A stretch of DNA of 58,669 nucleotides from a virus, in IMG/VR virus record IMGVR_UViG_3300042392_001665, positions 1 through 58,669 of that record; one strand, 5' to 3'. Positions 1 through 58,669 of this stretch are shown in pieces. The translations under genes were made by a program, and so were the position numbers. A model generated the notes under the pieces. That model had not been told where the DNA came from and did no database searches. It saw only the letters and a list, made by a program, of their open reading frames with translations. Position 1 is the first letter of the stretch. Every line of letters starts with the position of its first letter.

Positions 1-505
1 TAGATTGTACACCCTCATATATGATTTTACCTAACCCAGTTTGTGGGTCGGTTTGTAACATTTCTAAATAATCAAATTCTTTGGGAGATATTGTCAATCC
101 ACTAACTGGCATTAGTGTTGTGGTACCACAATTCATATCACTATCACTAGCAAAAAATAACTTTCTGACATTATCTAAAAAAATAGGTTTAATTGATTCT
201 GTTGTTTCTTTTACGGAATCTCTAGTTATTTTTCTAAGCATACTTTCACCATCTTTCTGTTTGACTGGAAGTATTTTTTGGAGGTCTTTAGTTATTTTTT
301 CAAATATGTTTTCAACGTTTGGTATCTTTTTTTTTGCTATATCCGCATAACTCTCTAACGTACTACCAACTTGACCTTGTAAGTTTTCTAAAGTATCGTC
401 ATATTTTTTTAATAGATCATCAACATCCTTTTTTCTATCACTAGCTTGTTGGATGATTTTAAACTTGGATTTAATTTCCCTTTGTTTATTTTTAAGATCT
501 ATCAT
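1..505 (-). CDS. Hypothetical coiled-coil protein, C-terminus cut by the window edge
   Basis: An open minus-strand frame starts at ATG 505-503 and runs off the left edge with no stop (168 residues visible). It begins MIDLKNKQREIKSKFKIIQQ. The first ~60 residues are strongly charged and helical with heptad-like spacing, so a coiled coil is likely. A second helical, Lys-rich stretch follows, then a more globular part near the edge (…FFASDSDMNCGTTTLMP…). The start overlaps the stop of the upstream gene as TAATG, so the two are translationally coupled. I do not recognise a family. Its place behind the late promoter-like motif and a small helical protein suggests a virion or assembly protein, but function is unknown. 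Confidence 0.7.
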   Translation of the reverse strand, partial: MIDLKNKQREIKSKFKIIQQASDRKKDVDDLLKKYDDTLENLQGQVGSTLESYADIAKKKIPNVENIFEKITKDLQKILPVKQKDGESMLRKITRDSVKETTESIKPIFLDNVRKLFFASDSDMNCGTTTLMPVSGLTISPKEFDYLEMLQTDPQTGLGKIIYEGVQS

Positions 506-879
506 TATAGTTCATATTTTTGACCTTTGTCATTATCGTTGTCTCCAACTAATTTTTCAAGCAATTCTCTATCCTCATCAGTAAGTGTCATTTTACCTCC
601 TGAGAACTTATCTGTAGATCCTCCACCCTTTTGAATAAGGGTATTCTGAATCTTAACTAAAGATAGTTTCTTTTCGGTACATTCGTTTAGGATCTTTTGT
701 TGCTCTTTAATTACTGGCCCAATAACGGACATGTCTTCAGATTCCTTCATAAAAGAAAGCATCTTTTTCATAATCAGTGTGGCAGTATTTTTTTGCTCTA
801 CAATATCATGGTAGATTTCCTGCATCAGTGCTAGCGCAGAATCTGTATCTATCGCTAAATTTTTCTTTGGTGGTCTCAT
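505..879 (-). CDS. Small helical hypothetical protein downstream of gp55
   Basis: A 124-residue, mostly helical, charged protein with Gly-rich (KGGGSTDKFSGG) and acidic Asp/Asn-rich (GDNDNDKG) stretches near the C-terminus. No signal peptide or membrane segment. The ATG lies 15 nt after the gp55 stop, and CTATTTATTA sits in that gap, so the gene probably has its own late promoter. It is coupled to the next gene by TAATG. T4 encodes a small late co-activator (gp33) that works with gp55; position and size invite the comparison, but I see no gp33-type hydrophobic C-terminus, so this is not claimed. Function unknown. Confidence 0.75.
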   Translation of the reverse strand: MRPPKKNLAIDTDSALALMQEIYHDIVEQKNTATLIMKKMLSFMKESEDMSVIGPVIKEQQKILNECTEKKLSLVKIQNTLIQKGGGSTDKFSGGKMTLTDEDRELLEKLVGDNDNDKGQKYEL

Positions 880-881
880 AA

Positions 882-891
882 TAATAAATAG
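882..891 (-). promoter_or_regulatory. Late promoter-like motif CTATTTATTA
   Basis: On the minus strand CTATTTATTA lies in the 15-nt gap between the gp55 stop and the ATG of the next gene. The TATTTATT core ends 3 nt before the ATG. It is one of fourteen such sense-strand octamers before mostly structural genes in this window. Confidence 0.5.
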
Positions 892-894
892 GGT

Positions 895-1593
895 TTACTC
901 TAAAAATCTACCTAAAACACCATCATATAATAATTTATATCTTTTAAGTGATATTCTAATTTCCTTAGTTGATAGGGATGTCATTTCTCTTAAAGACAAA
1001 AGAATTAAATTCTTGTTAAACTTATTACCGTCACCTATTTGAAAAATCTGGTCAAAGTTGCTAAAAATCTCTAGAAGGGCATAACCCAATTTTTTTTCAT
1101 TATCAGTTAGATCTTCTTTTTCAATAAAATCCTCTAATTTGTTAGTTAAATTAATTATAACCGTTGTATAATCAATATGGTACTCATCTATAGTATACGA
1201 AAACTCAACTCTACTTTCTATGTCTTCAGATATGTCTTCGTATGAAATGCTTCTATTTTGTTCTTTAGTGTCTTTTTGAATCGCACCCATTAAGTAGTTC
1301 TTACATATGGTTCCAAAATAAGAATACGCCTTATGGTTTTTTGTGTGATCAAATTTATTAATTTTTGTTATAAGAAAGGACATTGTATCGGTGTGTAAGT
1401 CTTCAAAATCCATATCTTTTCTGTATAGTTTGTATCTTCTTATGATACTTTCAACCATAATAACTAGGGGTTCTCGTAAATATTCATTGAATATCTTATT
1501 TCTTTCTGCCTCATCAATACTGTCTAGGTACATGACTACCGCCTTTTCTTGATCCTCCCCAAAATAAACTTTTTGGGTTCTTTTTCTTGGCAT
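895..1593 (-). CDS. 55: Late-transcription sigma factor, T4 gp55-like
   Basis: A 232-residue sigma-like protein (T4 gp55 is about 185). Residues ~50-125 have the region-2 pattern of phage late sigmas: a DFEDLHTDTMSFL helix, then FDHTKNHKAYSYFGTICKNY, then the basic MGAIQKDTKEQNRS segment, which would contact the -10 DNA. Residues ~195-225 (LREMTSLSTKEIRISLKRY) look like a helix-turn-helix, suggesting a region-4-like element. In T4, gp55 binds host RNA polymerase and the sliding clamp to read late promoters. Here it would be expected to read the TATTTATA motifs. The gene overlaps the upstream glycosyltransferase by one base (TAATG). Sigma assignment firm; C-terminal HTH is inference. Confidence 0.85.
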   Translation of the reverse strand: MPRKRTQKVYFGEDQEKAVVMYLDSIDEAERNKIFNEYLREPLVIMVESIIRRYKLYRKDMDFEDLHTDTMSFLITKINKFDHTKNHKAYSYFGTICKNYLMGAIQKDTKEQNRSISYEDISEDIESRVEFSYTIDEYHIDYTTVIINLTNKLEDFIEKEDLTDNEKKLGYALLEIFSNFDQIFQIGDGNKFNKNLILLSLREMTSLSTKEIRISLKRYKLLYDGVLGRFLE

Positions 1594-2378
1594 TAATTTC
1601 CATTATAATTTACTTCTCGTTTATTGGTAAAGAAAAATTCTTTTTTTGCTGTTTCCACCCAGAATTTGGCTTCGTTTTCTGCTAGCTTTGTTTTTTCATC
1701 ATTTTTATATAACCAGAATAAGGAGTCTTCTCTTAAATTAACATGTCTGTATCCAATTCTAGGAACAACCATAATTTTTGCCCCATTATGTGTAAGTCTT
1801 AATAAAAATTCATAACCAAAGGTTAATTTAACATTTTCTTTAAACCCACCATTTTCTTTAACAACCTTTGTTTTATATAAACCACCACTGATTTGATAAC
1901 TTTGATATTCAAGTAAAACTTCGTTATCGATCATACCTTGTTTTTCCGAAAACCCATATGCCCAAACAGACTCATTTGTGAAGTTTGTAAAATTACCCTC
2001 CTCATCAACATCTTTGACGATCGGTAAAAAAACATCGACATCCGCATTTTCTTTGATATGTTGATTAATAGACTTTAACCATATTTTTTGATATTCGTCA
2101 TCAACTTCTAAAATTGAAAACCAATCTGTTTTACAATTATCAATCCCCTCATTTACTTGAGAACAAAAATCCGTATTTTTAGTATGGTATTTGTATTCAA
2201 TCTCTAGTTTTTTACCTAAGTCAACCGCTTCTAGGGCGCTTTTTAATGTTGTAGGCGCAACGATCATTAATTTAACATCGTTGTAAAATTCTTTTGCTGA
2301 TTCTACAGCGTTTTGTAACATTAAATTATAATCATCATCTAGTTTGTGAACCGGTAAGATTATTGTTATATTTTTCAT
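1593..2378 (-). CDS. GT-A type (family 2-like) glycosyltransferase
   Basis: 261 residues. It begins with the strand-loop MKNITIILPVHKLDDDYN typical of GT2 enzymes (ILPVHK for the sugar-nucleotide site). The metal-binding acidic motif is ILEVDDEY near residue 92, after the W-F strand of a Rossmann-like GT-A fold. A later segment (YQISGGLYKTKVVKENGGFKENV…) matches the acceptor-site region where GT2 proteins carry GG(F/L) and E/D residues. No membrane segment, so it is cytoplasmic. It overlaps the upstream GT-B gene by 4 nt (ATGA) and the downstream gp55 start by 1 nt. The acceptor (DNA base, virion protein or host glycan) cannot be read from the sequence. Confidence 0.8.
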   Translation of the reverse strand: MKNITIILPVHKLDDDYNLMLQNAVESAKEFYNDVKLMIVAPTTLKSALEAVDLGKKLEIEYKYHTKNTDFCSQVNEGIDNCKTDWFSILEVDDEYQKIWLKSINQHIKENADVDVFLPIVKDVDEEGNFTNFTNESVWAYGFSEKQGMIDNEVLLEYQSYQISGGLYKTKVVKENGGFKENVKLTFGYEFLLRLTHNGAKIMVVPRIGYRHVNLREDSLFWLYKNDEKTKLAENEAKFWVETAKKEFFFTNKREVNYNGN

Positions 2379-3442
2379 ACTGCTTCTTCTTGTTTTAATT
2401 TTTCTAATCCTTTTAAAATCGTTTCTTTTCTTTTAGAATTAAATGATTCAAAAATGTTAATGGTGTTGTTTTTTGTTATTTCTTTGTTATATGGTAATAA
2501 GGTTTCTTGCATTTTTTGTTTTACATCATCATTGATTTCAACACCCTCTAACCAAGCTAAACAATATGTGCCCAGTAATTCAATAAGTTTACTTTCATCA
2601 TATGTCCACATACCATTTTCAGATAACCAATCAGGTTCTGTCATAGGTATTTTACCAATAATTGGTACACCCGTTTTCATTGACTCTAATGGAAAGGTTC
2701 CAAATGTACTATCATCATCTAACCACAATGAAACAAAACATTCTTTTAACCCTTCAGCAAATTCTGAATTTGACATTTGAACCATATCTCTAAACGTGAC
2801 CCATCTTAGTTGTGGATATTTTAAATAGAATTCAGATATTAGTTTTCTGTGTTTAACCCTATCTCTACAACTAATAGCAATAAAAGGTTTTGACGGAGAC
2901 GTGGGCACGCTAAAATGATCCTCAATAACAGGAGGAATAATAAAGACTAAAGATTCTGGAAAGTATTCTAAAATATATTTTTTAGCTGCTTCTGTTGTTG
3001 TGATAACTTTATCAAACCCAAAATCACTAAATCTACTTCCAATAGATAATGTGTCAAACATATATTCTTTTTGTTGAACTAGCATTATTTTAGTACATCT
3101 AACATTCGCTAATTGTTGTAAAACGTTAGCATAACTTTCTGGTACAACAAGAATATCGTCAATACTCATTTCTACCTTATCTTCCTTAATTGATACTACT
3201 GGTATTTCTTTATAAGAATCTCCAAGCCACGCTGATACTCCACCATACTTTGAGTCTTCGACAAGTACTTTTGAATTCATACCCGCTTGTTTCAGATATA
3301 ATGCCATATCATAGATATGTTTAACAGAAGCCCTAGCATTACCTTTAGTGTCATAACACAAAAAATAAATCGCATTTTCTTTGGATTCAATTCTGGTTAG
3401 AGCGTCTTCTAATTTTTCGATGTTTTTTAATTTTTCACTCAT
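2375..3442 (-). CDS. GT-B type glycosyltransferase (GT4-like)
   Basis: 355 residues with a two-domain GT-B layout. The N-terminal half has a Rossmann-like acceptor domain (AIYFLCYDTKGNARASVKHI, then DDILVVPESYANVL). The C-terminal half has the donor domain: FIAISCRDRVKHRKLI, then SLWLDDDSTFGTFPLESMKT, where FGTFPLE stands in for the GT4 E-x7-E type nucleotide-sugar motif, and GVPIIGKIP. No transmembrane segment. Translationally coupled to the GT2-like gene downstream (4-nt overlap), so the two probably act in one pathway, for instance building a disaccharide or modifying one target in two steps. Substrate unknown. Confidence 0.75.
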   Translation of the reverse strand: MSEKLKNIEKLEDALTRIESKENAIYFLCYDTKGNARASVKHIYDMALYLKQAGMNSKVLVEDSKYGGVSAWLGDSYKEIPVVSIKEDKVEMSIDDILVVPESYANVLQQLANVRCTKIMLVQQKEYMFDTLSIGSRFSDFGFDKVITTTEAAKKYILEYFPESLVFIIPPVIEDHFSVPTSPSKPFIAISCRDRVKHRKLISEFYLKYPQLRWVTFRDMVQMSNSEFAEGLKECFVSLWLDDDSTFGTFPLESMKTGVPIIGKIPMTEPDWLSENGMWTYDESKLIELLGTYCLAWLEGVEINDDVKQKMQETLLPYNKEITKNNTINIFESFNSKRKETILKGLEKLKQEEAV

Positions 3443-3446
3443 TTTT

Positions 3447-3731
3447 TTATATTTCTTCGTTTATTATTCCGTATTGTATTAGGGTATTAAAAGCAAGATT
3501 AAATGACAATGATCCGGAGCCATTTTTTAAAGAAGACAGTATAACATCTTCTCCCTCATCTTCAAATTCATTTAATACTCGATCTAACATCATTTTTATT
3601 AACTCATATTTAAAAACGTTTATTTCAATAACGTCTTTACCATCCTCGTCACTTATTGTCCCACCTGTTCTACATTTTTCAACGATTCCGTCGATATCAA
3701 TGTAATAATCTTTTCCGTTAAAATTATGCAT
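3447..3731 (-). CDS. Small acidic hypothetical protein
   Basis: 94 residues, acidic (many Asp/Glu, including FEDEGEDV), without Walker or metal motifs beyond a DIDG run near the N-terminus. The start overlaps the end of the HAD-like gene by 8 nt and the stop is 4 nt before the next start, so it belongs to the same operon. The N-terminus (YYIDIDGIVEKC) superficially resembles HAD motif I, but the protein is far too short for that fold. Not recognised. Confidence 0.7.
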   Translation of the reverse strand: MHNFNGKDYYIDIDGIVEKCRTGGTISDEDGKDVIEINVFKYELIKMMLDRVLNEFEDEGEDVILSSLKNGSGSLSFNLAFNTLIQYGIINEEI

Positions 3732-4356
3732 CTAATTGTTTTTGTTCGTCTTTATTGAATATAATATTGTTTTGATTATCAATATTAATATCACTTAATT
3801 TATTAATTTTTTTCTCGTAAGTAAAGAAATTGTTATAGGTTGTTTCAAATAGTATAAATTCTTTATTATCTGGTTTTAAATCTAAAATTCTTTTAGAATC
3901 AGATATCCACACATCAGCTTTACCCCATTCTTCACTAATATTTTCACTTAAAATAAATTTAATATTATTTGGCATAAACCCACTTCTAGCTAAGAAAAAT
4001 AATGTTGCTGGTTTTGCTTTAGCATACTCATCCAAACCGACTAAATAAACATCATGATCTTTATAATCAAAGACAAATTTATTAAATTCGTTATAGACGT
4101 TAATATAACTAACTGGAGAGTGGCCATAGAGTTCCATTGGATATTCTATGTATTGAAAGTGATCGCTTTGTTCTTTAGATTGAAAAGCAAAATGATCTGT
4201 TAGGTTTAAATTAGTAATTGGTTCGGTAATTTTATAATCAAAAGTATCTGTTGATCCTTCCTCTTCATCAACATTTATGTAAGCATTTTCATAATGATAA
4301 TGAAACCTGTTTATAAAATTACGTAAAACCCCATCGATTGAAATATAGATATTCAT
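3724..4356 (-). CDS. HAD-fold 5'-nucleotidase-like protein, probably catalytically inactive
   Basis: 210 residues resembling phage HAD-type 5'(3')-nucleotidases. The N-terminal motif I reads IYISIDGVLRNF where active enzymes have DxDG(V/T)L: the nucleophile, the first Asp, is Ser, while the second Asp and the Gly remain. A middle segment VYLVGLDEYAKAKPATLFFL matches the strand-turn-helix holding motifs II and III (Lys present). The metal-binding motif IV reads ADVWISDSKRIL, where active relatives usually have D-x-x-I-D-D; one Asp is Ser. The fold assignment is moderate; the loss of nucleophile follows from it. It could serve as a nucleotide- or protein-binding subunit. It starts a likely operon, preceded by 43 nt of noncoding DNA. 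Confidence 0.6.
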   Translation of the reverse strand: MNIYISIDGVLRNFINRFHYHYENAYINVDEEEGSTDTFDYKITEPITNLNLTDHFAFQSKEQSDHFQYIEYPMELYGHSPVSYINVYNEFNKFVFDYKDHDVYLVGLDEYAKAKPATLFFLARSGFMPNNIKFILSENISEEWGKADVWISDSKRILDLKPDNKEFILFETTYNNFFTYEKKINKLSDINIDNQNNIIFNKDEQKQLDA

Positions 4357-4399
4357 ATTCCAAAAGATAGGGCTTATTTTAAAAAAAGTAAATGAGTAA

Positions 4400-5113
4400 T
4401 TACTCGTATCTATTTAATATTTCACCAATAATTGGGTTTCTAACAATATCCTCATGTCCAAATTCGAAAACACCAATTCCTCTAACACCATCTAATCTTT
4501 TTTTGGCATCATATAATCCTGATTTCGTTTTATCTTTATATTTGTCAGATTGTTCTAGATCTCCAGATAAGAAAAATTTAGAATTAAATCCAATACGCGT
4601 TAATAGTAGCTTTATTTGAGATGGTGTAGCGTTCTGAGCTTCTTCAAAAACCAGAATTGTATTATCAACATTCCATCCTCTCATATATGCTAATGCAGCA
4701 ACTTCGATATACCCCTCATCTTTCAATTGTTCTCTCGCTTCTTTACCTATTATTTTATTTAGTAAATAATATGATGGATAAATGTAGGGATCTAATTTTT
4801 CTTCTAATCCACCAGGTAAGGAACCTAATTTCTCTTCAGCCTCAACAGCGGGTCTAACTATGATAATTTTTTCAAATTTATTATCATCATCATGTAATAA
4901 GTCTACCGCCCTTTTCATTGCAATATATGATTTACCGACTCCGGCTGGCCCAAAACATAATGTTATTTGGTTTTCGCCTAAAATCTCCCAATATTTTTCT
5001 TGATTTTTGGTAAGGAACTTTTCTTTTGGTTTTTTGATGATTTCTCTAATTCTCTGCTTATGTGGTATTTTCTTCTCTTCTACTAGCCCTGGTTTTGTTT
5101 TCGACTTAATCAA
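4400..5113 (-). CDS. phoH: PhoH-like P-loop ATPase
   Basis: 237 residues. Walker A is FGPAGVGKSYIAMKRAVDLL near residues 53-72; Walker B is TILVFEEAQNATPSQIK near 148-165. The PhoH signatures VRPAVEAEEKLGSLPGG and a sensor-like FLSGDLEQSD follow, so this is the compact PhoH domain found in many phages. PhoH proteins are cytoplasmic ATPases of uncertain role linked to RNA metabolism. The start is TTG at 5113: an in-frame stop lies 15 nt upstream and no ATG comes early enough to keep the whole domain. A TATTTATA motif lies about 36 nt upstream, at the end of dut. Family assignment strong; start moderately sure. Confidence 0.85.
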   Translation of the reverse strand: MIKSKTKPGLVEEKKIPHKQRIREIIKKPKEKFLTKNQEKYWEILGENQITLCFGPAGVGKSYIAMKRAVDLLHDDDNKFEKIIIVRPAVEAEEKLGSLPGGLEEKLDPYIYPSYYLLNKIIGKEAREQLKDEGYIEVAALAYMRGWNVDNTILVFEEAQNATPSQIKLLLTRIGFNSKFFLSGDLEQSDKYKDKTKSGLYDAKKRLDGVRGIGVFEFGHEDIVRNPIIGEILNRYE

Positions 5114-5149
5114 GTTGTTTGAGTTTTAATTTACGATTATTGTCACACT

Positions 5150-5157
5150 TATAAATA
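5150..5157 (-). promoter_or_regulatory. Late promoter-like TATTTATA upstream of phoH
   Basis: Minus-strand TATTTATA directly after the dut stop codon, about 36 nt before the TTG start of the PhoH gene. It fits the window-wide motif but is the only perfect copy before a non-structural gene. Confidence 0.4.
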
Positions 5158-5775
5158 TCACTTAATTCCACTAGAATTAAATCCACCATCACCTCTTAAA
5201 GTTTCATTAATCACCTCTGTTTTAGCTAAAATAATCTTACCTTCACCGAACACTGGCATAATTACCGCTTGAGCGATTCTGTCACCTTTTTGTATTGTAA
5301 ACGGCTCTTCCCCTAGATTAATTAACGGAATCTTAACCTCACCTCTATAATGACTATCAACCGTTCCTGGGCTATTTAAAACAGTAATACCATTTTTTAT
5401 GGCTAAACCACTTCTTGGTCTAACTTGTATTTCTGTACCTTTTTCTAATTCAAAATATAACCCAGTTGGAACTAAAACTCTTTTTAATGGATTTAAAACG
5501 ATTGGTTCATCAATATCTGCTCTAAGATCAAATCCACTATCACCCTCATACGCAAATTTGGGATCTTCATTAGTCGATTTATTTATATATTTAACCGAAA
5601 GTTTTGAATATTCCTCTTTCTGTGCATTATAAATTTCACTATTTAAATCATCCAATGTTAAATTTATTTGCTTGGCTAATTCTTCATCAATTGTATCATC
5701 AGTTTCATCTACCGATAATAGTTTTTCATACTCTTTTAATTTATCTAGAATTTCCTGAAAATTACCTTGTTCCAT
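5158..5775 (-). CDS. dut: dUTPase (dUTP diphosphatase) with an N-terminal helical extension
   Basis: 205 residues; the trimeric dUTPase core is usually ~140-150. All five motifs are present in order: GDSGFDLRAD (~78-87), RPRSGLAIKNGITV (~117-130), SPGTVDSHYRGEVKI with the catalytic Asp (~134-148), GDRIAQAVIMPV, and C-terminal RGDGGFNSSG, which closes over the substrate. It hydrolyses dUTP to dUMP and PPi, keeping uracil out of phage DNA and feeding dTMP synthesis. The first ~60 residues (EILDKLKEYEKLLS…DEELAKQINLTLDDLN) are an acidic helical extension not needed for catalysis. The start lies 14 nt inside the upstream HD-like gene. Active enzyme expected. Confidence 0.93.
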   Translation of the reverse strand: MEQGNFQEILDKLKEYEKLLSVDETDDTIDEELAKQINLTLDDLNSEIYNAQKEEYSKLSVKYINKSTNEDPKFAYEGDSGFDLRADIDEPIVLNPLKRVLVPTGLYFELEKGTEIQVRPRSGLAIKNGITVLNSPGTVDSHYRGEVKIPLINLGEEPFTIQKGDRIAQAVIMPVFGEGKIILAKTEVINETLRGDGGFNSSGIK

Positions 5776-6331
5776 ATTTTTCTTCTATTAATGCTAATTC
5801 AAATCCGTGTTTCATTACCTGGCTTAAAATCAATGAATGCCATTTGGCCATTTTATCATCAGAATCTTTATCTATGTTTATAATGGCTTGGTATTCATCT
5901 TCTTCTAACGAACAACCATATTTGGTTGCATAGTAAGCACTTCTTTCTCCAACTTTAAGAGCTGTCATCCCTTCTGAATTATAAACGTACATTTTACCTA
6001 AATTGGTTCTATGCCATTCACTATCATTCATTTTAAAAAGAAACACTTTACCTATTTGAGAAAGAAAAACGGTTTTTATTATTTTTTCTTTATTTAATTT
6101 TATTTTTTCTGGTAGAATATCGTTTATGTTTAATGAGTACTTACAAACCTTCATTAAATGATCTAATAGACCTCCAGGATAGCAACCATATAAATCTAAA
6201 GAAGGAGAAGCTGGGGCATGATAAAAATCACTCCCCAGAAACTCCTCTAACTCTTTTGTAAAAATATTATACCTTAAGTTAGTTTCTTGAAATTTTTCTT
6301 TATTTTTTTCAATCCTATCCTTAGATAACAT
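5762..6331 (-). CDS. HD-domain-like protein lacking the HD metal ligands
   Basis: 189 residues. It has the framework of the phage HD hydrolase family: FYHAPASPSLDLYGCYPGGL then LDHLMKVCKYSL, where relatives read APAS…GGL-x-HS-x-x-V. The helix that normally carries LLHDxxK reads VFLSQIGKV, so the His-Asp doublet is replaced by Ser-Gln. Later segments GMTALKVGERSAYYATKYG and EEDEYQAIINI match the region with GHGE+S and a trailing His, and those His residues are missing too. The fold seems preserved while the metal site is gone, so it is probably not an active phosphohydrolase. Overlaps dut by 14 nt and follows the next gene by 3 nt: one operon. Family assignment is from memory of the pattern. 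Confidence 0.55.
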   Translation of the reverse strand: MLSKDRIEKNKEKFQETNLRYNIFTKELEEFLGSDFYHAPASPSLDLYGCYPGGLLDHLMKVCKYSLNINDILPEKIKLNKEKIIKTVFLSQIGKVFLFKMNDSEWHRTNLGKMYVYNSEGMTALKVGERSAYYATKYGCSLEEDEYQAIINIDKDSDDKMAKWHSLILSQVMKHGFELALIEEKYGTR

Positions 6332-6334
6332 ATT

Positions 6335-6565
6335 TTATTTGTAATATTCTGGTGTGTTTTTTTCATCAATCACACACTCAATTTGCATCTTAGAGACGCT
6401 TAGGCTCTCACTACCTCTGATATCACCAGATCGATACTTGGCAGCAACGATAGTTGCTTCTTCCACAGAGTTAGCTTGCAACACATACTTAACTTTTTTA
6501 ATTCTTGGGTTACCCTCTCGGTCCGTTTGTTCGGTTTCGTAACCAATTGTAATTAGATAATACAT
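6335..6565 (-). CDS. Small protein, possibly DUF4494-like
   Basis: 76 residues: MYYLITIGYETEQTDREGNP…, a strand, a turn with a Lys-rich KKVKYVLQANSVEEATIVAAKY segment, and a last strand VSKMQIECVI. The pattern of a K-x-K-x-x-Y-x-V/L-x-A-x-S/D-x-x-E-A unit in a ~75-residue alpha/beta protein resembles DUF4494, a family I associate with Bacteroidota and their phages. That would support the host guess, but the match is by eye. It lies 3 nt upstream of the HD-like gene. No TATTTATA precedes it. Function unknown. Confidence 0.5.
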   Translation of the reverse strand: MYYLITIGYETEQTDREGNPRIKKVKYVLQANSVEEATIVAAKYRSGDIRGSESLSVSKMQIECVIDEKNTPEYYK

Positions 6566-6633
6566 AATTTTTATATTTTATTGTTCGTTACTAATATAGA
6601 TGATTTAATTTATAAAAACAAAAAAAGTAACAA

Positions 6634-7863
6634 TTATTTGGTGGTAATTAATTTTAAAAACTCAACCCTATCATCACACACCTTTTTTAACGAGTAATTA
6701 ACCTTAACGGTTTCATATAGTCTGTTACCTAAGTCTTGAACTAAGTTAGGATTGTTGATTAACCTTTTCATATGTTTAGCCCAATCTTTATGGTTTTTTC
6801 TAGGTGAAACCACAAGCGCGTTACCTTTATCGTTGAATACACCATTGTCAACCGCTGACACTAAATCTATTGTATATGGATTAGTTTCACTTGCGATTAT
6901 TGCTTTTTTATGAAATCCGGCTTCAATAACTTTTAATTGAGATTTGCATGAATTAAAGAATGATTCAACAAGCGGGGCTAATGACACATCAAAATAGTTG
7001 TAGTTCATAGCATACTTGCTAACCTCTTGTGTCCATCTTCTAACATAAGGAACATCCATTGATTCGTAATCCATTTGTTTAAATGATGTTAAGTGGTTCT
7101 TGTAGTTCTCATCTAATACTTTATATGAGTTTGTAAAAATACTCTCATATTTGCTCCAAACCGTTTCGTGTGGCATGATTGGTCTTTGTCTTTGTTGACC
7201 AGTTGATTTGTCTATTTCTGTGACGCTTCCTCTAATATCAAAACCACATAAAACAAACTGTGTTTTATTTAAATCGCTGCTTTGTATACTTTCAATTCCA
7301 GATTTTAATAATTCAATGTCATGTAAGTGGGATGATCCACCTAACCAGCCAAATCTTAATCTATCGGATTGAATTGGATTTGGTTTAAATTGTGGTTCGT
7401 TTTCGTCAACCGCATTAGGGAAAACAAAAATATTTTTTGTTAGGTTTAACCTTTTTTTAATTTCATTAGCAAAAAATGGTGTTGTACACGTGATGTAGTC
7501 AACTAGCTTTAATAGTTCAGCCTTTTTTTCACCAACTTTAGCAAGTCTTATTTGTTCATATAGTGGGTGTCTTTGATCAACAGTCCAAAAGTCATCAATA
7601 TCCATTACTGTTTTAATTCCTTTAGCTTTTAACCACTTAACTCTTTCTACGTTTCTTTCGTGATTAACCTGATGAATGAAGCTATGAAAAATGACAACAT
7701 CGTAATTATCGAAAACAGCATCGTTGTCTTCTAAATTCATAACAATATCAACATGGATATCATTATTAAAATTGTTACCAATAAATTTAAATGGATCTAA
7801 TATCCTGTATTTTCCAACTCCGTGAGCGTCTGATGGAATGGCTAAAACTCTTACTTTTGACAT
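6634..7863 (-). CDS. GT-B type glycosyltransferase (GT4-like)
   Basis: 409 residues. The N-terminal domain starts VRVLAIPSDAHGVGKYRILDP, the Gly-rich first loop of GT4 enzymes, followed by YDVVIFHSFIHQV and TVMDIDDFWTV, which has the D-x-D-D-x-W pattern of phage and cell-surface GT4 proteins. The linker FVFPNAVDENE is the typical entry to the donor domain; LRFGWLGGSSHLHDIELL begins it; VSLAPLVESFFNSCKSQLKVIEAGFHKKAII carries the donor-site E-x7-E region. It is the third glycosyltransferase in 8 kb but forms its own transcription unit. Acceptor unknown. Confidence 0.8.
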   Translation of the reverse strand: MSKVRVLAIPSDAHGVGKYRILDPFKFIGNNFNNDIHVDIVMNLEDNDAVFDNYDVVIFHSFIHQVNHERNVERVKWLKAKGIKTVMDIDDFWTVDQRHPLYEQIRLAKVGEKKAELLKLVDYITCTTPFFANEIKKRLNLTKNIFVFPNAVDENEPQFKPNPIQSDRLRFGWLGGSSHLHDIELLKSGIESIQSSDLNKTQFVLCGFDIRGSVTEIDKSTGQQRQRPIMPHETVWSKYESIFTNSYKVLDENYKNHLTSFKQMDYESMDVPYVRRWTQEVSKYAMNYNYFDVSLAPLVESFFNSCKSQLKVIEAGFHKKAIIASETNPYTIDLVSAVDNGVFNDKGNALVVSPRKNHKDWAKHMKRLINNPNLVQDLGNRLYETVKVNYSLKKVCDDRVEFLKLITTK

Positions 7864-7911
7864 ATATTAATATTATATGTCTAGTATAAGGGATTAAAAA
7901 ATAAAAGTAAA

Positions 7912-8511
7912 TTACTTCGCTTTATTTACACCGGTGATTTTACCCTTAAAAATAGAATCACCAACCTTTAACACCAAATTTTCATTAATTGATGCAGTTG
8001 TAGATGCACTAAGGATTTGATTTAATTTTTCATCCATCACTTTGCGAACTGTGTTTTCAATAAGAACTGCGATTGCGTTCATATCAATATTACCAGCTGT
8101 AGTTGTACTTGGGGCTTGTCTTTGCTGTGGTTGTGTTTTTTTAGAAGGGACGCCTTCTTGTTCCATTAGTCTCTTTGCCCCTTTTATAAAATCCATGTCC
8201 AATGTTTCATTTAATGAAATTTGCGGCATTTGTTGTATTGGACTCTCCCTCATAGCTTTTTTGATTGCATCGGGTAATTTGGAGTTTTCTATTTTATCAA
8301 AATTAACCGAAGCTGATACATTTCTTGTCTCGGACAATGGTGGCATATTATTTGTATGAATATATTCTTCTGGATCATTCATTAATACTTGCTCATTAAC
8401 GTGACCTCTCTCGAAATTACCTGTATCTACTTTATTCATTATCTTTTTTGCTTGCGCCAATTTTTGCATCAAATCGTTTGAACTAATTGGGCCGGTATTT
8501 AATTGTGTCAT
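7912..8511 (-). CDS. Hypothetical, probably virion-associated protein
   Basis: 199 residues. The N-terminal ~110 residues are polar with short conserved-looking helices (SSNDLMQKLAQAKKIMNKV; LPDAIKKAMRESPI). A Gln/Pro/Thr linker follows (KTQPQQRQAPSTTT), then a helical segment IDMNAIAVLIENTVRKVMDE and a compact C-terminal beta unit ENLVLKVGDSIFKGKITGV. This resembles a docking or scaffold-type protein, not an enzyme; no catalytic motifs seen. A TATTTATT motif ends 3 nt before its ATG. Its neighbours downstream are enzymes, those upstream look structural. Not recognised. Confidence 0.7.
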   Translation of the reverse strand: MTQLNTGPISSNDLMQKLAQAKKIMNKVDTGNFERGHVNEQVLMNDPEEYIHTNNMPPLSETRNVSASVNFDKIENSKLPDAIKKAMRESPIQQMPQISLNETLDMDFIKGAKRLMEQEGVPSKKTQPQQRQAPSTTTAGNIDMNAIAVLIENTVRKVMDEKLNQILSASTTASINENLVLKVGDSIFKGKITGVNKAK

Positions 8512-8514
8512 ATT

Positions 8515-8522
8515 AATAAATA
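8515..8522 (-). promoter_or_regulatory. Late promoter-like motif TATTTATT
   Basis: Minus-strand ATATATTTATTAATATG: the octamer ends three nucleotides before the ATG of the 199-residue gene. If it works like a T4 late -10 element, transcription would start at or inside the start codon. Confidence 0.5.
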
Positions 8523-8548
8523 TATTCTAATTATAACCAAAAATAAAG

Positions 8549-9556
8549 TTAAAAATACGAAATAAGTTTTTTAACTCTATGAACAAAAGATTCACTTAGA
8601 TCATAACGATTTTCATCTTCCGGACTTTTGTTTGGTTTTTCAGTTTTTTTAGGTTCTGGTAGTTTAGTTTTATCTGTAGATTGATTTGGTTCGTTTGGTT
8701 TTTTAGTTGGTTTTTTAGTTGGCTCTGGTATATTAATTTCTGGTTCTTTTTTAATGGCTCTATTAGCACTTAAAAATTTCTGAACATTAACATTTTTCAT
8801 GTCTACACCAGATTGTGCAATTTGATTAACCAAATCGTCGATTTTAATTGTTAATTCTTTTTTCTTTCCCGTCAAATCTTTTAATATGTTTAAAAGAGGT
8901 TCTGCTTCCGGAGTATCTTTAACTTGTTTGTATTTTTCGTTTGTTGATTTTAAATCAGAAACAACCTTTGCCAAATCATTTTGTGCTGTTGTCATTTCTT
9001 TATCAAAATTTCTGGTTGTTTTTGTTACTCCAGGTTTTTTTGTTGGTTTTACTGGTTCAGCTTTAGGCGCAACAACTTTTGGTTCTGGTTTTACTTTTGG
9101 TTCTTTTGGTTTAGCTGAGAAATCAGTACTAACATATGTTACACTCATTGACTTGTCATCACCACCCCCGTTAAATTTTTCTCTAGGGGTATCGAAAGTT
9201 TCGTCTTTTAAAACGTTAACATTATTAATTCTCGCTACTAAAAATGTTCTCCAACCATAATTTGCTTTTTCGTTTCCAACATTACTAGGTGTTCCTCTTT
9301 TTGATACCGACGGATTATCGATCCACGCTCTAACAACAAGTCTACCTTTTTTATTTAATCCTAATGCAACAGGCTCCGCTTTTACTCGATAACCAGCTCT
9401 TACACTTGTTTTTTTAGGTTTTCTTGGCCCAGTATAGAAAAAACTAATAGGATGCCTATTTGTAATAGCATCCACTAAAGGTTTATTTTTAGTTGTTTTA
9501 AGAACAAGATCATTTTGTTCTTCTAGTATATCAATATAGTATTCGTTTAATGTCAT
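8549..9556 (-). CDS. WYL-like domain protein with a long Lys/Pro-rich tail
   Basis: 335 residues from ATG 9556, chosen because it sits next to the upstream stop (TAATATG); a TTG 33 nt further up would lie inside the neighbour. Residues ~20-135 resemble a WYL domain: HPISFFYTGP, RVKAEPVALGLNKKGRLVVR, then YGWRTFLVARINNV and ETFDTPREKF. In bacteria WYL domains bind nucleic acid or small ligands in regulators. The rest is a Lys/Pro-rich linker (KEPKVKPEPKVVAPK…), a coiled-coil stretch (~190-260), a second Lys/Pro linker, and a short C-terminal helix LSESFVHRVKKLISYF. It may be a virion or injected protein. Domain call is by pattern. Confidence 0.6.
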   Translation of the reverse strand: MTLNEYYIDILEEQNDLVLKTTKNKPLVDAITNRHPISFFYTGPRKPKKTSVRAGYRVKAEPVALGLNKKGRLVVRAWIDNPSVSKRGTPSNVGNEKANYGWRTFLVARINNVNVLKDETFDTPREKFNGGGDDKSMSVTYVSTDFSAKPKEPKVKPEPKVVAPKAEPVKPTKKPGVTKTTRNFDKEMTTAQNDLAKVVSDLKSTNEKYKQVKDTPEAEPLLNILKDLTGKKKELTIKIDDLVNQIAQSGVDMKNVNVQKFLSANRAIKKEPEINIPEPTKKPTKKPNEPNQSTDKTKLPEPKKTEKPNKSPEDENRYDLSESFVHRVKKLISYF

Positions 9557-9557
9557 A

Positions 9558-10211
9558 TTAAAAATCTGGATAACCTTTTGTTGCACCAAATTTATTTCTA
9601 GCTACACTATCATTTCTTAAATTAATATCAGTTAATGATCCAATAGATCCATTATTTTCACCTTTTCCTTTTTCATCACCATCTGATAATGCATTAGGAT
9701 TTGTACTATTATACCCATTTTGATTATTATATGGGTTTCTATTTAAGCTTTCAGTTCTCGTTTTTATGTCGGTTAATGAACCAATACTATTACTATTCTC
9801 ACCTTTTCCCTTTTCATCACCATCTGATAATGCATTAGGGTTAGTTACACCATAGCCTTTGTTTTGAAAATACGTATTTTTAGCCATTAGCTCATTTCTC
9901 GTTAGTATATCAACAGAAGAACCAATGGTACCATTTTCACCTTTTCCCTTTTCATCGCCATCTGACAATGCATTAGGATTATTTGAATTATACTCATTAC
10001 TTGGAGAATAAGGATTTTTAAGTAAATTATTAACCCTAGTTTGAATATCTAAAGATGAACCAATAGTTGCTGTTTCTCCTTTACCTTTTTCATCCCCATT
10101 TGATAGTGCATTTTCATGTGTTATACCATAACCATTTTTTTCAAGATATGAATTTCTTGTTAAGTGTGCCTGTCTTTCTTTCTCAGCAATAATTTCTAAT
10201 TGTGTTGCCAT
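9558..10211 (-). CDS. Repeat protein with four ~46-residue DGDEKGKGE units
   Basis: 217 residues made almost entirely of four tandem units of 46-47 residues plus a half unit at the N-terminus. Each unit contains N-A-L-S-(D/N)-G-D-E-K-G-K-G-E, then (S/T)IGS-x-x-DI-x-x-R, then an N-x-Y/F…GY hairpin. No enzyme motif, signal peptide or membrane segment. The Gly/Asp/Lys-rich core could bind metal ions or form an extended chain; role unknown. The repeats are also similar at the DNA level, consistent with recent duplication. It ends 2 nt before the WYL-like gene and starts 2 nt after the 163-residue gene, in a run of probable late genes. Confidence 0.8.
   Translation of the reverse strand: MATQLEIIAEKERQAHLTRNSYLEKNGYGITHENALSNGDEKGKGETATIGSSLDIQTRVNNLLKNPYSPSNEYNSNNPNALSDGDEKGKGENGTIGSSVDILTRNELMAKNTYFQNKGYGVTNPNALSDGDEKGKGENSNSIGSLTDIKTRTESLNRNPYNNQNGYNSTNPNALSDGDEKGKGENNGSIGSLTDINLRNDSVARNKFGATKGYPDF
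9650..10110 (-). repeat. Four direct DNA repeats, ~140 bp period, inside the repeat-protein gene
   Basis: A ~45-bp core containing CATCTGATAATGCATTAGG (plus-strand sense, with small changes) recurs near 9685, 9823, 9961 and, more diverged, 10099. The period of ~138-141 bp equals the 46-47-residue protein repeat. The three left copies are nearly identical in DNA; the right copy is the most diverged. Confidence 0.8.
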
Positions 10212-10213
10212 AT

Positions 10214-10705
10214 TTACATTAATTTTTTAATTCTTTTAATTTGCTCAAATAAACCGTTCTGTTTTAGTGAGGAAACTGAATTTTCTTCTGAATTTGATTT
10301 TAATAAATCAACAGACATTTTATTACTGTGTTTTCTTTCGCCTTCTTTTCTAAATGGATTCTTTCTCAAGCCATTCATTCCCGTATTATTATTAATATTA
10401 TGTGAAGCAAGTTTTTTTGATCTAACTAATTGCCTCTCACCATCTAAAAAAGTATTAGACCATTTTTCCATTACCTCGCCGCCATATAAATTATATCTGG
10501 TTTGTTCGGTGTTTTTATCAAGATTCTTGATGTCGTGAATAATTCTTTTTAATTGCCCGTATGTAACTTTTTTATCGTTAATCAATTTTTTAGCTCTATC
10601 TATTCCAATTACATTTGGATCTTTGATAGTAGAAAGTGTTGAATTAATTTTATTTAACACTTCCTCTGGGACATCATAAACATTATTTTTTAATTGACTA
10701 TTCAC
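10214..10705 (-). CDS. Hypothetical protein, probably structural
   Basis: 163 residues starting at GTG 10705, which overlaps the end of the upstream gene. The N-terminal half is helical (VPEEVLNKINSTLS…GIDRAKKLINDKKVTYGQLKRIIHDIKNLD), followed by YNLYGGEVMEKWSNTFLDGER. The C-terminal half is polar and probably disordered until a final basic helix LFEQIKRIKKLM. The basic C-terminal helix and tight packing with late genes suggest a capsid-associated or internal protein. I do not recognise the family. Confidence 0.7.
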   Translation of the reverse strand: MNSQLKNNVYDVPEEVLNKINSTLSTIKDPNVIGIDRAKKLINDKKVTYGQLKRIIHDIKNLDKNTEQTRYNLYGGEVMEKWSNTFLDGERQLVRSKKLASHNINNNTGMNGLRKNPFRKEGERKHSNKMSVDLLKSNSEENSVSSLKQNGLFEQIKRIKKLM

Positions 10706-11480
10706 CTTTTAGACGTTTTACTATTTTATCAACCGGAATATTATTTTTTATTAAACTTTTTTTAAGTGAATCAATTTGTTTTAATATTAATGGATTAACG
10801 GTTTGTTCATCTTCTTTTTCTAAAACATCTGAATCTTGAGATTTTTTAACTAAAACGCTTTCGATATAGTCCTGCATGAATTTTTTAGGATTTTCAACCA
10901 ATCTAACTAAATCTTTTTGTCCCTCTATATACCCCATCGCGGCTAACCTCTCTTTAGCTTCATCTTCTGGAAGACCTAAATCTTTAATAAAATAGTTATA
11001 TGCTTCGTCATATGATTTGTCATCGCCCATGGTATTTTCATACCCCAGGGTATCATCCATTGCAATTTCTTTTACATCTTCTTTTCCCCCATTTTCTTCA
11101 TATAGGTTATTAAAATTATTAATTACTGATGAATATGTTCCGTAAATACTATGAGAACCCATCGCCCCACTAGCCGATTTTACAACTTTATCTGTTCTTT
11201 TTTTAGCTCCAACTAAAGATTTTTTAATTTGAGTTGGGATATCACCTCTCTTAATGTTACCTTTTTCATCAACAATTTCTTCAATATCCTCCTCTTTATT
11301 TTCAACTTTATCTGGTATTTTTTCAAAATTAGTATCGCTAGAAAACTCGCTAGCCCACTTTTTCCACTTTTTCTTTTCTTTTTTAGGGGCACCCTTTTCA
11401 TTGGCTTTAGCGTAGAAATACCTTTGCTGTGACTTTGATGCAAATTTCTCTTCTATTACTTGTTTTATAAAATCGTTCAT
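10698..11480 (-). CDS. Hypothetical protein with an N-terminal SKxQQRYFYAKA motif
   Basis: 260 residues. The N-terminus FASKSQQRYFYAKANEKG, followed by a Lys-rich KKWKKWASEFSS segment, is a short basic module I have seen at the ends of phage head-assembly or internal proteins. The remainder is acidic and helical: KEEDIEEIVDEKGNIKRGD; DKSYDEAYNYFIKDLGLPEDEAKERL; final SLKKSLIKNNIPVDKIVKRL. First gene of a minus-strand late unit, with TATTTATA 13 nt upstream, divergent from the lectin-like gene only 30 bp away. A scaffold or internal-protein role is inference. Confidence 0.7.
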   Translation of the reverse strand: MNDFIKQVIEEKFASKSQQRYFYAKANEKGAPKKEKKKWKKWASEFSSDTNFEKIPDKVENKEEDIEEIVDEKGNIKRGDIPTQIKKSLVGAKKRTDKVVKSASGAMGSHSIYGTYSSVINNFNNLYEENGGKEDVKEIAMDDTLGYENTMGDDKSYDEAYNYFIKDLGLPEDEAKERLAAMGYIEGQKDLVRLVENPKKFMQDYIESVLVKKSQDSDVLEKEDEQTVNPLILKQIDSLKKSLIKNNIPVDKIVKRLKGE

Positions 11481-11493
11481 GGAATCTTTTTTA

Positions 11494-11501
11494 TATAAAT
11501 A
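11494..11501 (-). promoter_or_regulatory. Late promoter-like TATTTATA between divergent genes
   Basis: The 30-bp space between the minus ATG (11480) and plus ATG (11511) contains TATTTATA on the minus strand, which reads TATAAATA (the exact T4 late -10) on the plus strand. It could therefore act in both directions; the minus reading matches the other sites in the window. Confidence 0.5.
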
Positions 11502-11510
11502 TCAAACGGT

Positions 11511-12989
11511 ATGAAAGATATTTATTTAAATATGAATAGCCAGAATATTTTAAAGTTTTATGGTACAAGATTGGATGCCAAGCTAGATTCGTCAGAATTT
11601 TATGATTATGAAATCACAAAAGTCGATACTGACTATAATACTGAGGTTTTAGACATATACAAACCAATTGTGTATGAAAGTTTAAAAATAAACCAGAATT
11701 TAACCGATTTACAGTGTCAAAAAAACTTAATTAACCTATCTGAAGACGACATTTCAGACTTAGTTAGTGGATATACCTATTCTGGCTTACAGATGACTCT
11801 TAACTATAATGATTTTACTAGTCATATTGGGTCAAACTATAAAAACACATTACTAGACTCAAATAGATATAAATTCACATTAATTAGTGGTAGAACACAT
11901 TATTTTAAAATAAACTCATATAATCTAGCTCTTTCAGATTCTAATGCTTTAACTGGTTATACTAAATCTCAATTAATATCTGGATTTACAACCGATGTAT
12001 ATAAATCAAGAAAAAATATTATTAACCCTAATGCGTGTTCACCTTTGGCCCCAATTCAAGTTGTTAAGCCGTGGGCATATGATTTTAATCAAGGTCAAGG
12101 AACAGACAATTGTACACCAACATTGGCAAGAAGAAACGAAAAGGGGTGGACATTAGATTTTATTTTTAATAGAAATAGTTTAAGTTGGGCTTATGGAGGA
12201 ATATTTTACTATTGGGGTGTTAGAGGTACTAATGTTGTTTCTGATTATGCTGATAACAATCTTTCTTTTGGATTTACCTCCGATGGAAGAATAAAATGGT
12301 CTGCGTATCGTTATTCTGGTGCCTGTGTTAATGGAGCATATTCTGAATCATATTATCTGTCTAGTGGACAAACACCAACATTGTGTACAACGGGAGCAAC
12401 TAAAGATTTTAATATTACAATCAGTTTTGATAGATATAAACATTATGATAATTGTGATGTAGAAAATGATGGTGGTTTTAATGATATGATAGGTTACAGA
12501 ACGTCACCATATCAAAATACCGAAGTTACTGCAGTAACATCTACACAATTAACAGTTTGGGATTCAGCAGAAGCCTTAAGTCAAAAATGGGCAGATGAAA
12601 AACAGAGAAGATTAGGTACACTTAAAATATACCTAAACGGAAGACCCATCTATAAGTTAGAGAATTGGGAAGAAGTTATTCCATCAACAAGAGGGACTCA
12701 ACCATTTATACAATCTTGGGGAGCTGGAACTGGTTTAATGAACAATATTCACAGTGGCGTTTGTTGTTTTAAAATGAAAAAAATAAAATATTATGAGGAA
12801 CCATTAGACTTTGTTCATGTTAGACATGATTTTTTAAATATTTTAAACAACTATGATTTTGAGATATGTGGTATTGGTTGTATTGATGATTTAAGTGGGT
12901 TACCTTTACCTACCGCAACTCCATCCCCAACACCTACACCAAGTGCTACACCATCACCATCACCAACACCAACAGTTACACCACAATAA
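11511..12989 (+). CDS. Large beta-rich virion or adhesin-like protein with Pro/Thr/Ser tail
   Basis: 492 residues. Mostly beta-rich and aromatic, with a segment ~215-440 resembling a lectin or concanavalin-like sandwich (GWTLDFIFNRNSLSWAYGG; FGFTSDGRIKWSAYRYSG; LGTLKIYLNGRPIYKLENW; a K-x-Y-L-N-G-x-P strand is common in such folds). Twelve Cys residues, including CC at ~430, are unusual for a cytoplasmic phage protein. The last ~26 residues are a low-complexity (P-T/S)n tail. It may bind carbohydrate on the virion surface; that is inference. It has no clear T4 counterpart. Followed by a short gap holding the promoter of the next gene. Confidence 0.7.
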   Translation: MKDIYLNMNSQNILKFYGTRLDAKLDSSEFYDYEITKVDTDYNTEVLDIYKPIVYESLKINQNLTDLQCQKNLINLSEDDISDLVSGYTYSGLQMTLNYNDFTSHIGSNYKNTLLDSNRYKFTLISGRTHYFKINSYNLALSDSNALTGYTKSQLISGFTTDVYKSRKNIINPNACSPLAPIQVVKPWAYDFNQGQGTDNCTPTLARRNEKGWTLDFIFNRNSLSWAYGGIFYYWGVRGTNVVSDYADNNLSFGFTSDGRIKWSAYRYSGACVNGAYSESYYLSSGQTPTLCTTGATKDFNITISFDRYKHYDNCDVENDGGFNDMIGYRTSPYQNTEVTAVTSTQLTVWDSAEALSQKWADEKQRRLGTLKIYLNGRPIYKLENWEEVIPSTRGTQPFIQSWGAGTGLMNNIHSGVCCFKMKKIKYYEEPLDFVHVRHDFLNILNNYDFEICGIGCIDDLSGLPLPTATPSPTPTPSATPSPSPTPTVTPQ

Positions 12990-13000
12990 AATAAACAAAC

Positions 13001-13008
13001 TATTTATA
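13001..13008 (+). promoter_or_regulatory. Late promoter-like TATTTATA
   Basis: AAACTATTTATAACATATG: the octamer ends four nucleotides before the ATG of the small BppU-like gene and lies between two co-directional genes, so only the TATTTATA orientation can serve the downstream gene. Confidence 0.55.
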
Positions 13009-13012
13009 ACAT

Positions 13013-13381
13013 ATGGAATTTTTTATAAGACAGGGCGCAAGTGACCCAATATTAAAAATGAGACTAATTGATGATGGTAAAAACGATAAATCTTCATTTA
13101 ACGATTTATTGGAAAATACAGACATTACATTTGAAATGTATGACCATAAAACTGGCGAGCCATCTGTTTTAAATGCCCAGTGTTTTTTAACAACCAGAAA
13201 CAAAAAATACAATCAGACAACATTGGAATATTATATAACATACAGATTTACAGAGCTTCAGACCGCAAAACCGGGTAAGTTTGAAGGTAAAATTAATATT
13301 CAATTTCTAGACACAAACTCAACAAAAACAACAAAACTTATCCTACCAGTACGAGAAAAATTATATATTAATATCATATAG
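13013..13381 (+). CDS. Small beta-sandwich protein, BppU-like
   Basis: 122 residues. The N-terminus FFIRQGASDPILKMRLIDDG, then ITFEMYDHKTGEPSVLNAQCFL and YYITYRFTELQTAKPGKFEGKINIQFL, with final strand KLILPVREKLYINI, follows the Ig-like pattern of phage baseplate upper-protein N-domains (ligand-fold module, 'T-x-x-G-x-Y-x-(G/A)-x-(I/F)' near the end). Such domains join fibres or receptor-binding parts to the baseplate. Own promoter motif 4 nt upstream. Likely a small tail or fibre adaptor; assignment by pattern only. Confidence 0.6.
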   Translation: MEFFIRQGASDPILKMRLIDDGKNDKSSFNDLLENTDITFEMYDHKTGEPSVLNAQCFLTTRNKKYNQTTLEYYITYRFTELQTAKPGKFEGKINIQFLDTNSTKTTKLILPVREKLYINII

Positions 13382-13433
13382 TTTTTGTTTTTTTCGAAAA
13401 TTTTACTTATTTTTATGGTTAATTAAGGCTAAC

Positions 13434-13448
13434 TACGGGAATCCCGTA
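13434..13448 (+). promoter_or_regulatory. Hairpin upstream of the DNA polymerase gene
   Basis: TACGGG-AAT-CCCGTA is a perfect 6-bp stem with a 3-base loop, the only GC-rich element in the 97-nt leader, ending 30 nt before the polymerase ATG. There is no T-run behind it, so it is not a terminator. In T4, gp43 represses its own mRNA through a leader hairpin; a similar role here is only a suggestion. Confidence 0.45.
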
Positions 13449-13478
13449 AGCTAATGTGTCATCCATAAATTATAAATC

Positions 13479-16385
13479 ATGCAAGAGATTATTTCTCAAG
13501 AGGTTATCGAAACCTTCTTGAACGGGTCTGACCCCGAAAGATTCATTGTCGGTATTGAATATGACTACCGAAAAAACAAAATTTACAAAATTATACAACA
13601 CCCAGAAAGAGGTAAAATTGTCCTTGAGGATACTTTTACACCATTTCTTTGGGCCGGAGACTTATCTGGATTTAACTTCTATAATGGTAGTAAGGAATTA
13701 CAGAAAAAGAAAATGGGGCAATATGGTATATTAAGTACCAAACTTGAAACCATGGGTAATGATAGATTAGAGGCCGGATTAAAATATCTAGTTAAGAGCA
13801 CTAATGGTTATCAATCTCTAATAGCATTTTTTAAAGATGGTGGAATTGATCCTTGGGGTGAAGATTTCAAATCGCAATTTCAAATATTGTCACCAGCTGA
13901 ACAGTATTTGGTGCAGAAAAAAAAGAGATTATTTAAGGGTATTGAAGACTATTCCGAGGTTCACCGACTTGTATTTGACATTGAAACAACGGGTTTAGAC
14001 CCGGAGACAACTAATATCATTCTAATCGGAGTTAAAGATAATAGAGGCTATAGCAAGTTATTAAACGCATATGGAGAAGATGGTGAGAAAAGATGTATTG
14101 AAGAGTTTTTTAAAATAATAAAAGAATTAAAACCAAGTATTATTGGTGGATATAATTCTGCGGCATTTGACTTACCATTTATTTTAAAGAGAGCTGAGAT
14201 TTTGGGGTTGAATATTAATAAATTAACTAAAATACTAAACGACAATCCGCTTAGAATAAAAGAAGGTAAATTAAAATTAGCAAATGAGGTGGAACCATAT
14301 ACACAGTATGTGTTGTGGGGGTTTAATATTGTCGATATTGCTCATGCTGTTAGAAGAGCACAAGCGATTAATTCTGAAATTAAAAGCTGGGGATTAAAAT
14401 ATATTACAAAATATCTAGAGAAAGAAAAAGAAAATCGTGTGTACGTTGATGGTGCATTTATTTCTAAAATATATCTTGATAATGAAAGTTATTATGTAAA
14501 TCCTAAGACGGGTGGTTATAAGAAAATTGGTGATTTAGGGACTGATGGTTTATTAGAAAAATATCCAGGTAAATTTGAAATATGGCCAGGTCAAAGAATT
14601 GTTGAACAATATCTTGATGATGACTTATATGAAACAATGGTTGTTGATGATTCATTTAGTCAATCAACATTTTTATTATCTAAAGTAATTCCAACAACAT
14701 ACGAAAGAATATCAACAATGGGTACCGCAACTCTTTGGAAGATATTAATGCTTGCGTGGTCTTATGATAATAATTTGGCAATACCACTTAAAGATGAAAA
14801 GAGACCAATTACTGGTGGATTATCTCGTTTACTAAACGTTGGTTTTTCAAAAAATATAGTGAAGTTTGACTATGCATCACTTTATCCATCAATACAACTT
14901 GTATATGATGTTTTTCCTGAATGTGATGTAATGGGCGTTCAGAAATCTATGCTAAAATATTTTCGTAACATTCGTATTAAATATAAACTTCTTGCTGGTG
15001 AATTAAAGAATAGTAATCCGGTTTTGTCTGAGATGTATGATCGAAAGCAGTTACCAATTAAAATTTTTATCAACGCATATTTTGGTTCGTTATCAGCGCC
15101 ACATGTTTTTCCTTGGGGTGATATGGATATGGGTGAAACAATTACATGTGTTGGGCGCCAATGTTTAAGAATGATGATTATGTTCTTTCAAAGTAAAAAT
15201 TATAAACCACTTGTTATGGATACAGATGGTGTGAACTTTGAAACACCTGAAGATATTAATGATCACAAATATGTTGGTAAGGGGTTTAATGAGATGGTTC
15301 AAGAAGGTAAAGAATATTATGGTGTTGAGGCCGACACTGCAGAATTCAATGATCTGTTCATGAGAAATGAAATGGGATTGGATATTGATTATATGGCACC
15401 TGCATGTATTAATCTTTCCAGAAAAAATTATATCATTAAAATAATTAAGAAGGGAAAAGAAAAAATAAAACTAACAGGTAATACCATAAAATCTAAAAGA
15501 CTTCAGCAATTCGTTGTTGAGTTCTTGGATGAGGGGTTAGTAAAATTACTTAATGGAGATGGTCAAGATTTTTTAAACTTGTATTATTCAACCATCAAAA
15601 AGTTATATAATAAAGAAATACCATTAGCTAAGATCGCTAGTAAGGCTCGTGTTAAACAAAGTGTTGATGATTATAAAAAACATTGTAAGAAAACAACCAA
15701 ATCGGGTTCTACAATGTCTCGTCAAGCGCATATGGAATTAATATTAGAAAATAATTACCATGCAACATTGGGTGAAACAATTTATTACATAAATAATGGA
15801 ACAAAAAAAGCTGATGGTGATGTTAAGAAAATAACGAAACCAACAAAAAAAGAGAAAGAAGATTATTTGCTTAAGTATGGTAATGAAATACCAAAAGATT
15901 ATATTCAAGTGAATTGTTATATGATTCCAGAAAAAGAATTGGCTAACAATCCTGATATGACTGGAGAATATAATGTTGCTAGAAATATTACAACATTTAA
16001 TAAGAGAATTGAGCCACTTTTGGTTGTATTTAAACCTGAAATTAGAGATAGTATTTTAATTGAAGACCCAATTGATGAACAACAATTTACAAAAAAACAA
16101 TGTGAGTTAGTTTCTGGGTTTCCACTTAAAGAAGGTGGTCAAGATAGTTTAGATGAGGTGATGACATTATCAGATGGCGAGGTTTTATTTTGGAATAAAG
16201 TAAATAAAGACCCCTTCTTTATGTATGTTGAAGATAGTTTAAATATTGTAGATCAAAGATGGGTTGATTATAATAGAAAGGTGGTTTCATTTCAAGCAGA
16301 AAGTGTTAAAGATCTTAAAGATGAAGAAATCATTGAGAATAATGGACATGATTATGCATATCACGCTTCTATACCTATGGATTAA
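13479..16385 (+). CDS. 43: Family B DNA polymerase, T4 gp43-like
   Basis: 968 residues (T4 gp43 is 898), with proofreading exonuclease and polymerase domains. Exo I VFDIETTGLDP (~165), Exo II GGYNSAAFDLP (~223), Exo III-like region YLDDDLYETMVV (~385). Polymerase motif A FDYASLYPSIQ (~463), motif B KIFINAYFGSL (~527), motif C MDTDGVNFE (~579) with both catalytic Asp; the usual DTDS is DTDG. It replicates the phage genome with clamp, gp32 and gp41. No TATTTATA precedes it, as expected for an early or middle gene; a hairpin lies in its leader. It converges with gp13 and the stop codons overlap by 4 nt. Full length and apparently intact. Confidence 0.95.
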   Translation: MQEIISQEVIETFLNGSDPERFIVGIEYDYRKNKIYKIIQHPERGKIVLEDTFTPFLWAGDLSGFNFYNGSKELQKKKMGQYGILSTKLETMGNDRLEAGLKYLVKSTNGYQSLIAFFKDGGIDPWGEDFKSQFQILSPAEQYLVQKKKRLFKGIEDYSEVHRLVFDIETTGLDPETTNIILIGVKDNRGYSKLLNAYGEDGEKRCIEEFFKIIKELKPSIIGGYNSAAFDLPFILKRAEILGLNINKLTKILNDNPLRIKEGKLKLANEVEPYTQYVLWGFNIVDIAHAVRRAQAINSEIKSWGLKYITKYLEKEKENRVYVDGAFISKIYLDNESYYVNPKTGGYKKIGDLGTDGLLEKYPGKFEIWPGQRIVEQYLDDDLYETMVVDDSFSQSTFLLSKVIPTTYERISTMGTATLWKILMLAWSYDNNLAIPLKDEKRPITGGLSRLLNVGFSKNIVKFDYASLYPSIQLVYDVFPECDVMGVQKSMLKYFRNIRIKYKLLAGELKNSNPVLSEMYDRKQLPIKIFINAYFGSLSAPHVFPWGDMDMGETITCVGRQCLRMMIMFFQSKNYKPLVMDTDGVNFETPEDINDHKYVGKGFNEMVQEGKEYYGVEADTAEFNDLFMRNEMGLDIDYMAPACINLSRKNYIIKIIKKGKEKIKLTGNTIKSKRLQQFVVEFLDEGLVKLLNGDGQDFLNLYYSTIKKLYNKEIPLAKIASKARVKQSVDDYKKHCKKTTKSGSTMSRQAHMELILENNYHATLGETIYYINNGTKKADGDVKKITKPTKKEKEDYLLKYGNEIPKDYIQVNCYMIPEKELANNPDMTGEYNVARNITTFNKRIEPLLVVFKPEIRDSILIEDPIDEQQFTKKQCELVSGFPLKEGGQDSLDEVMTLSDGEVLFWNKVNKDPFFMYVEDSLNIVDQRWVDYNRKVVSFQAESVKDLKDEEIIENNGHDYAYHASIPMD

Positions 16386-17497
16386 ATAACATTAAATGGA
16401 CTTGGCATGGCTCTGAATTTCAGGGCCTTGTTTAAGTTCTCCGCTTCATTACCCTTTCTTTCAAGCATTTTATCTGGACGAAGTCTTTCTAATCTTAACA
16501 TCAACTCTTCATTAAGTTTCATTCTTTCGTCTTTTGCTTCTGTAAGTAATGATGTATAATCTAATTTAACATCACTATCTGGTACCTTAAGGTCTCCAGA
16601 GAATTTACCATATATTCTACCAAGAGCTTCTTTGCAATAAGTTGTAAGGTATTTTCTTACCCAGTTTTGTGCCGGTCTATTTAATTCATCCCAAGCCAAT
16701 TGTTGTGTCATAACATCAGACGGTAATTTAATAACGTCTTTGTTCTCGTCTAGACAAGTATCTCTATCCATGGTATCATAATACCAATACCAAACTTTAT
16801 CCTCGTGTCTTTTTATATTACCAAAATCAAATCTTCCGCCTGGAACGTTTGCTAAGTGTATAAATTTTGTTCCGTTGGGACCAGCTGTAATTCTATATGT
16901 TAATTCACCACCAAACAATCTATTTTTAATGTTTCTGTCTTGCATTCTTAATAGTAAGTCAAACGCAGGAAACATGAAATAAGACCCTGATGAACCCACT
17001 TGAGCAAAACCACCCATCCCACCAAATCCAACGCCACCTAGGCCACCAAAACCACCTAAAAATGGATCTGCAACAGAACCAGCAAGCTCTGCTCTACTAA
17101 ACCATAATAATTCGTTTATTTCTCGTCCGGCTGGAACTTCATATATTTGTTGACCAGCTACCAAATCAATGTAATCTTTTTTAAGTACCCATGGACCGTC
17201 AGCTTGTAAACCAACAATTTTAGAATAAGAATGTGTGTATTGATTTTCAAAATTCATATCTCTAGTAGTAAATGCTCTAGTTAATGATTGATTATCAACG
17301 TCTAACCCAACTAATGATGACCATTGTGATTCTACTAACCAATCACTCACATACTGCTCATATTCATTTACGGATAATTCTAAGAAAGAATCCATTTGTT
17401 CTTCAGTTAATTCTACACCCCTAACAGGCATACCTAATAAGTGTAGGATTTGGCTATAAAGCTTTTCCTTTTCTGTAAGACTAATTACGGTACTCAT
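16382..17497 (-). CDS. 13: Neck protein, T4 gp13-like
   Basis: 371 residues (T4 gp13 is 309). N-terminal helices KEKLYSQILHLLGMPVRGVELTEEQ, the DWLVESQW segment, GPWVLKKDYIDLVAGQQIYEVP, IKRHEDKVWYWYYD, a long C-terminal helical part LTTYCKEALGRIYGKFSG, and terminal PSPFNVI match the pattern of gp13 head-completion proteins, which with gp14 close the filled head and join the tail. Residues ~145-170 form a Gly-rich insertion (LGGFGGLGGVGFGGMGGF), absent from T4. First gene reading leftwards from a TATTTATA motif; its stop overlaps that of the polymerase. Confidence 0.75.
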   Translation of the reverse strand: MSTVISLTEKEKLYSQILHLLGMPVRGVELTEEQMDSFLELSVNEYEQYVSDWLVESQWSSLVGLDVDNQSLTRAFTTRDMNFENQYTHSYSKIVGLQADGPWVLKKDYIDLVAGQQIYEVPAGREINELLWFSRAELAGSVADPFLGGFGGLGGVGFGGMGGFAQVGSSGSYFMFPAFDLLLRMQDRNIKNRLFGGELTYRITAGPNGTKFIHLANVPGGRFDFGNIKRHEDKVWYWYYDTMDRDTCLDENKDVIKLPSDVMTQQLAWDELNRPAQNWVRKYLTTYCKEALGRIYGKFSGDLKVPDSDVKLDYTSLLTEAKDERMKLNEELMLRLERLRPDKMLERKGNEAENLNKALKFRAMPSPFNVI

Positions 17498-17513
17498 TCA
17501 GATTTCATTTTAT

Positions 17514-17521
17514 TATAAATA
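17514..17521 (-). promoter_or_regulatory. Late promoter-like TATTTATA upstream of gp13
   Basis: Minus-strand GGTATTTATAATAAAATG..: the octamer ends 16 nt before the gp13 start, in the 41-bp gap behind the SNF2 helicase gene. It gives gp13 its own late start inside a region otherwise expressed with replication genes. Confidence 0.55.
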
Positions 17522-17538
17522 CCGGATTTATTATAAAA

Positions 17539-19290
17539 CTATAATAAATTCTTAAGTAACTCACTAGCGAAAGTGTCGCTATATTCCCCATCACCCATAA
17601 CTTGGTCAATAATACCCTTTTTCTTTTGTAAAATATTATAAACCTGTATTTCGATTGTATTTTCAAAAACGGGATAATATACCAATACAGTATTTTTTTG
17701 GCCATATCTATATGCCCTATCTTCAGCCTGTGAATGATCGGCCGGAACAAAAGAAAGATCGTTCATAATAACAGTTTCAGCCGCAGTTAATGTTATACCA
17801 ACACCACCAGCTTTAATGTTTGAAATGAATATTTTTATTTTATCGTTGTTTTGAAATTTATCTACACTTTCTTGTCTTTTTTCTTTGCTCATTCTACCAT
17901 CTAAAATAACAGAGTTTTTCTTATATTTTTCATGTATCATATCTAATGACGCGGTAAAATTTGTGAAGACAATAACTTTCTTATCTTGTTCAATAAACTT
18001 ATCAATAAACTCACAAGTATATGGGACCTTTTCAATTGCAATTAATTGTCTAAGTTTCATTAATCTATTTAAAGTAACCGAAACGCTTTCGCTGTTTCTT
18101 TTTTCTTTGGTAATTCTAATGAAGTCTTCTAGTTCGTGATCATAGAATCTACTTTGAAGCTCTAAATAAACAGGGGTGATGATTTTTTCTGGTAAATCCA
18201 AGATGTCAGTCTTCATTCTTCTTAAAACAAGATTTTTAGTCTTTTCCCTTAATTCATCTAGATTAGATGCTCCTGATGTATTCCATACTTTTCTGCTACC
18301 AACTCTAAATTGATAACCGGCACAATATCTAAAAACATAACTTTGCCAATTCAATGTTAATGGTGATTCAACAATCTTAAGTAAGTTATAATAATTTATC
18401 GGTCTAGACGTCATAGGTGTTCCTGTTAACAACCAAACCTTAGGAATCTTACTAAGAATATCATTTAATAATTTAGTTCTTTGTGCTGTTGAATTTGAAA
18501 TATAATGAGCCTCATCCACAATTGCTAAATCAAATCCAGCATTTGTGATTAATTGATACGCTTCACTATCCTCACTTTTATCTGTTGTGTGAAAGTTTTT
18601 TAATATATCATAGTTAATAATATAATAATCAAAAGTAGATCCCCATTTTTTACCTTCAATTAATAATATTCTTCTATCTGTATAATTTTTAATTTCTCTT
18701 TCCCAGTTAATCTTTAATGAGGCTGGACAAACAATTAAAATTTTCTTTGCCCCACTTTCTAAAGAGCCAATAACTGCAGCCGTTGTTTTACCCAGACCCA
18801 TGTCATCGGCAAGAATGAATTTATCGTTTGCTAAAAGTTTTTCGATCGCGGTTTTTTGATGTTCCATTGGTGGTCTAACATCATAAGGTGAATAATCAAT
18901 TTCTCTGTCTAATTTCTTCTCCTCCTGAACTATCGCCATTTTAGGGACCCAAAAAGAATGCATCTGATCAGTTTCTAAAACTTTACCCCATATATGATAT
19001 GCCTTATCTGATTCACATAATAATTTTTCCACCCAAATATCTTCAGGTGGTTTTGGTAATAACCTATCAAGCATTATTTTATCTGCAAAGGATGAAAATA
19101 ATTTAACTTTTTTTCTAGCTACTTTTGGAATTGTCTTTTCATTCTTGATAATATAATCAGCTTGAGTCCTACTCAAAGAAAAATGTTTACTTTCTAAAAG
19201 CCTTTTTTTAAGTTCCAATAGGTGATTGTTCGAACCAGCATATGCCAGTAATATTTCTCTACCCACTATTTCCGGTATTTTAGTTTCCAT
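17539..19290 (-). CDS. SNF2-family (SMARCAL1/HARP-like) DNA translocase or annealing helicase
   Basis: 583 residues with all superfamily 2 SNF2 motifs: MEHQKTAIEKLL (Q-like), ILADDMGLGKTTAAV (I), ILIVCPASLKINWERE (Ia), AIVDEAHYISN (II, DEAH), WLLTGTPMTSRP (III), a second RecA lobe VIVFTNFTASLD (IV), NIKAGGVGITLTAAETVIM (V) and QAEDRAYRYGQKN (VI). The compact form without chromatin domains resembles SMARCAL1-type proteins that rewind DNA and remodel forks. It may replace T4 UvsW, a branch-migration helicase. It lies between the two neck genes on the minus strand. No TATTTATA at proper orientation is near its start (only the reverse, TATAAATA, ~40 nt away). Strong family call. Confidence 0.9.
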   Translation of the reverse strand: METKIPEIVGREILLAYAGSNNHLLELKKRLLESKHFSLSRTQADYIIKNEKTIPKVARKKVKLFSSFADKIMLDRLLPKPPEDIWVEKLLCESDKAYHIWGKVLETDQMHSFWVPKMAIVQEEKKLDREIDYSPYDVRPPMEHQKTAIEKLLANDKFILADDMGLGKTTAAVIGSLESGAKKILIVCPASLKINWEREIKNYTDRRILLIEGKKWGSTFDYYIINYDILKNFHTTDKSEDSEAYQLITNAGFDLAIVDEAHYISNSTAQRTKLLNDILSKIPKVWLLTGTPMTSRPINYYNLLKIVESPLTLNWQSYVFRYCAGYQFRVGSRKVWNTSGASNLDELREKTKNLVLRRMKTDILDLPEKIITPVYLELQSRFYDHELEDFIRITKEKRNSESVSVTLNRLMKLRQLIAIEKVPYTCEFIDKFIEQDKKVIVFTNFTASLDMIHEKYKKNSVILDGRMSKEKRQESVDKFQNNDKIKIFISNIKAGGVGITLTAAETVIMNDLSFVPADHSQAEDRAYRYGQKNTVLVYYPVFENTIEIQVYNILQKKKGIIDQVMGDGEYSDTFASELLKNLL

Positions 19291-19329
19291 ACATTATAAA
19301 ATATAACTAATTACAAACACTTTCTAAAC

Positions 19330-19337
19330 TATTTATA
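19330..19337 (+). promoter_or_regulatory. Late promoter-like TATTTATA upstream of gp14
   Basis: AAACTATTTATAGATATTATG: the octamer ends 6 nt before the gp14 start. The context AAACTATTTATA is identical to that at 12997-13008, strengthening the case for a real element. Confidence 0.6.
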
Positions 19338-19343
19338 GATATT

Positions 19344-19856
19344 ATGGAGAATAAATTACCGATAACAAGAATGAGTAAATTCTTTTCTGAAGAGGATTTC
19401 AGCCTACAAATACAAATAGGTCAGGAGTATTTGCACGGTGATTTAAACATGAAGTTGGTTCTTTATAGGGTTGATAGACAAAAAACTGATAAAGACGATG
19501 TATATGGTGAAGTTGGTAAGGATGAGATCAAATATTTTCCGCCAATTGAATTTAATGCATTAGTTAAGGTAGAAGAAGCAAAAAATAGTTCATATAAAGG
19601 CGGTATGCTTAGGTATTTGGAGCCGGGTAATTTACTTTTATCCGTTTATATTAAACATTTAGAAGAATTAGGTATAGATATAAGATACGGGGATTATATT
19701 GGATATCCAGAATCTGAAGAAAAAATTAGATTTTATACCGTTACAAATGACGGTAGAGTAACTTCAGATAATAAACATCATCTATTTGGTTTTAAACCAT
19801 ACTATAGAACGATTACTTGTGCAATTGCACAGGAACAAGAATTTAGAGGAGTATAA
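19344..19856 (+). CDS. 14: Neck protein, T4 gp14-like
   Basis: 170 residues (T4 gp14 is 256). N-terminus KFFSEEDFSLQIQIGQEYLHGDLNMKLVLYRVDR; middle KYFPPIEFNALVKVEE; C-terminal IDIRYGDYIGYPESEEKIRFYTVTNDGRV, in which GDYI…F/Y-x-V-x-(D/E) is the gp14 signature strand pair. gp14 forms the neck ring with gp13 on the filled head and binds the tail top. It is followed after one nucleotide by gp15, as expected from T4 order (13-14-15). The final coding bases AGAGGAG act as a Shine-Dalgarno-like sequence for gp15. Shorter than T4 but complete. Confidence 0.7.
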   Translation: MENKLPITRMSKFFSEEDFSLQIQIGQEYLHGDLNMKLVLYRVDRQKTDKDDVYGEVGKDEIKYFPPIEFNALVKVEEAKNSSYKGGMLRYLEPGNLLLSVYIKHLEELGIDIRYGDYIGYPESEEKIRFYTVTNDGRVTSDNKHHLFGFKPYYRTITCAIAQEQEFRGV

Positions 19857-19857
19857 C

Positions 19858-21093
19858 ATGGGAATACCTAAAAGAAAAACAGATATTCAAATTTACAAGG
19901 GTAAACAGCTTACCGAAAGAAGACAAGAATTATTGGAAAAAATAACCAAATCTGATTCTTATCTTCCTGATTCTGTTTTACACGACGATTTAGATTCTGG
20001 GATGTTGGATTTTATTAAGAAAAACTTTGTTGTCATATCTGATGGCGAACAAATACCGGTTATACCTAAAATATTAACAATCCAAAGGTGGGCTCAAATT
20101 ATGAATACCTGGGAATTTTCAGATGATGACGGTAATTTAAAGGTACCATTTGTTGGTGTTATTAGAAGACCGGACGTTCAACCGGGAACAAACCCATCAG
20201 TTACCAGAACAATACCAGATAGACTTCAGTTTCACTATGCTTCGGTAGCAACTTGGAACGGAACACAAATGGGCGCAGACGTTTATAAGATTCCACAGCC
20301 TGTTGCGGTAGATATTACCTTTGAGGTGACAATTGTGTGTACAAAACTTAGAGAATTAAATAGGTTTAACAAAATAGTTTTACAAAAATTTGCATCAAGA
20401 CAGGCGTATACTATAGTAAAAGGTCATTATATACCAATTATAATGGATAAGGTTGAAGATAATTCGCCTATTGATCAAATAGACGGACGTAGATTTTATA
20501 TGCAAACGTATCAATTTACCATGCTCGGTTTCTTGATTGACCAAGATGAATTTGAGGTTAAACCAGCCGTTAGTAGATTTTTCTTGATGAATGAGTTTGC
20601 TAAAAATACGAATTTTCAAAAGAAATACATTAATAAAAGAATTGATATTACAATCGCCACATTTAAAGCAGATGGGTTACAAACAGCATTTAGTGTTGGT
20701 GAAAGTATTAGTATGTTATTTAATGTTGCTATAAATGGTCTTTTACAAGAAAGAGATGTAGACTTTTTTCATATTGCTGGTACATCAAAAATTACCTTTG
20801 CAAGCCCACCTCTTGAGGGTAGTACTATCACAATAACATACTTTAAAGGTAGAAATAGTGTGTTTATTGATAGCTACGGTAAGACGTTGCAGGTGTCTAC
20901 TGAATATTTCACATATAACGGATCAACATTAATATTTACTCTTTTAAATTCAATAGACAGTATTGTCAGTTTAGATATTAATGGTCTTATTGAAGAAGAA
21001 GGTCAGGGTTTTGATGTTGAGTCGTCTAATCAGGTTAAACTGAATTTTTCACCAATATCAGGATCTAAAGTTGGTGTAACATACGTTTACTAA
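19858..21093 (+). CDS. 15: Tail terminator or sheath stabiliser, T4 gp15-like, with two added beta domains
   Basis: 411 residues from ATG 19858 (the frame opens further up inside gp14; GAGGAG 8 nt before this ATG decides the start). T4 gp15 is 272. Residues ~100-245 (PQPVAVDITFEVTIVCTKLRE; YTIVKGHYIPIIMDKVEDN; RRFYMQTYQFTMLGFLID) follow the gp15 pattern: a strand set, an R-R/M-x-x-W/Y-x-F pair before the end. gp15 caps the tail tube and sheath and joins the neck. After ~260, two similar beta units follow: NVAINGLLQERDVDFFHIAG…ITFASPPLEGSTITITYF and a second ending in VSLDINGLIEEEGQGFDVES, of the kind common in fibres. Followed by an antisense gene. Confidence 0.65.
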   Translation: MGIPKRKTDIQIYKGKQLTERRQELLEKITKSDSYLPDSVLHDDLDSGMLDFIKKNFVVISDGEQIPVIPKILTIQRWAQIMNTWEFSDDDGNLKVPFVGVIRRPDVQPGTNPSVTRTIPDRLQFHYASVATWNGTQMGADVYKIPQPVAVDITFEVTIVCTKLRELNRFNKIVLQKFASRQAYTIVKGHYIPIIMDKVEDNSPIDQIDGRRFYMQTYQFTMLGFLIDQDEFEVKPAVSRFFLMNEFAKNTNFQKKYINKRIDITIATFKADGLQTAFSVGESISMLFNVAINGLLQERDVDFFHIAGTSKITFASPPLEGSTITITYFKGRNSVFIDSYGKTLQVSTEYFTYNGSTLIFTLLNSIDSIVSLDINGLIEEEGQGFDVESSNQVKLNFSPISGSKVGVTYVY

Positions 21094-21248
21094 TCTTCAT
21101 CATAAAGATCCGTTTTTTTGGGTTTACAGGTGTCTTCTATTAATTTTTCTAAAATTTTATATATTTTTAATCCCTTCTTATCACAATATGATTTTAACAT
21201 TTCGTGGTATTTTTCACTGATTTTTACGTTTTTACTTTTGTTTTTCAT
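21090..21248 (-). CDS. 52-residue ribbon-helix-helix-like protein on the opposite strand
   Basis: Between gp15 and gp18 an open minus-strand frame of 52 residues runs from ATG 21248 to TAG 21090, overlapping the gp15 stop by 4 nt. It reads as one basic strand (KSKNVKISEKYH) followed by two helices (HEMLKSYCDKKG and KIYKILEKLIEDTC) and an acidic tail. Strand-helix-turn-helix with V-x-I-S and helix-2 I-x-x-I-L-x-x-L-I is the ribbon-helix-helix fold of Arc/CopG-type repressors, which bind DNA as dimers. Its place inside the late tail operon, against transcription, is odd. TTATTTATC lies 7-15 nt upstream. A DNA-binding role is inference. Confidence 0.6.
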   Translation of the reverse strand: MKNKSKNVKISEKYHEMLKSYCDKKGLKIYKILEKLIEDTCKPKKTDLYDED

Positions 21249-21263
21249 GTATAAAGATAAATA

Positions 21264-21350
21264 ATGATAAAAAAGGATAAATTACTATCTAAATACAAAA
21301 AAATTGAGAAATCTTTGCTTAAAACAAAGATATTTATTTGGAAAGAATAA
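21264..21350 (+). CDS. Possible 28-residue basic peptide upstream of gp18
   Basis: ATG 21264 opens a 28-codon Lys-rich frame (MIKKDKLLSKYKKIEKSLLK…) ending at TAA 21350, between the antisense gene and gp18. It is basic and amphipathic, but the region is A-rich and such a frame could arise by chance. The gp18 promoter-like motif lies inside it. Confidence 0.2.
   Translation: MIKKDKLLSKYKKIEKSLLKTKIFIWKE
21331..21338 (+). promoter_or_regulatory. Late promoter-like TATTTATT upstream of gp18
   Basis: AAAGATATTTATTTGGAAAG, 36 nt before the sheath ATG. The same spacing and a following GGAAAG are found before the tail-tube gene (TATTTATAGGAAAG), so the two most abundant tail proteins share a leader design. 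Confidence 0.55.
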
Positions 21351-21374
21351 AATTATTTAACCAAACATTTATCA

Positions 21375-24215
21375 ATGGCAGCAAATTCAAACAGAGTATT
21401 CGTGTCTCCAGGTGTGTACACATCAGAGAAGGATCTAACATTCGTAGCGCAAAGCGTTGGAGTTACAACATTGGGTCTAGTAGGTGAGACTATAAAAGGT
21501 CCCGCGTTCGAACCAATATTGATTTCTAATTTCGACGAATTTAAAACATATTTTGGCACAACCAGTCCAGTAAAATACGGAGATGGTAACCCTAAATATG
21601 AACTTCCGTATGTCGCTAAATCATATTTACAAGAATCAAATCAATTATTTGTAACTAGAGTTTTAGGATTAACTGGTTACAAACCAGGTAAAACTTATGG
21701 TATCAAGACATTGGGTAGCGTAACTGTAGATTTAACAAGTACACCAACAACAAGTGGTAGTACATTAACACCCACTTCTTTATCAACAATAACAGGCTCA
21801 ACATTCTATGCTGAACTTTCAGGTAAAACATCAACAGAAGGAACATCAATTACCGATTATTTGGTTGCTGGTTCAAATTCTAATGGAGCTTATGCTCTTA
21901 ATGAATGGTTTACAATCGGTACGGTACCGGCATCTGCAACAAGTGGATTAACTGGAACTCAATTATTATCACCTATTGGAAACGCTAATAAGAACTGGTA
22001 TAACAATTACTTTGTAAAAAGTGGTTCTACCGATTCAACAATTCATGGTGTTTATTCTTACTTATTTGTTTTAACAGGTGCTACATCATTTAGTGTGACA
22101 AGATACAAATATTCAGCAGCATTAAATGCTGATTATGCTGGAAGAACAGTATGTTTATTAAGATCAAGAGGTTCATACGTATCAAATGCACTTGTACATA
22201 GAGTAACCGGCTCAACAGCGGTTCAAATTACTGGTACAACAATAGATACAAATCCATTATCAGAATTTAACTTAAATGTTACCGATATCGCATCGGTTGC
22301 ACATAGTTTTGACTGTTCATTTGATACATCTTCTTCAAAATACATAACTAAGATTCTTGGTACTGATGTATTTGATAAAGAAAAAAATGAATATCCACTT
22401 TATGTACATGAAGTATATCCAAACTTAATAAATAATTTATTTGAACAAGGTCTTATTAGAGGTTTAAGTACAGATGAACAAGTTTTAACGGAAGCTGATA
22501 ATTTTGTTAACCCATGGGATATGGCAGGGTCATCAACAGTAGTTTCTGAAGTTAGAGGCGGGAAGGTTTTTGATTTATTCAGTTTCTTAACTGTATCAGA
22601 TGGTGATAATTCTAACTATGAAGTTAAAATAACCATTGCAAATATTGATCTTGACACTGCAGAATTTGATGTTCTTGTTCGTGATTTTAACGATACCGAT
22701 GCTAACCAACTAGTTTTAGAAAAATACACTAGATGTACAATGAATCCAGATTTACCAGGTTTTATCGGTAGAAAAATTGGTACATCAGATGGTGAATATG
22801 AATTAAGATCTAAATATATTATGCTTGTTTTAGCTAGTGAATACCCAACTGATGCAATACCAGCTGGTTTCAAGGGAGTAACAACAAGATCTGAAATAGG
22901 TGAAATTCTTTATAAAACAAAATATTATGACGCAGGTGATGTATTATATTATGACGCTAGCGGAAATGCAAACACAACAAATGGTGATAAAGTTAAAAAA
23001 GTAACTTTAGGATTTTCAACAGACAATCATTTTGAATATGATAGAGACATGTTAAAGTTTAAGGGTAACGTAGCAGCCGGATCAACATTTGGTTTCCACT
23101 TATCAACAAATGCGTCATCAATCACTGGAACAACTGGTAGTAAATTATTTAAAACAACAGCATATGACTTAGAAGGTGTATCTAAAGGTAAATTAGCTAC
23201 AACGCCATACAGAAAATTCACAATACCTGTATTTGGCGGTTTTGATGGCTGGGACATTTATAGAAATACAAGAACAAATGGTGACGGATATATCTTTGGT
23301 AAATCAACATATGTAAGTGGTCATACTGGTAACGGTGGTGTATTCAGCAGTACTGTTGGAAACTCAGATTATTATGCTTACTTACAAGGTATAGAAACAT
23401 ATGCAAATCCTGAAGCTGTGGATATTAATATATTTGCAACACCAGGTATTGATTGGAATAATCATAGTTCATTAGTTAATCAAGCGATTGACATTATTGA
23501 AAATGATAGAGCTGACTCATTATACATTATTAATTCACCTAACTACACAACTTCTGATGAAACAATCTCATCTTTAGATGATTTAGGAATTGATAGTAAC
23601 TATTCTGCAACATACTGGCCTTGGATTCAAGTAAGAGATACAGATAACGCAACACAACTTTTCATACCACCAACAGGTGAAGTATTGAAAAATATTGCTT
23701 TAACTGATAATGTTTCTTATCCTTGGTTCGCAGTCGCTGGTTACTCAAGAGGTCTAGTTAATGCAATTAAAGCACAAAAGAAACTTACTCTTGATGAAAG
23801 AGACGATCTTTACAAAGCTAGAATTAATCCAATTGCAACATTCTCTGATACAGGTACAATTATCTGGGGTAACAAAACATTACAAGTTAGAGAATCAGCT
23901 TTAGATAGAATCAACGTAAGAAGATTGTTATTGAGAGCTAGAAAATTAATTTCTGCTGTAGCAATAAGATTATTGTTTGAACAAAATGATGAACAAGTTA
24001 GACAAGAATTCTTAAGATTGGTTAACCCAATTCTTGAGTCAATTAAGAAAGAAAGAGGTTTATATGACTTCCGTGTAAGTGTTTCAAATGATCCAGAGGA
24101 TATTGATGCAAATACATTAAGAGGTAAAATATACATCAAACCAACAAGATCATTGGAATTCATCGATGTTGAATTCGTAATTACTCCAACGGGTGCTTCT
24201 TTTGAAAATATCTAA
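21375..24215 (+). CDS. 18: Tail sheath protein, T4 gp18-like
   Basis: 946 residues, against 659 for T4 gp18. The N-terminal arm NRVFVSPGVYTSEKDLTF and LVGETIKGPAFEPILISNFDEFKTYFG are the sheath signature (P-G-V-Y-x-x-E-x-D, then G-x-x-x-x-G-P). The C-terminal polymerising domain has NVRRLLLRARKLISAVAIRLLFEQND…, LRGKIYIKPTRSLEFIDVEFVITPTG. Residues ~100-480 hold extra beta-rich domains facing outwards by analogy with T4. Subunits form the contractile helix around the gp19 tube and drive injection. A strong terminator follows immediately, and a long leader precedes, fitting high expression. Confidence 0.93.
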   Translation: MAANSNRVFVSPGVYTSEKDLTFVAQSVGVTTLGLVGETIKGPAFEPILISNFDEFKTYFGTTSPVKYGDGNPKYELPYVAKSYLQESNQLFVTRVLGLTGYKPGKTYGIKTLGSVTVDLTSTPTTSGSTLTPTSLSTITGSTFYAELSGKTSTEGTSITDYLVAGSNSNGAYALNEWFTIGTVPASATSGLTGTQLLSPIGNANKNWYNNYFVKSGSTDSTIHGVYSYLFVLTGATSFSVTRYKYSAALNADYAGRTVCLLRSRGSYVSNALVHRVTGSTAVQITGTTIDTNPLSEFNLNVTDIASVAHSFDCSFDTSSSKYITKILGTDVFDKEKNEYPLYVHEVYPNLINNLFEQGLIRGLSTDEQVLTEADNFVNPWDMAGSSTVVSEVRGGKVFDLFSFLTVSDGDNSNYEVKITIANIDLDTAEFDVLVRDFNDTDANQLVLEKYTRCTMNPDLPGFIGRKIGTSDGEYELRSKYIMLVLASEYPTDAIPAGFKGVTTRSEIGEILYKTKYYDAGDVLYYDASGNANTTNGDKVKKVTLGFSTDNHFEYDRDMLKFKGNVAAGSTFGFHLSTNASSITGTTGSKLFKTTAYDLEGVSKGKLATTPYRKFTIPVFGGFDGWDIYRNTRTNGDGYIFGKSTYVSGHTGNGGVFSSTVGNSDYYAYLQGIETYANPEAVDINIFATPGIDWNNHSSLVNQAIDIIENDRADSLYIINSPNYTTSDETISSLDDLGIDSNYSATYWPWIQVRDTDNATQLFIPPTGEVLKNIALTDNVSYPWFAVAGYSRGLVNAIKAQKKLTLDERDDLYKARINPIATFSDTGTIIWGNKTLQVRESALDRINVRRLLLRARKLISAVAIRLLFEQNDEQVRQEFLRLVNPILESIKKERGLYDFRVSVSNDPEDIDANTLRGKIYIKPTRSLEFIDVEFVITPTGASFENI

Positions 24216-24234
24216 TATTAGAATAAAAATAAGA

Positions 24235-24268
24235 ATGGGGACGGCTAAAAACCTCCCCATTTTTGTTT
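24235..24268 (+). terminator. Rho-independent terminator after gp18
   Basis: AATGGGGA pairs with TCCCCATT (8 bp, with a further GG/CC inside) around an A-rich loop, followed by TTTTTG. It lies 20 nt after the sheath stop. Confidence 0.8.
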
Positions 24269-24278
24269 ATTATATTGA

Positions 24279-24394
24279 ATATCAGTAAATTAGTTAATTA
24301 GAATAAAAGAATATAAGTAAATCAGAATATTAGAAATATTAGTACATTAGAATATTAGAATTATTAGTATATTAGTATTTTAGTAAGTTAGTAG
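24279..24394. repeat. Degenerate TATTAG array between gp18 terminator and gp19
   Basis: About 115 bp of non-coding AT sequence in which (T/A)ATTAG(A/T)A recurs roughly every 8-12 bp, e.g. AGAATATTAGAAATATTAGT. TAG in several frames prevents coding. Together with the palindrome and motif that follow it fills the 293-bp space before the tube gene; I see no gene in that space. Confidence 0.55.
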
Positions 24395-24428
24395 CAAAAA
24401 GCTAAGGAAAAAAAACGAGAAAAACAAC

Positions 24429-24442
24429 TATTTTGCAAAATA
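24429..24442. promoter_or_regulatory. 14-bp perfect palindrome TATTTTGCAAAATA
   Basis: A perfect inverted repeat centred 29 bp upstream of the tube-gene promoter-like motif, in non-coding DNA. This is the size of an operator for a dimeric repressor, such as the ribbon-helix-helix protein at 21090-21248, though no link is shown. Confidence 0.4.
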
Positions 24443-24464
24443 AATTTTATTTCACATATTGATA

Positions 24465-24472
24465 TATTTATA
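24465..24472 (+). promoter_or_regulatory. Late promoter-like TATTTATA upstream of gp19
   Basis: ATATATTTATAGGAAAG, 36 nt before the tube ATG, with the same spacing and GGAAAG as before gp18. Confidence 0.6.
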
Positions 24473-24508
24473 GGAAAGAAATAAACACAAAAATATAATT
24501 AAAAAACA

Positions 24509-24997
24509 ATGGCAGATTTATTAATGAAAATGCCGGTTCCATATGAACCGAAACGTAAAAATAGATTTATCCTAAGATTTCCATCATCTTTAGGTATAAA
24601 CGAATGGTATGTAACATCCACTGCTCGTCCTAGTGCTAAAATTAACGCAACAGAAATTCCATTTTTGAATACTTCAACATACGTAGCAGGTAGATTTACA
24701 TGGGACCCAATTAAAGTTACTTTTAAAGACCCAATTGGTCCTTCAGCATCTCAGGCTCTTATGGAGTGGTTCCGTTTACATGCAGAATCAGTTACAGGTA
24801 GAATGGGCTACGCCGCAGGATACAAGAAAAATGTGGAGTTAGAAATGTTAGATCCAACAGGGGTAGTAGTTGAAAAATGGATTCTTGAAGGTTGTTTCTT
24901 AACTAGCTTAAACTTTGGTGATTTGAACTATTCTCAAGATGAATTAGCAACAATTGATGCTGAATTGAGAATGGATAGATGTATCCAAGTATATTAA
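24509..24997 (+). CDS. 19: Tail tube protein, T4 gp19-like
   Basis: 162 residues, almost exactly the size of T4 gp19 (163). RKNRFILRFPSSLGINEWYVTSTARPS is the N-terminal tube strand pair (NRF-x-(V/L)-x-(F/I)…W-x-(V/C)…RP). WDPIKVTFKDPIGPSASQALMEWFRLH is the central tube motif (W-x-P-I-x-V-x-F-x-D-P…W). VELEMLDPTGVVVEKWILEGCFLTSLNFGDLNYSQDE closes the beta barrel. Hexameric rings stack into the inner tube through which DNA passes. It has its own promoter-like leader and is followed by a double terminator, so it is a monocistronic, highly expressed gene. Confidence 0.93.
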   Translation: MADLLMKMPVPYEPKRKNRFILRFPSSLGINEWYVTSTARPSAKINATEIPFLNTSTYVAGRFTWDPIKVTFKDPIGPSASQALMEWFRLHAESVTGRMGYAAGYKKNVELEMLDPTGVVVEKWILEGCFLTSLNFGDLNYSQDELATIDAELRMDRCIQVY

Positions 24998-25022
24998 TAT
25001 TACTTTTAAAATAGATTTATTT

Positions 25023-25055
25023 AAATCCATCAGCCTTTTTGGTTGGTGGATTTTT
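25023..25055 (+). terminator. Rho-independent terminator after gp19
   Basis: AAATCCATCAGCC pairs with GGTTGGTGGATTT (13 bp with two G-U pairs) around a TTTTT loop and runs into TTTTT. Lies 26 nt after the tube stop. Confidence 0.85.
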
Positions 25056-25056
25056 C

Positions 25057-25080
25057 GTTCCATGTGGAACCTTTTGTTTT
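25057..25080 (+). terminator. Second hairpin, backup terminator
   Basis: GTTCCATGTGGAAC (5-6 bp stem) followed by CCTTTTGTTTT, directly behind the first terminator. Weaker, but the tandem arrangement makes sense for a heavily transcribed gene. Confidence 0.5.
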
Positions 25081-25137
25081 ATCAGTTGATTTTCCAATAA
25101 ATTATACTTATATTAATACAAACTAATTTAATTTATT

Positions 25138-25878
25138 ATGGATAATATTAACCCAATGGTATCATATGATGTGGTATCTCTTCCATCTCAAGGAGTTCAT
25201 TATGAGGATGGCAGAAAAACATTAAGAGTTGCTTATTTAACAGCATCTGATGAAAATATATTAATGTCTCCCAATCTAATTCAATCTGAAACGGTTATTG
25301 ATGAGTTATTAAAAAGAAAGGTATTAGATAAAGAAATATCACTTGATGAAATTGTTGAAGAGGATAGACAGGCTATTTTAATCTTTTTAAGAAATACAGC
25401 ATTTGGTACAACATATACTCTAACCCTAACAGATCCAGGAACAAAAAAGCAGTTTGAGGGTGAATTAGATTTATCTGTATTGAAGGTTAAGGAATTTAAA
25501 TTGGAGAAAGATTCAAATAACGAATATTCATATGTTTTACCAATTTCAAAGAAAACTATAACATTTAAATTTTTAACGAATACTCAAGAAAAAGAATTAC
25601 AATCAATAAAAGATGCTGGTGGTTCAAATGTTATTCCTCTGAATACTAAAAAATTAGAAATGATGATAAAGTCAATTGATGGACAAAGAGATCAAATGGC
25701 TATATATCAATTTATTCAAAATTTACCAATCAAAGATTCTTTAGATTTTAAAAAATTTGTTGGAGAAAATAAACCAGGTTTAGACCTAATAGTTGATGTA
25801 ATCGCCCCGTCAGGAGAAAAAGTCCCAGTTTTGGTTGACTTTGGGGTGGAGTTTTTTCGTCCCTTCTACGGAATATAA
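25138..25878 (+). CDS. 26: Baseplate hub / tail-assembly chaperone, T4 gp26-like (short form)
   Basis: 246 residues. YDVVSLPSQGVHYEDGRKTLRVAYLTASDENIL then ELLKRKVLDKEISLDEIVEEDRQAILIFLRNTAFG is the T4 gp26-type pattern (LPS-x-G-x-x-Y…E-x-I-L…L-L-x-x-x-V…D-R-x-A-I-L-x-x-L-R-x-x-x-(F/Y)G). T4 gp26 is a hub protein. Its slot between tube and tape-measure genes is the slot of tail-assembly chaperones in many phages. The reading frame ends 6 codons after a run TTT TTT C; a +1 shift there extends the protein by 46 residues (see next entries). No TATTTATA in the leader, only TATTAATA ~30 nt upstream. Confidence 0.75.
   Translation: MDNINPMVSYDVVSLPSQGVHYEDGRKTLRVAYLTASDENILMSPNLIQSETVIDELLKRKVLDKEISLDEIVEEDRQAILIFLRNTAFGTTYTLTLTDPGTKKQFEGELDLSVLKVKEFKLEKDSNNEYSYVLPISKKTITFKFLTNTQEKELQSIKDAGGSNVIPLNTKKLEMMIKSIDGQRDQMAIYQFIQNLPIKDSLDFKKFVGENKPGLDLIVDVIAPSGEKVPVLVDFGVEFFRPFYGI
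25840..25858 (+). promoter_or_regulatory. Programmed +1 frameshift site (predicted)
   Basis: GGGGTGGAG followed by TTT TTT C. The purine-rich stretch ends at 25851; a 3-nt spacer (TTT) separates it from the slip codon TTT 25855-25857, whose tRNA-Phe can re-pair one base ahead on TTC. This copies the layout of the bacterial prfB (RF2) site: SD, 3-nt spacer, slip codon. Codons 25852 and 25855 are in frame with the ATG at 25138. Confidence 0.6.
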
Positions 25879-25999
25879 GAAAAATCAAATACAAGCAATT
25901 TTATTCCTTTTAAGTAAAGGATTCACCTACCATGATCTGTTAATATTGCCGATACATGAAAGAAATAGTATTATCAATGCGATATTGGAAAACAATTAA
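25859..25999 (+). CDS. +1-frame extension of the chaperone (long form C-terminus)
   Basis: After the slip the +1 frame reads VPSTEYKKNQIQAILFLLSK, then GFTYHDLLILPIHERNSIIN and AILENN, stopping at TAA 25997-25999: 46 residues, giving a 286-residue long form. The segment has the Y/F-x-x-E…I-x-x-L-x-x-x-G-F/Y-S/T-Y-x-D-x-x-x-L-P-x-x-x-R pattern seen in C-terminal parts of phage tail chaperones, so it is coding, not chance. The alternative is a separate gene from TTG 25835 or 25841, overlapping the upstream gene; no good ribosome site supports that. It ends 7 nt before the promoter motif of the tape-measure gene. Confidence 0.65.
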   Translation, partial: VPSTEYKKNQIQAILFLLSKGFTYHDLLILPIHERNSIINAILENN

Positions 26000-26005
26000 T
26001 AAAAC

Positions 26006-26013
26006 TATTTATG
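26006..26013 (+). promoter_or_regulatory. Late promoter-like TATTTATG
   Basis: AAAACTATTTATG, 18 nt before the tape-measure ATG. One mismatch from the consensus; the AAACTATTTAT context equals that at gp14 and the BppU-like gene. Confidence 0.5.
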
Positions 26014-26031
26014 TTAATACAACAATAGAAA

Positions 26032-27948
26032 ATGGCAGAAAGTAAAGGTGAATTTTTAAAATACTTATTAAATCTAGGTATAGAAAAGGGTGATGCTGAC
26101 AAGGCTGCCGATAGGTATGGTAAAGCAATATCTGAAATTTCATCAAAAACATCAAAACAAAGTTCTAGTACAGGTTCTGGTACTGCTGGATTAAGCCAAG
26201 CTTTTATAGATCAACAAGCAACAAACATTGCTAGGGTCAACGTTCAAACAGGTGAAAAAATAATAGCCGCGTTATCAAAAACAATTAGTTTAAATCCAAT
26301 TGAAATTGCTAAAGCAATAATTTCAGGCGGTATTGATGGAATTAAAGCGGTTATCGCTGATATCACTAATTTAGATAAAGAATTAATAGAAAGAGTTAAA
26401 GGTGCTGGTGGGTATGTGGGAAGTACTGCTCAGGGTATGATGGATTCCACCAGAGAAGCTATGATAGCATCACAGCAATTTGGTGTAGCAACAAATGATA
26501 CCTTAGACGCTGTTAAAGATTTAATGGTCAATTCCGAGAGAATGTCCATGTACAATGATAAAACCATTTCTACAGCTATGGTTGCGTCATTAGCTTTTGC
26601 TAAGAATTCTAGAGTTATATTAGAAAACGCTGAAAATTTTAGGAATGTTGGTTTAGGATTAGATGGAGCTGCAAAGTCAATAACAGATATTGGTTTAAAA
26701 TCTGTTAAAGTTGGTTTAAGTGCAAAATCAACAACCGATACATTAGTGATGCAGCTCGGTAAATTAAATCAATTTGGTTTTCAAGGTGGTATTGCTGGTT
26801 TAGGTAAAATGGTTCAACAAGCTCAATCACTAAAAATAAACATGGAAGATGTTTTTAGAGTAGCCGATAAATTATATGATCCAGAAAGTGCAATAAATTT
26901 AGCTGCTAACTTACAAGTTGTTGGTGGTGCTATTGGAGATTTTTCCGACCCAATAAAATTAATGTATGATGCAACAAATGATGTTGGTTCATTACAAACA
27001 AGCATTATTGGTGCAGCAAGAAGTTTAGCAACATATAACGCAGAGCAAGGTAGATTTGAAGTAACTGGGGCCAATTTAAGAAGAGCTAAGGCCATGTCCG
27101 ACGCTTTAGGTATATCGATGGGTGAATTGACTAATATGGCTGTTAAAGGGGCTGCAAAGATGGAAGCTATGAGTGAATTAGATATGTTCCCATCACTTAG
27201 TGACGATCAAAAAGAATTTGTTTCCAATTTATCTACAATTAAAGACGGTAGAGTTGGATTTGATATACCAAAAGATATGGCTAAAAACTTGGGCCTAACA
27301 AATGTGGTTGATGGGTTTGTTGGTTTGAGTGATTTATCAGATGATCAAGTAAAATTATTACAAAAATTACAAGAAGAAGCTGCTGAACAAACACCAGAAA
27401 AAATAGCAAAAGATCAATTCAACCAAACAACACAAATCTTAAATGTTGCAACAGCAATTTATTTAAGAATGATGGAGGATACCAGAAAAAGCTCACTTGG
27501 AAAGGCCGCAACTGATGGAATGAATGAAGCTGCAAAATTTATGGAGAAATTTAATCCAGCACAACAAAGTACCGGAGAAATAACAAATCAAGCAATAGAA
27601 GAAGTAAGTAAATTAGCAAAAGATACATCTGAATTATTTAAGGGTAAACTTAAAGAATCAATAGACCCAGATATATTAAAGGTTATTGATGAATTAAAAC
27701 AAAAGACTAGCGAAATTTATAATCAAATGAATATACCTGAAATTATAAATAAGGGTAAAGAGGCTGGTGGGGATATAATTGACAAGGGAATTGAACTTAT
27801 TAAAGAAATATTCGTAAATGTTAAAGTTGATATAAACAGCAACAATAGTGCATTAGCTGGTATAGTTGTGGATGAAATTGAAAGAACACCACAATTAAAG
27901 GCGTCACTTGCGTCTAGTATAGTTAAGGGTATTAATGATTACGCATAA
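26032..27948 (+). CDS. 29: Tape-measure protein (T4 gp29 counterpart)
   Basis: 638 residues (T4 gp29 is 590), almost wholly helical and rich in Ala, Gly and Ser. It follows the tube and chaperone genes as tape measures do. Long amphipathic runs include TNIARVNVQTGEKIIAALSK, NPIEIAKAIISGGIDGIKAV and REAMIASQQFGVATNDTLDAV, and a Gly/Ala-rich middle (LGMSMGELTNMAVKGAA-like) suggests membrane-active or coiled packing within the tube. The C-terminal ~100 residues turn acidic. It would set tail length and be ejected during infection. No peptidase domain seen. Its length agrees with a T4-size tail. Assignment mainly from order and composition. Confidence 0.7.
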   Translation: MAESKGEFLKYLLNLGIEKGDADKAADRYGKAISEISSKTSKQSSSTGSGTAGLSQAFIDQQATNIARVNVQTGEKIIAALSKTISLNPIEIAKAIISGGIDGIKAVIADITNLDKELIERVKGAGGYVGSTAQGMMDSTREAMIASQQFGVATNDTLDAVKDLMVNSERMSMYNDKTISTAMVASLAFAKNSRVILENAENFRNVGLGLDGAAKSITDIGLKSVKVGLSAKSTTDTLVMQLGKLNQFGFQGGIAGLGKMVQQAQSLKINMEDVFRVADKLYDPESAINLAANLQVVGGAIGDFSDPIKLMYDATNDVGSLQTSIIGAARSLATYNAEQGRFEVTGANLRRAKAMSDALGISMGELTNMAVKGAAKMEAMSELDMFPSLSDDQKEFVSNLSTIKDGRVGFDIPKDMAKNLGLTNVVDGFVGLSDLSDDQVKLLQKLQEEAAEQTPEKIAKDQFNQTTQILNVATAIYLRMMEDTRKSSLGKAATDGMNEAAKFMEKFNPAQQSTGEITNQAIEEVSKLAKDTSELFKGKLKESIDPDILKVIDELKQKTSEIYNQMNIPEIINKGKEAGGDIIDKGIELIKEIFVNVKVDINSNNSALAGIVVDEIERTPQLKASLASSIVKGINDYA

Positions 27949-27965
27949 TAAAACAATAAATTATC

Positions 27966-27973
27966 TATTTATT
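27966..27973 (+). promoter_or_regulatory. Late promoter-like TATTTATT
   Basis: TTATCTATTTATTAGATAAACAAATAGATG, 14 nt before the ATG of the 1590-residue baseplate gene. TTATCTATTTATTAGATAA is also a near-perfect inverted repeat centred on the motif. Confidence 0.5.
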
Positions 27974-27987
27974 AGATAAACAAATAG

Positions 27988-30900
27988 ATGCCAAGCTACT
28001 TAGATTTTGATGCAACAAAAGGTTTTAGAAATGAACTACTAGCTAAAACTTTAAATGCGCCTAATGGTCCTCAGACTTTTAGTAGTAGTAACTATCCTAT
28101 TCAAAAAACAAACAGCTTTCCGAACAAGGATCAAGGTGATGTAATATTAAACCAACAAACATCTAGAGATGCACAAATAATATCTACTGGAACAAGTAAT
28201 AGGTTTGCACCAGAAAATGGTGATTATGTTGTTGTTGAAGATGTAAGAAATATAACATCAATAGATAATGTTGGTATATATCCATATTTTCCAATTAATA
28301 GTGGTATTTTAGGTAGGGGTTTAATAGGTGCGTTGGATTCTAAAAACTATGAATTTGAATCTAAATTAGCAAAGTTTGCTAACTATCATATATCTGAAAG
28401 CCCAGATGGTCCTGTTCAAGCAAGGATTAGACAAAATTTACAAACAGCAACACTTGGTAGAGTTAGAGCACTTGATGCATTTAATGGTAATTTATCTACT
28501 GCTGTTAATTTATTTACAGGTAAAGAAAAATTAATTGAAAAAAATTATAAGATTACCGTTGCTAAAACATTAGCTGGTAAAGCAATTGATTTTGTTCAAA
28601 CAATTGCTGGCGTGGAATTTCCCTTTTCAGAAATTCCTGGTGATTATTTAAGTAATCCAGCTAATCCTGTAATTAATAGACCGGTACCTAAAACAGAATT
28701 TGGAAAAATCTTTCAAGATGCAACTGGCGCACTAGGATCTTTATTAGGAATTCAAAGAAGACCTAAATTAAGTAGAAAGCCATCAGATTTAATGATTGAA
28801 TATCTGAGTGATGGTCAAAAAGGTATATTATATAATAATTTATCTTTTTCAACATACGCGCCAAACTACACACTATCTGCTAGATCACAAAATTCTAGTA
28901 AAATATTTAACTTTGTTGATAGAATAGCATCTGGCATTAATAAAATTATTGGTCTAGAAGCTCCAGCAGGTAAAGCGTATATTGGTGACGATAGAGGTAA
29001 TGATGTTAGAGATACAATAGCTGATTTTAATAATAACAAAACAAGAAGCCCTTATTATCTTTCTTTATTGTTTGATGAAACTGCAACTCGTCTATTTCAT
29101 AAAGAAAAAAATATTTCAGAAAGAGGTGCCATACCAGGAAAACTAACTTGGTATAGTATTAACAGTAAAAATAAATTGGGTTATGGTAATTTAGAATACC
29201 AAAGCGAAAGCTCAGTATTTGAGGAAACATTATCAACAAAACATACATTTAGAGATGATTCTATTTTAGGTAAAACACAAGAATTATTAAATTCATTACC
29301 TAAAGATGGTGGGCAATCAAGATCACACGTCGCTAATGTTATTGATCAAACAAGTAGAATATTCAGAGAAGGTGACACGCTTTTATCTAGAGGGTCTGCA
29401 ATAAAATATATTGATAAATCAACGGGCAAAGAAGACGGTACAGAATATTGTAGAGTATGGACTAAAGATAGATCATACATGAATTATTCTGATACAATGA
29501 AAAGAACAGGTTTAATAAGAAAAGTTGAAGATAGTGTTTTATCAACACCATGGAACTTGAATATTGCACCAATGTCAAATGGCAACGGATCGTTTGATCA
29601 AAGTTCAACCAACATCGATGCGGTTGCAGGTAAAGTTAAAAAATATATGTTTTCTCTTGAAAATTTATCATGGAAAACATCAAACAAGTTTGGTTATACA
29701 TATGATGACTTACCATATTGCGAAAGAGGGCCAAACGGTGGTCGTGTTATGTGGTTTCCACCATATGACTTAAAGGTTAACGAAACAAATAGTGCAAACT
29801 GGGATAAAAATAATTTTTTAGGAAGACCAGAGCCAATTTATACATATCAAAATACAGAGAGAAGTGGTACAGTATCGTTTAAAGTGATTGTTGATCATCC
29901 AAGTATTTTAAATTTATTAATAAAAGAAATAACTGATGAACAGGCGGAAGAATATTTAAATTCTGTATTTGCTGGATGTCAAGATATTGATTTTTATACG
30001 TTAGTTAGAAAATATACAACATTAGATAGATCTGATTTAGAATTAGTACAAGCGTATATTGATTATTATAAAAATAAAAATACATTCGATATACTAGATT
30101 CAATAGAATTTAGAAATATTGCTGGTGATGTAACAACAACACCCGGTACAACAACACCTGGAACGGGTCCTAGTGAAACACTTAACCCAGCATTAAATTA
30201 CAGTGGAATTTTGTTTTTCCCTAATGATATTCCATTTCCACAGGATGATTTATATGCTAGTGAAGATTATGGACAAATTTATTCTGGGTATACAAAACAA
30301 GAAACAAAAACCATTTTTAATTCAACACTTAATACCGAATTAACTAAAATATTAACCGTTGATACAACAAATAATAAATCAGATAGAAATACAATATATG
30401 GTAGTGAAGCACCAACAGGGACAACAGCATCTTTAGTTACTAGAACACAAGGTCAAATAACCACAGCATTTCAGTTATTAGAAAATAACTATAGTTCTTT
30501 AACAGAAACTTTAACTGGGATAAAAGCTGAACTTACTAAAAACAATTTAAAAAATATTGACATTAGAATTGAGTCATCAACATCGTTTGTTGCTGATGAA
30601 AAATACAATATTAAATTATCATATAGAAGATCCGATAGTGTAATTAAACATATTTTAAAAACGCTTTCAAAAAACAATGATGTTCCGGCAAGCGTTTCAA
30701 AATATTGGACTAAATCTAAAAGTGAACTTGAATCTAAACCATCTGAAGTTAAAGAAGATTTAACTATAAAATTAAAAGATTTGGGATATGGTGAAGACAT
30801 TGTCGGCGATATTAATATATCATTTACAAATAAAGGAGAAAATGCAACCAGAACAGGTCCAGAAGGATATGATTGTCATAAACAAGAGATAAAAAATACT

Positions 30901-32760
30901 GGAGGGTTAAAAAAATATACACCAGTTACATTTTATTGCAGATCTGTTGATGTTAAAGTTCAAGCATATCCTAAACCAACACAAATACCTGCTAAACCAG
31001 GAACGGCCATACCGGGTAAAGATGTTATTGGGCCCGAAAAAACAGATATTTTTGTTAATAAAATAAAACAAAATAAAAAACCACCATTAGATGTGGTTAA
31101 AAAACTTATAATGAAGACATTATCTGAATGTTTTTATTTTAAGAAGTTAGAAGAAACAGATCCTGTTGTTTTTAATTCTCTTAAACAAAAATTTAGATAT
31201 TTTCATCCTGCGTTTCACTCAATGACACCAGAAGGATTAAATGCTAGACTAACATTCTTACAACAATGTATTAGACCTGGTGACACTATACCAATTAAAG
31301 GATTAAATGCCGAAAGTAATGGTAATGTTGTTGATGCAAGAAACACAACCTTTGGCCCACCTCCTGTTTGTGTTTTAAGAATAGGGGATTTTTATCATTC
31401 AAAAATAGTTATTACAAATCTTAATATTACATTTGAAAATTCAACATGGGATTTAAATCCTGAGGGTATTGGGGTTCAACCAATGATAGCGGATGTTACA
31501 TTACAAATAAACTTTATTGGTGGTCAAGGTATTAAAGAACCGGTTGCAAAACTACAAAATGCGCTAAGCTCTAACTTCTATGCAAATACAGAAATATATG
31601 ACTATAGAGCAGATTCAACAGTTAATCAATCAGATCTTCAAGCATTCAATCTTGATTTCTTAGAAAAAATTGCTAATAAAGTTGAAACACCAAAGAATAC
31701 TGGTCTTGATGTTTCACAAAACCCTAAGAAAGAAGGAAAGTACGTTGGTACATTAACCAATGAGATGACGTACAAAGAAAATAGAGATAAACTATTAGTG
31801 GCAACAAATAATTACTTTGATAAATTCAAAGACACATACAATAAATTACTAACATCATATGGCAATGAAATGTTACCACTATTTATTTCACCAACATATA
31901 GAGTAACAAATCAGTTGGAGATACAAGATACTATTAGCTCAACATCATCAGTTACTTTACTTGGTAACTATCTTAAAACCAGGGATTTTGTAAATTTACA
32001 TGGTCGATTAGTAACAAAATTATTAGATAAGGTTTCCTCTTCTGATCATAATTTAGTTTTAGATTTAGGTATAGATCCAGTGTCTACTAAGTATGAGAGA
32101 TCAAGAACAATTATTGATTCATATGTTAAAAAAACGGTTACTGATTTTTTAAACTCAATTAGAGATGAAAAATTAATAAAAGATCTTGAAACAAATAGAA
32201 ATACATTAATTGAATTAATTGATGGTTTTAATTTTGTTATGGAAACGGCTGGTAAAGATGCAAGGATAGATAAAGAAGTTATTACCGTAGTAACATTAAC
32301 AGATTTTGATCATCAAAAGTTTTATAAACAATATGAAGATGCTGTTAATTTAATTAAAGATAAACATTCGATGTTTACATCTGATTTAAATTCAAGTGTT
32401 GATTTTGCGGACCCTTCTTTTACAGATGATTTATATAATAAAGTATTAGCTTTTATAATTAAAAATAAGGTAACTGATATTATTAAGGAGTATGAGAACT
32501 CACCAGATAAAAATTTATTTGATCAAAACGCAATAAACAAAATAGAAAAGAAAGTAAACAAATTCATTAAAAAAGCAACAGATATTGATGAAAAGAAATT
32601 TAAATATAAAAAGGTAGAAAATAAAAAAGATTTTAAACCATATGCGGCAACTCTTACTGGTTCAATAACAGGACCTCAACAAGAAAAAATAAAAAATGTG
32701 CATAGTTTAAAAGATAATTCAACAGAATCTAAATTAAACTTTTCTAAAGTAATTAAATAA
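27988..32760 (+). CDS. Giant baseplate tube protein, T4 gp48/gp54-like domains
   Basis: 1590 residues, several times the size of T4 gp48 (364) or gp54 (320). Residues ~555-680 (KKYMFSLENLSWKTSN; RVMWFPPYDLKVNE; FLGRPEPIYTYQNTERSGTV; SFKVIVDHPSILN) match the gp48/54-type pattern of baseplate tube initiators (W-F-P-P-Y…F-G/L-G-R-x-E-P…Y-T-Y-x-N-T-E-R-S-G). Residues ~1040-1215 carry a second related beta domain (PPVCVLRIGDFYHSKIVITN; NPEGIGVQPMIADVTLQI), which in relatives joins rings of hub and tube. A Thr/Pro/Gly linker lies near 715. The C-terminal third is helical, basic and Lys-rich. It is followed by gp53 with no gap (TAATG). Confidence 0.7.
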   Translation: MPSYLDFDATKGFRNELLAKTLNAPNGPQTFSSSNYPIQKTNSFPNKDQGDVILNQQTSRDAQIISTGTSNRFAPENGDYVVVEDVRNITSIDNVGIYPYFPINSGILGRGLIGALDSKNYEFESKLAKFANYHISESPDGPVQARIRQNLQTATLGRVRALDAFNGNLSTAVNLFTGKEKLIEKNYKITVAKTLAGKAIDFVQTIAGVEFPFSEIPGDYLSNPANPVINRPVPKTEFGKIFQDATGALGSLLGIQRRPKLSRKPSDLMIEYLSDGQKGILYNNLSFSTYAPNYTLSARSQNSSKIFNFVDRIASGINKIIGLEAPAGKAYIGDDRGNDVRDTIADFNNNKTRSPYYLSLLFDETATRLFHKEKNISERGAIPGKLTWYSINSKNKLGYGNLEYQSESSVFEETLSTKHTFRDDSILGKTQELLNSLPKDGGQSRSHVANVIDQTSRIFREGDTLLSRGSAIKYIDKSTGKEDGTEYCRVWTKDRSYMNYSDTMKRTGLIRKVEDSVLSTPWNLNIAPMSNGNGSFDQSSTNIDAVAGKVKKYMFSLENLSWKTSNKFGYTYDDLPYCERGPNGGRVMWFPPYDLKVNETNSANWDKNNFLGRPEPIYTYQNTERSGTVSFKVIVDHPSILNLLIKEITDEQAEEYLNSVFAGCQDIDFYTLVRKYTTLDRSDLELVQAYIDYYKNKNTFDILDSIEFRNIAGDVTTTPGTTTPGTGPSETLNPALNYSGILFFPNDIPFPQDDLYASEDYGQIYSGYTKQETKTIFNSTLNTELTKILTVDTTNNKSDRNTIYGSEAPTGTTASLVTRTQGQITTAFQLLENNYSSLTETLTGIKAELTKNNLKNIDIRIESSTSFVADEKYNIKLSYRRSDSVIKHILKTLSKNNDVPASVSKYWTKSKSELESKPSEVKEDLTIKLKDLGYGEDIVGDINISFTNKGENATRTGPEGYDCHKQEIKNTGGLKKYTPVTFYCRSVDVKVQAYPKPTQIPAKPGTAIPGKDVIGPEKTDIFVNKIKQNKKPPLDVVKKLIMKTLSECFYFKKLEETDPVVFNSLKQKFRYFHPAFHSMTPEGLNARLTFLQQCIRPGDTIPIKGLNAESNGNVVDARNTTFGPPPVCVLRIGDFYHSKIVITNLNITFENSTWDLNPEGIGVQPMIADVTLQINFIGGQGIKEPVAKLQNALSSNFYANTEIYDYRADSTVNQSDLQAFNLDFLEKIANKVETPKNTGLDVSQNPKKEGKYVGTLTNEMTYKENRDKLLVATNNYFDKFKDTYNKLLTSYGNEMLPLFISPTYRVTNQLEIQDTISSTSSVTLLGNYLKTRDFVNLHGRLVTKLLDKVSSSDHNLVLDLGIDPVSTKYERSRTIIDSYVKKTVTDFLNSIRDEKLIKDLETNRNTLIELIDGFNFVMETAGKDARIDKEVITVVTLTDFDHQKFYKQYEDAVNLIKDKHSMFTSDLNSSVDFADPSFTDDLYNKVLAFIIKNKVTDIIKEYENSPDKNLFDQNAINKIEKKVNKFIKKATDIDEKKFKYKKVENKKDFKPYAATLTGSITGPQQEKIKNVHSLKDNSTESKLNFSKVIK

Positions 32761-33080
32761 TGAGTCAATATTTTAACAGATATGAGTATTTTATAGAGGA
32801 TGGTGAATCTAAAATTGTACCCGGAATTGAAATACCATTAAAGTCAACCGATAAGTATGTTAAGTATATGAAGGGTAAAGATAGATTGGACAAAATGTCA
32901 CAGGAATACTATAATACACCACTTTTTGGTTGGTTAATCATGTTATCTAACCCAAAACTAGGGTCTCTCGAATTTGAGATACCCGATAATTCGATTGTCA
33001 GAATTCCGTTTCCTCTCATTAATTCTTTACAAGAATACAAAAAGAACGTAGAATTGTATAAACTATATTATGGGGAATAG
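32760..33080 (+). CDS. 53: Baseplate wedge protein, T4 gp53-like (LysM-type)
   Basis: 106 residues. KYVKYMKGKDRLDKMSQEYYNTPLFGWLIMLSNP then FEIPDNSIVRIPFPL is a LysM-like unit (D-x-L-D-x-(I/M)-(A/S)-x-x-Y-Y…W-x-I-x-x-x-N…I-P-x-x-x-x-L/V-R-I-P), the hallmark of gp53 wedge proteins. Such domains clasp neighbouring wedges. The start overlaps the upstream stop as TAATG, and its last 11 nt overlap the start of the hub gene, so the three baseplate proteins are made together. Confidence 0.75.
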   Translation: MSQYFNRYEYFIEDGESKIVPGIEIPLKSTDKYVKYMKGKDRLDKMSQEYYNTPLFGWLIMLSNPKLGSLEFEIPDNSIVRIPFPLINSLQEYKKNVELYKLYYGE

Positions 33081-36000
33081 TAATTTAAATCAAAATGAAA
33101 ACATATTAGTAGTAGTTGATCAGCAAAATATTGTGCACGTTGATCCTAATACAATTATTGATCAAAATGGTCAACTACAAAGTAGATTAGTTGATCATGA
33201 AAACTTAGTCATGTATGTTAATTTAGAAGCCGATTTAGTTCCTAGAAGTATTTTTTATTCGGATTCAGAAAAAAATACACTAACATCACTAGCATCGGGG
33301 ACCTTTAATATGATGCGAAATCAAGGTGATAAAAATGAATTTGAAAACAATTTTGACACTAATTGGACAGAAACTTTTGTTCCAATATCATCAAAGCAAG
33401 ATACAATTAATGCGGTTATAAATGCTTTTGCTGGTACAAACTTAAACAGATCAACAACGTATGATCCTTCAGCACAAACATTTGGAATTGAAAGCATTAA
33501 CATTGTTGTTAAAGGGCCTAATAATATTCCACAAGTATCAATAAATTTTCTTGATGTTAGAGGTAAGACATTATTTGATTCGCCAGACAATTCCCCATAC
33601 AAAGCTTTTTTCCATCAACCATGGCCAATATTTTATTTAACGGTTAAGGGGTTTTATGGTAAAGCAATAAGATATCGAATTCAACTTGTCGATTTTAAAA
33701 CTAAATTTAATGGTAATACAGGTAATTTTGAAATATCAACAAAATTCGTTGGCTCAACATACGCCTTTTTAAATGATATTTTACTTGCAAATATTGTTAA
33801 CGCACCATACATGTATATGGTGGAATCTAGCGAACCATATAGAACAAACAATAAAACAGGTTTTGTTGAGAAAAAAATATCTAAAACAACAAAAGGCTAT
33901 TCTATTTTAAAATCGGTTTATTCAGATTATAAAGCAAAGGGATACATTCCTAAAGATTTCCCCGTTAAAACTCTTAGGGAACTTTTAATGACAGCAACAG
34001 GTATAGAAAGTATTATCGAGACGGCTCTTTTTAGTCAAACCGTTAATCCAGATGTATTAAGTGATGTGGCAGAATTTGATAAGCTTTTAGGTAATTTAGA
34101 AAATATGGTGATATCTTGGTCTAATAGATATCTAACAAAAACAGAAGAAAAAACAAAAGACGGAGATTTTTATTATCCTTTAAATAAAACAACAAGTGAT
34201 AGGACTCAAACCTCTACCGGCCCAGCTAATGCTGATATCGTCAGTGGAACTACAAATAATTCATCACTAAAAAGTAAAATAGACAAATATATTATTGATC
34301 TAGAAAACAATGTTGCGTTTGGTAAACTTGCGGGGTCTAAAGAAATAAAAAATAAGGATTCGATAAAAACTAAAACAATTTCACTAAATTCTATAAGAAA
34401 CATAACCGATTTTTTCTTTTTTGAAGATGGAAAATATTGGGTATCAAATGAGAAATTAGTTGATAGGATTAAAAAAATTCAAAACGAGTTTATTACAAGT
34501 AGAGAATCTGTTGAAAAAGGTGTTGAAGATGCCATGAACACCGTTATTCAAAACAATGAAGGTGGTTTTGGGTTTAAACCAACAATTAGAAACATATTCG
34601 CAGTTATTTTAGCTAATGCCGATACCTATATCCGATTAATGAAAGATGTTCATAGAAAAGCTATACAACGATCTGAATTTAGAAAAAAAGAAATCATTGG
34701 TATTAGCGATAATAAAGATGAAGTAATTTATCCTTGGCCAGAAGTTAAAAAGAAAGGTAATAAAGAATCATATTCTTTTTATTACCCGGCTGACAGCCAA
34801 GTTGTTGAATCAACAAAGGGTAAGAATTTTTCTCTTTGGCCAGAAGTTGAGTTTGTTGAAACATATAATAGTGTTGCAACAAAAAGAGTTGACGCAGAAA
34901 GCGGTAAAGAAATTTTCCCATCAGATCTCATGTTTGTTTTTGATGGTAAAGATGAGTCAAGAGAAGTTAGAGCTGTCAGCACGTTATTCAAAATAAATGA
35001 CAAATATCCATATACTGACAAATCACTATCATCGATATTATATGAAATTTTTGAAAGAGCACACTACATAACATCATATAACAATTTCACAACAGATAAG
35101 GTAATAAGCGAGATATGCAATAAAGAGTTTGAAACCTTAAGTAGTGCTATAGATGGTGATGTTGATGTTAGAGAAGTTTTAAGTCAACAAATTAAGGGTA
35201 AACAAGAATTGGTTAATTTTATGTTTTCTTATTCTAAAAATGAAAGATACCCCTACTATCAAGATAGACTCCCAACTATTGATTATATAAAAGAACTTGT
35301 AGATAGGGATTTTGACATTATTGAATATAATGGCGCTGTAACAAATAGCGTTACAGATAGTGCATATCCAGAATTACAAGATTATCTTAATAATTACGTG
35401 GTTGATCCATATAGATTAAAAGAATTTCCATTTAATTCAACTCTTTATCAATCCTATATTGGAAATAAAGTTTTAAAAGAAAGTGACTACAAATATGTTA
35501 ACATCTTAAAGGTAAATCAAGATGATAATTTTATTAGTTCACCTATTAATTCAGAATCATGGATTTTAAGTGCGTTCACTAAAAATATTTTTACACAAAA
35601 AATAACACTTAGTGGGCAAACAAGAAATTTACTTAATACCCCATATTTTCACAAACAGTTATATAATGACTTTTTTAAAGGTGGCGTATCCGAAAGATAT
35701 GTTGGTTCTGCTTATATTCTGTTAAACTCATTACCATTTAAAGATCTAGACGATATTATAGATTTTAATGGGAATAAAATTTTGATGTCTTCTTTATTTA
35801 AAGAAGTTGCAGCGACACATTACGTTCCATATTATCTAATATTAAAGTGGGGTTCGATATATCATAGATATAAGAAACAGTTAAAAGAAGGAATAGATAT
35901 TTTAAGTGGAGTAACAACATCAATAAACGGATCTACCTTTTTTGATAATGGAACAAACGTTACTTTTAATCTAAGTGGTATAACACCATCAATGAGTGCT

Positions 36001-38835
36001 GTTACATATTCGTCTAACTCATATCTTGGGGTATATCCATATTATCATGGTATATTTCATCAAATTGTTAATGGATATAGTTTTTATAACCCATCTGGTT
36101 TTACAAAAACAAGTGCAACAGCTGTTAACGCTAGTTCAGAATACAATGGTGTAATAACTAGTGGAATTACAAAATATCTTTTAGAGAGACCCGCAACTAA
36201 AAGTGGATTTACTGCCACATCATTAGTTGATAACTCTAAGTTCAAGTCCACAGATATTAGGTACACGATATTACCATCCAATGGTGCATCAAAAATTAGT
36301 AATATAGTTGATGACTTTCCAAATCTATTACAAGATTCTTTTAGAATTATATTGGATGATAGTGATTTAACAAAACATCCCTTATATAATCTTTTATATT
36401 TTCCTCAATACAATGAGTCCTTTAAAACAACAAATAATTTATTTTCACTAACAGGAACTAAGAAAAAGGTTGTTGATCTAATTGCAACGTTTACTCCTAA
36501 AATGTTAGATGAGTTTGAAACCATGTTTTTAGAGTTTTCTTCATTAGATTTAGACATTGACAAACCAAATACTAGTACACATGATTACACATCTTTTCAA
36601 GAAATATTAAAAGAAATATGTAGCATTGATAAAACGGGTATTGATTTTACTGTTGATGGTGCTAGAGAAAAGGTCATTCAGGCACAAAATACTAGATTAG
36701 AAGCCTTAACAAAAAATTTATTAGCTAATAAGAATTTAAAAAAGTTAATTATTGGTAATCCAAAACAAATTGATAATTTTATTATAAATGGGTTTGTTGG
36801 AAAATCTAAATCATATCGCCCAAACATATTTGATTCATCACAGCTAACAGTAGCCAATAAAAAATTAATAGAATTATATATTGGTGAAAACATTACAGGT
36901 TCAACTTATAGTGGTATAACCAATTTATATGAGAACTTCTTTCAGGTTAACGATATTGAGGTTTCAGAAGAAAACATTTATTCTTATAGAGAACTATCTA
37001 GAATATATGCTGGATGGGTTAAAGATGGAAAAACAACTGATCAATTTTTTATCCCAACAAACACAGGGTTTAAAGCATACATAAAGGATAATATTTTTGA
37101 TCCACAGGACGTTAAACTTAGAAATTTTTTACAAACACTTATAGGTAAGTTTAGTAAGGGGTTAGCTAAAGAGAAAAACAAAGAAAAAATAACAGTATAT
37201 CATGGTTACAATGAAGCCAAAACAACAAAATTAGATTTATATCAATATTTTAAATCTTTTAATGATAAATGGATTGCTGGTAATGCTGTCGGTCAAAGAC
37301 ATTTAATGGACGAATTTTTATTCTTAGATAGAGCAAATGTAGACATTGGAGACAAGGCATACATAAGTTTAGAAAGATTAATTTCATTAGGTAGTGAAAA
37401 AAACGCAAAAATAGATTTATATAGTGCAATATCAACCTTAATACAAGGAACAAATTTTGATATGAGACCTTTACCGGCTTATGTGAATTTTTATGGTACC
37501 AATACTAGTAATAAAAAAAGAATAATACCATCTAAAAATTTAGCTAGAAATCTATTTGGTACATTTTTAGATGTTGATTATCAAGAATCATCACCAAAAA
37601 TTATTTTACAATATATTAACAAGACATCCCAATATTTGGATATGGCTAGGGTTAATAAAGAGTATAAATTTAAAACCGATAGTTTTGATATTAAAGATAC
37701 GAATAACAACCCTTTACTTGTTGAACCAAGAATATTCATGGATACAGACACCGCAAATTCAAATAGGGTTGTTTCATTTGAAGTTAATTTTGGTGATCAG
37801 GCACAGGGTGTTTTTAAAAGTATATCACTAGATCAAAGCACATATAAAAACACAAACGAGAGTGCACTTGCTCAAGAAAGATTAGCAAGATCACAAGGTG
37901 GTGGTGGAACACATTCTGTTGATGTTGGATTGTTTGACATTTATAAAACGGCGTCTTATCAATGTAGTGTTACCTGTATGGGTAACGTTATGTTACAACC
38001 TACAATGTATTTTTTTCTAGCAAATGTTCCCATGTTTAATGGTACGTACTTAATATTTGATGTTAGTCACTCAATAAAAGCGGGTCAATTTGAAACATCA
38101 TTTACCGGGGTTAGAATTTCAAATAGCACACTTCCATCTCTTGATAGTACATTTATGTCAAGTTATAGACCATTATTTAGTAGACTATTATCGTCTGCTG
38201 TTAAAAAGAAACAAAAAACTAATCCAAAAGTTACAACAGAAAGAGTAATAACAACTAAGGATAAACAAAGCTTTAGTGTTGATCCAGGATCGGCCGTTGC
38301 TAATGAAGATTTATCAAAAATAATTGTTAATGAATCTGGTTTATTACATGATATTATACCATTTAATGGTGCTAAAATAGGTAATTTAACAGAAAAGTAT
38401 ATTCAGTTTATTCAACCTACAAAGGGTCAACTTTGGCTTAGAACTAGAGTGGCATTATTTGGTGGATCAAATTATGATCCAACTGGGGAATTAGACTTAG
38501 TTAGTGGTTGGAAAGCATACCCAAATGTTATTAAAAAATATTCTGATATTAAAGAAAGCCTATTTGATTATTATTCAATTAGACTTGTTTTAAACAACAC
38601 TAACAAGGAAAAAATATTTAAGTTTAACACCGAGTTTTATAACCCATCTGCAGGTGTGACATATAAACTGGTTACCGATGTGAACCCATCTACAGGTAGA
38701 TTTGATGGCCCAGTACACAGCGGACCGGACATAACTGACCCTAAAGCTGGTATATATGGTATAGCTATGTGCGCAAAGCTTATGAAGAAATTAAAATTAA
38801 AGGAAGGGGATGTTGTGTATTTTAGATTAACTTAA
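33070..38835 (+). CDS. Very large baseplate hub-type protein (T4 gp27/gpD-like domain)
   Basis: 1921 residues, the largest gene in the window. Residues ~140-250 (SINIVVKGPNNIPQVSINFLD; FFHQPWPIFYLTVKGFYG; YRIQLVDFKTKFN; VGSTYAFLNDI) form a beta unit of the kind found in baseplate hub-tube proteins. Residues ~1625-1700 (YQCSVTCMGNVMLQPTMYFF; NVPMFNGTYLIFDVSHSIKA; FETSFTGVRISN) match the hub fold of gp27/gpD/VgrG relatives. The last ~90 residues, with YGIAMCAKLMKKLKLKEGD, look like a small beta-barrel. It probably forms the central hub together with a spike encoded elsewhere. Start overlaps gp53 by 11 nt. Confidence 0.65.
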   Translation: MGNSNLNQNENILVVVDQQNIVHVDPNTIIDQNGQLQSRLVDHENLVMYVNLEADLVPRSIFYSDSEKNTLTSLASGTFNMMRNQGDKNEFENNFDTNWTETFVPISSKQDTINAVINAFAGTNLNRSTTYDPSAQTFGIESINIVVKGPNNIPQVSINFLDVRGKTLFDSPDNSPYKAFFHQPWPIFYLTVKGFYGKAIRYRIQLVDFKTKFNGNTGNFEISTKFVGSTYAFLNDILLANIVNAPYMYMVESSEPYRTNNKTGFVEKKISKTTKGYSILKSVYSDYKAKGYIPKDFPVKTLRELLMTATGIESIIETALFSQTVNPDVLSDVAEFDKLLGNLENMVISWSNRYLTKTEEKTKDGDFYYPLNKTTSDRTQTSTGPANADIVSGTTNNSSLKSKIDKYIIDLENNVAFGKLAGSKEIKNKDSIKTKTISLNSIRNITDFFFFEDGKYWVSNEKLVDRIKKIQNEFITSRESVEKGVEDAMNTVIQNNEGGFGFKPTIRNIFAVILANADTYIRLMKDVHRKAIQRSEFRKKEIIGISDNKDEVIYPWPEVKKKGNKESYSFYYPADSQVVESTKGKNFSLWPEVEFVETYNSVATKRVDAESGKEIFPSDLMFVFDGKDESREVRAVSTLFKINDKYPYTDKSLSSILYEIFERAHYITSYNNFTTDKVISEICNKEFETLSSAIDGDVDVREVLSQQIKGKQELVNFMFSYSKNERYPYYQDRLPTIDYIKELVDRDFDIIEYNGAVTNSVTDSAYPELQDYLNNYVVDPYRLKEFPFNSTLYQSYIGNKVLKESDYKYVNILKVNQDDNFISSPINSESWILSAFTKNIFTQKITLSGQTRNLLNTPYFHKQLYNDFFKGGVSERYVGSAYILLNSLPFKDLDDIIDFNGNKILMSSLFKEVAATHYVPYYLILKWGSIYHRYKKQLKEGIDILSGVTTSINGSTFFDNGTNVTFNLSGITPSMSAVTYSSNSYLGVYPYYHGIFHQIVNGYSFYNPSGFTKTSATAVNASSEYNGVITSGITKYLLERPATKSGFTATSLVDNSKFKSTDIRYTILPSNGASKISNIVDDFPNLLQDSFRIILDDSDLTKHPLYNLLYFPQYNESFKTTNNLFSLTGTKKKVVDLIATFTPKMLDEFETMFLEFSSLDLDIDKPNTSTHDYTSFQEILKEICSIDKTGIDFTVDGAREKVIQAQNTRLEALTKNLLANKNLKKLIIGNPKQIDNFIINGFVGKSKSYRPNIFDSSQLTVANKKLIELYIGENITGSTYSGITNLYENFFQVNDIEVSEENIYSYRELSRIYAGWVKDGKTTDQFFIPTNTGFKAYIKDNIFDPQDVKLRNFLQTLIGKFSKGLAKEKNKEKITVYHGYNEAKTTKLDLYQYFKSFNDKWIAGNAVGQRHLMDEFLFLDRANVDIGDKAYISLERLISLGSEKNAKIDLYSAISTLIQGTNFDMRPLPAYVNFYGTNTSNKKRIIPSKNLARNLFGTFLDVDYQESSPKIILQYINKTSQYLDMARVNKEYKFKTDSFDIKDTNNNPLLVEPRIFMDTDTANSNRVVSFEVNFGDQAQGVFKSISLDQSTYKNTNESALAQERLARSQGGGGTHSVDVGLFDIYKTASYQCSVTCMGNVMLQPTMYFFLANVPMFNGTYLIFDVSHSIKAGQFETSFTGVRISNSTLPSLDSTFMSSYRPLFSRLLSSAVKKKQKTNPKVTTERVITTKDKQSFSVDPGSAVANEDLSKIIVNESGLLHDIIPFNGAKIGNLTEKYIQFIQPTKGQLWLRTRVALFGGSNYDPTGELDLVSGWKAYPNVIKKYSDIKESLFDYYSIRLVLNNTNKEKIFKFNTEFYNPSAGVTYKLVTDVNPSTGRFDGPVHSGPDITDPKAGIYGIAMCAKLMKKLKLKEGDVVYFRLT

Positions 38836-38856
38836 GAAAAATACCAATTATTGAAG

Positions 38857-38864
38857 TATTTATA
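38857..38864 (+). promoter_or_regulatory. Late promoter-like TATTTATA
   Basis: GAAGTATTTATAGGTATATATTTTAACACTATG: the octamer ends 18 nt before the ATG of the 65-residue gene, right after the hub stop. Confidence 0.55.
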
Positions 38865-38882
38865 GGTATATATTTTAACACT

Positions 38883-39080
38883 ATGGAAAAAATAAATAAA
38901 TCAGTAGATCAGTTTTTGAACCAAAAGGTTTCAAAACAAGTATCAAATGACTCAATGGAGAGAGAAGAATGTGATTTACAAACTGGCGAATGCTATGTTA
39001 TTAGATCAAAAGATGGTATCGTTGAAAGAATAAATAAAAAATACATTACCGAAGACGGTAGACAACTATTACAAGACTAA
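38883..39080 (+). CDS. Small hypothetical protein
   Basis: 65 residues: MEKINKSVDQFLNQKVSK…, then a compact beta part EECDLQTGECYVIRSKDGIVERINKKYI. Two Cys (ECDLQTGEC) might form a pair. First gene after the promoter-like motif, 4 nt before the next start. Not recognised; its company suggests a small late structural or assembly factor. Confidence 0.7.
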   Translation: MEKINKSVDQFLNQKVSKQVSNDSMEREECDLQTGECYVIRSKDGIVERINKKYITEDGRQLLQD

Positions 39081-39084
39081 TGCT

Positions 39085-39723
39085 ATGTTAGAACAAAAAC
39101 TTTTAGAAGAAATAAATAGATATAAATCTATTAACAAAAACGCAAAATCACTTTATTTAATTGATGAGCAAGAATTACCGCCAGCACCACCAGCACCAGA
39201 CATGGCAGCAGGTGACACAGGTACTGAAGATCTTCCAATGGCAGAGCCAACAGGCGCGCCTGAAGCTGGATCTCTACCAGATTCACCAGAAACATCAAGC
39301 ACAGAAGAGGTGGATGTTACTGATTTAGTTAACATGACTAAAAACATTAAAAACGAATTAGAAGCATCTAAAGGTGAACAAAGCGGTGTTATGCAACAAA
39401 TGGATGCGGTATTCAGTAAGTTAGATGATCTTGAGATTAAATTAGGTAATATGGACGCGGTTATCGCTAAAATTGACCAACTAGGTGCAAAGATAGATGA
39501 TGCTAAACCACAAACACCTCAGGAAAAATTGGAAATGCGTTCTTTGGACTCATATCCTTTTAATGAGAAACCACAAGAGTTTTTTGCACATAAACAACAA
39601 GAAATGAGAGCTAGCGGTAAAAACGAATATGTTTTAACTAAAAGTGACATTCAAAATTATTCCAAAGAAGATGTGACAACATCATTTAATCCTTTTGAAG
39701 ATGAACAACAACCTCAGTTCTAA
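39085..39723 (+). CDS. Acidic coiled-coil protein with Ala/Pro-rich linker
   Basis: 212 residues in three parts: an N-terminal helix (LEQKLLEEINRYKSIN), a low-complexity Pro/Ala/Glu linker (ELPPAPPAPDMAAGDTGTED…), and a helical coiled coil (VDVTDLVNMTKNIKNELEAS; QMDAVFSKLDDLEIKLGNMD; AVIAKIDQLGAKIDDA), ending in EKPQEFFAHKQQEMR and a polar tail. Such architecture (coiled coil on a flexible stalk) is common for scaffolds and minor virion proteins. Its 3' end overlaps the Dps-like start by 23 nt. Not recognised. Confidence 0.7.
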   Translation: MLEQKLLEEINRYKSINKNAKSLYLIDEQELPPAPPAPDMAAGDTGTEDLPMAEPTGAPEAGSLPDSPETSSTEEVDVTDLVNMTKNIKNELEASKGEQSGVMQQMDAVFSKLDDLEIKLGNMDAVIAKIDQLGAKIDDAKPQTPQEKLEMRSLDSYPFNEKPQEFFAHKQQEMRASGKNEYVLTKSDIQNYSKEDVTTSFNPFEDEQQPQF

Positions 39724-40081
39724 TGTAAATTTATTTCTAGGTTTGCAGTGCCAATTTAAGATAATGCATTGGCAGACAAAGGGTTATGCTAGACACCAAG
39801 CATTTGGTAATATTTATGACACCTTAGATGATCTAATAGATACCTATGTTGAGGTTTCAATGGGTAAATTTGGTAGATTTGTGTTAGATGAATCAACTAG
39901 AAATATTGAAATATTTAACCTACAAGATATTGAAATCGTTAAGTTCATTCAAAAAATAAAACAATTTTTAATTGAGCTAGGTAAGGAATTATCACCAGAA
40001 AGTGATACCGACTTATTGAACATAAAAGATGAGATGCTTGCAGAAGTCAATAAATTAGCCTATCTTTTGACCTTAGAATAG
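39701..40081 (+). CDS. Ferritin/Dps-like small helical protein (DUF5856-like)
   Basis: 126 residues from ATG 39701 (a TTG two codons upstream is less likely). NLFLGLQCQFKIMHWQTKGYARHQAFGNIYDTLDDLIDTYVEVSMGKFGR has the Dps-style first helices: LHWQT-like HWQT, then H-x-A-F-x-x-x-Y-D-x-L-D-D-L-I-D. His and Asp/Glu sit where ferroxidase ligands would be. I associate it with DUF5856, seen in marine phages. Only two full helices plus a short C-terminal pair are present, so it is shorter than true Dps. Role (iron binding, DNA protection or structural) is open. Last gene before the terminator. Confidence 0.65.
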   Translation: MNNNLSSNVNLFLGLQCQFKIMHWQTKGYARHQAFGNIYDTLDDLIDTYVEVSMGKFGRFVLDESTRNIEIFNLQDIEIVKFIQKIKQFLIELGKELSPESDTDLLNIKDEMLAEVNKLAYLLTLE

Positions 40082-40111
40082 TCATAAAAATATTTTTTAT
40101 AAAAAAGTAAG

Positions 40112-40138
40112 ACCGGATTTTTTAATCCGGTTTTTTTT
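40112..40138 (+). terminator. Strong rho-independent terminator closing the tail operon
   Basis: ACCGGATT-TTTT-AATCCGGT, an 8-bp perfect stem with a 4-base loop, followed by eight T. It separates the late tail genes from the replication module. Confidence 0.9.
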
Positions 40139-40183
40139 ATGTATATTTTGATATAAGATTTTTAACAATTAAAAAAAACTATT

Positions 40184-41020
40184 ATGGCAACAGTAGATTC
40201 AGTGCTAGCACAGTACGAAAAAAACAAAAACGCTACAAGTAGCAACGCAAACAAAATGTCGAGTGAAGACAGATTGAAAAGGTATTTTACAACAGTTCTT
40301 CCTAAGGGAGTAAAGTCTGGTGAAAAGCGCATCAGAATCCTACCAACAGTAGATGGTGAGACGCCTTTTAAAGAGGGGTACTTTCACGAAATACAAATTG
40401 ATGGTAATTGGACGAAGTTATACGATCCAGCACAAGAAGGTAAACGTTCACCTTTGAATGAAGTAAAAGATGCATTATATGCAACTAAGGTTCAGTCTGA
40501 TGCTGAATTAGCACGTCAATATCGTTCACGCAAATTCTATATCGTTAAGGTTATTGATAGAGACAATGAGCAAGATGGCCCAAAATTTTGGAGATTTAAG
40601 CATAATGCTAAAGGAGATGGTATCATGGATAAAATCTTCCCTGTCTTTCAAAAGAAGGGTGACATTACTGACATTGAAACGGGTAGAGATGTTACATTAT
40701 TTTTAACATTAACTAAATCTGGTAATGGTAAAGAATATACATCAATTAATTCTGTTATGCCAGAAGATCCAACACCACTCCATGTTGATCCAACACAAGC
40801 TAGTGCTTGGGTAAATGATGAAATGACATGGAATGATGTTTATGCTAAAAAACCAGAAGAATATCTAGAAATGGTTGCTAAGGGAGAAACCCCAACTTGG
40901 GATGTTGATACTAAGAAATGGGTATCAAATTCTCAGGGAGAAGAAGTGTTTAAAGCGCCTTCTGCGCCTATTCAAGATCCTCAAGAAGAAGAGGACACAG
41001 ATGAGAACTTACCGTTCTAA
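40184..41020 (+). CDS. 32: Single-stranded DNA-binding protein, T4 gp32-like, zinc-less
   Basis: 278 residues (T4 gp32 is 301). N-terminal basic region (SSEDRLKRYFTTVLPKGVKSGEKRIRILP), OB-fold core with YFHEIQIDGNWTKLYD, RQYRSRKFYIVKVIDRDNE and GPKFWRFKHNAKGDGIMDKI, equivalent to T4 segments ending VFKYRFGKKIWDKI. T4 zinc ligands H64, C77, C87, C90 are missing: the CPVC stretch aligns with SPLN, and the protein has no Cys. The acidic C-terminus ends TDENLPF, like the bacterial SSB tip (…DDDIPF) that recruits partners. Binds ssDNA at the fork and in recombination. First gene of the replication module. Confidence 0.88.
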   Translation: MATVDSVLAQYEKNKNATSSNANKMSSEDRLKRYFTTVLPKGVKSGEKRIRILPTVDGETPFKEGYFHEIQIDGNWTKLYDPAQEGKRSPLNEVKDALYATKVQSDAELARQYRSRKFYIVKVIDRDNEQDGPKFWRFKHNAKGDGIMDKIFPVFQKKGDITDIETGRDVTLFLTLTKSGNGKEYTSINSVMPEDPTPLHVDPTQASAWVNDEMTWNDVYAKKPEEYLEMVAKGETPTWDVDTKKWVSNSQGEEVFKAPSAPIQDPQEEEDTDENLPF

Positions 41021-41029
41021 TTAATTAAA

Positions 41030-41055
41030 GGGGTGGAGATAACGTCAGAAGCCCC
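41030..41055 (+). promoter_or_regulatory. Small GC stem in the uvsX leader
   Basis: GGGG (41030-41033) and CCCC (41052-41055) can pair (plus a T-G pair) between gp32 and uvsX, followed by ATATTTT. It may be a weak attenuator or mRNA processing structure. Confidence 0.3.
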
Positions 41056-41076
41056 ATATTTTAAAACAAAAACACA

Positions 41077-42093
41077 ATGGCAGCAATCAAGAAAAAACAA
41101 TTTAGCGACGAAGATATTCTAAAAGAATTTTCGACAAAAACAAAATACAAGGATACTAACTATTACTATTGTGGTCAGGCATATCTAGATGCTTGTGGTA
41201 TGCCGGGTCCAGTTATGGGTGGTATTAATATGTTCTTAGGACACTCTAACTCATCTAAAACAACAGCAATGATTTTAGCTGCGGCAGATGCACAAAAGAA
41301 GGGGCATTTACCTGTTTTCATTATTACAGAAAAAAAATGGAATTGGGAACATGCCGTTCAATTAGGACTTCAGGCCGAGCAAGATGAGGATGGTGAATGG
41401 CACGGTAACTTTATCTTTAACGATGGGTTTGATTATATTGAAGAAATCACTGAGTTCATTAATAAATTAATTGATGCTCAAGCTTCTGGAAAATTAAATA
41501 AATCATTATTGATCTGTTGGGATTCTGTTGGATCTGTTCCATGTAAAATGACATTTGAAGGTAAAGGTGGTAAACAACACAACGCTTCAGCATTAGCAGA
41601 TAAAATTGGTATGGGTATTCATTCAAGAATTTCTAAATCAAAAAAAGAGGATTATCCCACAAAAGAGAATCCATTGTATGTAACAATGATTGTTGTTAAT
41701 CAACCATGGGTAGAACTTCCAGATAACCCTTTTGGGCAACCAGAAATTAAAGCAAAAGGTGGAGAAGCATTATGGTTAGCATCATCAATTGTTTTCTTAT
41801 TCGGTAATCAAAAGAAAGCCGGTATCAACCATATTGATGCGGTTAAAGGCGGAAGAAAGGTTACATATGCAATCAGAACTAAAATCTCAATTCTTAAGAA
41901 CCACGTAAATGGTTTGGCATATAGAGATGGTAAGATCATTGCGGTTCCACAAGGATATATTCATGATACCAAAGAAGCTCTAGAAACTTATAAGAAAGAT
42001 TATTCTGATTACTGGAATAAGGTACTTGGTGGGTTTGGTGAAGGAGATATCACATTTTCTGAATCTGAATATGAAGAAATTGGTGGCGAATAG
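41077..42093 (+). CDS. uvsX: UvsX, RecA-type recombinase
   Basis: 338 residues (T4 UvsX 391). Walker A GHSNSSKTTAMILAAA (~56-71) with Ser-Ser before Lys, like T4 UvsX (GPSKSFKS) and unlike the RecA GxxxSGKT form; Walker B LLICWDSVGSVPC (~145); a RecA-type loop region AKGGEALWLASSIVFLF (L2/core). It forms filaments on ssDNA, catalyses strand exchange and starts recombination-dependent replication with gp32 and gp41. It sits between gp32 and the flap exonuclease. Confidence 0.92.
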   Translation: MAAIKKKQFSDEDILKEFSTKTKYKDTNYYYCGQAYLDACGMPGPVMGGINMFLGHSNSSKTTAMILAAADAQKKGHLPVFIITEKKWNWEHAVQLGLQAEQDEDGEWHGNFIFNDGFDYIEEITEFINKLIDAQASGKLNKSLLICWDSVGSVPCKMTFEGKGGKQHNASALADKIGMGIHSRISKSKKEDYPTKENPLYVTMIVVNQPWVELPDNPFGQPEIKAKGGEALWLASSIVFLFGNQKKAGINHIDAVKGGRKVTYAIRTKISILKNHVNGLAYRDGKIIAVPQGYIHDTKEALETYKKDYSDYWNKVLGGFGEGDITFSESEYEEIGGE

Positions 42094-42132
42094 CGGAATT
42101 TATATTGTTTAACATTTAACACAATAGACGAA

Positions 42133-43155
42133 ATGTCTAATACATTATTGGTTGATGGAGATAATTTATTAACCATAGGTTTTTACGGTCAGAAAAATAG
42201 ATTTTATAAGGGTCGTCATATAGGTGGTTTATTTCACTTTATTGACACTCTTAGAAGATCGTTTGAAACATATCGTCTAGACAAAATTTGTGTCTTCTGG
42301 GACGGCAAAGAGGGGTCTCAATCAAGAAAGAAGATATATCATCACTACAAAGAAAATAGAAAGCAAAGAAACAGAACAGAAGAGGAAATCAACTCGTATC
42401 AATATCAAAGAAATCGGATAAAACAATATCTGGAAGAATTATATGTTAGACAAGCTGAATTTGAATACTGTGAATCTGATGATTGTATTGCCTTCTATAC
42501 GCAAACATCCCCAAATGAAAAGAAAATAGTTTATTCTTCAGATCGAGACCTTGTTCAATTAATCAATGATAATGTTGTATTGTATAACCCGTCTCATAGA
42601 AGGTTATATTCTAAAAACGAAATCATACCTTATGATCACGAGGAGATATTAATTGAAAATGTAAAATTAGTTAAAATACTATGTGGTGATCCCTCTGATA
42701 ATATATTTGGTATTAAAAATTTGGGGATAAAAAGGCTCATTACGTTGTTTCCTGAAATAAAAACAAAAGAGTTATCTTTACAAGAAGTTAGAAATCAATG
42801 TGATTTATTATTTCAGTCTGATAAGGAAAACAAACTAATACAAAATTTTCTAACTGGTGTCACAAAACTGGGTGTCTTTGGGGATGAGTTCTTTGAGATA
42901 AACAATAAAATGGTTTGTTTAGATGACCCAATTTTAACAGAAGAGGCTAAAACTGGAATAATTTCCTTAATTAAAGAAAATATGGATTCCGAGGGTCGTT
43001 CATATAAGAATATGATGAGATTGATGCAGGAAGATGGATTCTTTAGTTTGATACCTAAATCAGATGATGGGATGGTAAATTTCTTAAACCCATTCTTAAG
43101 ATTAACAAGAAAAGAAAAAAATAATAAAATAATAAAATTTAATATTAAAAAGTGA
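42133..43155 (+). CDS. rnh: 5'-3' exonuclease / RNase H (FEN family)
   Basis: 340 residues (T4 RNase H is 305). PIN-type metal-site acids: LLVDGDNLLTIG (start), KICVFWDGKEGSQSRKKIYHHYKENRK (~57-84), EYCESDDCIAFYT (~114-126), IVYSSDRDLVQLI (~136-148), and the helix-three-turn-helix LCGDPSDNIFGIKNLGIKR (~190-209). Removes RNA primers and flaps on the lagging strand, needed with gp32. The stop overlaps the GTG alternative start of the next gene by 4 nt. No fusion or truncation seen. Confidence 0.9.
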   Translation: MSNTLLVDGDNLLTIGFYGQKNRFYKGRHIGGLFHFIDTLRRSFETYRLDKICVFWDGKEGSQSRKKIYHHYKENRKQRNRTEEEINSYQYQRNRIKQYLEELYVRQAEFEYCESDDCIAFYTQTSPNEKKIVYSSDRDLVQLINDNVVLYNPSHRRLYSKNEIIPYDHEEILIENVKLVKILCGDPSDNIFGIKNLGIKRLITLFPEIKTKELSLQEVRNQCDLLFQSDKENKLIQNFLTGVTKLGVFGDEFFEINNKMVCLDDPILTEEAKTGIISLIKENMDSEGRSYKNMMRLMQEDGFFSLIPKSDDGMVNFLNPFLRLTRKEKNNKIIKFNIKK

Positions 43156-43160
43156 AATTT

Positions 43161-43610
43161 ATGAACACTAACATGCAAGACCCAAACAAATTTGAGTTTT
43201 TATTAACGCTAGACGGAAATATAATTTGTCAAAGATTTTTCAATGTCAGAGATTACAATCCAAAGACACGTAGATCAATGAATATACACGAAGAAGTAAA
43301 ATATATTTGTGCGGAAATTTCAGAAGATTTAAAAATGAGAAGTTCTGATTATCTATGCGAAAATCAAGGATTTTTTATGAATAGCGAGATTGTGGAAGAC
43401 CCTAAAGAACTGGATGAACAGTATTTTTTATTGCAACTTAAACATGGCGACGATGTATTTATTGAAAGAATTTTCCCAGCACATCATTACCATCCAAAGG
43501 TAAGATATGCTGTAGATATCAGGCCAAAACTGAGAAAGATTTTGACCGATTTAACTGAAGTTTTGTCACACACTAACCCTGAAACGACTTACCTTCATTA
43601 TCAACTTTAA
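43161..43610 (+). CDS. Unknown protein with internal duplication
   Basis: 149 residues from ATG 43161 (a GTG at 43152 overlapping the previous TGA gives three more). It is an internal duplication: FEFLLTLDGNIICQRFFNVR, then DYNPKTRRSMNIHEEVKYIC and AEISEDL, matches YFLLQLKHGDDVFIERIFPA, then HHYHPKVRYAVDIRPKLRKI and LTDLTEVL, each a strand-strand-loop-helix of ~50 residues (F/Y-x-L-L-x-L…I…R-x-F…Y-(N/H)-P-K…(N/D)I). I know no such family; it may be a dimer-like replication accessory, since it lies between the flap exonuclease and gp41. No catalytic residues stand out. Confidence 0.7.
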   Translation: MNTNMQDPNKFEFLLTLDGNIICQRFFNVRDYNPKTRRSMNIHEEVKYICAEISEDLKMRSSDYLCENQGFFMNSEIVEDPKELDEQYFLLQLKHGDDVFIERIFPAHHYHPKVRYAVDIRPKLRKILTDLTEVLSHTNPETTYLHYQL

Positions 43611-43638
43611 TTTTTAAAATATTTGAAATAACATACAT

Positions 43639-45036
43639 ATGAATGACATAAATTTTGGCCAGTTAGGTGCTAACTATCAGTTATCTTTACTTAAGCTGAT
43701 CATTGAAGACAGAAAGTTTTCGGAAACAATAATAGAGGTTATCGAACCTGATTATTTTGACAACAGTGGTATGAAATTCATTGTTCAAAATATTAAAGAA
43801 TATTTTGAAACATTTGGTAAGACAGTTCCACAATACAATGCGATCGAAGAACAGATAAAGGCTGAAAGTATTTCTGATACTAATAGAAAGTCAAATCTTG
43901 ATATGTTATCAAACATTAAAAACCATATTATAGAACCAGGAAGTGTTCCCGGAACTAAGGATAAGGCAATTAAATTTTGTAAGCAACAAGTAGTAAAGAA
44001 AGCAATTAAGAAAATTGAAGAAATTACTAAAAGGGGTGACTTTGAACAGTATAATACTATTGAGAAAATAATTCAAGATGCCCTTCAGGTTGGTGTTATG
44101 GACCACGAAATTGAAGACGTGTTTGATAATGTCTTAATGGCATTACAAGCGGACAATAGAAGACCAATTCCAACCGGAATTAAGGGTATTGATGGATTAT
44201 TAGATGGTGGGTTAGGTAGAGGAGAGTTAGGGGTTGTATTGGCTCCAACAGGTACTGGTAAAACAACACTGTTAACCAAATTTTCCAATGAAGCATACAA
44301 TGATGGTTATAATGTTGTTCAGATCTTTTTTGAAGATAATATTAATAATATTAAAAGAAAACATTTTACCATCTGGACCGGTGTTTCTCCAAAAGATCAA
44401 CCACTACAAGCTGATAAGATTGAAGAAATTGTTGCTGAAAAAAGAAAACAATCGAAAGGTGAACTTAGATTATTAAAGTTACCAAGTGATTCTGTTACCA
44501 TTTCTGAAATAAAATCTAAATTAAGAAAGCTTCAAGCTGATGGATTTCGAATAGATTTAGTAACTTTGGATTATGTTGATTGTATCACCCCAGAAAAGAC
44601 GAATTACAATGAAGAATGGAAAGGAGATGGTGCAATCATGAGACAATTAGAATCTATGACATCTGAATTTGATGTGGCTATTTGGACAGCAACACAAGGT
44701 AATAGAGAATCTATTAAGAGTGAAGTTGTAACAACAGATCAAATGGGTGGTTCAATTAAGAAAGCTCAAATTGGTCACGTTGTTTTATCTATTGGTAAAA
44801 CGATTGAACAAAAAGAACAAAATTTGGCAACATTAACGTTGTTAAAATCTAGAATTGGTAAAGATGGTGTTATTTTTAATAATTGTAAATTCAATAACGA
44901 GTTTTTAACTATTGATACAGATTATCAAAATACCCTACTTGGTTATAAAGAAGAAAAAGAAGAACAAAAGAGAAACAGAACCAATACTGTTTATCAAGAC
45001 TTCTTACAGAAAACAACAACAACAATTAAAAACTAA
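43639..45036 (+). CDS. 41: Replicative DNA helicase, T4 gp41-like (DnaB family)
   Basis: 465 residues (T4 gp41 475). N-terminal helical domain (~1-150, LGANYQLSLLKLIIEDRKFSE; EPDYFDNSGMKFIVQNIKEY), linker, then RecA-like DnaB C domain: Walker A VVLAPTGTGKTTLLTKFSN (~200-218), FFEDNINNIKRKH, RIDLVTLDYVDCI (Walker B, ~305), TQGNRESI and MGGSIKKAQIGHVVLSI. A hexameric 5'-3' helicase that drives the fork with the primase. Primase itself is not in the window. Ends 6 nt before nrdB. Intact. Confidence 0.92.
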   Translation: MNDINFGQLGANYQLSLLKLIIEDRKFSETIIEVIEPDYFDNSGMKFIVQNIKEYFETFGKTVPQYNAIEEQIKAESISDTNRKSNLDMLSNIKNHIIEPGSVPGTKDKAIKFCKQQVVKKAIKKIEEITKRGDFEQYNTIEKIIQDALQVGVMDHEIEDVFDNVLMALQADNRRPIPTGIKGIDGLLDGGLGRGELGVVLAPTGTGKTTLLTKFSNEAYNDGYNVVQIFFEDNINNIKRKHFTIWTGVSPKDQPLQADKIEEIVAEKRKQSKGELRLLKLPSDSVTISEIKSKLRKLQADGFRIDLVTLDYVDCITPEKTNYNEEWKGDGAIMRQLESMTSEFDVAIWTATQGNRESIKSEVVTTDQMGGSIKKAQIGHVVLSIGKTIEQKEQNLATLTLLKSRIGKDGVIFNNCKFNNEFLTIDTDYQNTLLGYKEEKEEQKRNRTNTVYQDFLQKTTTTIKN

Positions 45037-45042
45037 ACAAAC

Positions 45043-46020
45043 ATGACAGAAAAAATTTTAATGGACAATCCAGGACGTTTTGTCCTTTTCCCAATACAGC
45101 ACGATGATTTATGGAGATTATTTAAACAACAGGAGGCATGTTTTTGGACGGCAGAAGAAATTGATCTTGGACAAGACGTATATGATTGGGAGAATAAACT
45201 AAATGCAGATGAACAACATTTCATAAAGCACGTATTAGCTTTCTTTGCTGCATCAGACGGGATTGTCAATGAAAATTTAGCAATGAATTTTGTTAATGAA
45301 GTTCAATATACGGAAGCGAAGTTTTTTTACTCGTTCCAAATGATGATGGAAAACATCCACAGTGAAACATATTCATTATTGATTGATTCATACATCAAAG
45401 ATAAAGAAGAACAAAATAATTTATTTAATGCTATTGAAACCATACCAGCAATTAAGAAAAAAGCAGATTGGGCTATCAAATGGATTAACTCGGATTCTTT
45501 TGTTGATAGACTAGTAGCTTTTGCTGCTGTTGAAGGTATCTTCTTTTCTGGTTCTTTTTGTTCAATCTTCTGGTTAAAAAAACGTGGGTTAATGCCTGGT
45601 TTAACTTTTTCTAATGAATTAATTTCTCGTGATGAAGGTATGCATTGTGATTATGCTTGTCATTTATTTAATAACCATATTGAAAAGAAAATTTCAGAAA
45701 AAAGGGTTAAAGAGATTATATGCGGTGCATTAGAGATTGAAAAGGAATTTATATTAGAAGCATTACCAGTCCGTTTAATTGGTATGAATTCTGAATTAAT
45801 GAGTCAATACTTGGAATTTGTTACCGATAGATTGTTAGTTGCTTTAGGTTGTTCTAAAGTTTACAATTCAGAAAATCCATTTGACTTTATGCAAAACATT
45901 GCATTACAGGGTAAAACAAACTTTTTTGAAAAAAGAGTTGCCGAATATCAAAAGGCCGGCGTGAATAAAACAAATGAGTCAGAAGATTTAAATTCTGCAT
46001 TTGGTGATGTTGATTTTTAA
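45043..46020 (+). CDS. nrdB: Ribonucleotide reductase small subunit (class Ia, NrdB)
   Basis: 325 residues. Di-iron and radical residues are seen: ENIHSETYS (E-x-x-H and the Tyr for the radical), [40 protein letters not shown] (E, H ligands), first Asp/Glu in [18 protein letters not shown]. The C-terminus FGDVDF is the R2 tail that docks to R1. The pattern is closest to the eukaryotic/class Ia R2 ([21 protein letters not shown]). It generates the tyrosyl radical for NDP reduction and so provides dNTPs. Downstream nrdA is 22 nt away. Confidence 0.95.
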
Positions 46021-46042
46021 AAAAAAATAATAGAAGATAAAA

Positions 46043-48472
46043 ATGAAAGTATTAAAGAGAGACGGTACGCTAGAAGAAATGAGATATGACAAAATCACTA
46101 AAAGAATTAGTGCAATTTGTGATGATTTGAATATGGATTATGTTGATCCAACATTCATAACATTAAAAGTTACTTCAGGAATTTATGATGGGATATCAAC
46201 AACTGAATTAGATGTGCTAGCAGCAGAAACCGCTGCAGCTATGGTAACCACACATCCAGATTATGCGAAATTGGCGGGAAGATTAGCGGTTACCAATTTA
46301 CACAAAACAACACCAAAGAAATTCTCTCAAGCAATTAAGGAATTGCATTCATTTATTGAACCCAAAACCGGTAAGGAATCATCATTGATTGATGATAATG
46401 TTTACAAGTTTGTTATGGAAAATAAAGAAGTAATTGATGGGGCTATTGTTTTTAATAGGGATTTTGATTTTGAATACTTTGGTTTCAAGACACTGGAAAG
46501 ATCATATCTATTAAAGATTGCAGACAGAGTTGTTGAAAGACCACAGTATCTTTATATGAGAGTAGCTGTGGGTATTTGTGGTGGTGATTTGCAAATGGCA
46601 CTTAGAATTTATGACGATTTATCACAACATTTTTATACTCATGCAACACCAACATTATTTAACGCGGGGACTAAAAGAGCACAAATGTCTTCTTGTTTTT
46701 TAATCGGGAATAAAGGTGACGATATTGATGGTTTATTTGATACTATTAAAGACGTTGCAAAGATTTCTAAATGGGCTGGTGGTATCGGATTACACGTACA
46801 TGATGTTAGAGCTAAAGGTTCATATATTAAGGGAACTGGCGGACAGTCTGACGGTTTATTACCAATGATGAAAACATATAACGAAGTTGCTCGTTGGATT
46901 AATCAAGGAGGAAAACGTAAAGGTTCTTTTGCGGTATACCTTGAACCATGGCACGCCGACATTTTTGAATTTATTGATTTAAGAAAAAATCATGGTAAAG
47001 AAGAAATGAGAGCAAGAGATTTATTCTTGGCTATGTGGACACCAGACTTATTTATGCAACGTGTTGAATCAGATGGTGACTGGTCATTATTTTCTCCAGA
47101 CGAAGCACCTGGCTTATCCGAGGTATATGATAGCCCAGAAGATAAAGCGTTCACTAGATTGTATGAGTCTTACGAACAACAAGGTTTGGCTAGAAAAACT
47201 ATTAAAGCTAGAAAGTTAATGGATGCAATATTAACTGCACAAATAGAAACCGGAACACCTTATATGTTATATAAAGATCCGGCTAACTATAAATCAAATC
47301 AAAAAAATCTAGGTACAATTAAATCATCTAATTTATGTACTGAGATTATTGAATATAGTTCACCAACTGAACAAGCGGTTTGTAATCTAGCTTCAATTGC
47401 TTTACCAAAATATATTATCAATGGTGTGTTTAGTCATGAGATGTTATATGAGTACACATATCAAGTTGTGAAGAATTTAAATAATGTTATTAACTTAAAT
47501 TTCTACCCAACAGAAGAAACAAAAACTTCTAACTTTAAACATAGACCAATTGGTTTGGGTGTTCAAGGATTAGCTGATGTATTTTGTATGTTAGGGTTAC
47601 CATTTGAAAGTGAAGACGCTGATGTTTTACAGACAGATATATTTGAGACAATTTATTTTGCAGCAATGACATCATCAAATGATTTAGCAAAAGAATATGG
47701 CCCTTATGAATCTATTGTTGGTTCACCAATTGAAAAAGGTGTGTTCCAATTTGAAATGTGGGGATTAAAAGATAAAGATTTATCTGGTAGATGGGATTGG
47801 AAAAAATTAAGAAAAGAGGTTGTTAACAATGGTGTTAGAAATTCTTTATTAATTGCTCCTATGCCTACAGCATCAACTGCACAAATTCTTGGTAATAACG
47901 AAGCTTTTGAACCATTTACAACTAATATGTATTCAAGAAGAACATTAGGTGGTGAGTTTATCGTTGTGAACAAACATTTAGTTAACGAACTTCTAAATTT
48001 AGGTTTATGGAATGAAGAACTTAAAAGAAAGTTGATAATGGAAAATGGATCAATTCAAAACATACCAGAAATTCCTGTACAAATAAAAGAGGTATATAAG
48101 ACTGTTTGGGAAATGTCTCAAAAGAGAATTTTACAAATGGCTGCGAATAGAAGTGTGTTTATCGATCAATCTCAATCGTTAAATTTATTTATAGATAATG
48201 CAACAAAACCAAAGTTACTAGCTGCACATTTATTTGGTTGGAAACTTGGATTAAAAACTGGTATGTATTATTTAAGAACTAGATCGGCGGTTGATGCCAT
48301 TAAAGGATTAGGTATTGATACTGCAGCAGCAAAGCCTACAGAAACTCAATTACCATCGGTAGTATATCAAACAACTCAAAAATCGATAATAAGCGAGGAA
48401 ACACCTGAAGTTGTAATGACTAATGAAAGACCAACGGACTCACCGTTTGAGTGTGAGGGATGTGGGTCATAA
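46043..48472 (+). CDS. nrdA: Ribonucleotide reductase large subunit (class Ia, NrdA)
   Basis: 809 residues, complete. N-terminal ATP cone MKVLKRDGTLEEMRYDKITK (allosteric). Catalytic barrel: TPTLFNAGTKRAQMSSCFL (first active Cys), SSNLCTEIIEYSSPTEQAVCNLASIALPKYI (N-x-C-x-E and second Cys), MPTASTAQILGNNEAFEPFTTN (PTASTAQ), MYYLRTRSAVDA. C-terminal FECEGCGS holds the swinging C-x-x-C pair. Reduces NDPs to dNDPs with NrdB. Last gene of the replication module, followed by a strong terminator. No sign of intein or intron. Confidence 0.95.
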   Translation: MKVLKRDGTLEEMRYDKITKRISAICDDLNMDYVDPTFITLKVTSGIYDGISTTELDVLAAETAAAMVTTHPDYAKLAGRLAVTNLHKTTPKKFSQAIKELHSFIEPKTGKESSLIDDNVYKFVMENKEVIDGAIVFNRDFDFEYFGFKTLERSYLLKIADRVVERPQYLYMRVAVGICGGDLQMALRIYDDLSQHFYTHATPTLFNAGTKRAQMSSCFLIGNKGDDIDGLFDTIKDVAKISKWAGGIGLHVHDVRAKGSYIKGTGGQSDGLLPMMKTYNEVARWINQGGKRKGSFAVYLEPWHADIFEFIDLRKNHGKEEMRARDLFLAMWTPDLFMQRVESDGDWSLFSPDEAPGLSEVYDSPEDKAFTRLYESYEQQGLARKTIKARKLMDAILTAQIETGTPYMLYKDPANYKSNQKNLGTIKSSNLCTEIIEYSSPTEQAVCNLASIALPKYIINGVFSHEMLYEYTYQVVKNLNNVINLNFYPTEETKTSNFKHRPIGLGVQGLADVFCMLGLPFESEDADVLQTDIFETIYFAAMTSSNDLAKEYGPYESIVGSPIEKGVFQFEMWGLKDKDLSGRWDWKKLRKEVVNNGVRNSLLIAPMPTASTAQILGNNEAFEPFTTNMYSRRTLGGEFIVVNKHLVNELLNLGLWNEELKRKLIMENGSIQNIPEIPVQIKEVYKTVWEMSQKRILQMAANRSVFIDQSQSLNLFIDNATKPKLLAAHLFGWKLGLKTGMYYLRTRSAVDAIKGLGIDTAAAKPTETQLPSVVYQTTQKSIISEETPEVVMTNERPTDSPFECEGCGS

Positions 48473-48521
48473 GGTGACTTAACGGCGTTTATCGCGTCAA
48501 TATTTTGGACTTAATAGCATT

Positions 48522-48560
48522 TTCGCGACATTTTTTAAATTAAAGTGTCGCGAATTTTTT
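48522..48560 (+). terminator. Rho-independent terminator after nrdA
   Basis: TTCGCGACATTTT pairs with AAAGTGTCGCGAA (about 13 bp, one G-U) with a short AT loop, then TTTTTT. The GC-rich CGCGACA core is unusual in this AT-rich window. It ends the replication module. Confidence 0.9.
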
Positions 48561-48586
48561 ATTTATATTCATTTTAGTATTGTTTA

Positions 48587-48594
48587 TATTTATT
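48587..48594 (+). promoter_or_regulatory. Late promoter-like TATTTATT
   Basis: GTTTATATTTATTGTTATG: the octamer ends three nucleotides before the gp25 ATG, restarting late transcription after the terminator. Confidence 0.55.
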
Positions 48595-48597
48595 GTT

Positions 48598-49050
48598 ATG
48601 GCTACAAGGTATGGATTAGACTTTCCGTTTAGAGATAGTACACTAGGTGACTATGCTAGAATGACCCTAACAAGAGACGAAGAAATTCGTGCTAACTTGA
48701 TTCATTTATTATTGACCAGAAAGGGTAGTAGATATTTTCTACCTGATTTTGGAACAAGATTGTATGATTACATATTTGATATGAATGATGTAGTCACATA
48801 TAATAGTATTGAAGATGAGATTAGAGAAAGTATTAAAACTTACATCCCTAATTTAGAAATAAACTCAATAAAAATAACAAATCCGGAATTAGATCCCACA
48901 GAAGAGTCTAGTATTAGTGAAGATGAGGACATTAGATTATTTAGAGTTAGTGATTCGTCTTCAAAACCATATACAGCCAAAATAAGGATTGATTATACAA
49001 CAAATAACGGGGCTTTCTCTAGTTCAGACTTCGTAATTATTAATATCTAA
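48598..49050 (+). CDS. 25: Baseplate wedge protein, T4 gp25-like
   Basis: 150 residues (T4 gp25 132). Start taken at ATG 48598 (MATRYGLDFPF); the frame continues 18 nt up without a proper start. GLDFPFRDSTLGDY, LTRDEEIRANLIHLLLTRKGSRYFLPDFGTRLYDYIF matches the gp25/GPW family (I-x-x-x-I-x-x-(L/I)-L-x-x-x-x-G-x-R…P-x-F-G). It has a lysozyme-like EPR-type core that links the wedge to the sheath. Directly followed by gp6 (2-nt gap), the usual wedge partner. Ends in a strand KIRIDYTTNN. Confidence 0.85.
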   Translation: MATRYGLDFPFRDSTLGDYARMTLTRDEEIRANLIHLLLTRKGSRYFLPDFGTRLYDYIFDMNDVVTYNSIEDEIRESIKTYIPNLEINSIKITNPELDPTEESSISEDEDIRLFRVSDSSSKPYTAKIRIDYTTNNGAFSSSDFVIINI

Positions 49051-49051
49051 T

Positions 49052-50884
49052 ATGAGCAAAAAAATAGCATATACCAATAGAGATTTTGCTGGTTTAAGAC
49101 AGGACCTAGTAAACTTCACAAAAGAGTATTACCCTGATTTAATTCAGAATACTAATGACGCGTCCATATATTCAGTATTGTTGGATTTAAATGCTGCGAT
49201 TGCAGATAACCTTCATTTTCATATTGATAGAGTTTGGCAAGAAACTATGCTTGATTTTGCGCAACAAAAGCAGTCTTTATTTCATATAGCTAAAACTTAC
49301 GGGATTAGAATTCCCGGATCTAGACCTTCGGTTGCATTATGTGATTTCAGCATAAATGTACCAGCAAAGGGTGATAAGGACGATGAAAGATATGAGGGGA
49401 TCTTAAGAGCTGGAGCCCAAGTTTCTGGAGGAGGTCAAATATTTGAAACAATTTCTGATATTGACTTTTCAAATCCATTTAATGAAAAGGGTGAAACAAA
49501 TAGGTTAAAAATTCCAAACTTTGATAATAACAATAAATTAATTTCATATACTATTACAAAGAGAGAACCAGTGGTTAATGGAGTTACTAAAATATTCAGA
49601 AAAGCAATTAATCAAAGAGATCAAAAACCTTTTATGAAAATATTTTTACCAGAGAAAAACGTTCTTGGTGTTACAACAATTATCCATAAAGAAGGTACAT
49701 CATTTGCTGGTAACCCAACAAGTAGTGAATTCATTACAGAACAAAATAAATGGTATGAAGTACAATCTCTAGTACAGGATAAAGTTTTTGTTCCTAGTAA
49801 AACAGCCAATTCTGATAAAAAGAATTTTAAAGCTGGCGAATATGTTAAAGTTAATAACAAGTTTATTACAGAATATACACCAGAAGGTTATTTCTTTTTA
49901 ACTTTCGGTTCTGGTAATGTGGATCCATTAGACAATTTAGACAATTATATAACAAATAACTTAAAAGTTAATTTGTCCACATACTTGAATAACATGTCAT
50001 TAGGTGCAATACCAAAACAAGACACAACATTGTTTATCAAATATCGAATTGGTGGGGGTAAAGAAAGTAATCTAGGGGTTGGAGTTATTAATAACATAGA
50101 GAACATTGATTTTAGTATAAATGGTCCAAATCAGGTTGTAAACGAACAAGTTCTTCAATCTTTGGTTCTCACAAATATAACGCCAGCTGTTGGTGGATCA
50201 GATCAACCGGTATTAGAAGAACTTAGGGGAATGATAGCTTATAATTTTGCTGCTCAAAATAGAGCTGTAACATTAAATGATTATAAATCTATGATTGAAA
50301 CCATGCCATCAACATTTGGAGCACCAGCCAAAGTAAATGTGATGGAAGAAGATAATAAAGTGAGAATCAAACTATTATCATATGATGAAAATGGTAATTT
50401 AACAGATGTGGTATCTAATACTTTAAAACAAAACATTGTTTCTTATTTGTCTGAATTTAGAATGATTAATGATTACATTGATATTGTAAGTGGTGAGGTA
50501 ATCGACTTAGGATTACAAATAGATATACTTTTGGACAAGAATCAGAATCAGACAGAAGTTCTTAGAGAGGTTATTGGTGCCACAACAACATATTTTTCGA
50601 TTGATAAAAGAAAAATGGGAGATCCATTATTTGTTGGTGAATTAATGAAAGAAGTAAATAATGTTCCTGGTGTTGTTAACGTTATTGAAGTTAGGGTTTA
50701 TAATAAAATTGGTGGAGAATATTCATCATCTCAGGTTAGCCAAAGCTACAAAGATGCTGTTACTAAAGAAATTTCTCAAAGTAATATGACAGTATATATG
50801 AAGTCAAATCAAATATTTCAAATTAGATTCCCACAAAAAGATATACAAATTAGAGTTATAACCTTAGGAACGACTACATATTAA
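49052..50884 (+). CDS. 6: Baseplate wedge protein, T4 gp6-like (BPJ family)
   Basis: 610 residues (T4 gp6 is 660). Near the N-terminus YTNRDFAGLRQDLVNFTKEYYPD then DASIYSVLLDLNAAIADNLHFHIDRVWQE and QSLFHIAKTYGIRIPGSRP is the gp6/baseplate-J helical pattern. ALNDYKSMIETMPSTFGAPAKVNVMEE-like AVTLNDYKSMIETMPSTFG (~405) and ISYLSEFRMINDYIDIVSGEV (~465) mark the C-terminal wedge dimerisation part. gp6 forms the ring of the wedge. Coupled to gp25 and followed by a promoter motif and the 1268-residue gene. Confidence 0.85.
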   Translation: MSKKIAYTNRDFAGLRQDLVNFTKEYYPDLIQNTNDASIYSVLLDLNAAIADNLHFHIDRVWQETMLDFAQQKQSLFHIAKTYGIRIPGSRPSVALCDFSINVPAKGDKDDERYEGILRAGAQVSGGGQIFETISDIDFSNPFNEKGETNRLKIPNFDNNNKLISYTITKREPVVNGVTKIFRKAINQRDQKPFMKIFLPEKNVLGVTTIIHKEGTSFAGNPTSSEFITEQNKWYEVQSLVQDKVFVPSKTANSDKKNFKAGEYVKVNNKFITEYTPEGYFFLTFGSGNVDPLDNLDNYITNNLKVNLSTYLNNMSLGAIPKQDTTLFIKYRIGGGKESNLGVGVINNIENIDFSINGPNQVVNEQVLQSLVLTNITPAVGGSDQPVLEELRGMIAYNFAAQNRAVTLNDYKSMIETMPSTFGAPAKVNVMEEDNKVRIKLLSYDENGNLTDVVSNTLKQNIVSYLSEFRMINDYIDIVSGEVIDLGLQIDILLDKNQNQTEVLREVIGATTTYFSIDKRKMGDPLFVGELMKEVNNVPGVVNVIEVRVYNKIGGEYSSSQVSQSYKDAVTKEISQSNMTVYMKSNQIFQIRFPQKDIQIRVITLGTTTY

Positions 50885-50930
50885 CACATTTTTTGCTTAT
50901 CTTTTTCTTAATGGAAAACAGATGAGTTTC

Positions 50931-50938
50931 TATTTATA
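50931..50938 (+). promoter_or_regulatory. Late promoter-like TATTTATA
   Basis: TTTCTATTTATAGTTAATATG: the octamer ends 6 nt before the ATG of the 1268-residue gene, with the same CTATTTATAG as upstream of gp14. Confidence 0.6.
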
Positions 50939-50944
50939 GTTAAT

Positions 50945-53900
50945 ATGATTCAGAAGCACAGAATTAATACTCAATTACTGACGGATAAAAAGGTTGTTGT
51001 CGAGCTTAAACAGGATTTTGACCTATTGGAAATCCTTTCTTTAAAATTTACACAACAAGATGCCTATACATCATTATGTGCTGATTATGGGGTTGTTTGC
51101 GGTAGAATTTCAGTAAATAACGGGTTAGGTGTTCCAAATGCTAGGGTTTCAATACTTGTACCCCTAACAGATCAGGATGAGTTTGATCCTGTTGTTTCCG
51201 CATTATATCCATATAAATTATCAAACGATAAAAATGACGGCGGATATCGCTACAATTTATTACCAGCTAGAAAACAGCATGGTGGCCACGAACCTACCGG
51301 TACATTTTTTGATCAAACAGATATACTAAGTAGAGAAGAATACCTTGAGGTATTTGAAAAATATTACAAATATACAGCTAAAACAAATTCTTCAGGTGAT
51401 TTTATGATCTGGGGTGTTCCATTAGGAGAACAACAATTACACGTAGATGTTGATTTATCCGATATTGGATGTTTTTCATTGAGACCTGATGATTTTATAA
51501 GACAGGGTGTTGGTGTTGATTCATTTAAAAATTCGTATGCATTTAAAGCTTCTAACGATTTAGATTCATTACCACAAATTATATCTTTTGATAAAACTGT
51601 TGATGTATCTCCATTTTGGGGAAACATTGATTTATGTCAAATCGGAATAACAAGAACAGATTTTGATTTGTCTAACGAAGGGGTCAAAATAGAACCCAAA
51701 GCATATCTTTTAGGTTCATCATTTACAGAAGAAGGTAATAAGTCAGTTAATAAAAACTGTATGCCAAATGGTGGAATGGGTAATAAATGCAGTTTAATAA
51801 CCCAAGAAACAAAGGTTGAGGTTTTAAGATTTAGTAATCGAAATGATGCCAACGGCAAACCAATACTTGAATTTTATGAATTAGAAGAAGATGTTGATGA
51901 AAGTGGTTCGTTTGCTGTAACACTTCCAATGAATATGGAATATGTTTATACAAATGAATTTGGTGAAAATGAAGTTACAAACGATTCAAATAAAGGTGTG
52001 CCAACATCAGCATGTTATAGATTTAGAATTTCATCAAAAAATGAATCATTAGGTAGAGTTAGACAGATTGGGGCTTATTTAGTTCCAAATATTAGAGAAT
52101 ATGCAACAACGGCAGCTGAAATTGATAAATCATATACCTGGTCAACTAATTGGAATGATTACCCTATAGGTGCACTAAACGATAACATGATTTTTAAAAA
52201 TCTTAACGGTAGTTTTTACCCACAAGATTATTTTTATAGATTTAATTATAATAAAGTATATAGTATATCTTCATTTCTTAGTTCTTATGGGGCTGCAGAA
52301 CAGTTAGGTATACAACAAATCTCACCTAAAGCTGAAGAGGATTGTGAAAACAACTCATTAACATTACCAATTAATCATGCAACTAAAACTATTAGTTTTG
52401 GTATTTTTTTGGCGATTATTTTAAATACATTTGAAAGAATAACATATTATACACTTATTGCTGCAATACAGGTATTAATTATTCCTTTTCAAGCGTTATA
52501 TAATTGGCGAATATACTTAAGAGCTCTCGGTGTTACAATTATAGATTATTATCCATTTAGAGAAGGTGGTATTATTGATGTTGATAAAAAAGTTATTGAA
52601 CCATTGCAAAGATTTGGTACAGTTAGGTTAGGTATTGCAATATATCCAGAATGTGAAACATGTGATAACTTGGATTATAGCAATGACTTACCAGTATTAG
52701 ATCAAGATCCGGAAACAGTTTTTGTACAAGCAGCTAGTGGATCAGCACTCCCTGATAACTATATGACAACATATGGTTGTTCTGGTTATACAGATAGTGA
52801 TTCGTCGGTGACTAGATTATATTTCATAATTCCAGGAAGCACATGTACACCGGTAACTGGTTTAACACCAACATATATTGGATCATATAATGAATCAATA
52901 TTATTAAGTAATGGTGGAAGGTTTGTTGTTAAATTTACAAGTAGCGGCGGTAATACCGTGTTGAATTTAAATACTGAAACAATTAGTGGCCAAACCGTTT
53001 ATTATTTTGATGATATCAATCAAAAAAGTTTTGTTGGTGGAGCAACAACCCCAACTTCTCCAGTACAATATAAAATATTTGATTCACAAACATCATTAAC
53101 CGGAGGGTCTTCAAACAGTGGATTAAATAGTGAATTACAAGGTGGTTGTCAGCAATATGTTACAGTATACAAAGAATCAATTGTTGATGGAACTTATTGT
53201 ACATCAAACGCATCAACACCATATAGTGGATTAACATCTGCAGACATAACCCAAGGTACCGTTTGTGGTTCTGGTAAAATTGCAGTCGGTCAAGTTATTA
53301 AAGGTGTAAATAGTAACCCTTGCGGTACGTGTGGTACACATAGTGGATATTCTGAATTCAGATATGGTTTATTTACAATTATACCAGCAGCATCAATTTC
53401 CAATTGGGGAGATAATTTTGATGCAATTACAGAGTACGCCAGAAGAAAACTTGTTGCTAAAGTTTTTTGTGGTGGTATTGCAAATTATAAATTTATCGAT
53501 AACTGGTTAACCGGAGCATTATATATGTTTCCATTCAAAGCAAAAGTTAGATGGGACGACGAAGAAACACTAGATTTAAATGTTAGAAGAACAAAATATT
53601 GCCCAGACTTAGTTTATTTTAAAGCTGGGTCACCAGAAAATCCAGATAAAAGATTTTATTATAGATCTACATATTTTAATGGTACATCATTTAGTAGAAG
53701 TGACAGAGAAGGTTTAGGCCATCCAACAACTATTGTTGACCTAGGACCAAGAGATGAATTTATAAAAGAGATTTGTACAGATCCTTCATTAGATCCAAAC
53801 TGTTCGGTTATAAGAAGTATTGGACCAACATCATATCAAAATTTTAAAGAACTTTTTGGTTTATATATAAATTATAAATTAGATTATTTGGCGACAGATC

Positions 53901-54751
53901 AAAGTACAACTGGTAGTTATGAATCCTTTTTTGAAAATAACGGATATGGTTCATATGGTAGTATAATGAATGGAGATATCTTACAATTAATATCTATTAA
54001 TAATGAAGCGGGAATAGAAGAATTTGATTTACAAAACAGAAATTATGCAGTTTATACCCCACAAGTATTAGACGTGGAATCTTACCCAGGATTACTAAAC
54101 GGCGGTCCATTACCGATAAATTTTGTTTTAGATGACGGTGATGGCTACAGAGTAAGAGCTTGTTTAAATGAACCAGGTAGATTAACAGAATCTTCTCAGC
54201 AAGTTCCATTTTATTTATGGCAAAAAAATGGTACTGGGTTTGGTAGTGGTGTTAGCCAACATTGGGATTATGATAATATCGAGGTACAACCTTTACAAGG
54301 AATGACAAAAAATTATAAGTATGTTGGAGATAGCACACATAAATATATTTTATTCCCAATGACAAAACAATATAGTGGAGATACTTTTACATACGCCGGA
54401 ATATCATATGCTGATGTTATTGCAAATGTTGAAACAACAGGTACAACACATACAAACTACTCAAATCAAGAAGAAGGGTTTACTGTTCTTGAGATAGCAA
54501 CTGGAAGTGAAGATAACCCATTAACTGGAACATTATGGATAAGAACTGGTGAAACAGGAAACTGGGCATCAAAATCTTGGAATGATGATGTTGATTTTAT
54601 TCTAAAACCAACAACAGTAAATTATGATGGGACTAAACAAATATTATCTACACCATTCTTGTTTTACTTTGGTTTGAGACCGGGCAAGACTGCGGTTGAT
54701 AAATTTATACAAAGGTTTGGCCCTAAAGGTGCATTCCCATCTACTGATTAA
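50945..54751 (+). CDS. Very large baseplate-periphery protein (gp7 position), with carboxypeptidase-regulatory-like and hydrophobic segments
   Basis: 1268 residues in the T4 gp7 slot behind gp6. N-terminal VVCGRISVNNGLGVPNARVS then TNSSGDFMIWGVPLGEQQLH is a carboxypeptidase-regulatory/Ig-like fold (G-x-V-x-N…G-V-P-x-A-x-V…T-x-x-x-G-x-F). Around 480-530 a hydrophobic double stretch (ISFGIFLAIILNTFERITYY; TLIAAIQVLIIPFQALYNWR) reads like two membrane helices, odd for a virion protein. Residues ~590-830 are Cys-rich (CETCDN; CGSGKIAV; CGTCGTHSG). Later parts are beta-rich with aromatic residues. It could be a fibre network or sensor. Stop overlaps next ATG (TAATG). Confidence 0.6.
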   Translation: MIQKHRINTQLLTDKKVVVELKQDFDLLEILSLKFTQQDAYTSLCADYGVVCGRISVNNGLGVPNARVSILVPLTDQDEFDPVVSALYPYKLSNDKNDGGYRYNLLPARKQHGGHEPTGTFFDQTDILSREEYLEVFEKYYKYTAKTNSSGDFMIWGVPLGEQQLHVDVDLSDIGCFSLRPDDFIRQGVGVDSFKNSYAFKASNDLDSLPQIISFDKTVDVSPFWGNIDLCQIGITRTDFDLSNEGVKIEPKAYLLGSSFTEEGNKSVNKNCMPNGGMGNKCSLITQETKVEVLRFSNRNDANGKPILEFYELEEDVDESGSFAVTLPMNMEYVYTNEFGENEVTNDSNKGVPTSACYRFRISSKNESLGRVRQIGAYLVPNIREYATTAAEIDKSYTWSTNWNDYPIGALNDNMIFKNLNGSFYPQDYFYRFNYNKVYSISSFLSSYGAAEQLGIQQISPKAEEDCENNSLTLPINHATKTISFGIFLAIILNTFERITYYTLIAAIQVLIIPFQALYNWRIYLRALGVTIIDYYPFREGGIIDVDKKVIEPLQRFGTVRLGIAIYPECETCDNLDYSNDLPVLDQDPETVFVQAASGSALPDNYMTTYGCSGYTDSDSSVTRLYFIIPGSTCTPVTGLTPTYIGSYNESILLSNGGRFVVKFTSSGGNTVLNLNTETISGQTVYYFDDINQKSFVGGATTPTSPVQYKIFDSQTSLTGGSSNSGLNSELQGGCQQYVTVYKESIVDGTYCTSNASTPYSGLTSADITQGTVCGSGKIAVGQVIKGVNSNPCGTCGTHSGYSEFRYGLFTIIPAASISNWGDNFDAITEYARRKLVAKVFCGGIANYKFIDNWLTGALYMFPFKAKVRWDDEETLDLNVRRTKYCPDLVYFKAGSPENPDKRFYYRSTYFNGTSFSRSDREGLGHPTTIVDLGPRDEFIKEICTDPSLDPNCSVIRSIGPTSYQNFKELFGLYINYKLDYLATDQSTTGSYESFFENNGYGSYGSIMNGDILQLISINNEAGIEEFDLQNRNYAVYTPQVLDVESYPGLLNGGPLPINFVLDDGDGYRVRACLNEPGRLTESSQQVPFYLWQKNGTGFGSGVSQHWDYDNIEVQPLQGMTKNYKYVGDSTHKYILFPMTKQYSGDTFTYAGISYADVIANVETTGTTHTNYSNQEEGFTVLEIATGSEDNPLTGTLWIRTGETGNWASKSWNDDVDFILKPTTVNYDGTKQILSTPFLFYFGLRPGKTAVDKFIQRFGPKGAFPSTD

Positions 54752-56520
54752 TGGAAAAGAAAACTATCATATTACCAGGTTTAGAATATTATAAATCACC
54801 ATCTGTTGATTTAACAACTAGAATTTCATTAGATACTAATGAAGAACTATTAAGAGAAGGTGATAGGTCAATTATTTTGGATTTAGAACAACAATTTAGT
54901 GATGAAAGAAATGAAATTACAAAATATAAGATATATGGTAAAATAAGAATGATTTTTAGAAATATGTATGAGGGTGCTGCGGGTTATGGTAATTTGGAAG
55001 AATACTTAGCATTACGCGGAGATGGGTCTAATAATGTGTTTACTGGTTATTTACCATATGATGAGTTTGCGTTTATTAGAAGAGATACATATCGTGAAGA
55101 TATTAATATACCTTCAATTAGTGGGTCGACGTATGGAACATATACACCAACATTTTCATTACCGGTAAATTCCAGAAACAAACATCAGAACATATCTAAT
55201 ATGAATGCCCCATATCACAATTGGAATCTTCATTTAAGTTATGTTTATAGTGCCGATACTGAATATGATATGTCATATACATTAAGTGGTGCAACAAGTT
55301 ATTCATGTAATAATACAACTCAAATATGTTTTAAATCAAAAAATGGTATACCATGTAGAGTTGAAAGTAAAACAGGTTATTATAAACTTACAACACCAGT
55401 ACCACACGGTATTAATGAAGGTGAATATGTTATAATATCATCAGTATCGTCTATAAGTGGGAAAACATATTCTGTTTCGAGCTTAGGTGATAACAAATAT
55501 AACTCTTCAAAATATGTTATTAATTTAAATAAACAACAGTTTAGTGGATCAACAACATTACCAACACTTATTACAATAAAAAGATGTATTGATGAAAAAA
55601 ATATTAGTGGAACAACATCTTCATATTATGTACATAAACATAAAATATTAACTAAAGAAAAAGATTATATTTTAGATAAAGCTGGATTTGAATCTTCAAT
55701 ATTTGAAGATGAAAAAAAGTTATTATTAGAAAATAGCGCGGGTGTTAACGATTTTTTGGTAGAAAGAAATAGAGGTGAATCCCTAATATATGATTTTAGA
55801 GAACCGTTTGTCTTAAGTGGGTTAACAAATAATCTTGGTTATACACCAAGTGAAATATATGTTTCTGTTTTATTTAGAAATGGGTCTGGTTATTTTGAGT
55901 ACCCACCTAAAGTAGGATATAAATTTCATTTACATAATGAATGGATAGATAATCATTTCAGTGGCTCGACAAAATTAGAAACTGGTTTAACAGGAACTAA
56001 CTTCACTGTTAGTGGTACAACATTTACATCTGGTAATACTACACCAATAGGAACAATACTAACCGGTGCTTTTGTTGAATACAATGAAGTTGATTTAAAA
56101 GAAAGAATTATTTCAGAATCATTACATAAAATAGTAAATCCAGTAACTATTTTTGATCATGAACAAGATCAAAATGTCGTTGAGTTTAGTGGTGCAACAG
56201 CAAATAATAAAATGGGATTACTATATCAACCACATCATAGGGTTAAGTTAAGGCAACTATCCGAATATGTTGAAACATCAAATACAAAAAATATTGCTGA
56301 TCTTCCGGATAATGCTAAATATTTTCCAGAAGAGGGGTTATGGAAATGGAGAGATGTATTTGATCACGGGTTTATTGATGAAGACGGTAATGGTACAGAC
56401 TATCCTTTTGTAAATGGCCAACATTATGTTAAAACTGATTTAAACTTTTATTTTTTTAATGAAAGAGAATACAACAATAAATCTGATGGTTTTAAAGGGT
56501 TTGGTAATATAAATTGTTAA
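54751..56520 (+). CDS. Hypothetical baseplate or tail protein
   Basis: 589 residues. N-terminus PGLEYYKSPSVDLTTRISLDTNEELLREGDRS looks like an assembly arm; LPYDEFAFIRRDTYREDINIPS and PVNSRNKHQNISNMNAPYHNWNLHLSYVYS are rich in Asn and Tyr. Residues ~190-300 look like a beta domain with VPHGINEGEYVIISSVSSIS, a hyaluronate-like 'H-G-x-x-x-G-x-x-V-x-I' fibre motif. C-terminal PEEGLWKWRDVFDHGFIDEDGNG and YPFVNGQHYVKTDLNFYF. Probable T4 gp8-position protein; no homology is claimed. Coupled to neighbours on both sides. Confidence 0.6.
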   Translation: MEKKTIILPGLEYYKSPSVDLTTRISLDTNEELLREGDRSIILDLEQQFSDERNEITKYKIYGKIRMIFRNMYEGAAGYGNLEEYLALRGDGSNNVFTGYLPYDEFAFIRRDTYREDINIPSISGSTYGTYTPTFSLPVNSRNKHQNISNMNAPYHNWNLHLSYVYSADTEYDMSYTLSGATSYSCNNTTQICFKSKNGIPCRVESKTGYYKLTTPVPHGINEGEYVIISSVSSISGKTYSVSSLGDNKYNSSKYVINLNKQQFSGSTTLPTLITIKRCIDEKNISGTTSSYYVHKHKILTKEKDYILDKAGFESSIFEDEKKLLLENSAGVNDFLVERNRGESLIYDFREPFVLSGLTNNLGYTPSEIYVSVLFRNGSGYFEYPPKVGYKFHLHNEWIDNHFSGSTKLETGLTGTNFTVSGTTFTSGNTTPIGTILTGAFVEYNEVDLKERIISESLHKIVNPVTIFDHEQDQNVVEFSGATANNKMGLLYQPHHRVKLRQLSEYVETSNTKNIADLPDNAKYFPEEGLWKWRDVFDHGFIDEDGNGTDYPFVNGQHYVKTDLNFYFFNEREYNNKSDGFKGFGNINC

Positions 56521-56521
56521 A

Positions 56522-57349
56522 ATGAAAATATTATATAAAAATATTGATCAATCTTTGTTGTTTAATAAAGAAACAGAATTTAGAACAAATGCTGGATGGG
56601 AAGAGAATTTTTTAATCTATCAAGATCAGATTTTAAAAAGTATAATAAACCCAATTGAAAACTATGAGACAGTAAGATATATACATGAGCCATATAATGT
56701 AACAATTTCCGGAGTTCAAACATTACAATGTGATATTTGGTTTTACTTTAATTTTTTAAATAATTCTAACACATACACAAATGGTTTGGATTATAACTTA
56801 ATTGGAATTAGCCCCAAAGAAAATGCTAAGTTATTAAAACACACAGCAAATAGTTTTTTTAGACTAGAGTTTTATACAACACCATTTAGAGAAACTCAAA
56901 AATTGGTTTTTGCAAAAAACCTATCGATTCCGTTAGGCCAAAAAGTTTATGATATAAATTTAAAAGACAAAATTTTTGTACCGGTATTCAATGGCAACAA
57001 TTATAGAAATACAGAAAACATGTATATGTTTTGGTTTCCAGATAACACTGTTTATACTGGTACTACTTTTTATATGACAGCAAGATTTTTTAACGCTGAA
57101 GATGGCACAATTACTAGATTTTTAAATAGAGATCTAACGATAAATAATTCTGGGTTAGTTGACGGCACTAGAGTTGGGTTAGTTTCAAATCCTGTTAAAT
57201 TTTATGAAATGAATCCAAATGTCAGCACAAATCCTGAACAAAATGTTTATTATAGAGTGGTGTTTAAAAGACCCGAACATACATATGTGATAACAAGAGG
57301 ACTTGGTAATAATTGTGATTTTAGCGGTGGATATGCAATAAAACAATAA
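56522..57349 (+). CDS. Hypothetical tail protein
   Basis: 275 residues, beta-rich, with many aromatic residues and no Cys motif except one near the end. The start, LYKNIDQSLLFNKETEFRTNAG, and NVTISGVQTLQCDIWFYFNFLN, LDYNLIGISPKENAKLLKHTA suggest Ig-like sandwiches; the end is VFKRPEHTYVITRGLGNNCDFSGGY. It starts 1 nt after the upstream stop and ends 1 nt before the next start, so it is a member of the tail-fibre or baseplate operon. Not recognised. Confidence 0.6.
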   Translation: MKILYKNIDQSLLFNKETEFRTNAGWEENFLIYQDQILKSIINPIENYETVRYIHEPYNVTISGVQTLQCDIWFYFNFLNNSNTYTNGLDYNLIGISPKENAKLLKHTANSFFRLEFYTTPFRETQKLVFAKNLSIPLGQKVYDINLKDKIFVPVFNGNNYRNTENMYMFWFPDNTVYTGTTFYMTARFFNAEDGTITRFLNRDLTINNSGLVDGTRVGLVSNPVKFYEMNPNVSTNPEQNVYYRVVFKRPEHTYVITRGLGNNCDFSGGYAIKQ

Positions 57350-57350
57350 A

Positions 57351-58669
57351 ATGAAAAAATTAAAATACGAAATTTTAAGAAAAAATATTTTAAGTGTATC
57401 GTTAATATCACTAACCAGTAAGAATTGGAAAGATGAGAAAAACAACATTATATCCTGGACTGGCACCACATATATTGGACCATCCGTTAGTGATGTTGTA
57501 TATAATACAAACGAAACGTCACCATTAATTAAGGGATATTATAAATGGAATGGGACGACTTGGATTTTTTTGGGTGTGGATAAAAGTTCGCGTGTTACAA
57601 CATTTAATGTAACGAACAATGGTAGCGGAAATTATTTAATAAATGGAATTTCAAACCCAACATTATCTTTAACTAAAGGAGTAAAATATACATTTAACAT
57701 AAATGCAACCGGACATCCATTTTTAATTAAAACGATTAGTGGTATAGGTACAAGTAACCAATACAACTCAGGTGTTACAAATAATGGAACAAGTAATGGT
57801 GTGATAACTTTTGTGGTACCACATAATGCCCCATCTACATTATATTATAATTGTCAGTTTCACATTAGTATGGCCGGGCAAATTAATGTTACTGATTCAC
57901 CATATTTGGATTATAACCTACCACTATTTTTAGAAGCAAAAGCTGATGAATTAGGGGTGATGGTTGGTTTTGATGGTGAGATTGAACAAGCGGAACAACT
58001 GTGTAATTTTGTTTATTCCGCTAATACCGGAAACACGCTTACTGTATATAACTCAGCTAGTAATATAAAACTAAAAAGAATTATCGACGCCACATTTACA
58101 ATTAATTGGGGTGACGGATCAGCGACCCAATCTATAGGTATTTTAAGCGGTTTAACGAAGACTTATTCAACAGCTGGCACAAAGTCCGTTTCTATAACAA
58201 TGACAGCCCCATGGAAGACAGAAACCGTTACAAAAGACATTAAATTACCATTAATTAGTAATACCCCAACAGATTTAGCAGCATTTACATACTCCGGCTC
58301 AACATTACCATATTTTAATACCTCTGATGATTATTTACAATCTGGTAGAACACAAAATTATGGTAACATATATGATTATTCTGGAAATTCTTTTACAGGA
58401 ACAACAACATTTTTGGCTTTAGGTAAAAGTAGAAAAATTGAGAAAAAATTATATGGTGGTAACACATACAGTGGTGTTACTGGAACAACAATTGCAATTG
58501 AGGGAACAACATATAATTGTGACAAGTATGTAATAGACGGCTTAACATACCTTGATTTATCTGATGGAACAACGTATATTACTGGTAATACTTCAACATT
58601 TACATCAGAAACTCAATTCACAAAAAAATTAACTAGAAATGATCATTATCTTGGTTTTATTTCAGAACC
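57351..58669 (+). CDS. Tail-surface protein with cupredoxin-like and PKD-like domains, cut by the right edge
   Basis: 439 residues are visible with no stop; ATG 57351 follows the previous stop at once. The frame is open to the edge. Residues ~90-185 are a cupredoxin-like beta sandwich: PTLSLTKGVKYTFNINATGH, PFLIKT, then VPHNAPSTLYYNCQFHISMA and GQINV, with His (GHPF) and the C-x-x-H-x-x-M group in places of copper ligands. Residues ~245-290 have the PKD signature INWGDGSATQS…KTYSTAGTKSVSI. The rest is Thr/Gly/Tyr-rich beta structure, as in fibres. Likely on the virion exterior and possibly receptor-binding. Whether copper is bound is unknown. Confidence 0.7.
   Translation, partial: MKKLKYEILRKNILSVSLISLTSKNWKDEKNNIISWTGTTYIGPSVSDVVYNTNETSPLIKGYYKWNGTTWIFLGVDKSSRVTTFNVTNNGSGNYLINGISNPTLSLTKGVKYTFNINATGHPFLIKTISGIGTSNQYNSGVTNNGTSNGVITFVVPHNAPSTLYYNCQFHISMAGQINVTDSPYLDYNLPLFLEAKADELGVMVGFDGEIEQAEQLCNFVYSANTGNTLTVYNSASNIKLKRIIDATFTINWGDGSATQSIGILSGLTKTYSTAGTKSVSITMTAPWKTETVTKDIKLPLISNTPTDLAAFTYSGSTLPYFNTSDDYLQSGRTQNYGNIYDYSGNSFTGTTTFLALGKSRKIEKKLYGGNTYSGVTGTTIAIEGTTYNCDKYVIDGLTYLDLSDGTTYITGNTSTFTSETQFTKKLTRNDHYLGFISE

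Follow-up and report, generated by a model that had tools for sequence, protein, structure and literature searches.

Tail assembly chaperone gene and its frame junction

The window, which is the whole analyzed stretch of 58,669 nucleotides, carries a gene that matched PF12322 (E 8.5e-8, over the cut-off) and phrog_150 (E 1e-10) in a profile search, as expected for a member of the T4 gp26 family (Table 1). The gene is located 3' of a clear tail tube gene, and the 638-aa ORF that follows it is probably the tape measure. This ORF had no family match in profile searches against Pfam and PHROG families, and its similarity to the corresponding protein of phage Mel-JY01 was only weak (phmmer E 0.0011).

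The sequence at 25840-25878 reads TTT GGG GTG GAG TTT TTT CGT CCC TTC TAC GGA ATA TAA. The frame-0 stop lies six codons after the second TTT of TTT TTT C, and the +1 frame past this site stays open for 46 codons, followed by TAA at 25997-25999; the fused product would be 286 aa. These values agree with the initial annotation, as does the position of the GGAG within GGGGTGGAG, which ends 3 nt before the second TTT. In this window, the +1 frame is open for at least 47 codons at 2.9% of random in-gene points. In-frame TTTTTTY occurs only three times among the 35 genes of the window, one of them in the chaperone gene. These figures, and above all the relatives described below, speak against a chance opening. 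The codon after the run, CGT, is used at 2.0 per 1000 codons in the window versus 28.5 for AGA, which makes up 81% of the Arg codons.

Table 1. Positions of the chaperone locus and its neighbors in the window
Feature	Coordinates	Strand	Basis or remark
Tail tube gene (gp19-like), upstream neighbor	24509..24997	+	PF06841 E 1.2e-6; phrog_4542 E 5.6e-29
TAC-N, frame-0 ORF, 246 aa, predicted short tail assembly chaperone form (T4 gp26 family)	25138..25878	+	PF12322, phrog_150
G-rich stretch GGGGTGGAG, 5' of the slip	25843..25851	+	GGGG ends 8 nt and GGAG 3 nt before slip codon 2
Putative slip site TTT TTT C	25852..25858	+	The second TTT (25855-25857) is the presumed P-site codon and would re-pair to TTC (25856-25858)
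Putative A-site codon CGT	25858..25860	+	Codon bias in relatives and codon usage of the window
TAC-C, 46 +1 codons and stop, predicted C-terminal extension of the 286-aa long form	25859..25999	+	Open in relatives; third-position excess
Frame-0 stop TAA, which terminates the short form	25876..25878	+	Sequence
638-aa ORF, probable tape measure, downstream neighbor	26032..27948	+	Position; weak similarity to the Mel-JY01 counterpart

Conservation of the +1 tail among relatives

A slip site conserved in relatives had been proposed as a check of the initial annotation, and it was found. A first scan returned 36 relatives, and the +1 frame was open with a recognizable tail in all those reaching far enough past the site. 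With later scans and phage-record matches, the set contained at least 284 loci (at least 249 non-redundant) in which the +1 tail is open past this junction. Scoring a locus as +1 required 25 or more open codons beyond the frame-0 stop, and 25 of the 284 had an open -1 frame as well. The relatives include phages of Flavobacterium, Microcystis, Rhodothermus, Bacillus, Listeria and Streptococcus, Bacteroidota MAGs and several isolate genomes. The distance from the site to the frame-0 stop is 3 to 10 codons, in most cases 4 or 6.

Differences among the tails were distributed over +1 codon positions 1, 2 and 3 as 3877, 2476 and 7377. This third-position excess indicates that the +1 tail is a translated frame under selection at the protein level.

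Some short-form homologues lie apart from this pattern. Four rumen or gut Bacteroidota MAG contigs (L144, L150, L151 and L156) carry one with no convincing tail nearby in any frame. At L147:2-91 on another contig, an ORF truncated by the contig edge has a tail-profile match (E 6e-7) in its terminal part, and a short-form gene that lacks a tail of its own is located downstream. The T4-like division into a long and a short gene may have arisen here a second time, independently.

Sequence rule of the slip site

The codon statistics below were calculated against each gene's own usage for 164 cluster representatives, which are mutually related, so the values are guides rather than exact probabilities. 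The slip codons are TTT TTT in most loci and TTT CTT in ten, with a few exceptions. Among the representatives, codon 2 is TTT in all 155 Phe cases (112.5 expected) and otherwise CTT or, once, CTA, while codon 1 is sometimes TTC. The base preceding the T-run is T in only 1 of 164, compared with 35.6% T in third positions, and is G in the window. The pyrimidine after the run is invariant in the relatives. The next codon, placed in the A site, is TGG in 150 and CGN in 91 of 245 loci. When it encodes Arg, it is CGN in 60 of 60 representatives (10.4 expected). Upstream, Gly at -3 is encoded by GGG in 73 of 107 (13.3 expected), and Asp at -1 by GAC in 34 of 34 (9.0 expected).

The initial annotation had likened this layout to that of the bacterial RF2 gene prfB. 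The two sites share the +1 direction, a P-site YTT that would re-pair to TTY, and a purine-rich stretch upstream; some relatives use exactly the CTT T of prfB. As a general feature, however, the RF2-like layout was not supported. The SD-like element of prfB stands at 3 nt, where GGAG is present in the window and in only 18 of the 164 representatives, and GGGG at 8 nt before slip codon 2 is commoner (68/164). In prfB the A site holds a stop codon, whereas here it holds a sense codon, CGT in the window and CGN or TGG in nearly all relatives, and the autoregulation logic of prfB has no counterpart at the chaperone site.

Other possible signals were considered. CCT after the A-site codon (153/159) was rejected as a stimulator: the +1 frame needs CTN (Leu) at this position, so protein coding can explain it. 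Five sequences gave no sign of a downstream (3') RNA structure (z from -0.5 to +0.7).

Proposed mechanism and alternative explanations

From the comparison of relatives, which establishes the conserved +1 frame, the slip site, the flanking codons and the homology to the T4 gp26/gp51 family, we infer that one gene very probably makes both a short (246 aa) and a long (286 aa) tail assembly chaperone by a +1 shift at TTT TTT C. This is the outcome that the initial annotation had proposed, and the comparison supports it for a site of the form TTT TTT Y. Most ribosomes would read through TTT TTT CGT in frame 0 and terminate six codons further on, with TAC-N as the product. Some would pause when peptidyl-tRNA-Phe is on the second TTT and the A site holds CGT, a rare Arg codon; the tRNA-Phe would re-pair one base further on, from TTT to TTC, and reading would continue in the +1 frame to give the long form, TAC-NC, with its predicted three-helix tail. 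The frame relation by itself fits +1 and -2 shifts alike.

The slip most likely takes place on the second codon, because the alternatives there are CTT (once CTA), while codon 1 tolerates TTC; one locus with TTT CTA TTC (L039) is at odds with this assignment. A following C or T would let tRNA-Phe re-pair with TTC or TTT, whereas AGA would give TTA. The comparison supports the re-pairing suggested in the initial annotation. Codon bias is what points to a possible role of the G-rich stretch and of a slow A-site codon. TGG, the commoner A-site codon in the relatives, is however fixed by tRNA-Trp alone. The GGG bias is probably an RNA-level signal, because the stretch lies upstream of the shift and is untranslated in +1.

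An SD-like tetramer is missing from the 20 nt before the start of each of the 35 window genes, a pattern also known from Bacteroidia, although about 10% of random coding 20-mers have one. The G-rich stretch may still contact rRNA, because Bacteroidia commonly keep an SD-type prfB shift (72% of genomes; PMC8710568). Start sites lacking SD motifs, relatives among Flavobacterium phages and contigs from Flavobacteriales MAGs together suggest a host in Bacteroidota.

An alternative is that a small gene of its own, with a start codon or re-initiation site, encodes the tail, and that the two proteins act apart. The family does use such an arrangement elsewhere, since an ATG overlaps the short-form stop in BX-1 and Cygsa01 and overlaps or adjoins it in LR756511; the annotators of immuto and Mel-JY01 also called the tail a gene of its own. 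However, the window tail contains no ATG, Met is absent from the first 12 residues of the tail in 140 of the 164 representatives, the upstream +1 frame is closed within 5 codons in two relatives (L020 and L021), and a separate gene would have no need for a codon bias specific to the site. We consider this explanation improbable.

It is slightly less probable again that slippage of RNA polymerase on the T6 run produces mRNAs lacking one base, which are then read in one frame. Runs of T6 to T7 are possible slippage sites, and the products would be the same, but loci without six Ts in a row (TTT CTT TGG, TTC CTT, TTC TTT and TTT CTA) keep the +1 tail, and re-pairing of a tRNA agrees better with the invariant pyrimidine and with the biases toward CGN and GGG. 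An error of sequencing or assembly in the T6 run, named in the initial annotation as what would overturn the frameshift and plausible in that homopolymers commonly err, is refuted by the same frame relation, each time with an open and conserved tail, in the at least 284 loci from many metagenomes and several isolate genomes. Judged by this comparison, the frame break at the junction is a real, conserved programmed +1 site and not an assembly error.

Relation to T4 gp26 and gp51 and to -1 tails

T4 gp26 and gp51, listed as hub assembly chaperones (PMC3004832), both match PF12322 and phrog_150, and the family to which the window gene belongs (PF12322, phrog_150, phrog_634) follows the same short/long logic; gp26 corresponds to the short form and gp51 to the long one. 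In T4 these are two separate genes on opposite strands, whereas here a single gene has a +1 tail. T4 has two family copies and the other 21 records matched by the profile have one each, in a count for which the profile missed immuto and Mel-JY01. Neither shifted frame of T4 gene 26 encodes a tail.

In other members, the tail is in the -1 frame rather than in +1. A -1 tail is open at T TTT TTN in the cyanophages S-PM2, P-SSM2 and S-CAM1, in ValKK3 and avDM12 (Straboviridae), and in phiN3, Astolliot, RHph_N34, Atu_ph07 and PA5oct. Such tails are found in cyanophages, KVP40-like phages and some jumbo phages, and sequence comparison shows them to be homologous to the +1 tails (hhalign 95.6%, E 1.1e-8). 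No gp51 gene is annotated in S-CAM1. The gp51 of cyanophage and marine vibriophage was described as lacking the first ~200 residues (Sullivan et al. 2010; PMC3037559), and this truncated form fits a tail encoded in the -1 frame.

Other junctions were observed as well. In L057, L061 and L045, the tail ORF has an ATG that overlaps or adjoins the short-form stop and no slippery run, the ATG arrangement described above and a third way to the tail part. In Serratia phage phiMAM1 (L059), the -1 tail is open at a junction with neither a T-run heptamer nor an overlapping ATG.

The -1 tails matched the C-terminus of gp51 (hhalign 88.8%, E 2.5e-6). A direct hhalign comparison of the +1 tails with gp51 was not significant; one +1 tail matched phrog_634 at 7e-6, and the window fusion had no phrog_634 match. 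The +1 tail therefore appears homologous to the C-terminus of gp51 indirectly, through the -1 tails. The link between the T4 pair and the frameshift pair suggested in the initial annotation holds in its substance, although it is not new, as described below.

In a tree of the N part, T4 gp26 and gp51 form a group (96/88) beside the group with -1 tails or overlapping ATGs. A duplication in the line of T4 is suggestive only, because gp51 is a long branch. The tree is compatible with a single origin of the +1 state. On balance, we lean slightly toward a history in which the shift reversed its direction within a homologous family while staying at a Phe-Phe T-run. It would be -1 at T-TTT-TTN in the T4/cyanophage branch and some jumbo phages, and +1 at TTT-TTT-Y, followed by a rare CGN or by TGG and with no T before the run, in a large, mostly uncultured lineage. 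The +1 site would then be of a sense-codon class, helped by a G-rich stretch spaced unlike that of prfB.

Predicted structure and comparison with other phage systems

The short form and the tail were folded separately with AlphaFold2. The N part was predicted with a pLDDT of 92.9, and its BFVD matches are predicted T4-like baseplate hub/gp26 proteins. The tail was predicted as three helices (pLDDT 91.5). A Foldseek search against the PDB gave no significant match, with the HK97 chaperone 2ob9 at E 5.1.

To our knowledge, the sites in Listeria phage PSA and haloarchaeal HSTV-2 differ from the one described here, and their proteins are unrelated to the chaperone. As far as they are covered in PMC9024508 and PMC5009743, both also use a +1 shift in structural or tail genes. 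The lambda gpG/gpGT pair (PMC5009743) likewise comprises a short form and a less abundant form with a C-terminal extension, both made from a single gene close to that for the tape measure, but lambda uses a -1 shift at X XXY YYZ, in contrast to +1 at TTT TTT Y. The window falls outside this -1 heptamer class (X XXY YYZ in phase with a -1 tail), as its tail is in +1. By analogy with lambda, the chaperone would bind the tape measure in many short and only few long copies, and tube subunits would be brought in by the tail. Membership in the T4-like chaperone family predicts tape measure binding, absence from the virion and a need for both forms.

Relation to prior work

The abstract of Vladimirov et al. 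(2022) reportedly names genes 26 and 51 and states that frameshifting is kept in several T4-like groups. An earlier review had listed T4 as the exception to tail-chaperone frameshifting (Atkins et al. 2016; PMC5009743). Tail assembly chaperones of T4-like phages were then identified by Vladimirov, Gautam and Davidson (Virology 2022, 566:9-15), as cited in PMC10274946, which refers to that work for T4-like phages having a short gene and a long fusion gene in place of frameshifting; in PMC12846349 the same work is the source given for poly-T signals of the -1 type in T4-like chaperone genes. As represented in these citing papers, the 2022 work largely settled the T4 exception. No report of a +1 site in the gp26/gp51 family was found in the literature searched, which covered only a minority of subscription papers. 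The short/long principle and the T4 26/51 link are thus already published, and what looks new is the +1 direction and its sequence rule.

The loci described here form a large, mostly unannotated group with a +1 instead of a -1 tail at a homologous junction. The rule is testable in the phase of the T-run, the absence of T before it and CGN or TGG after it. The +1 and -1 lineages together offer a natural experiment on what sets the direction of a frameshift. In such genomes, a small 'hypothetical' gene that follows a gp26-like gene should receive an annotation as the second half of a single protein.

Additional observations

On the minus strand of the window, 9558-10211 encodes a 217-aa protein with about four repeats around SDGDEKGKGE...SIGS..DI. 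In the S-PM2 record (L047:17929-29268), an 11.3-kb CDS annotated as 'short tail fiber protein' extends across a series of tRNA genes in the same orientation, which looks like an annotation slip.
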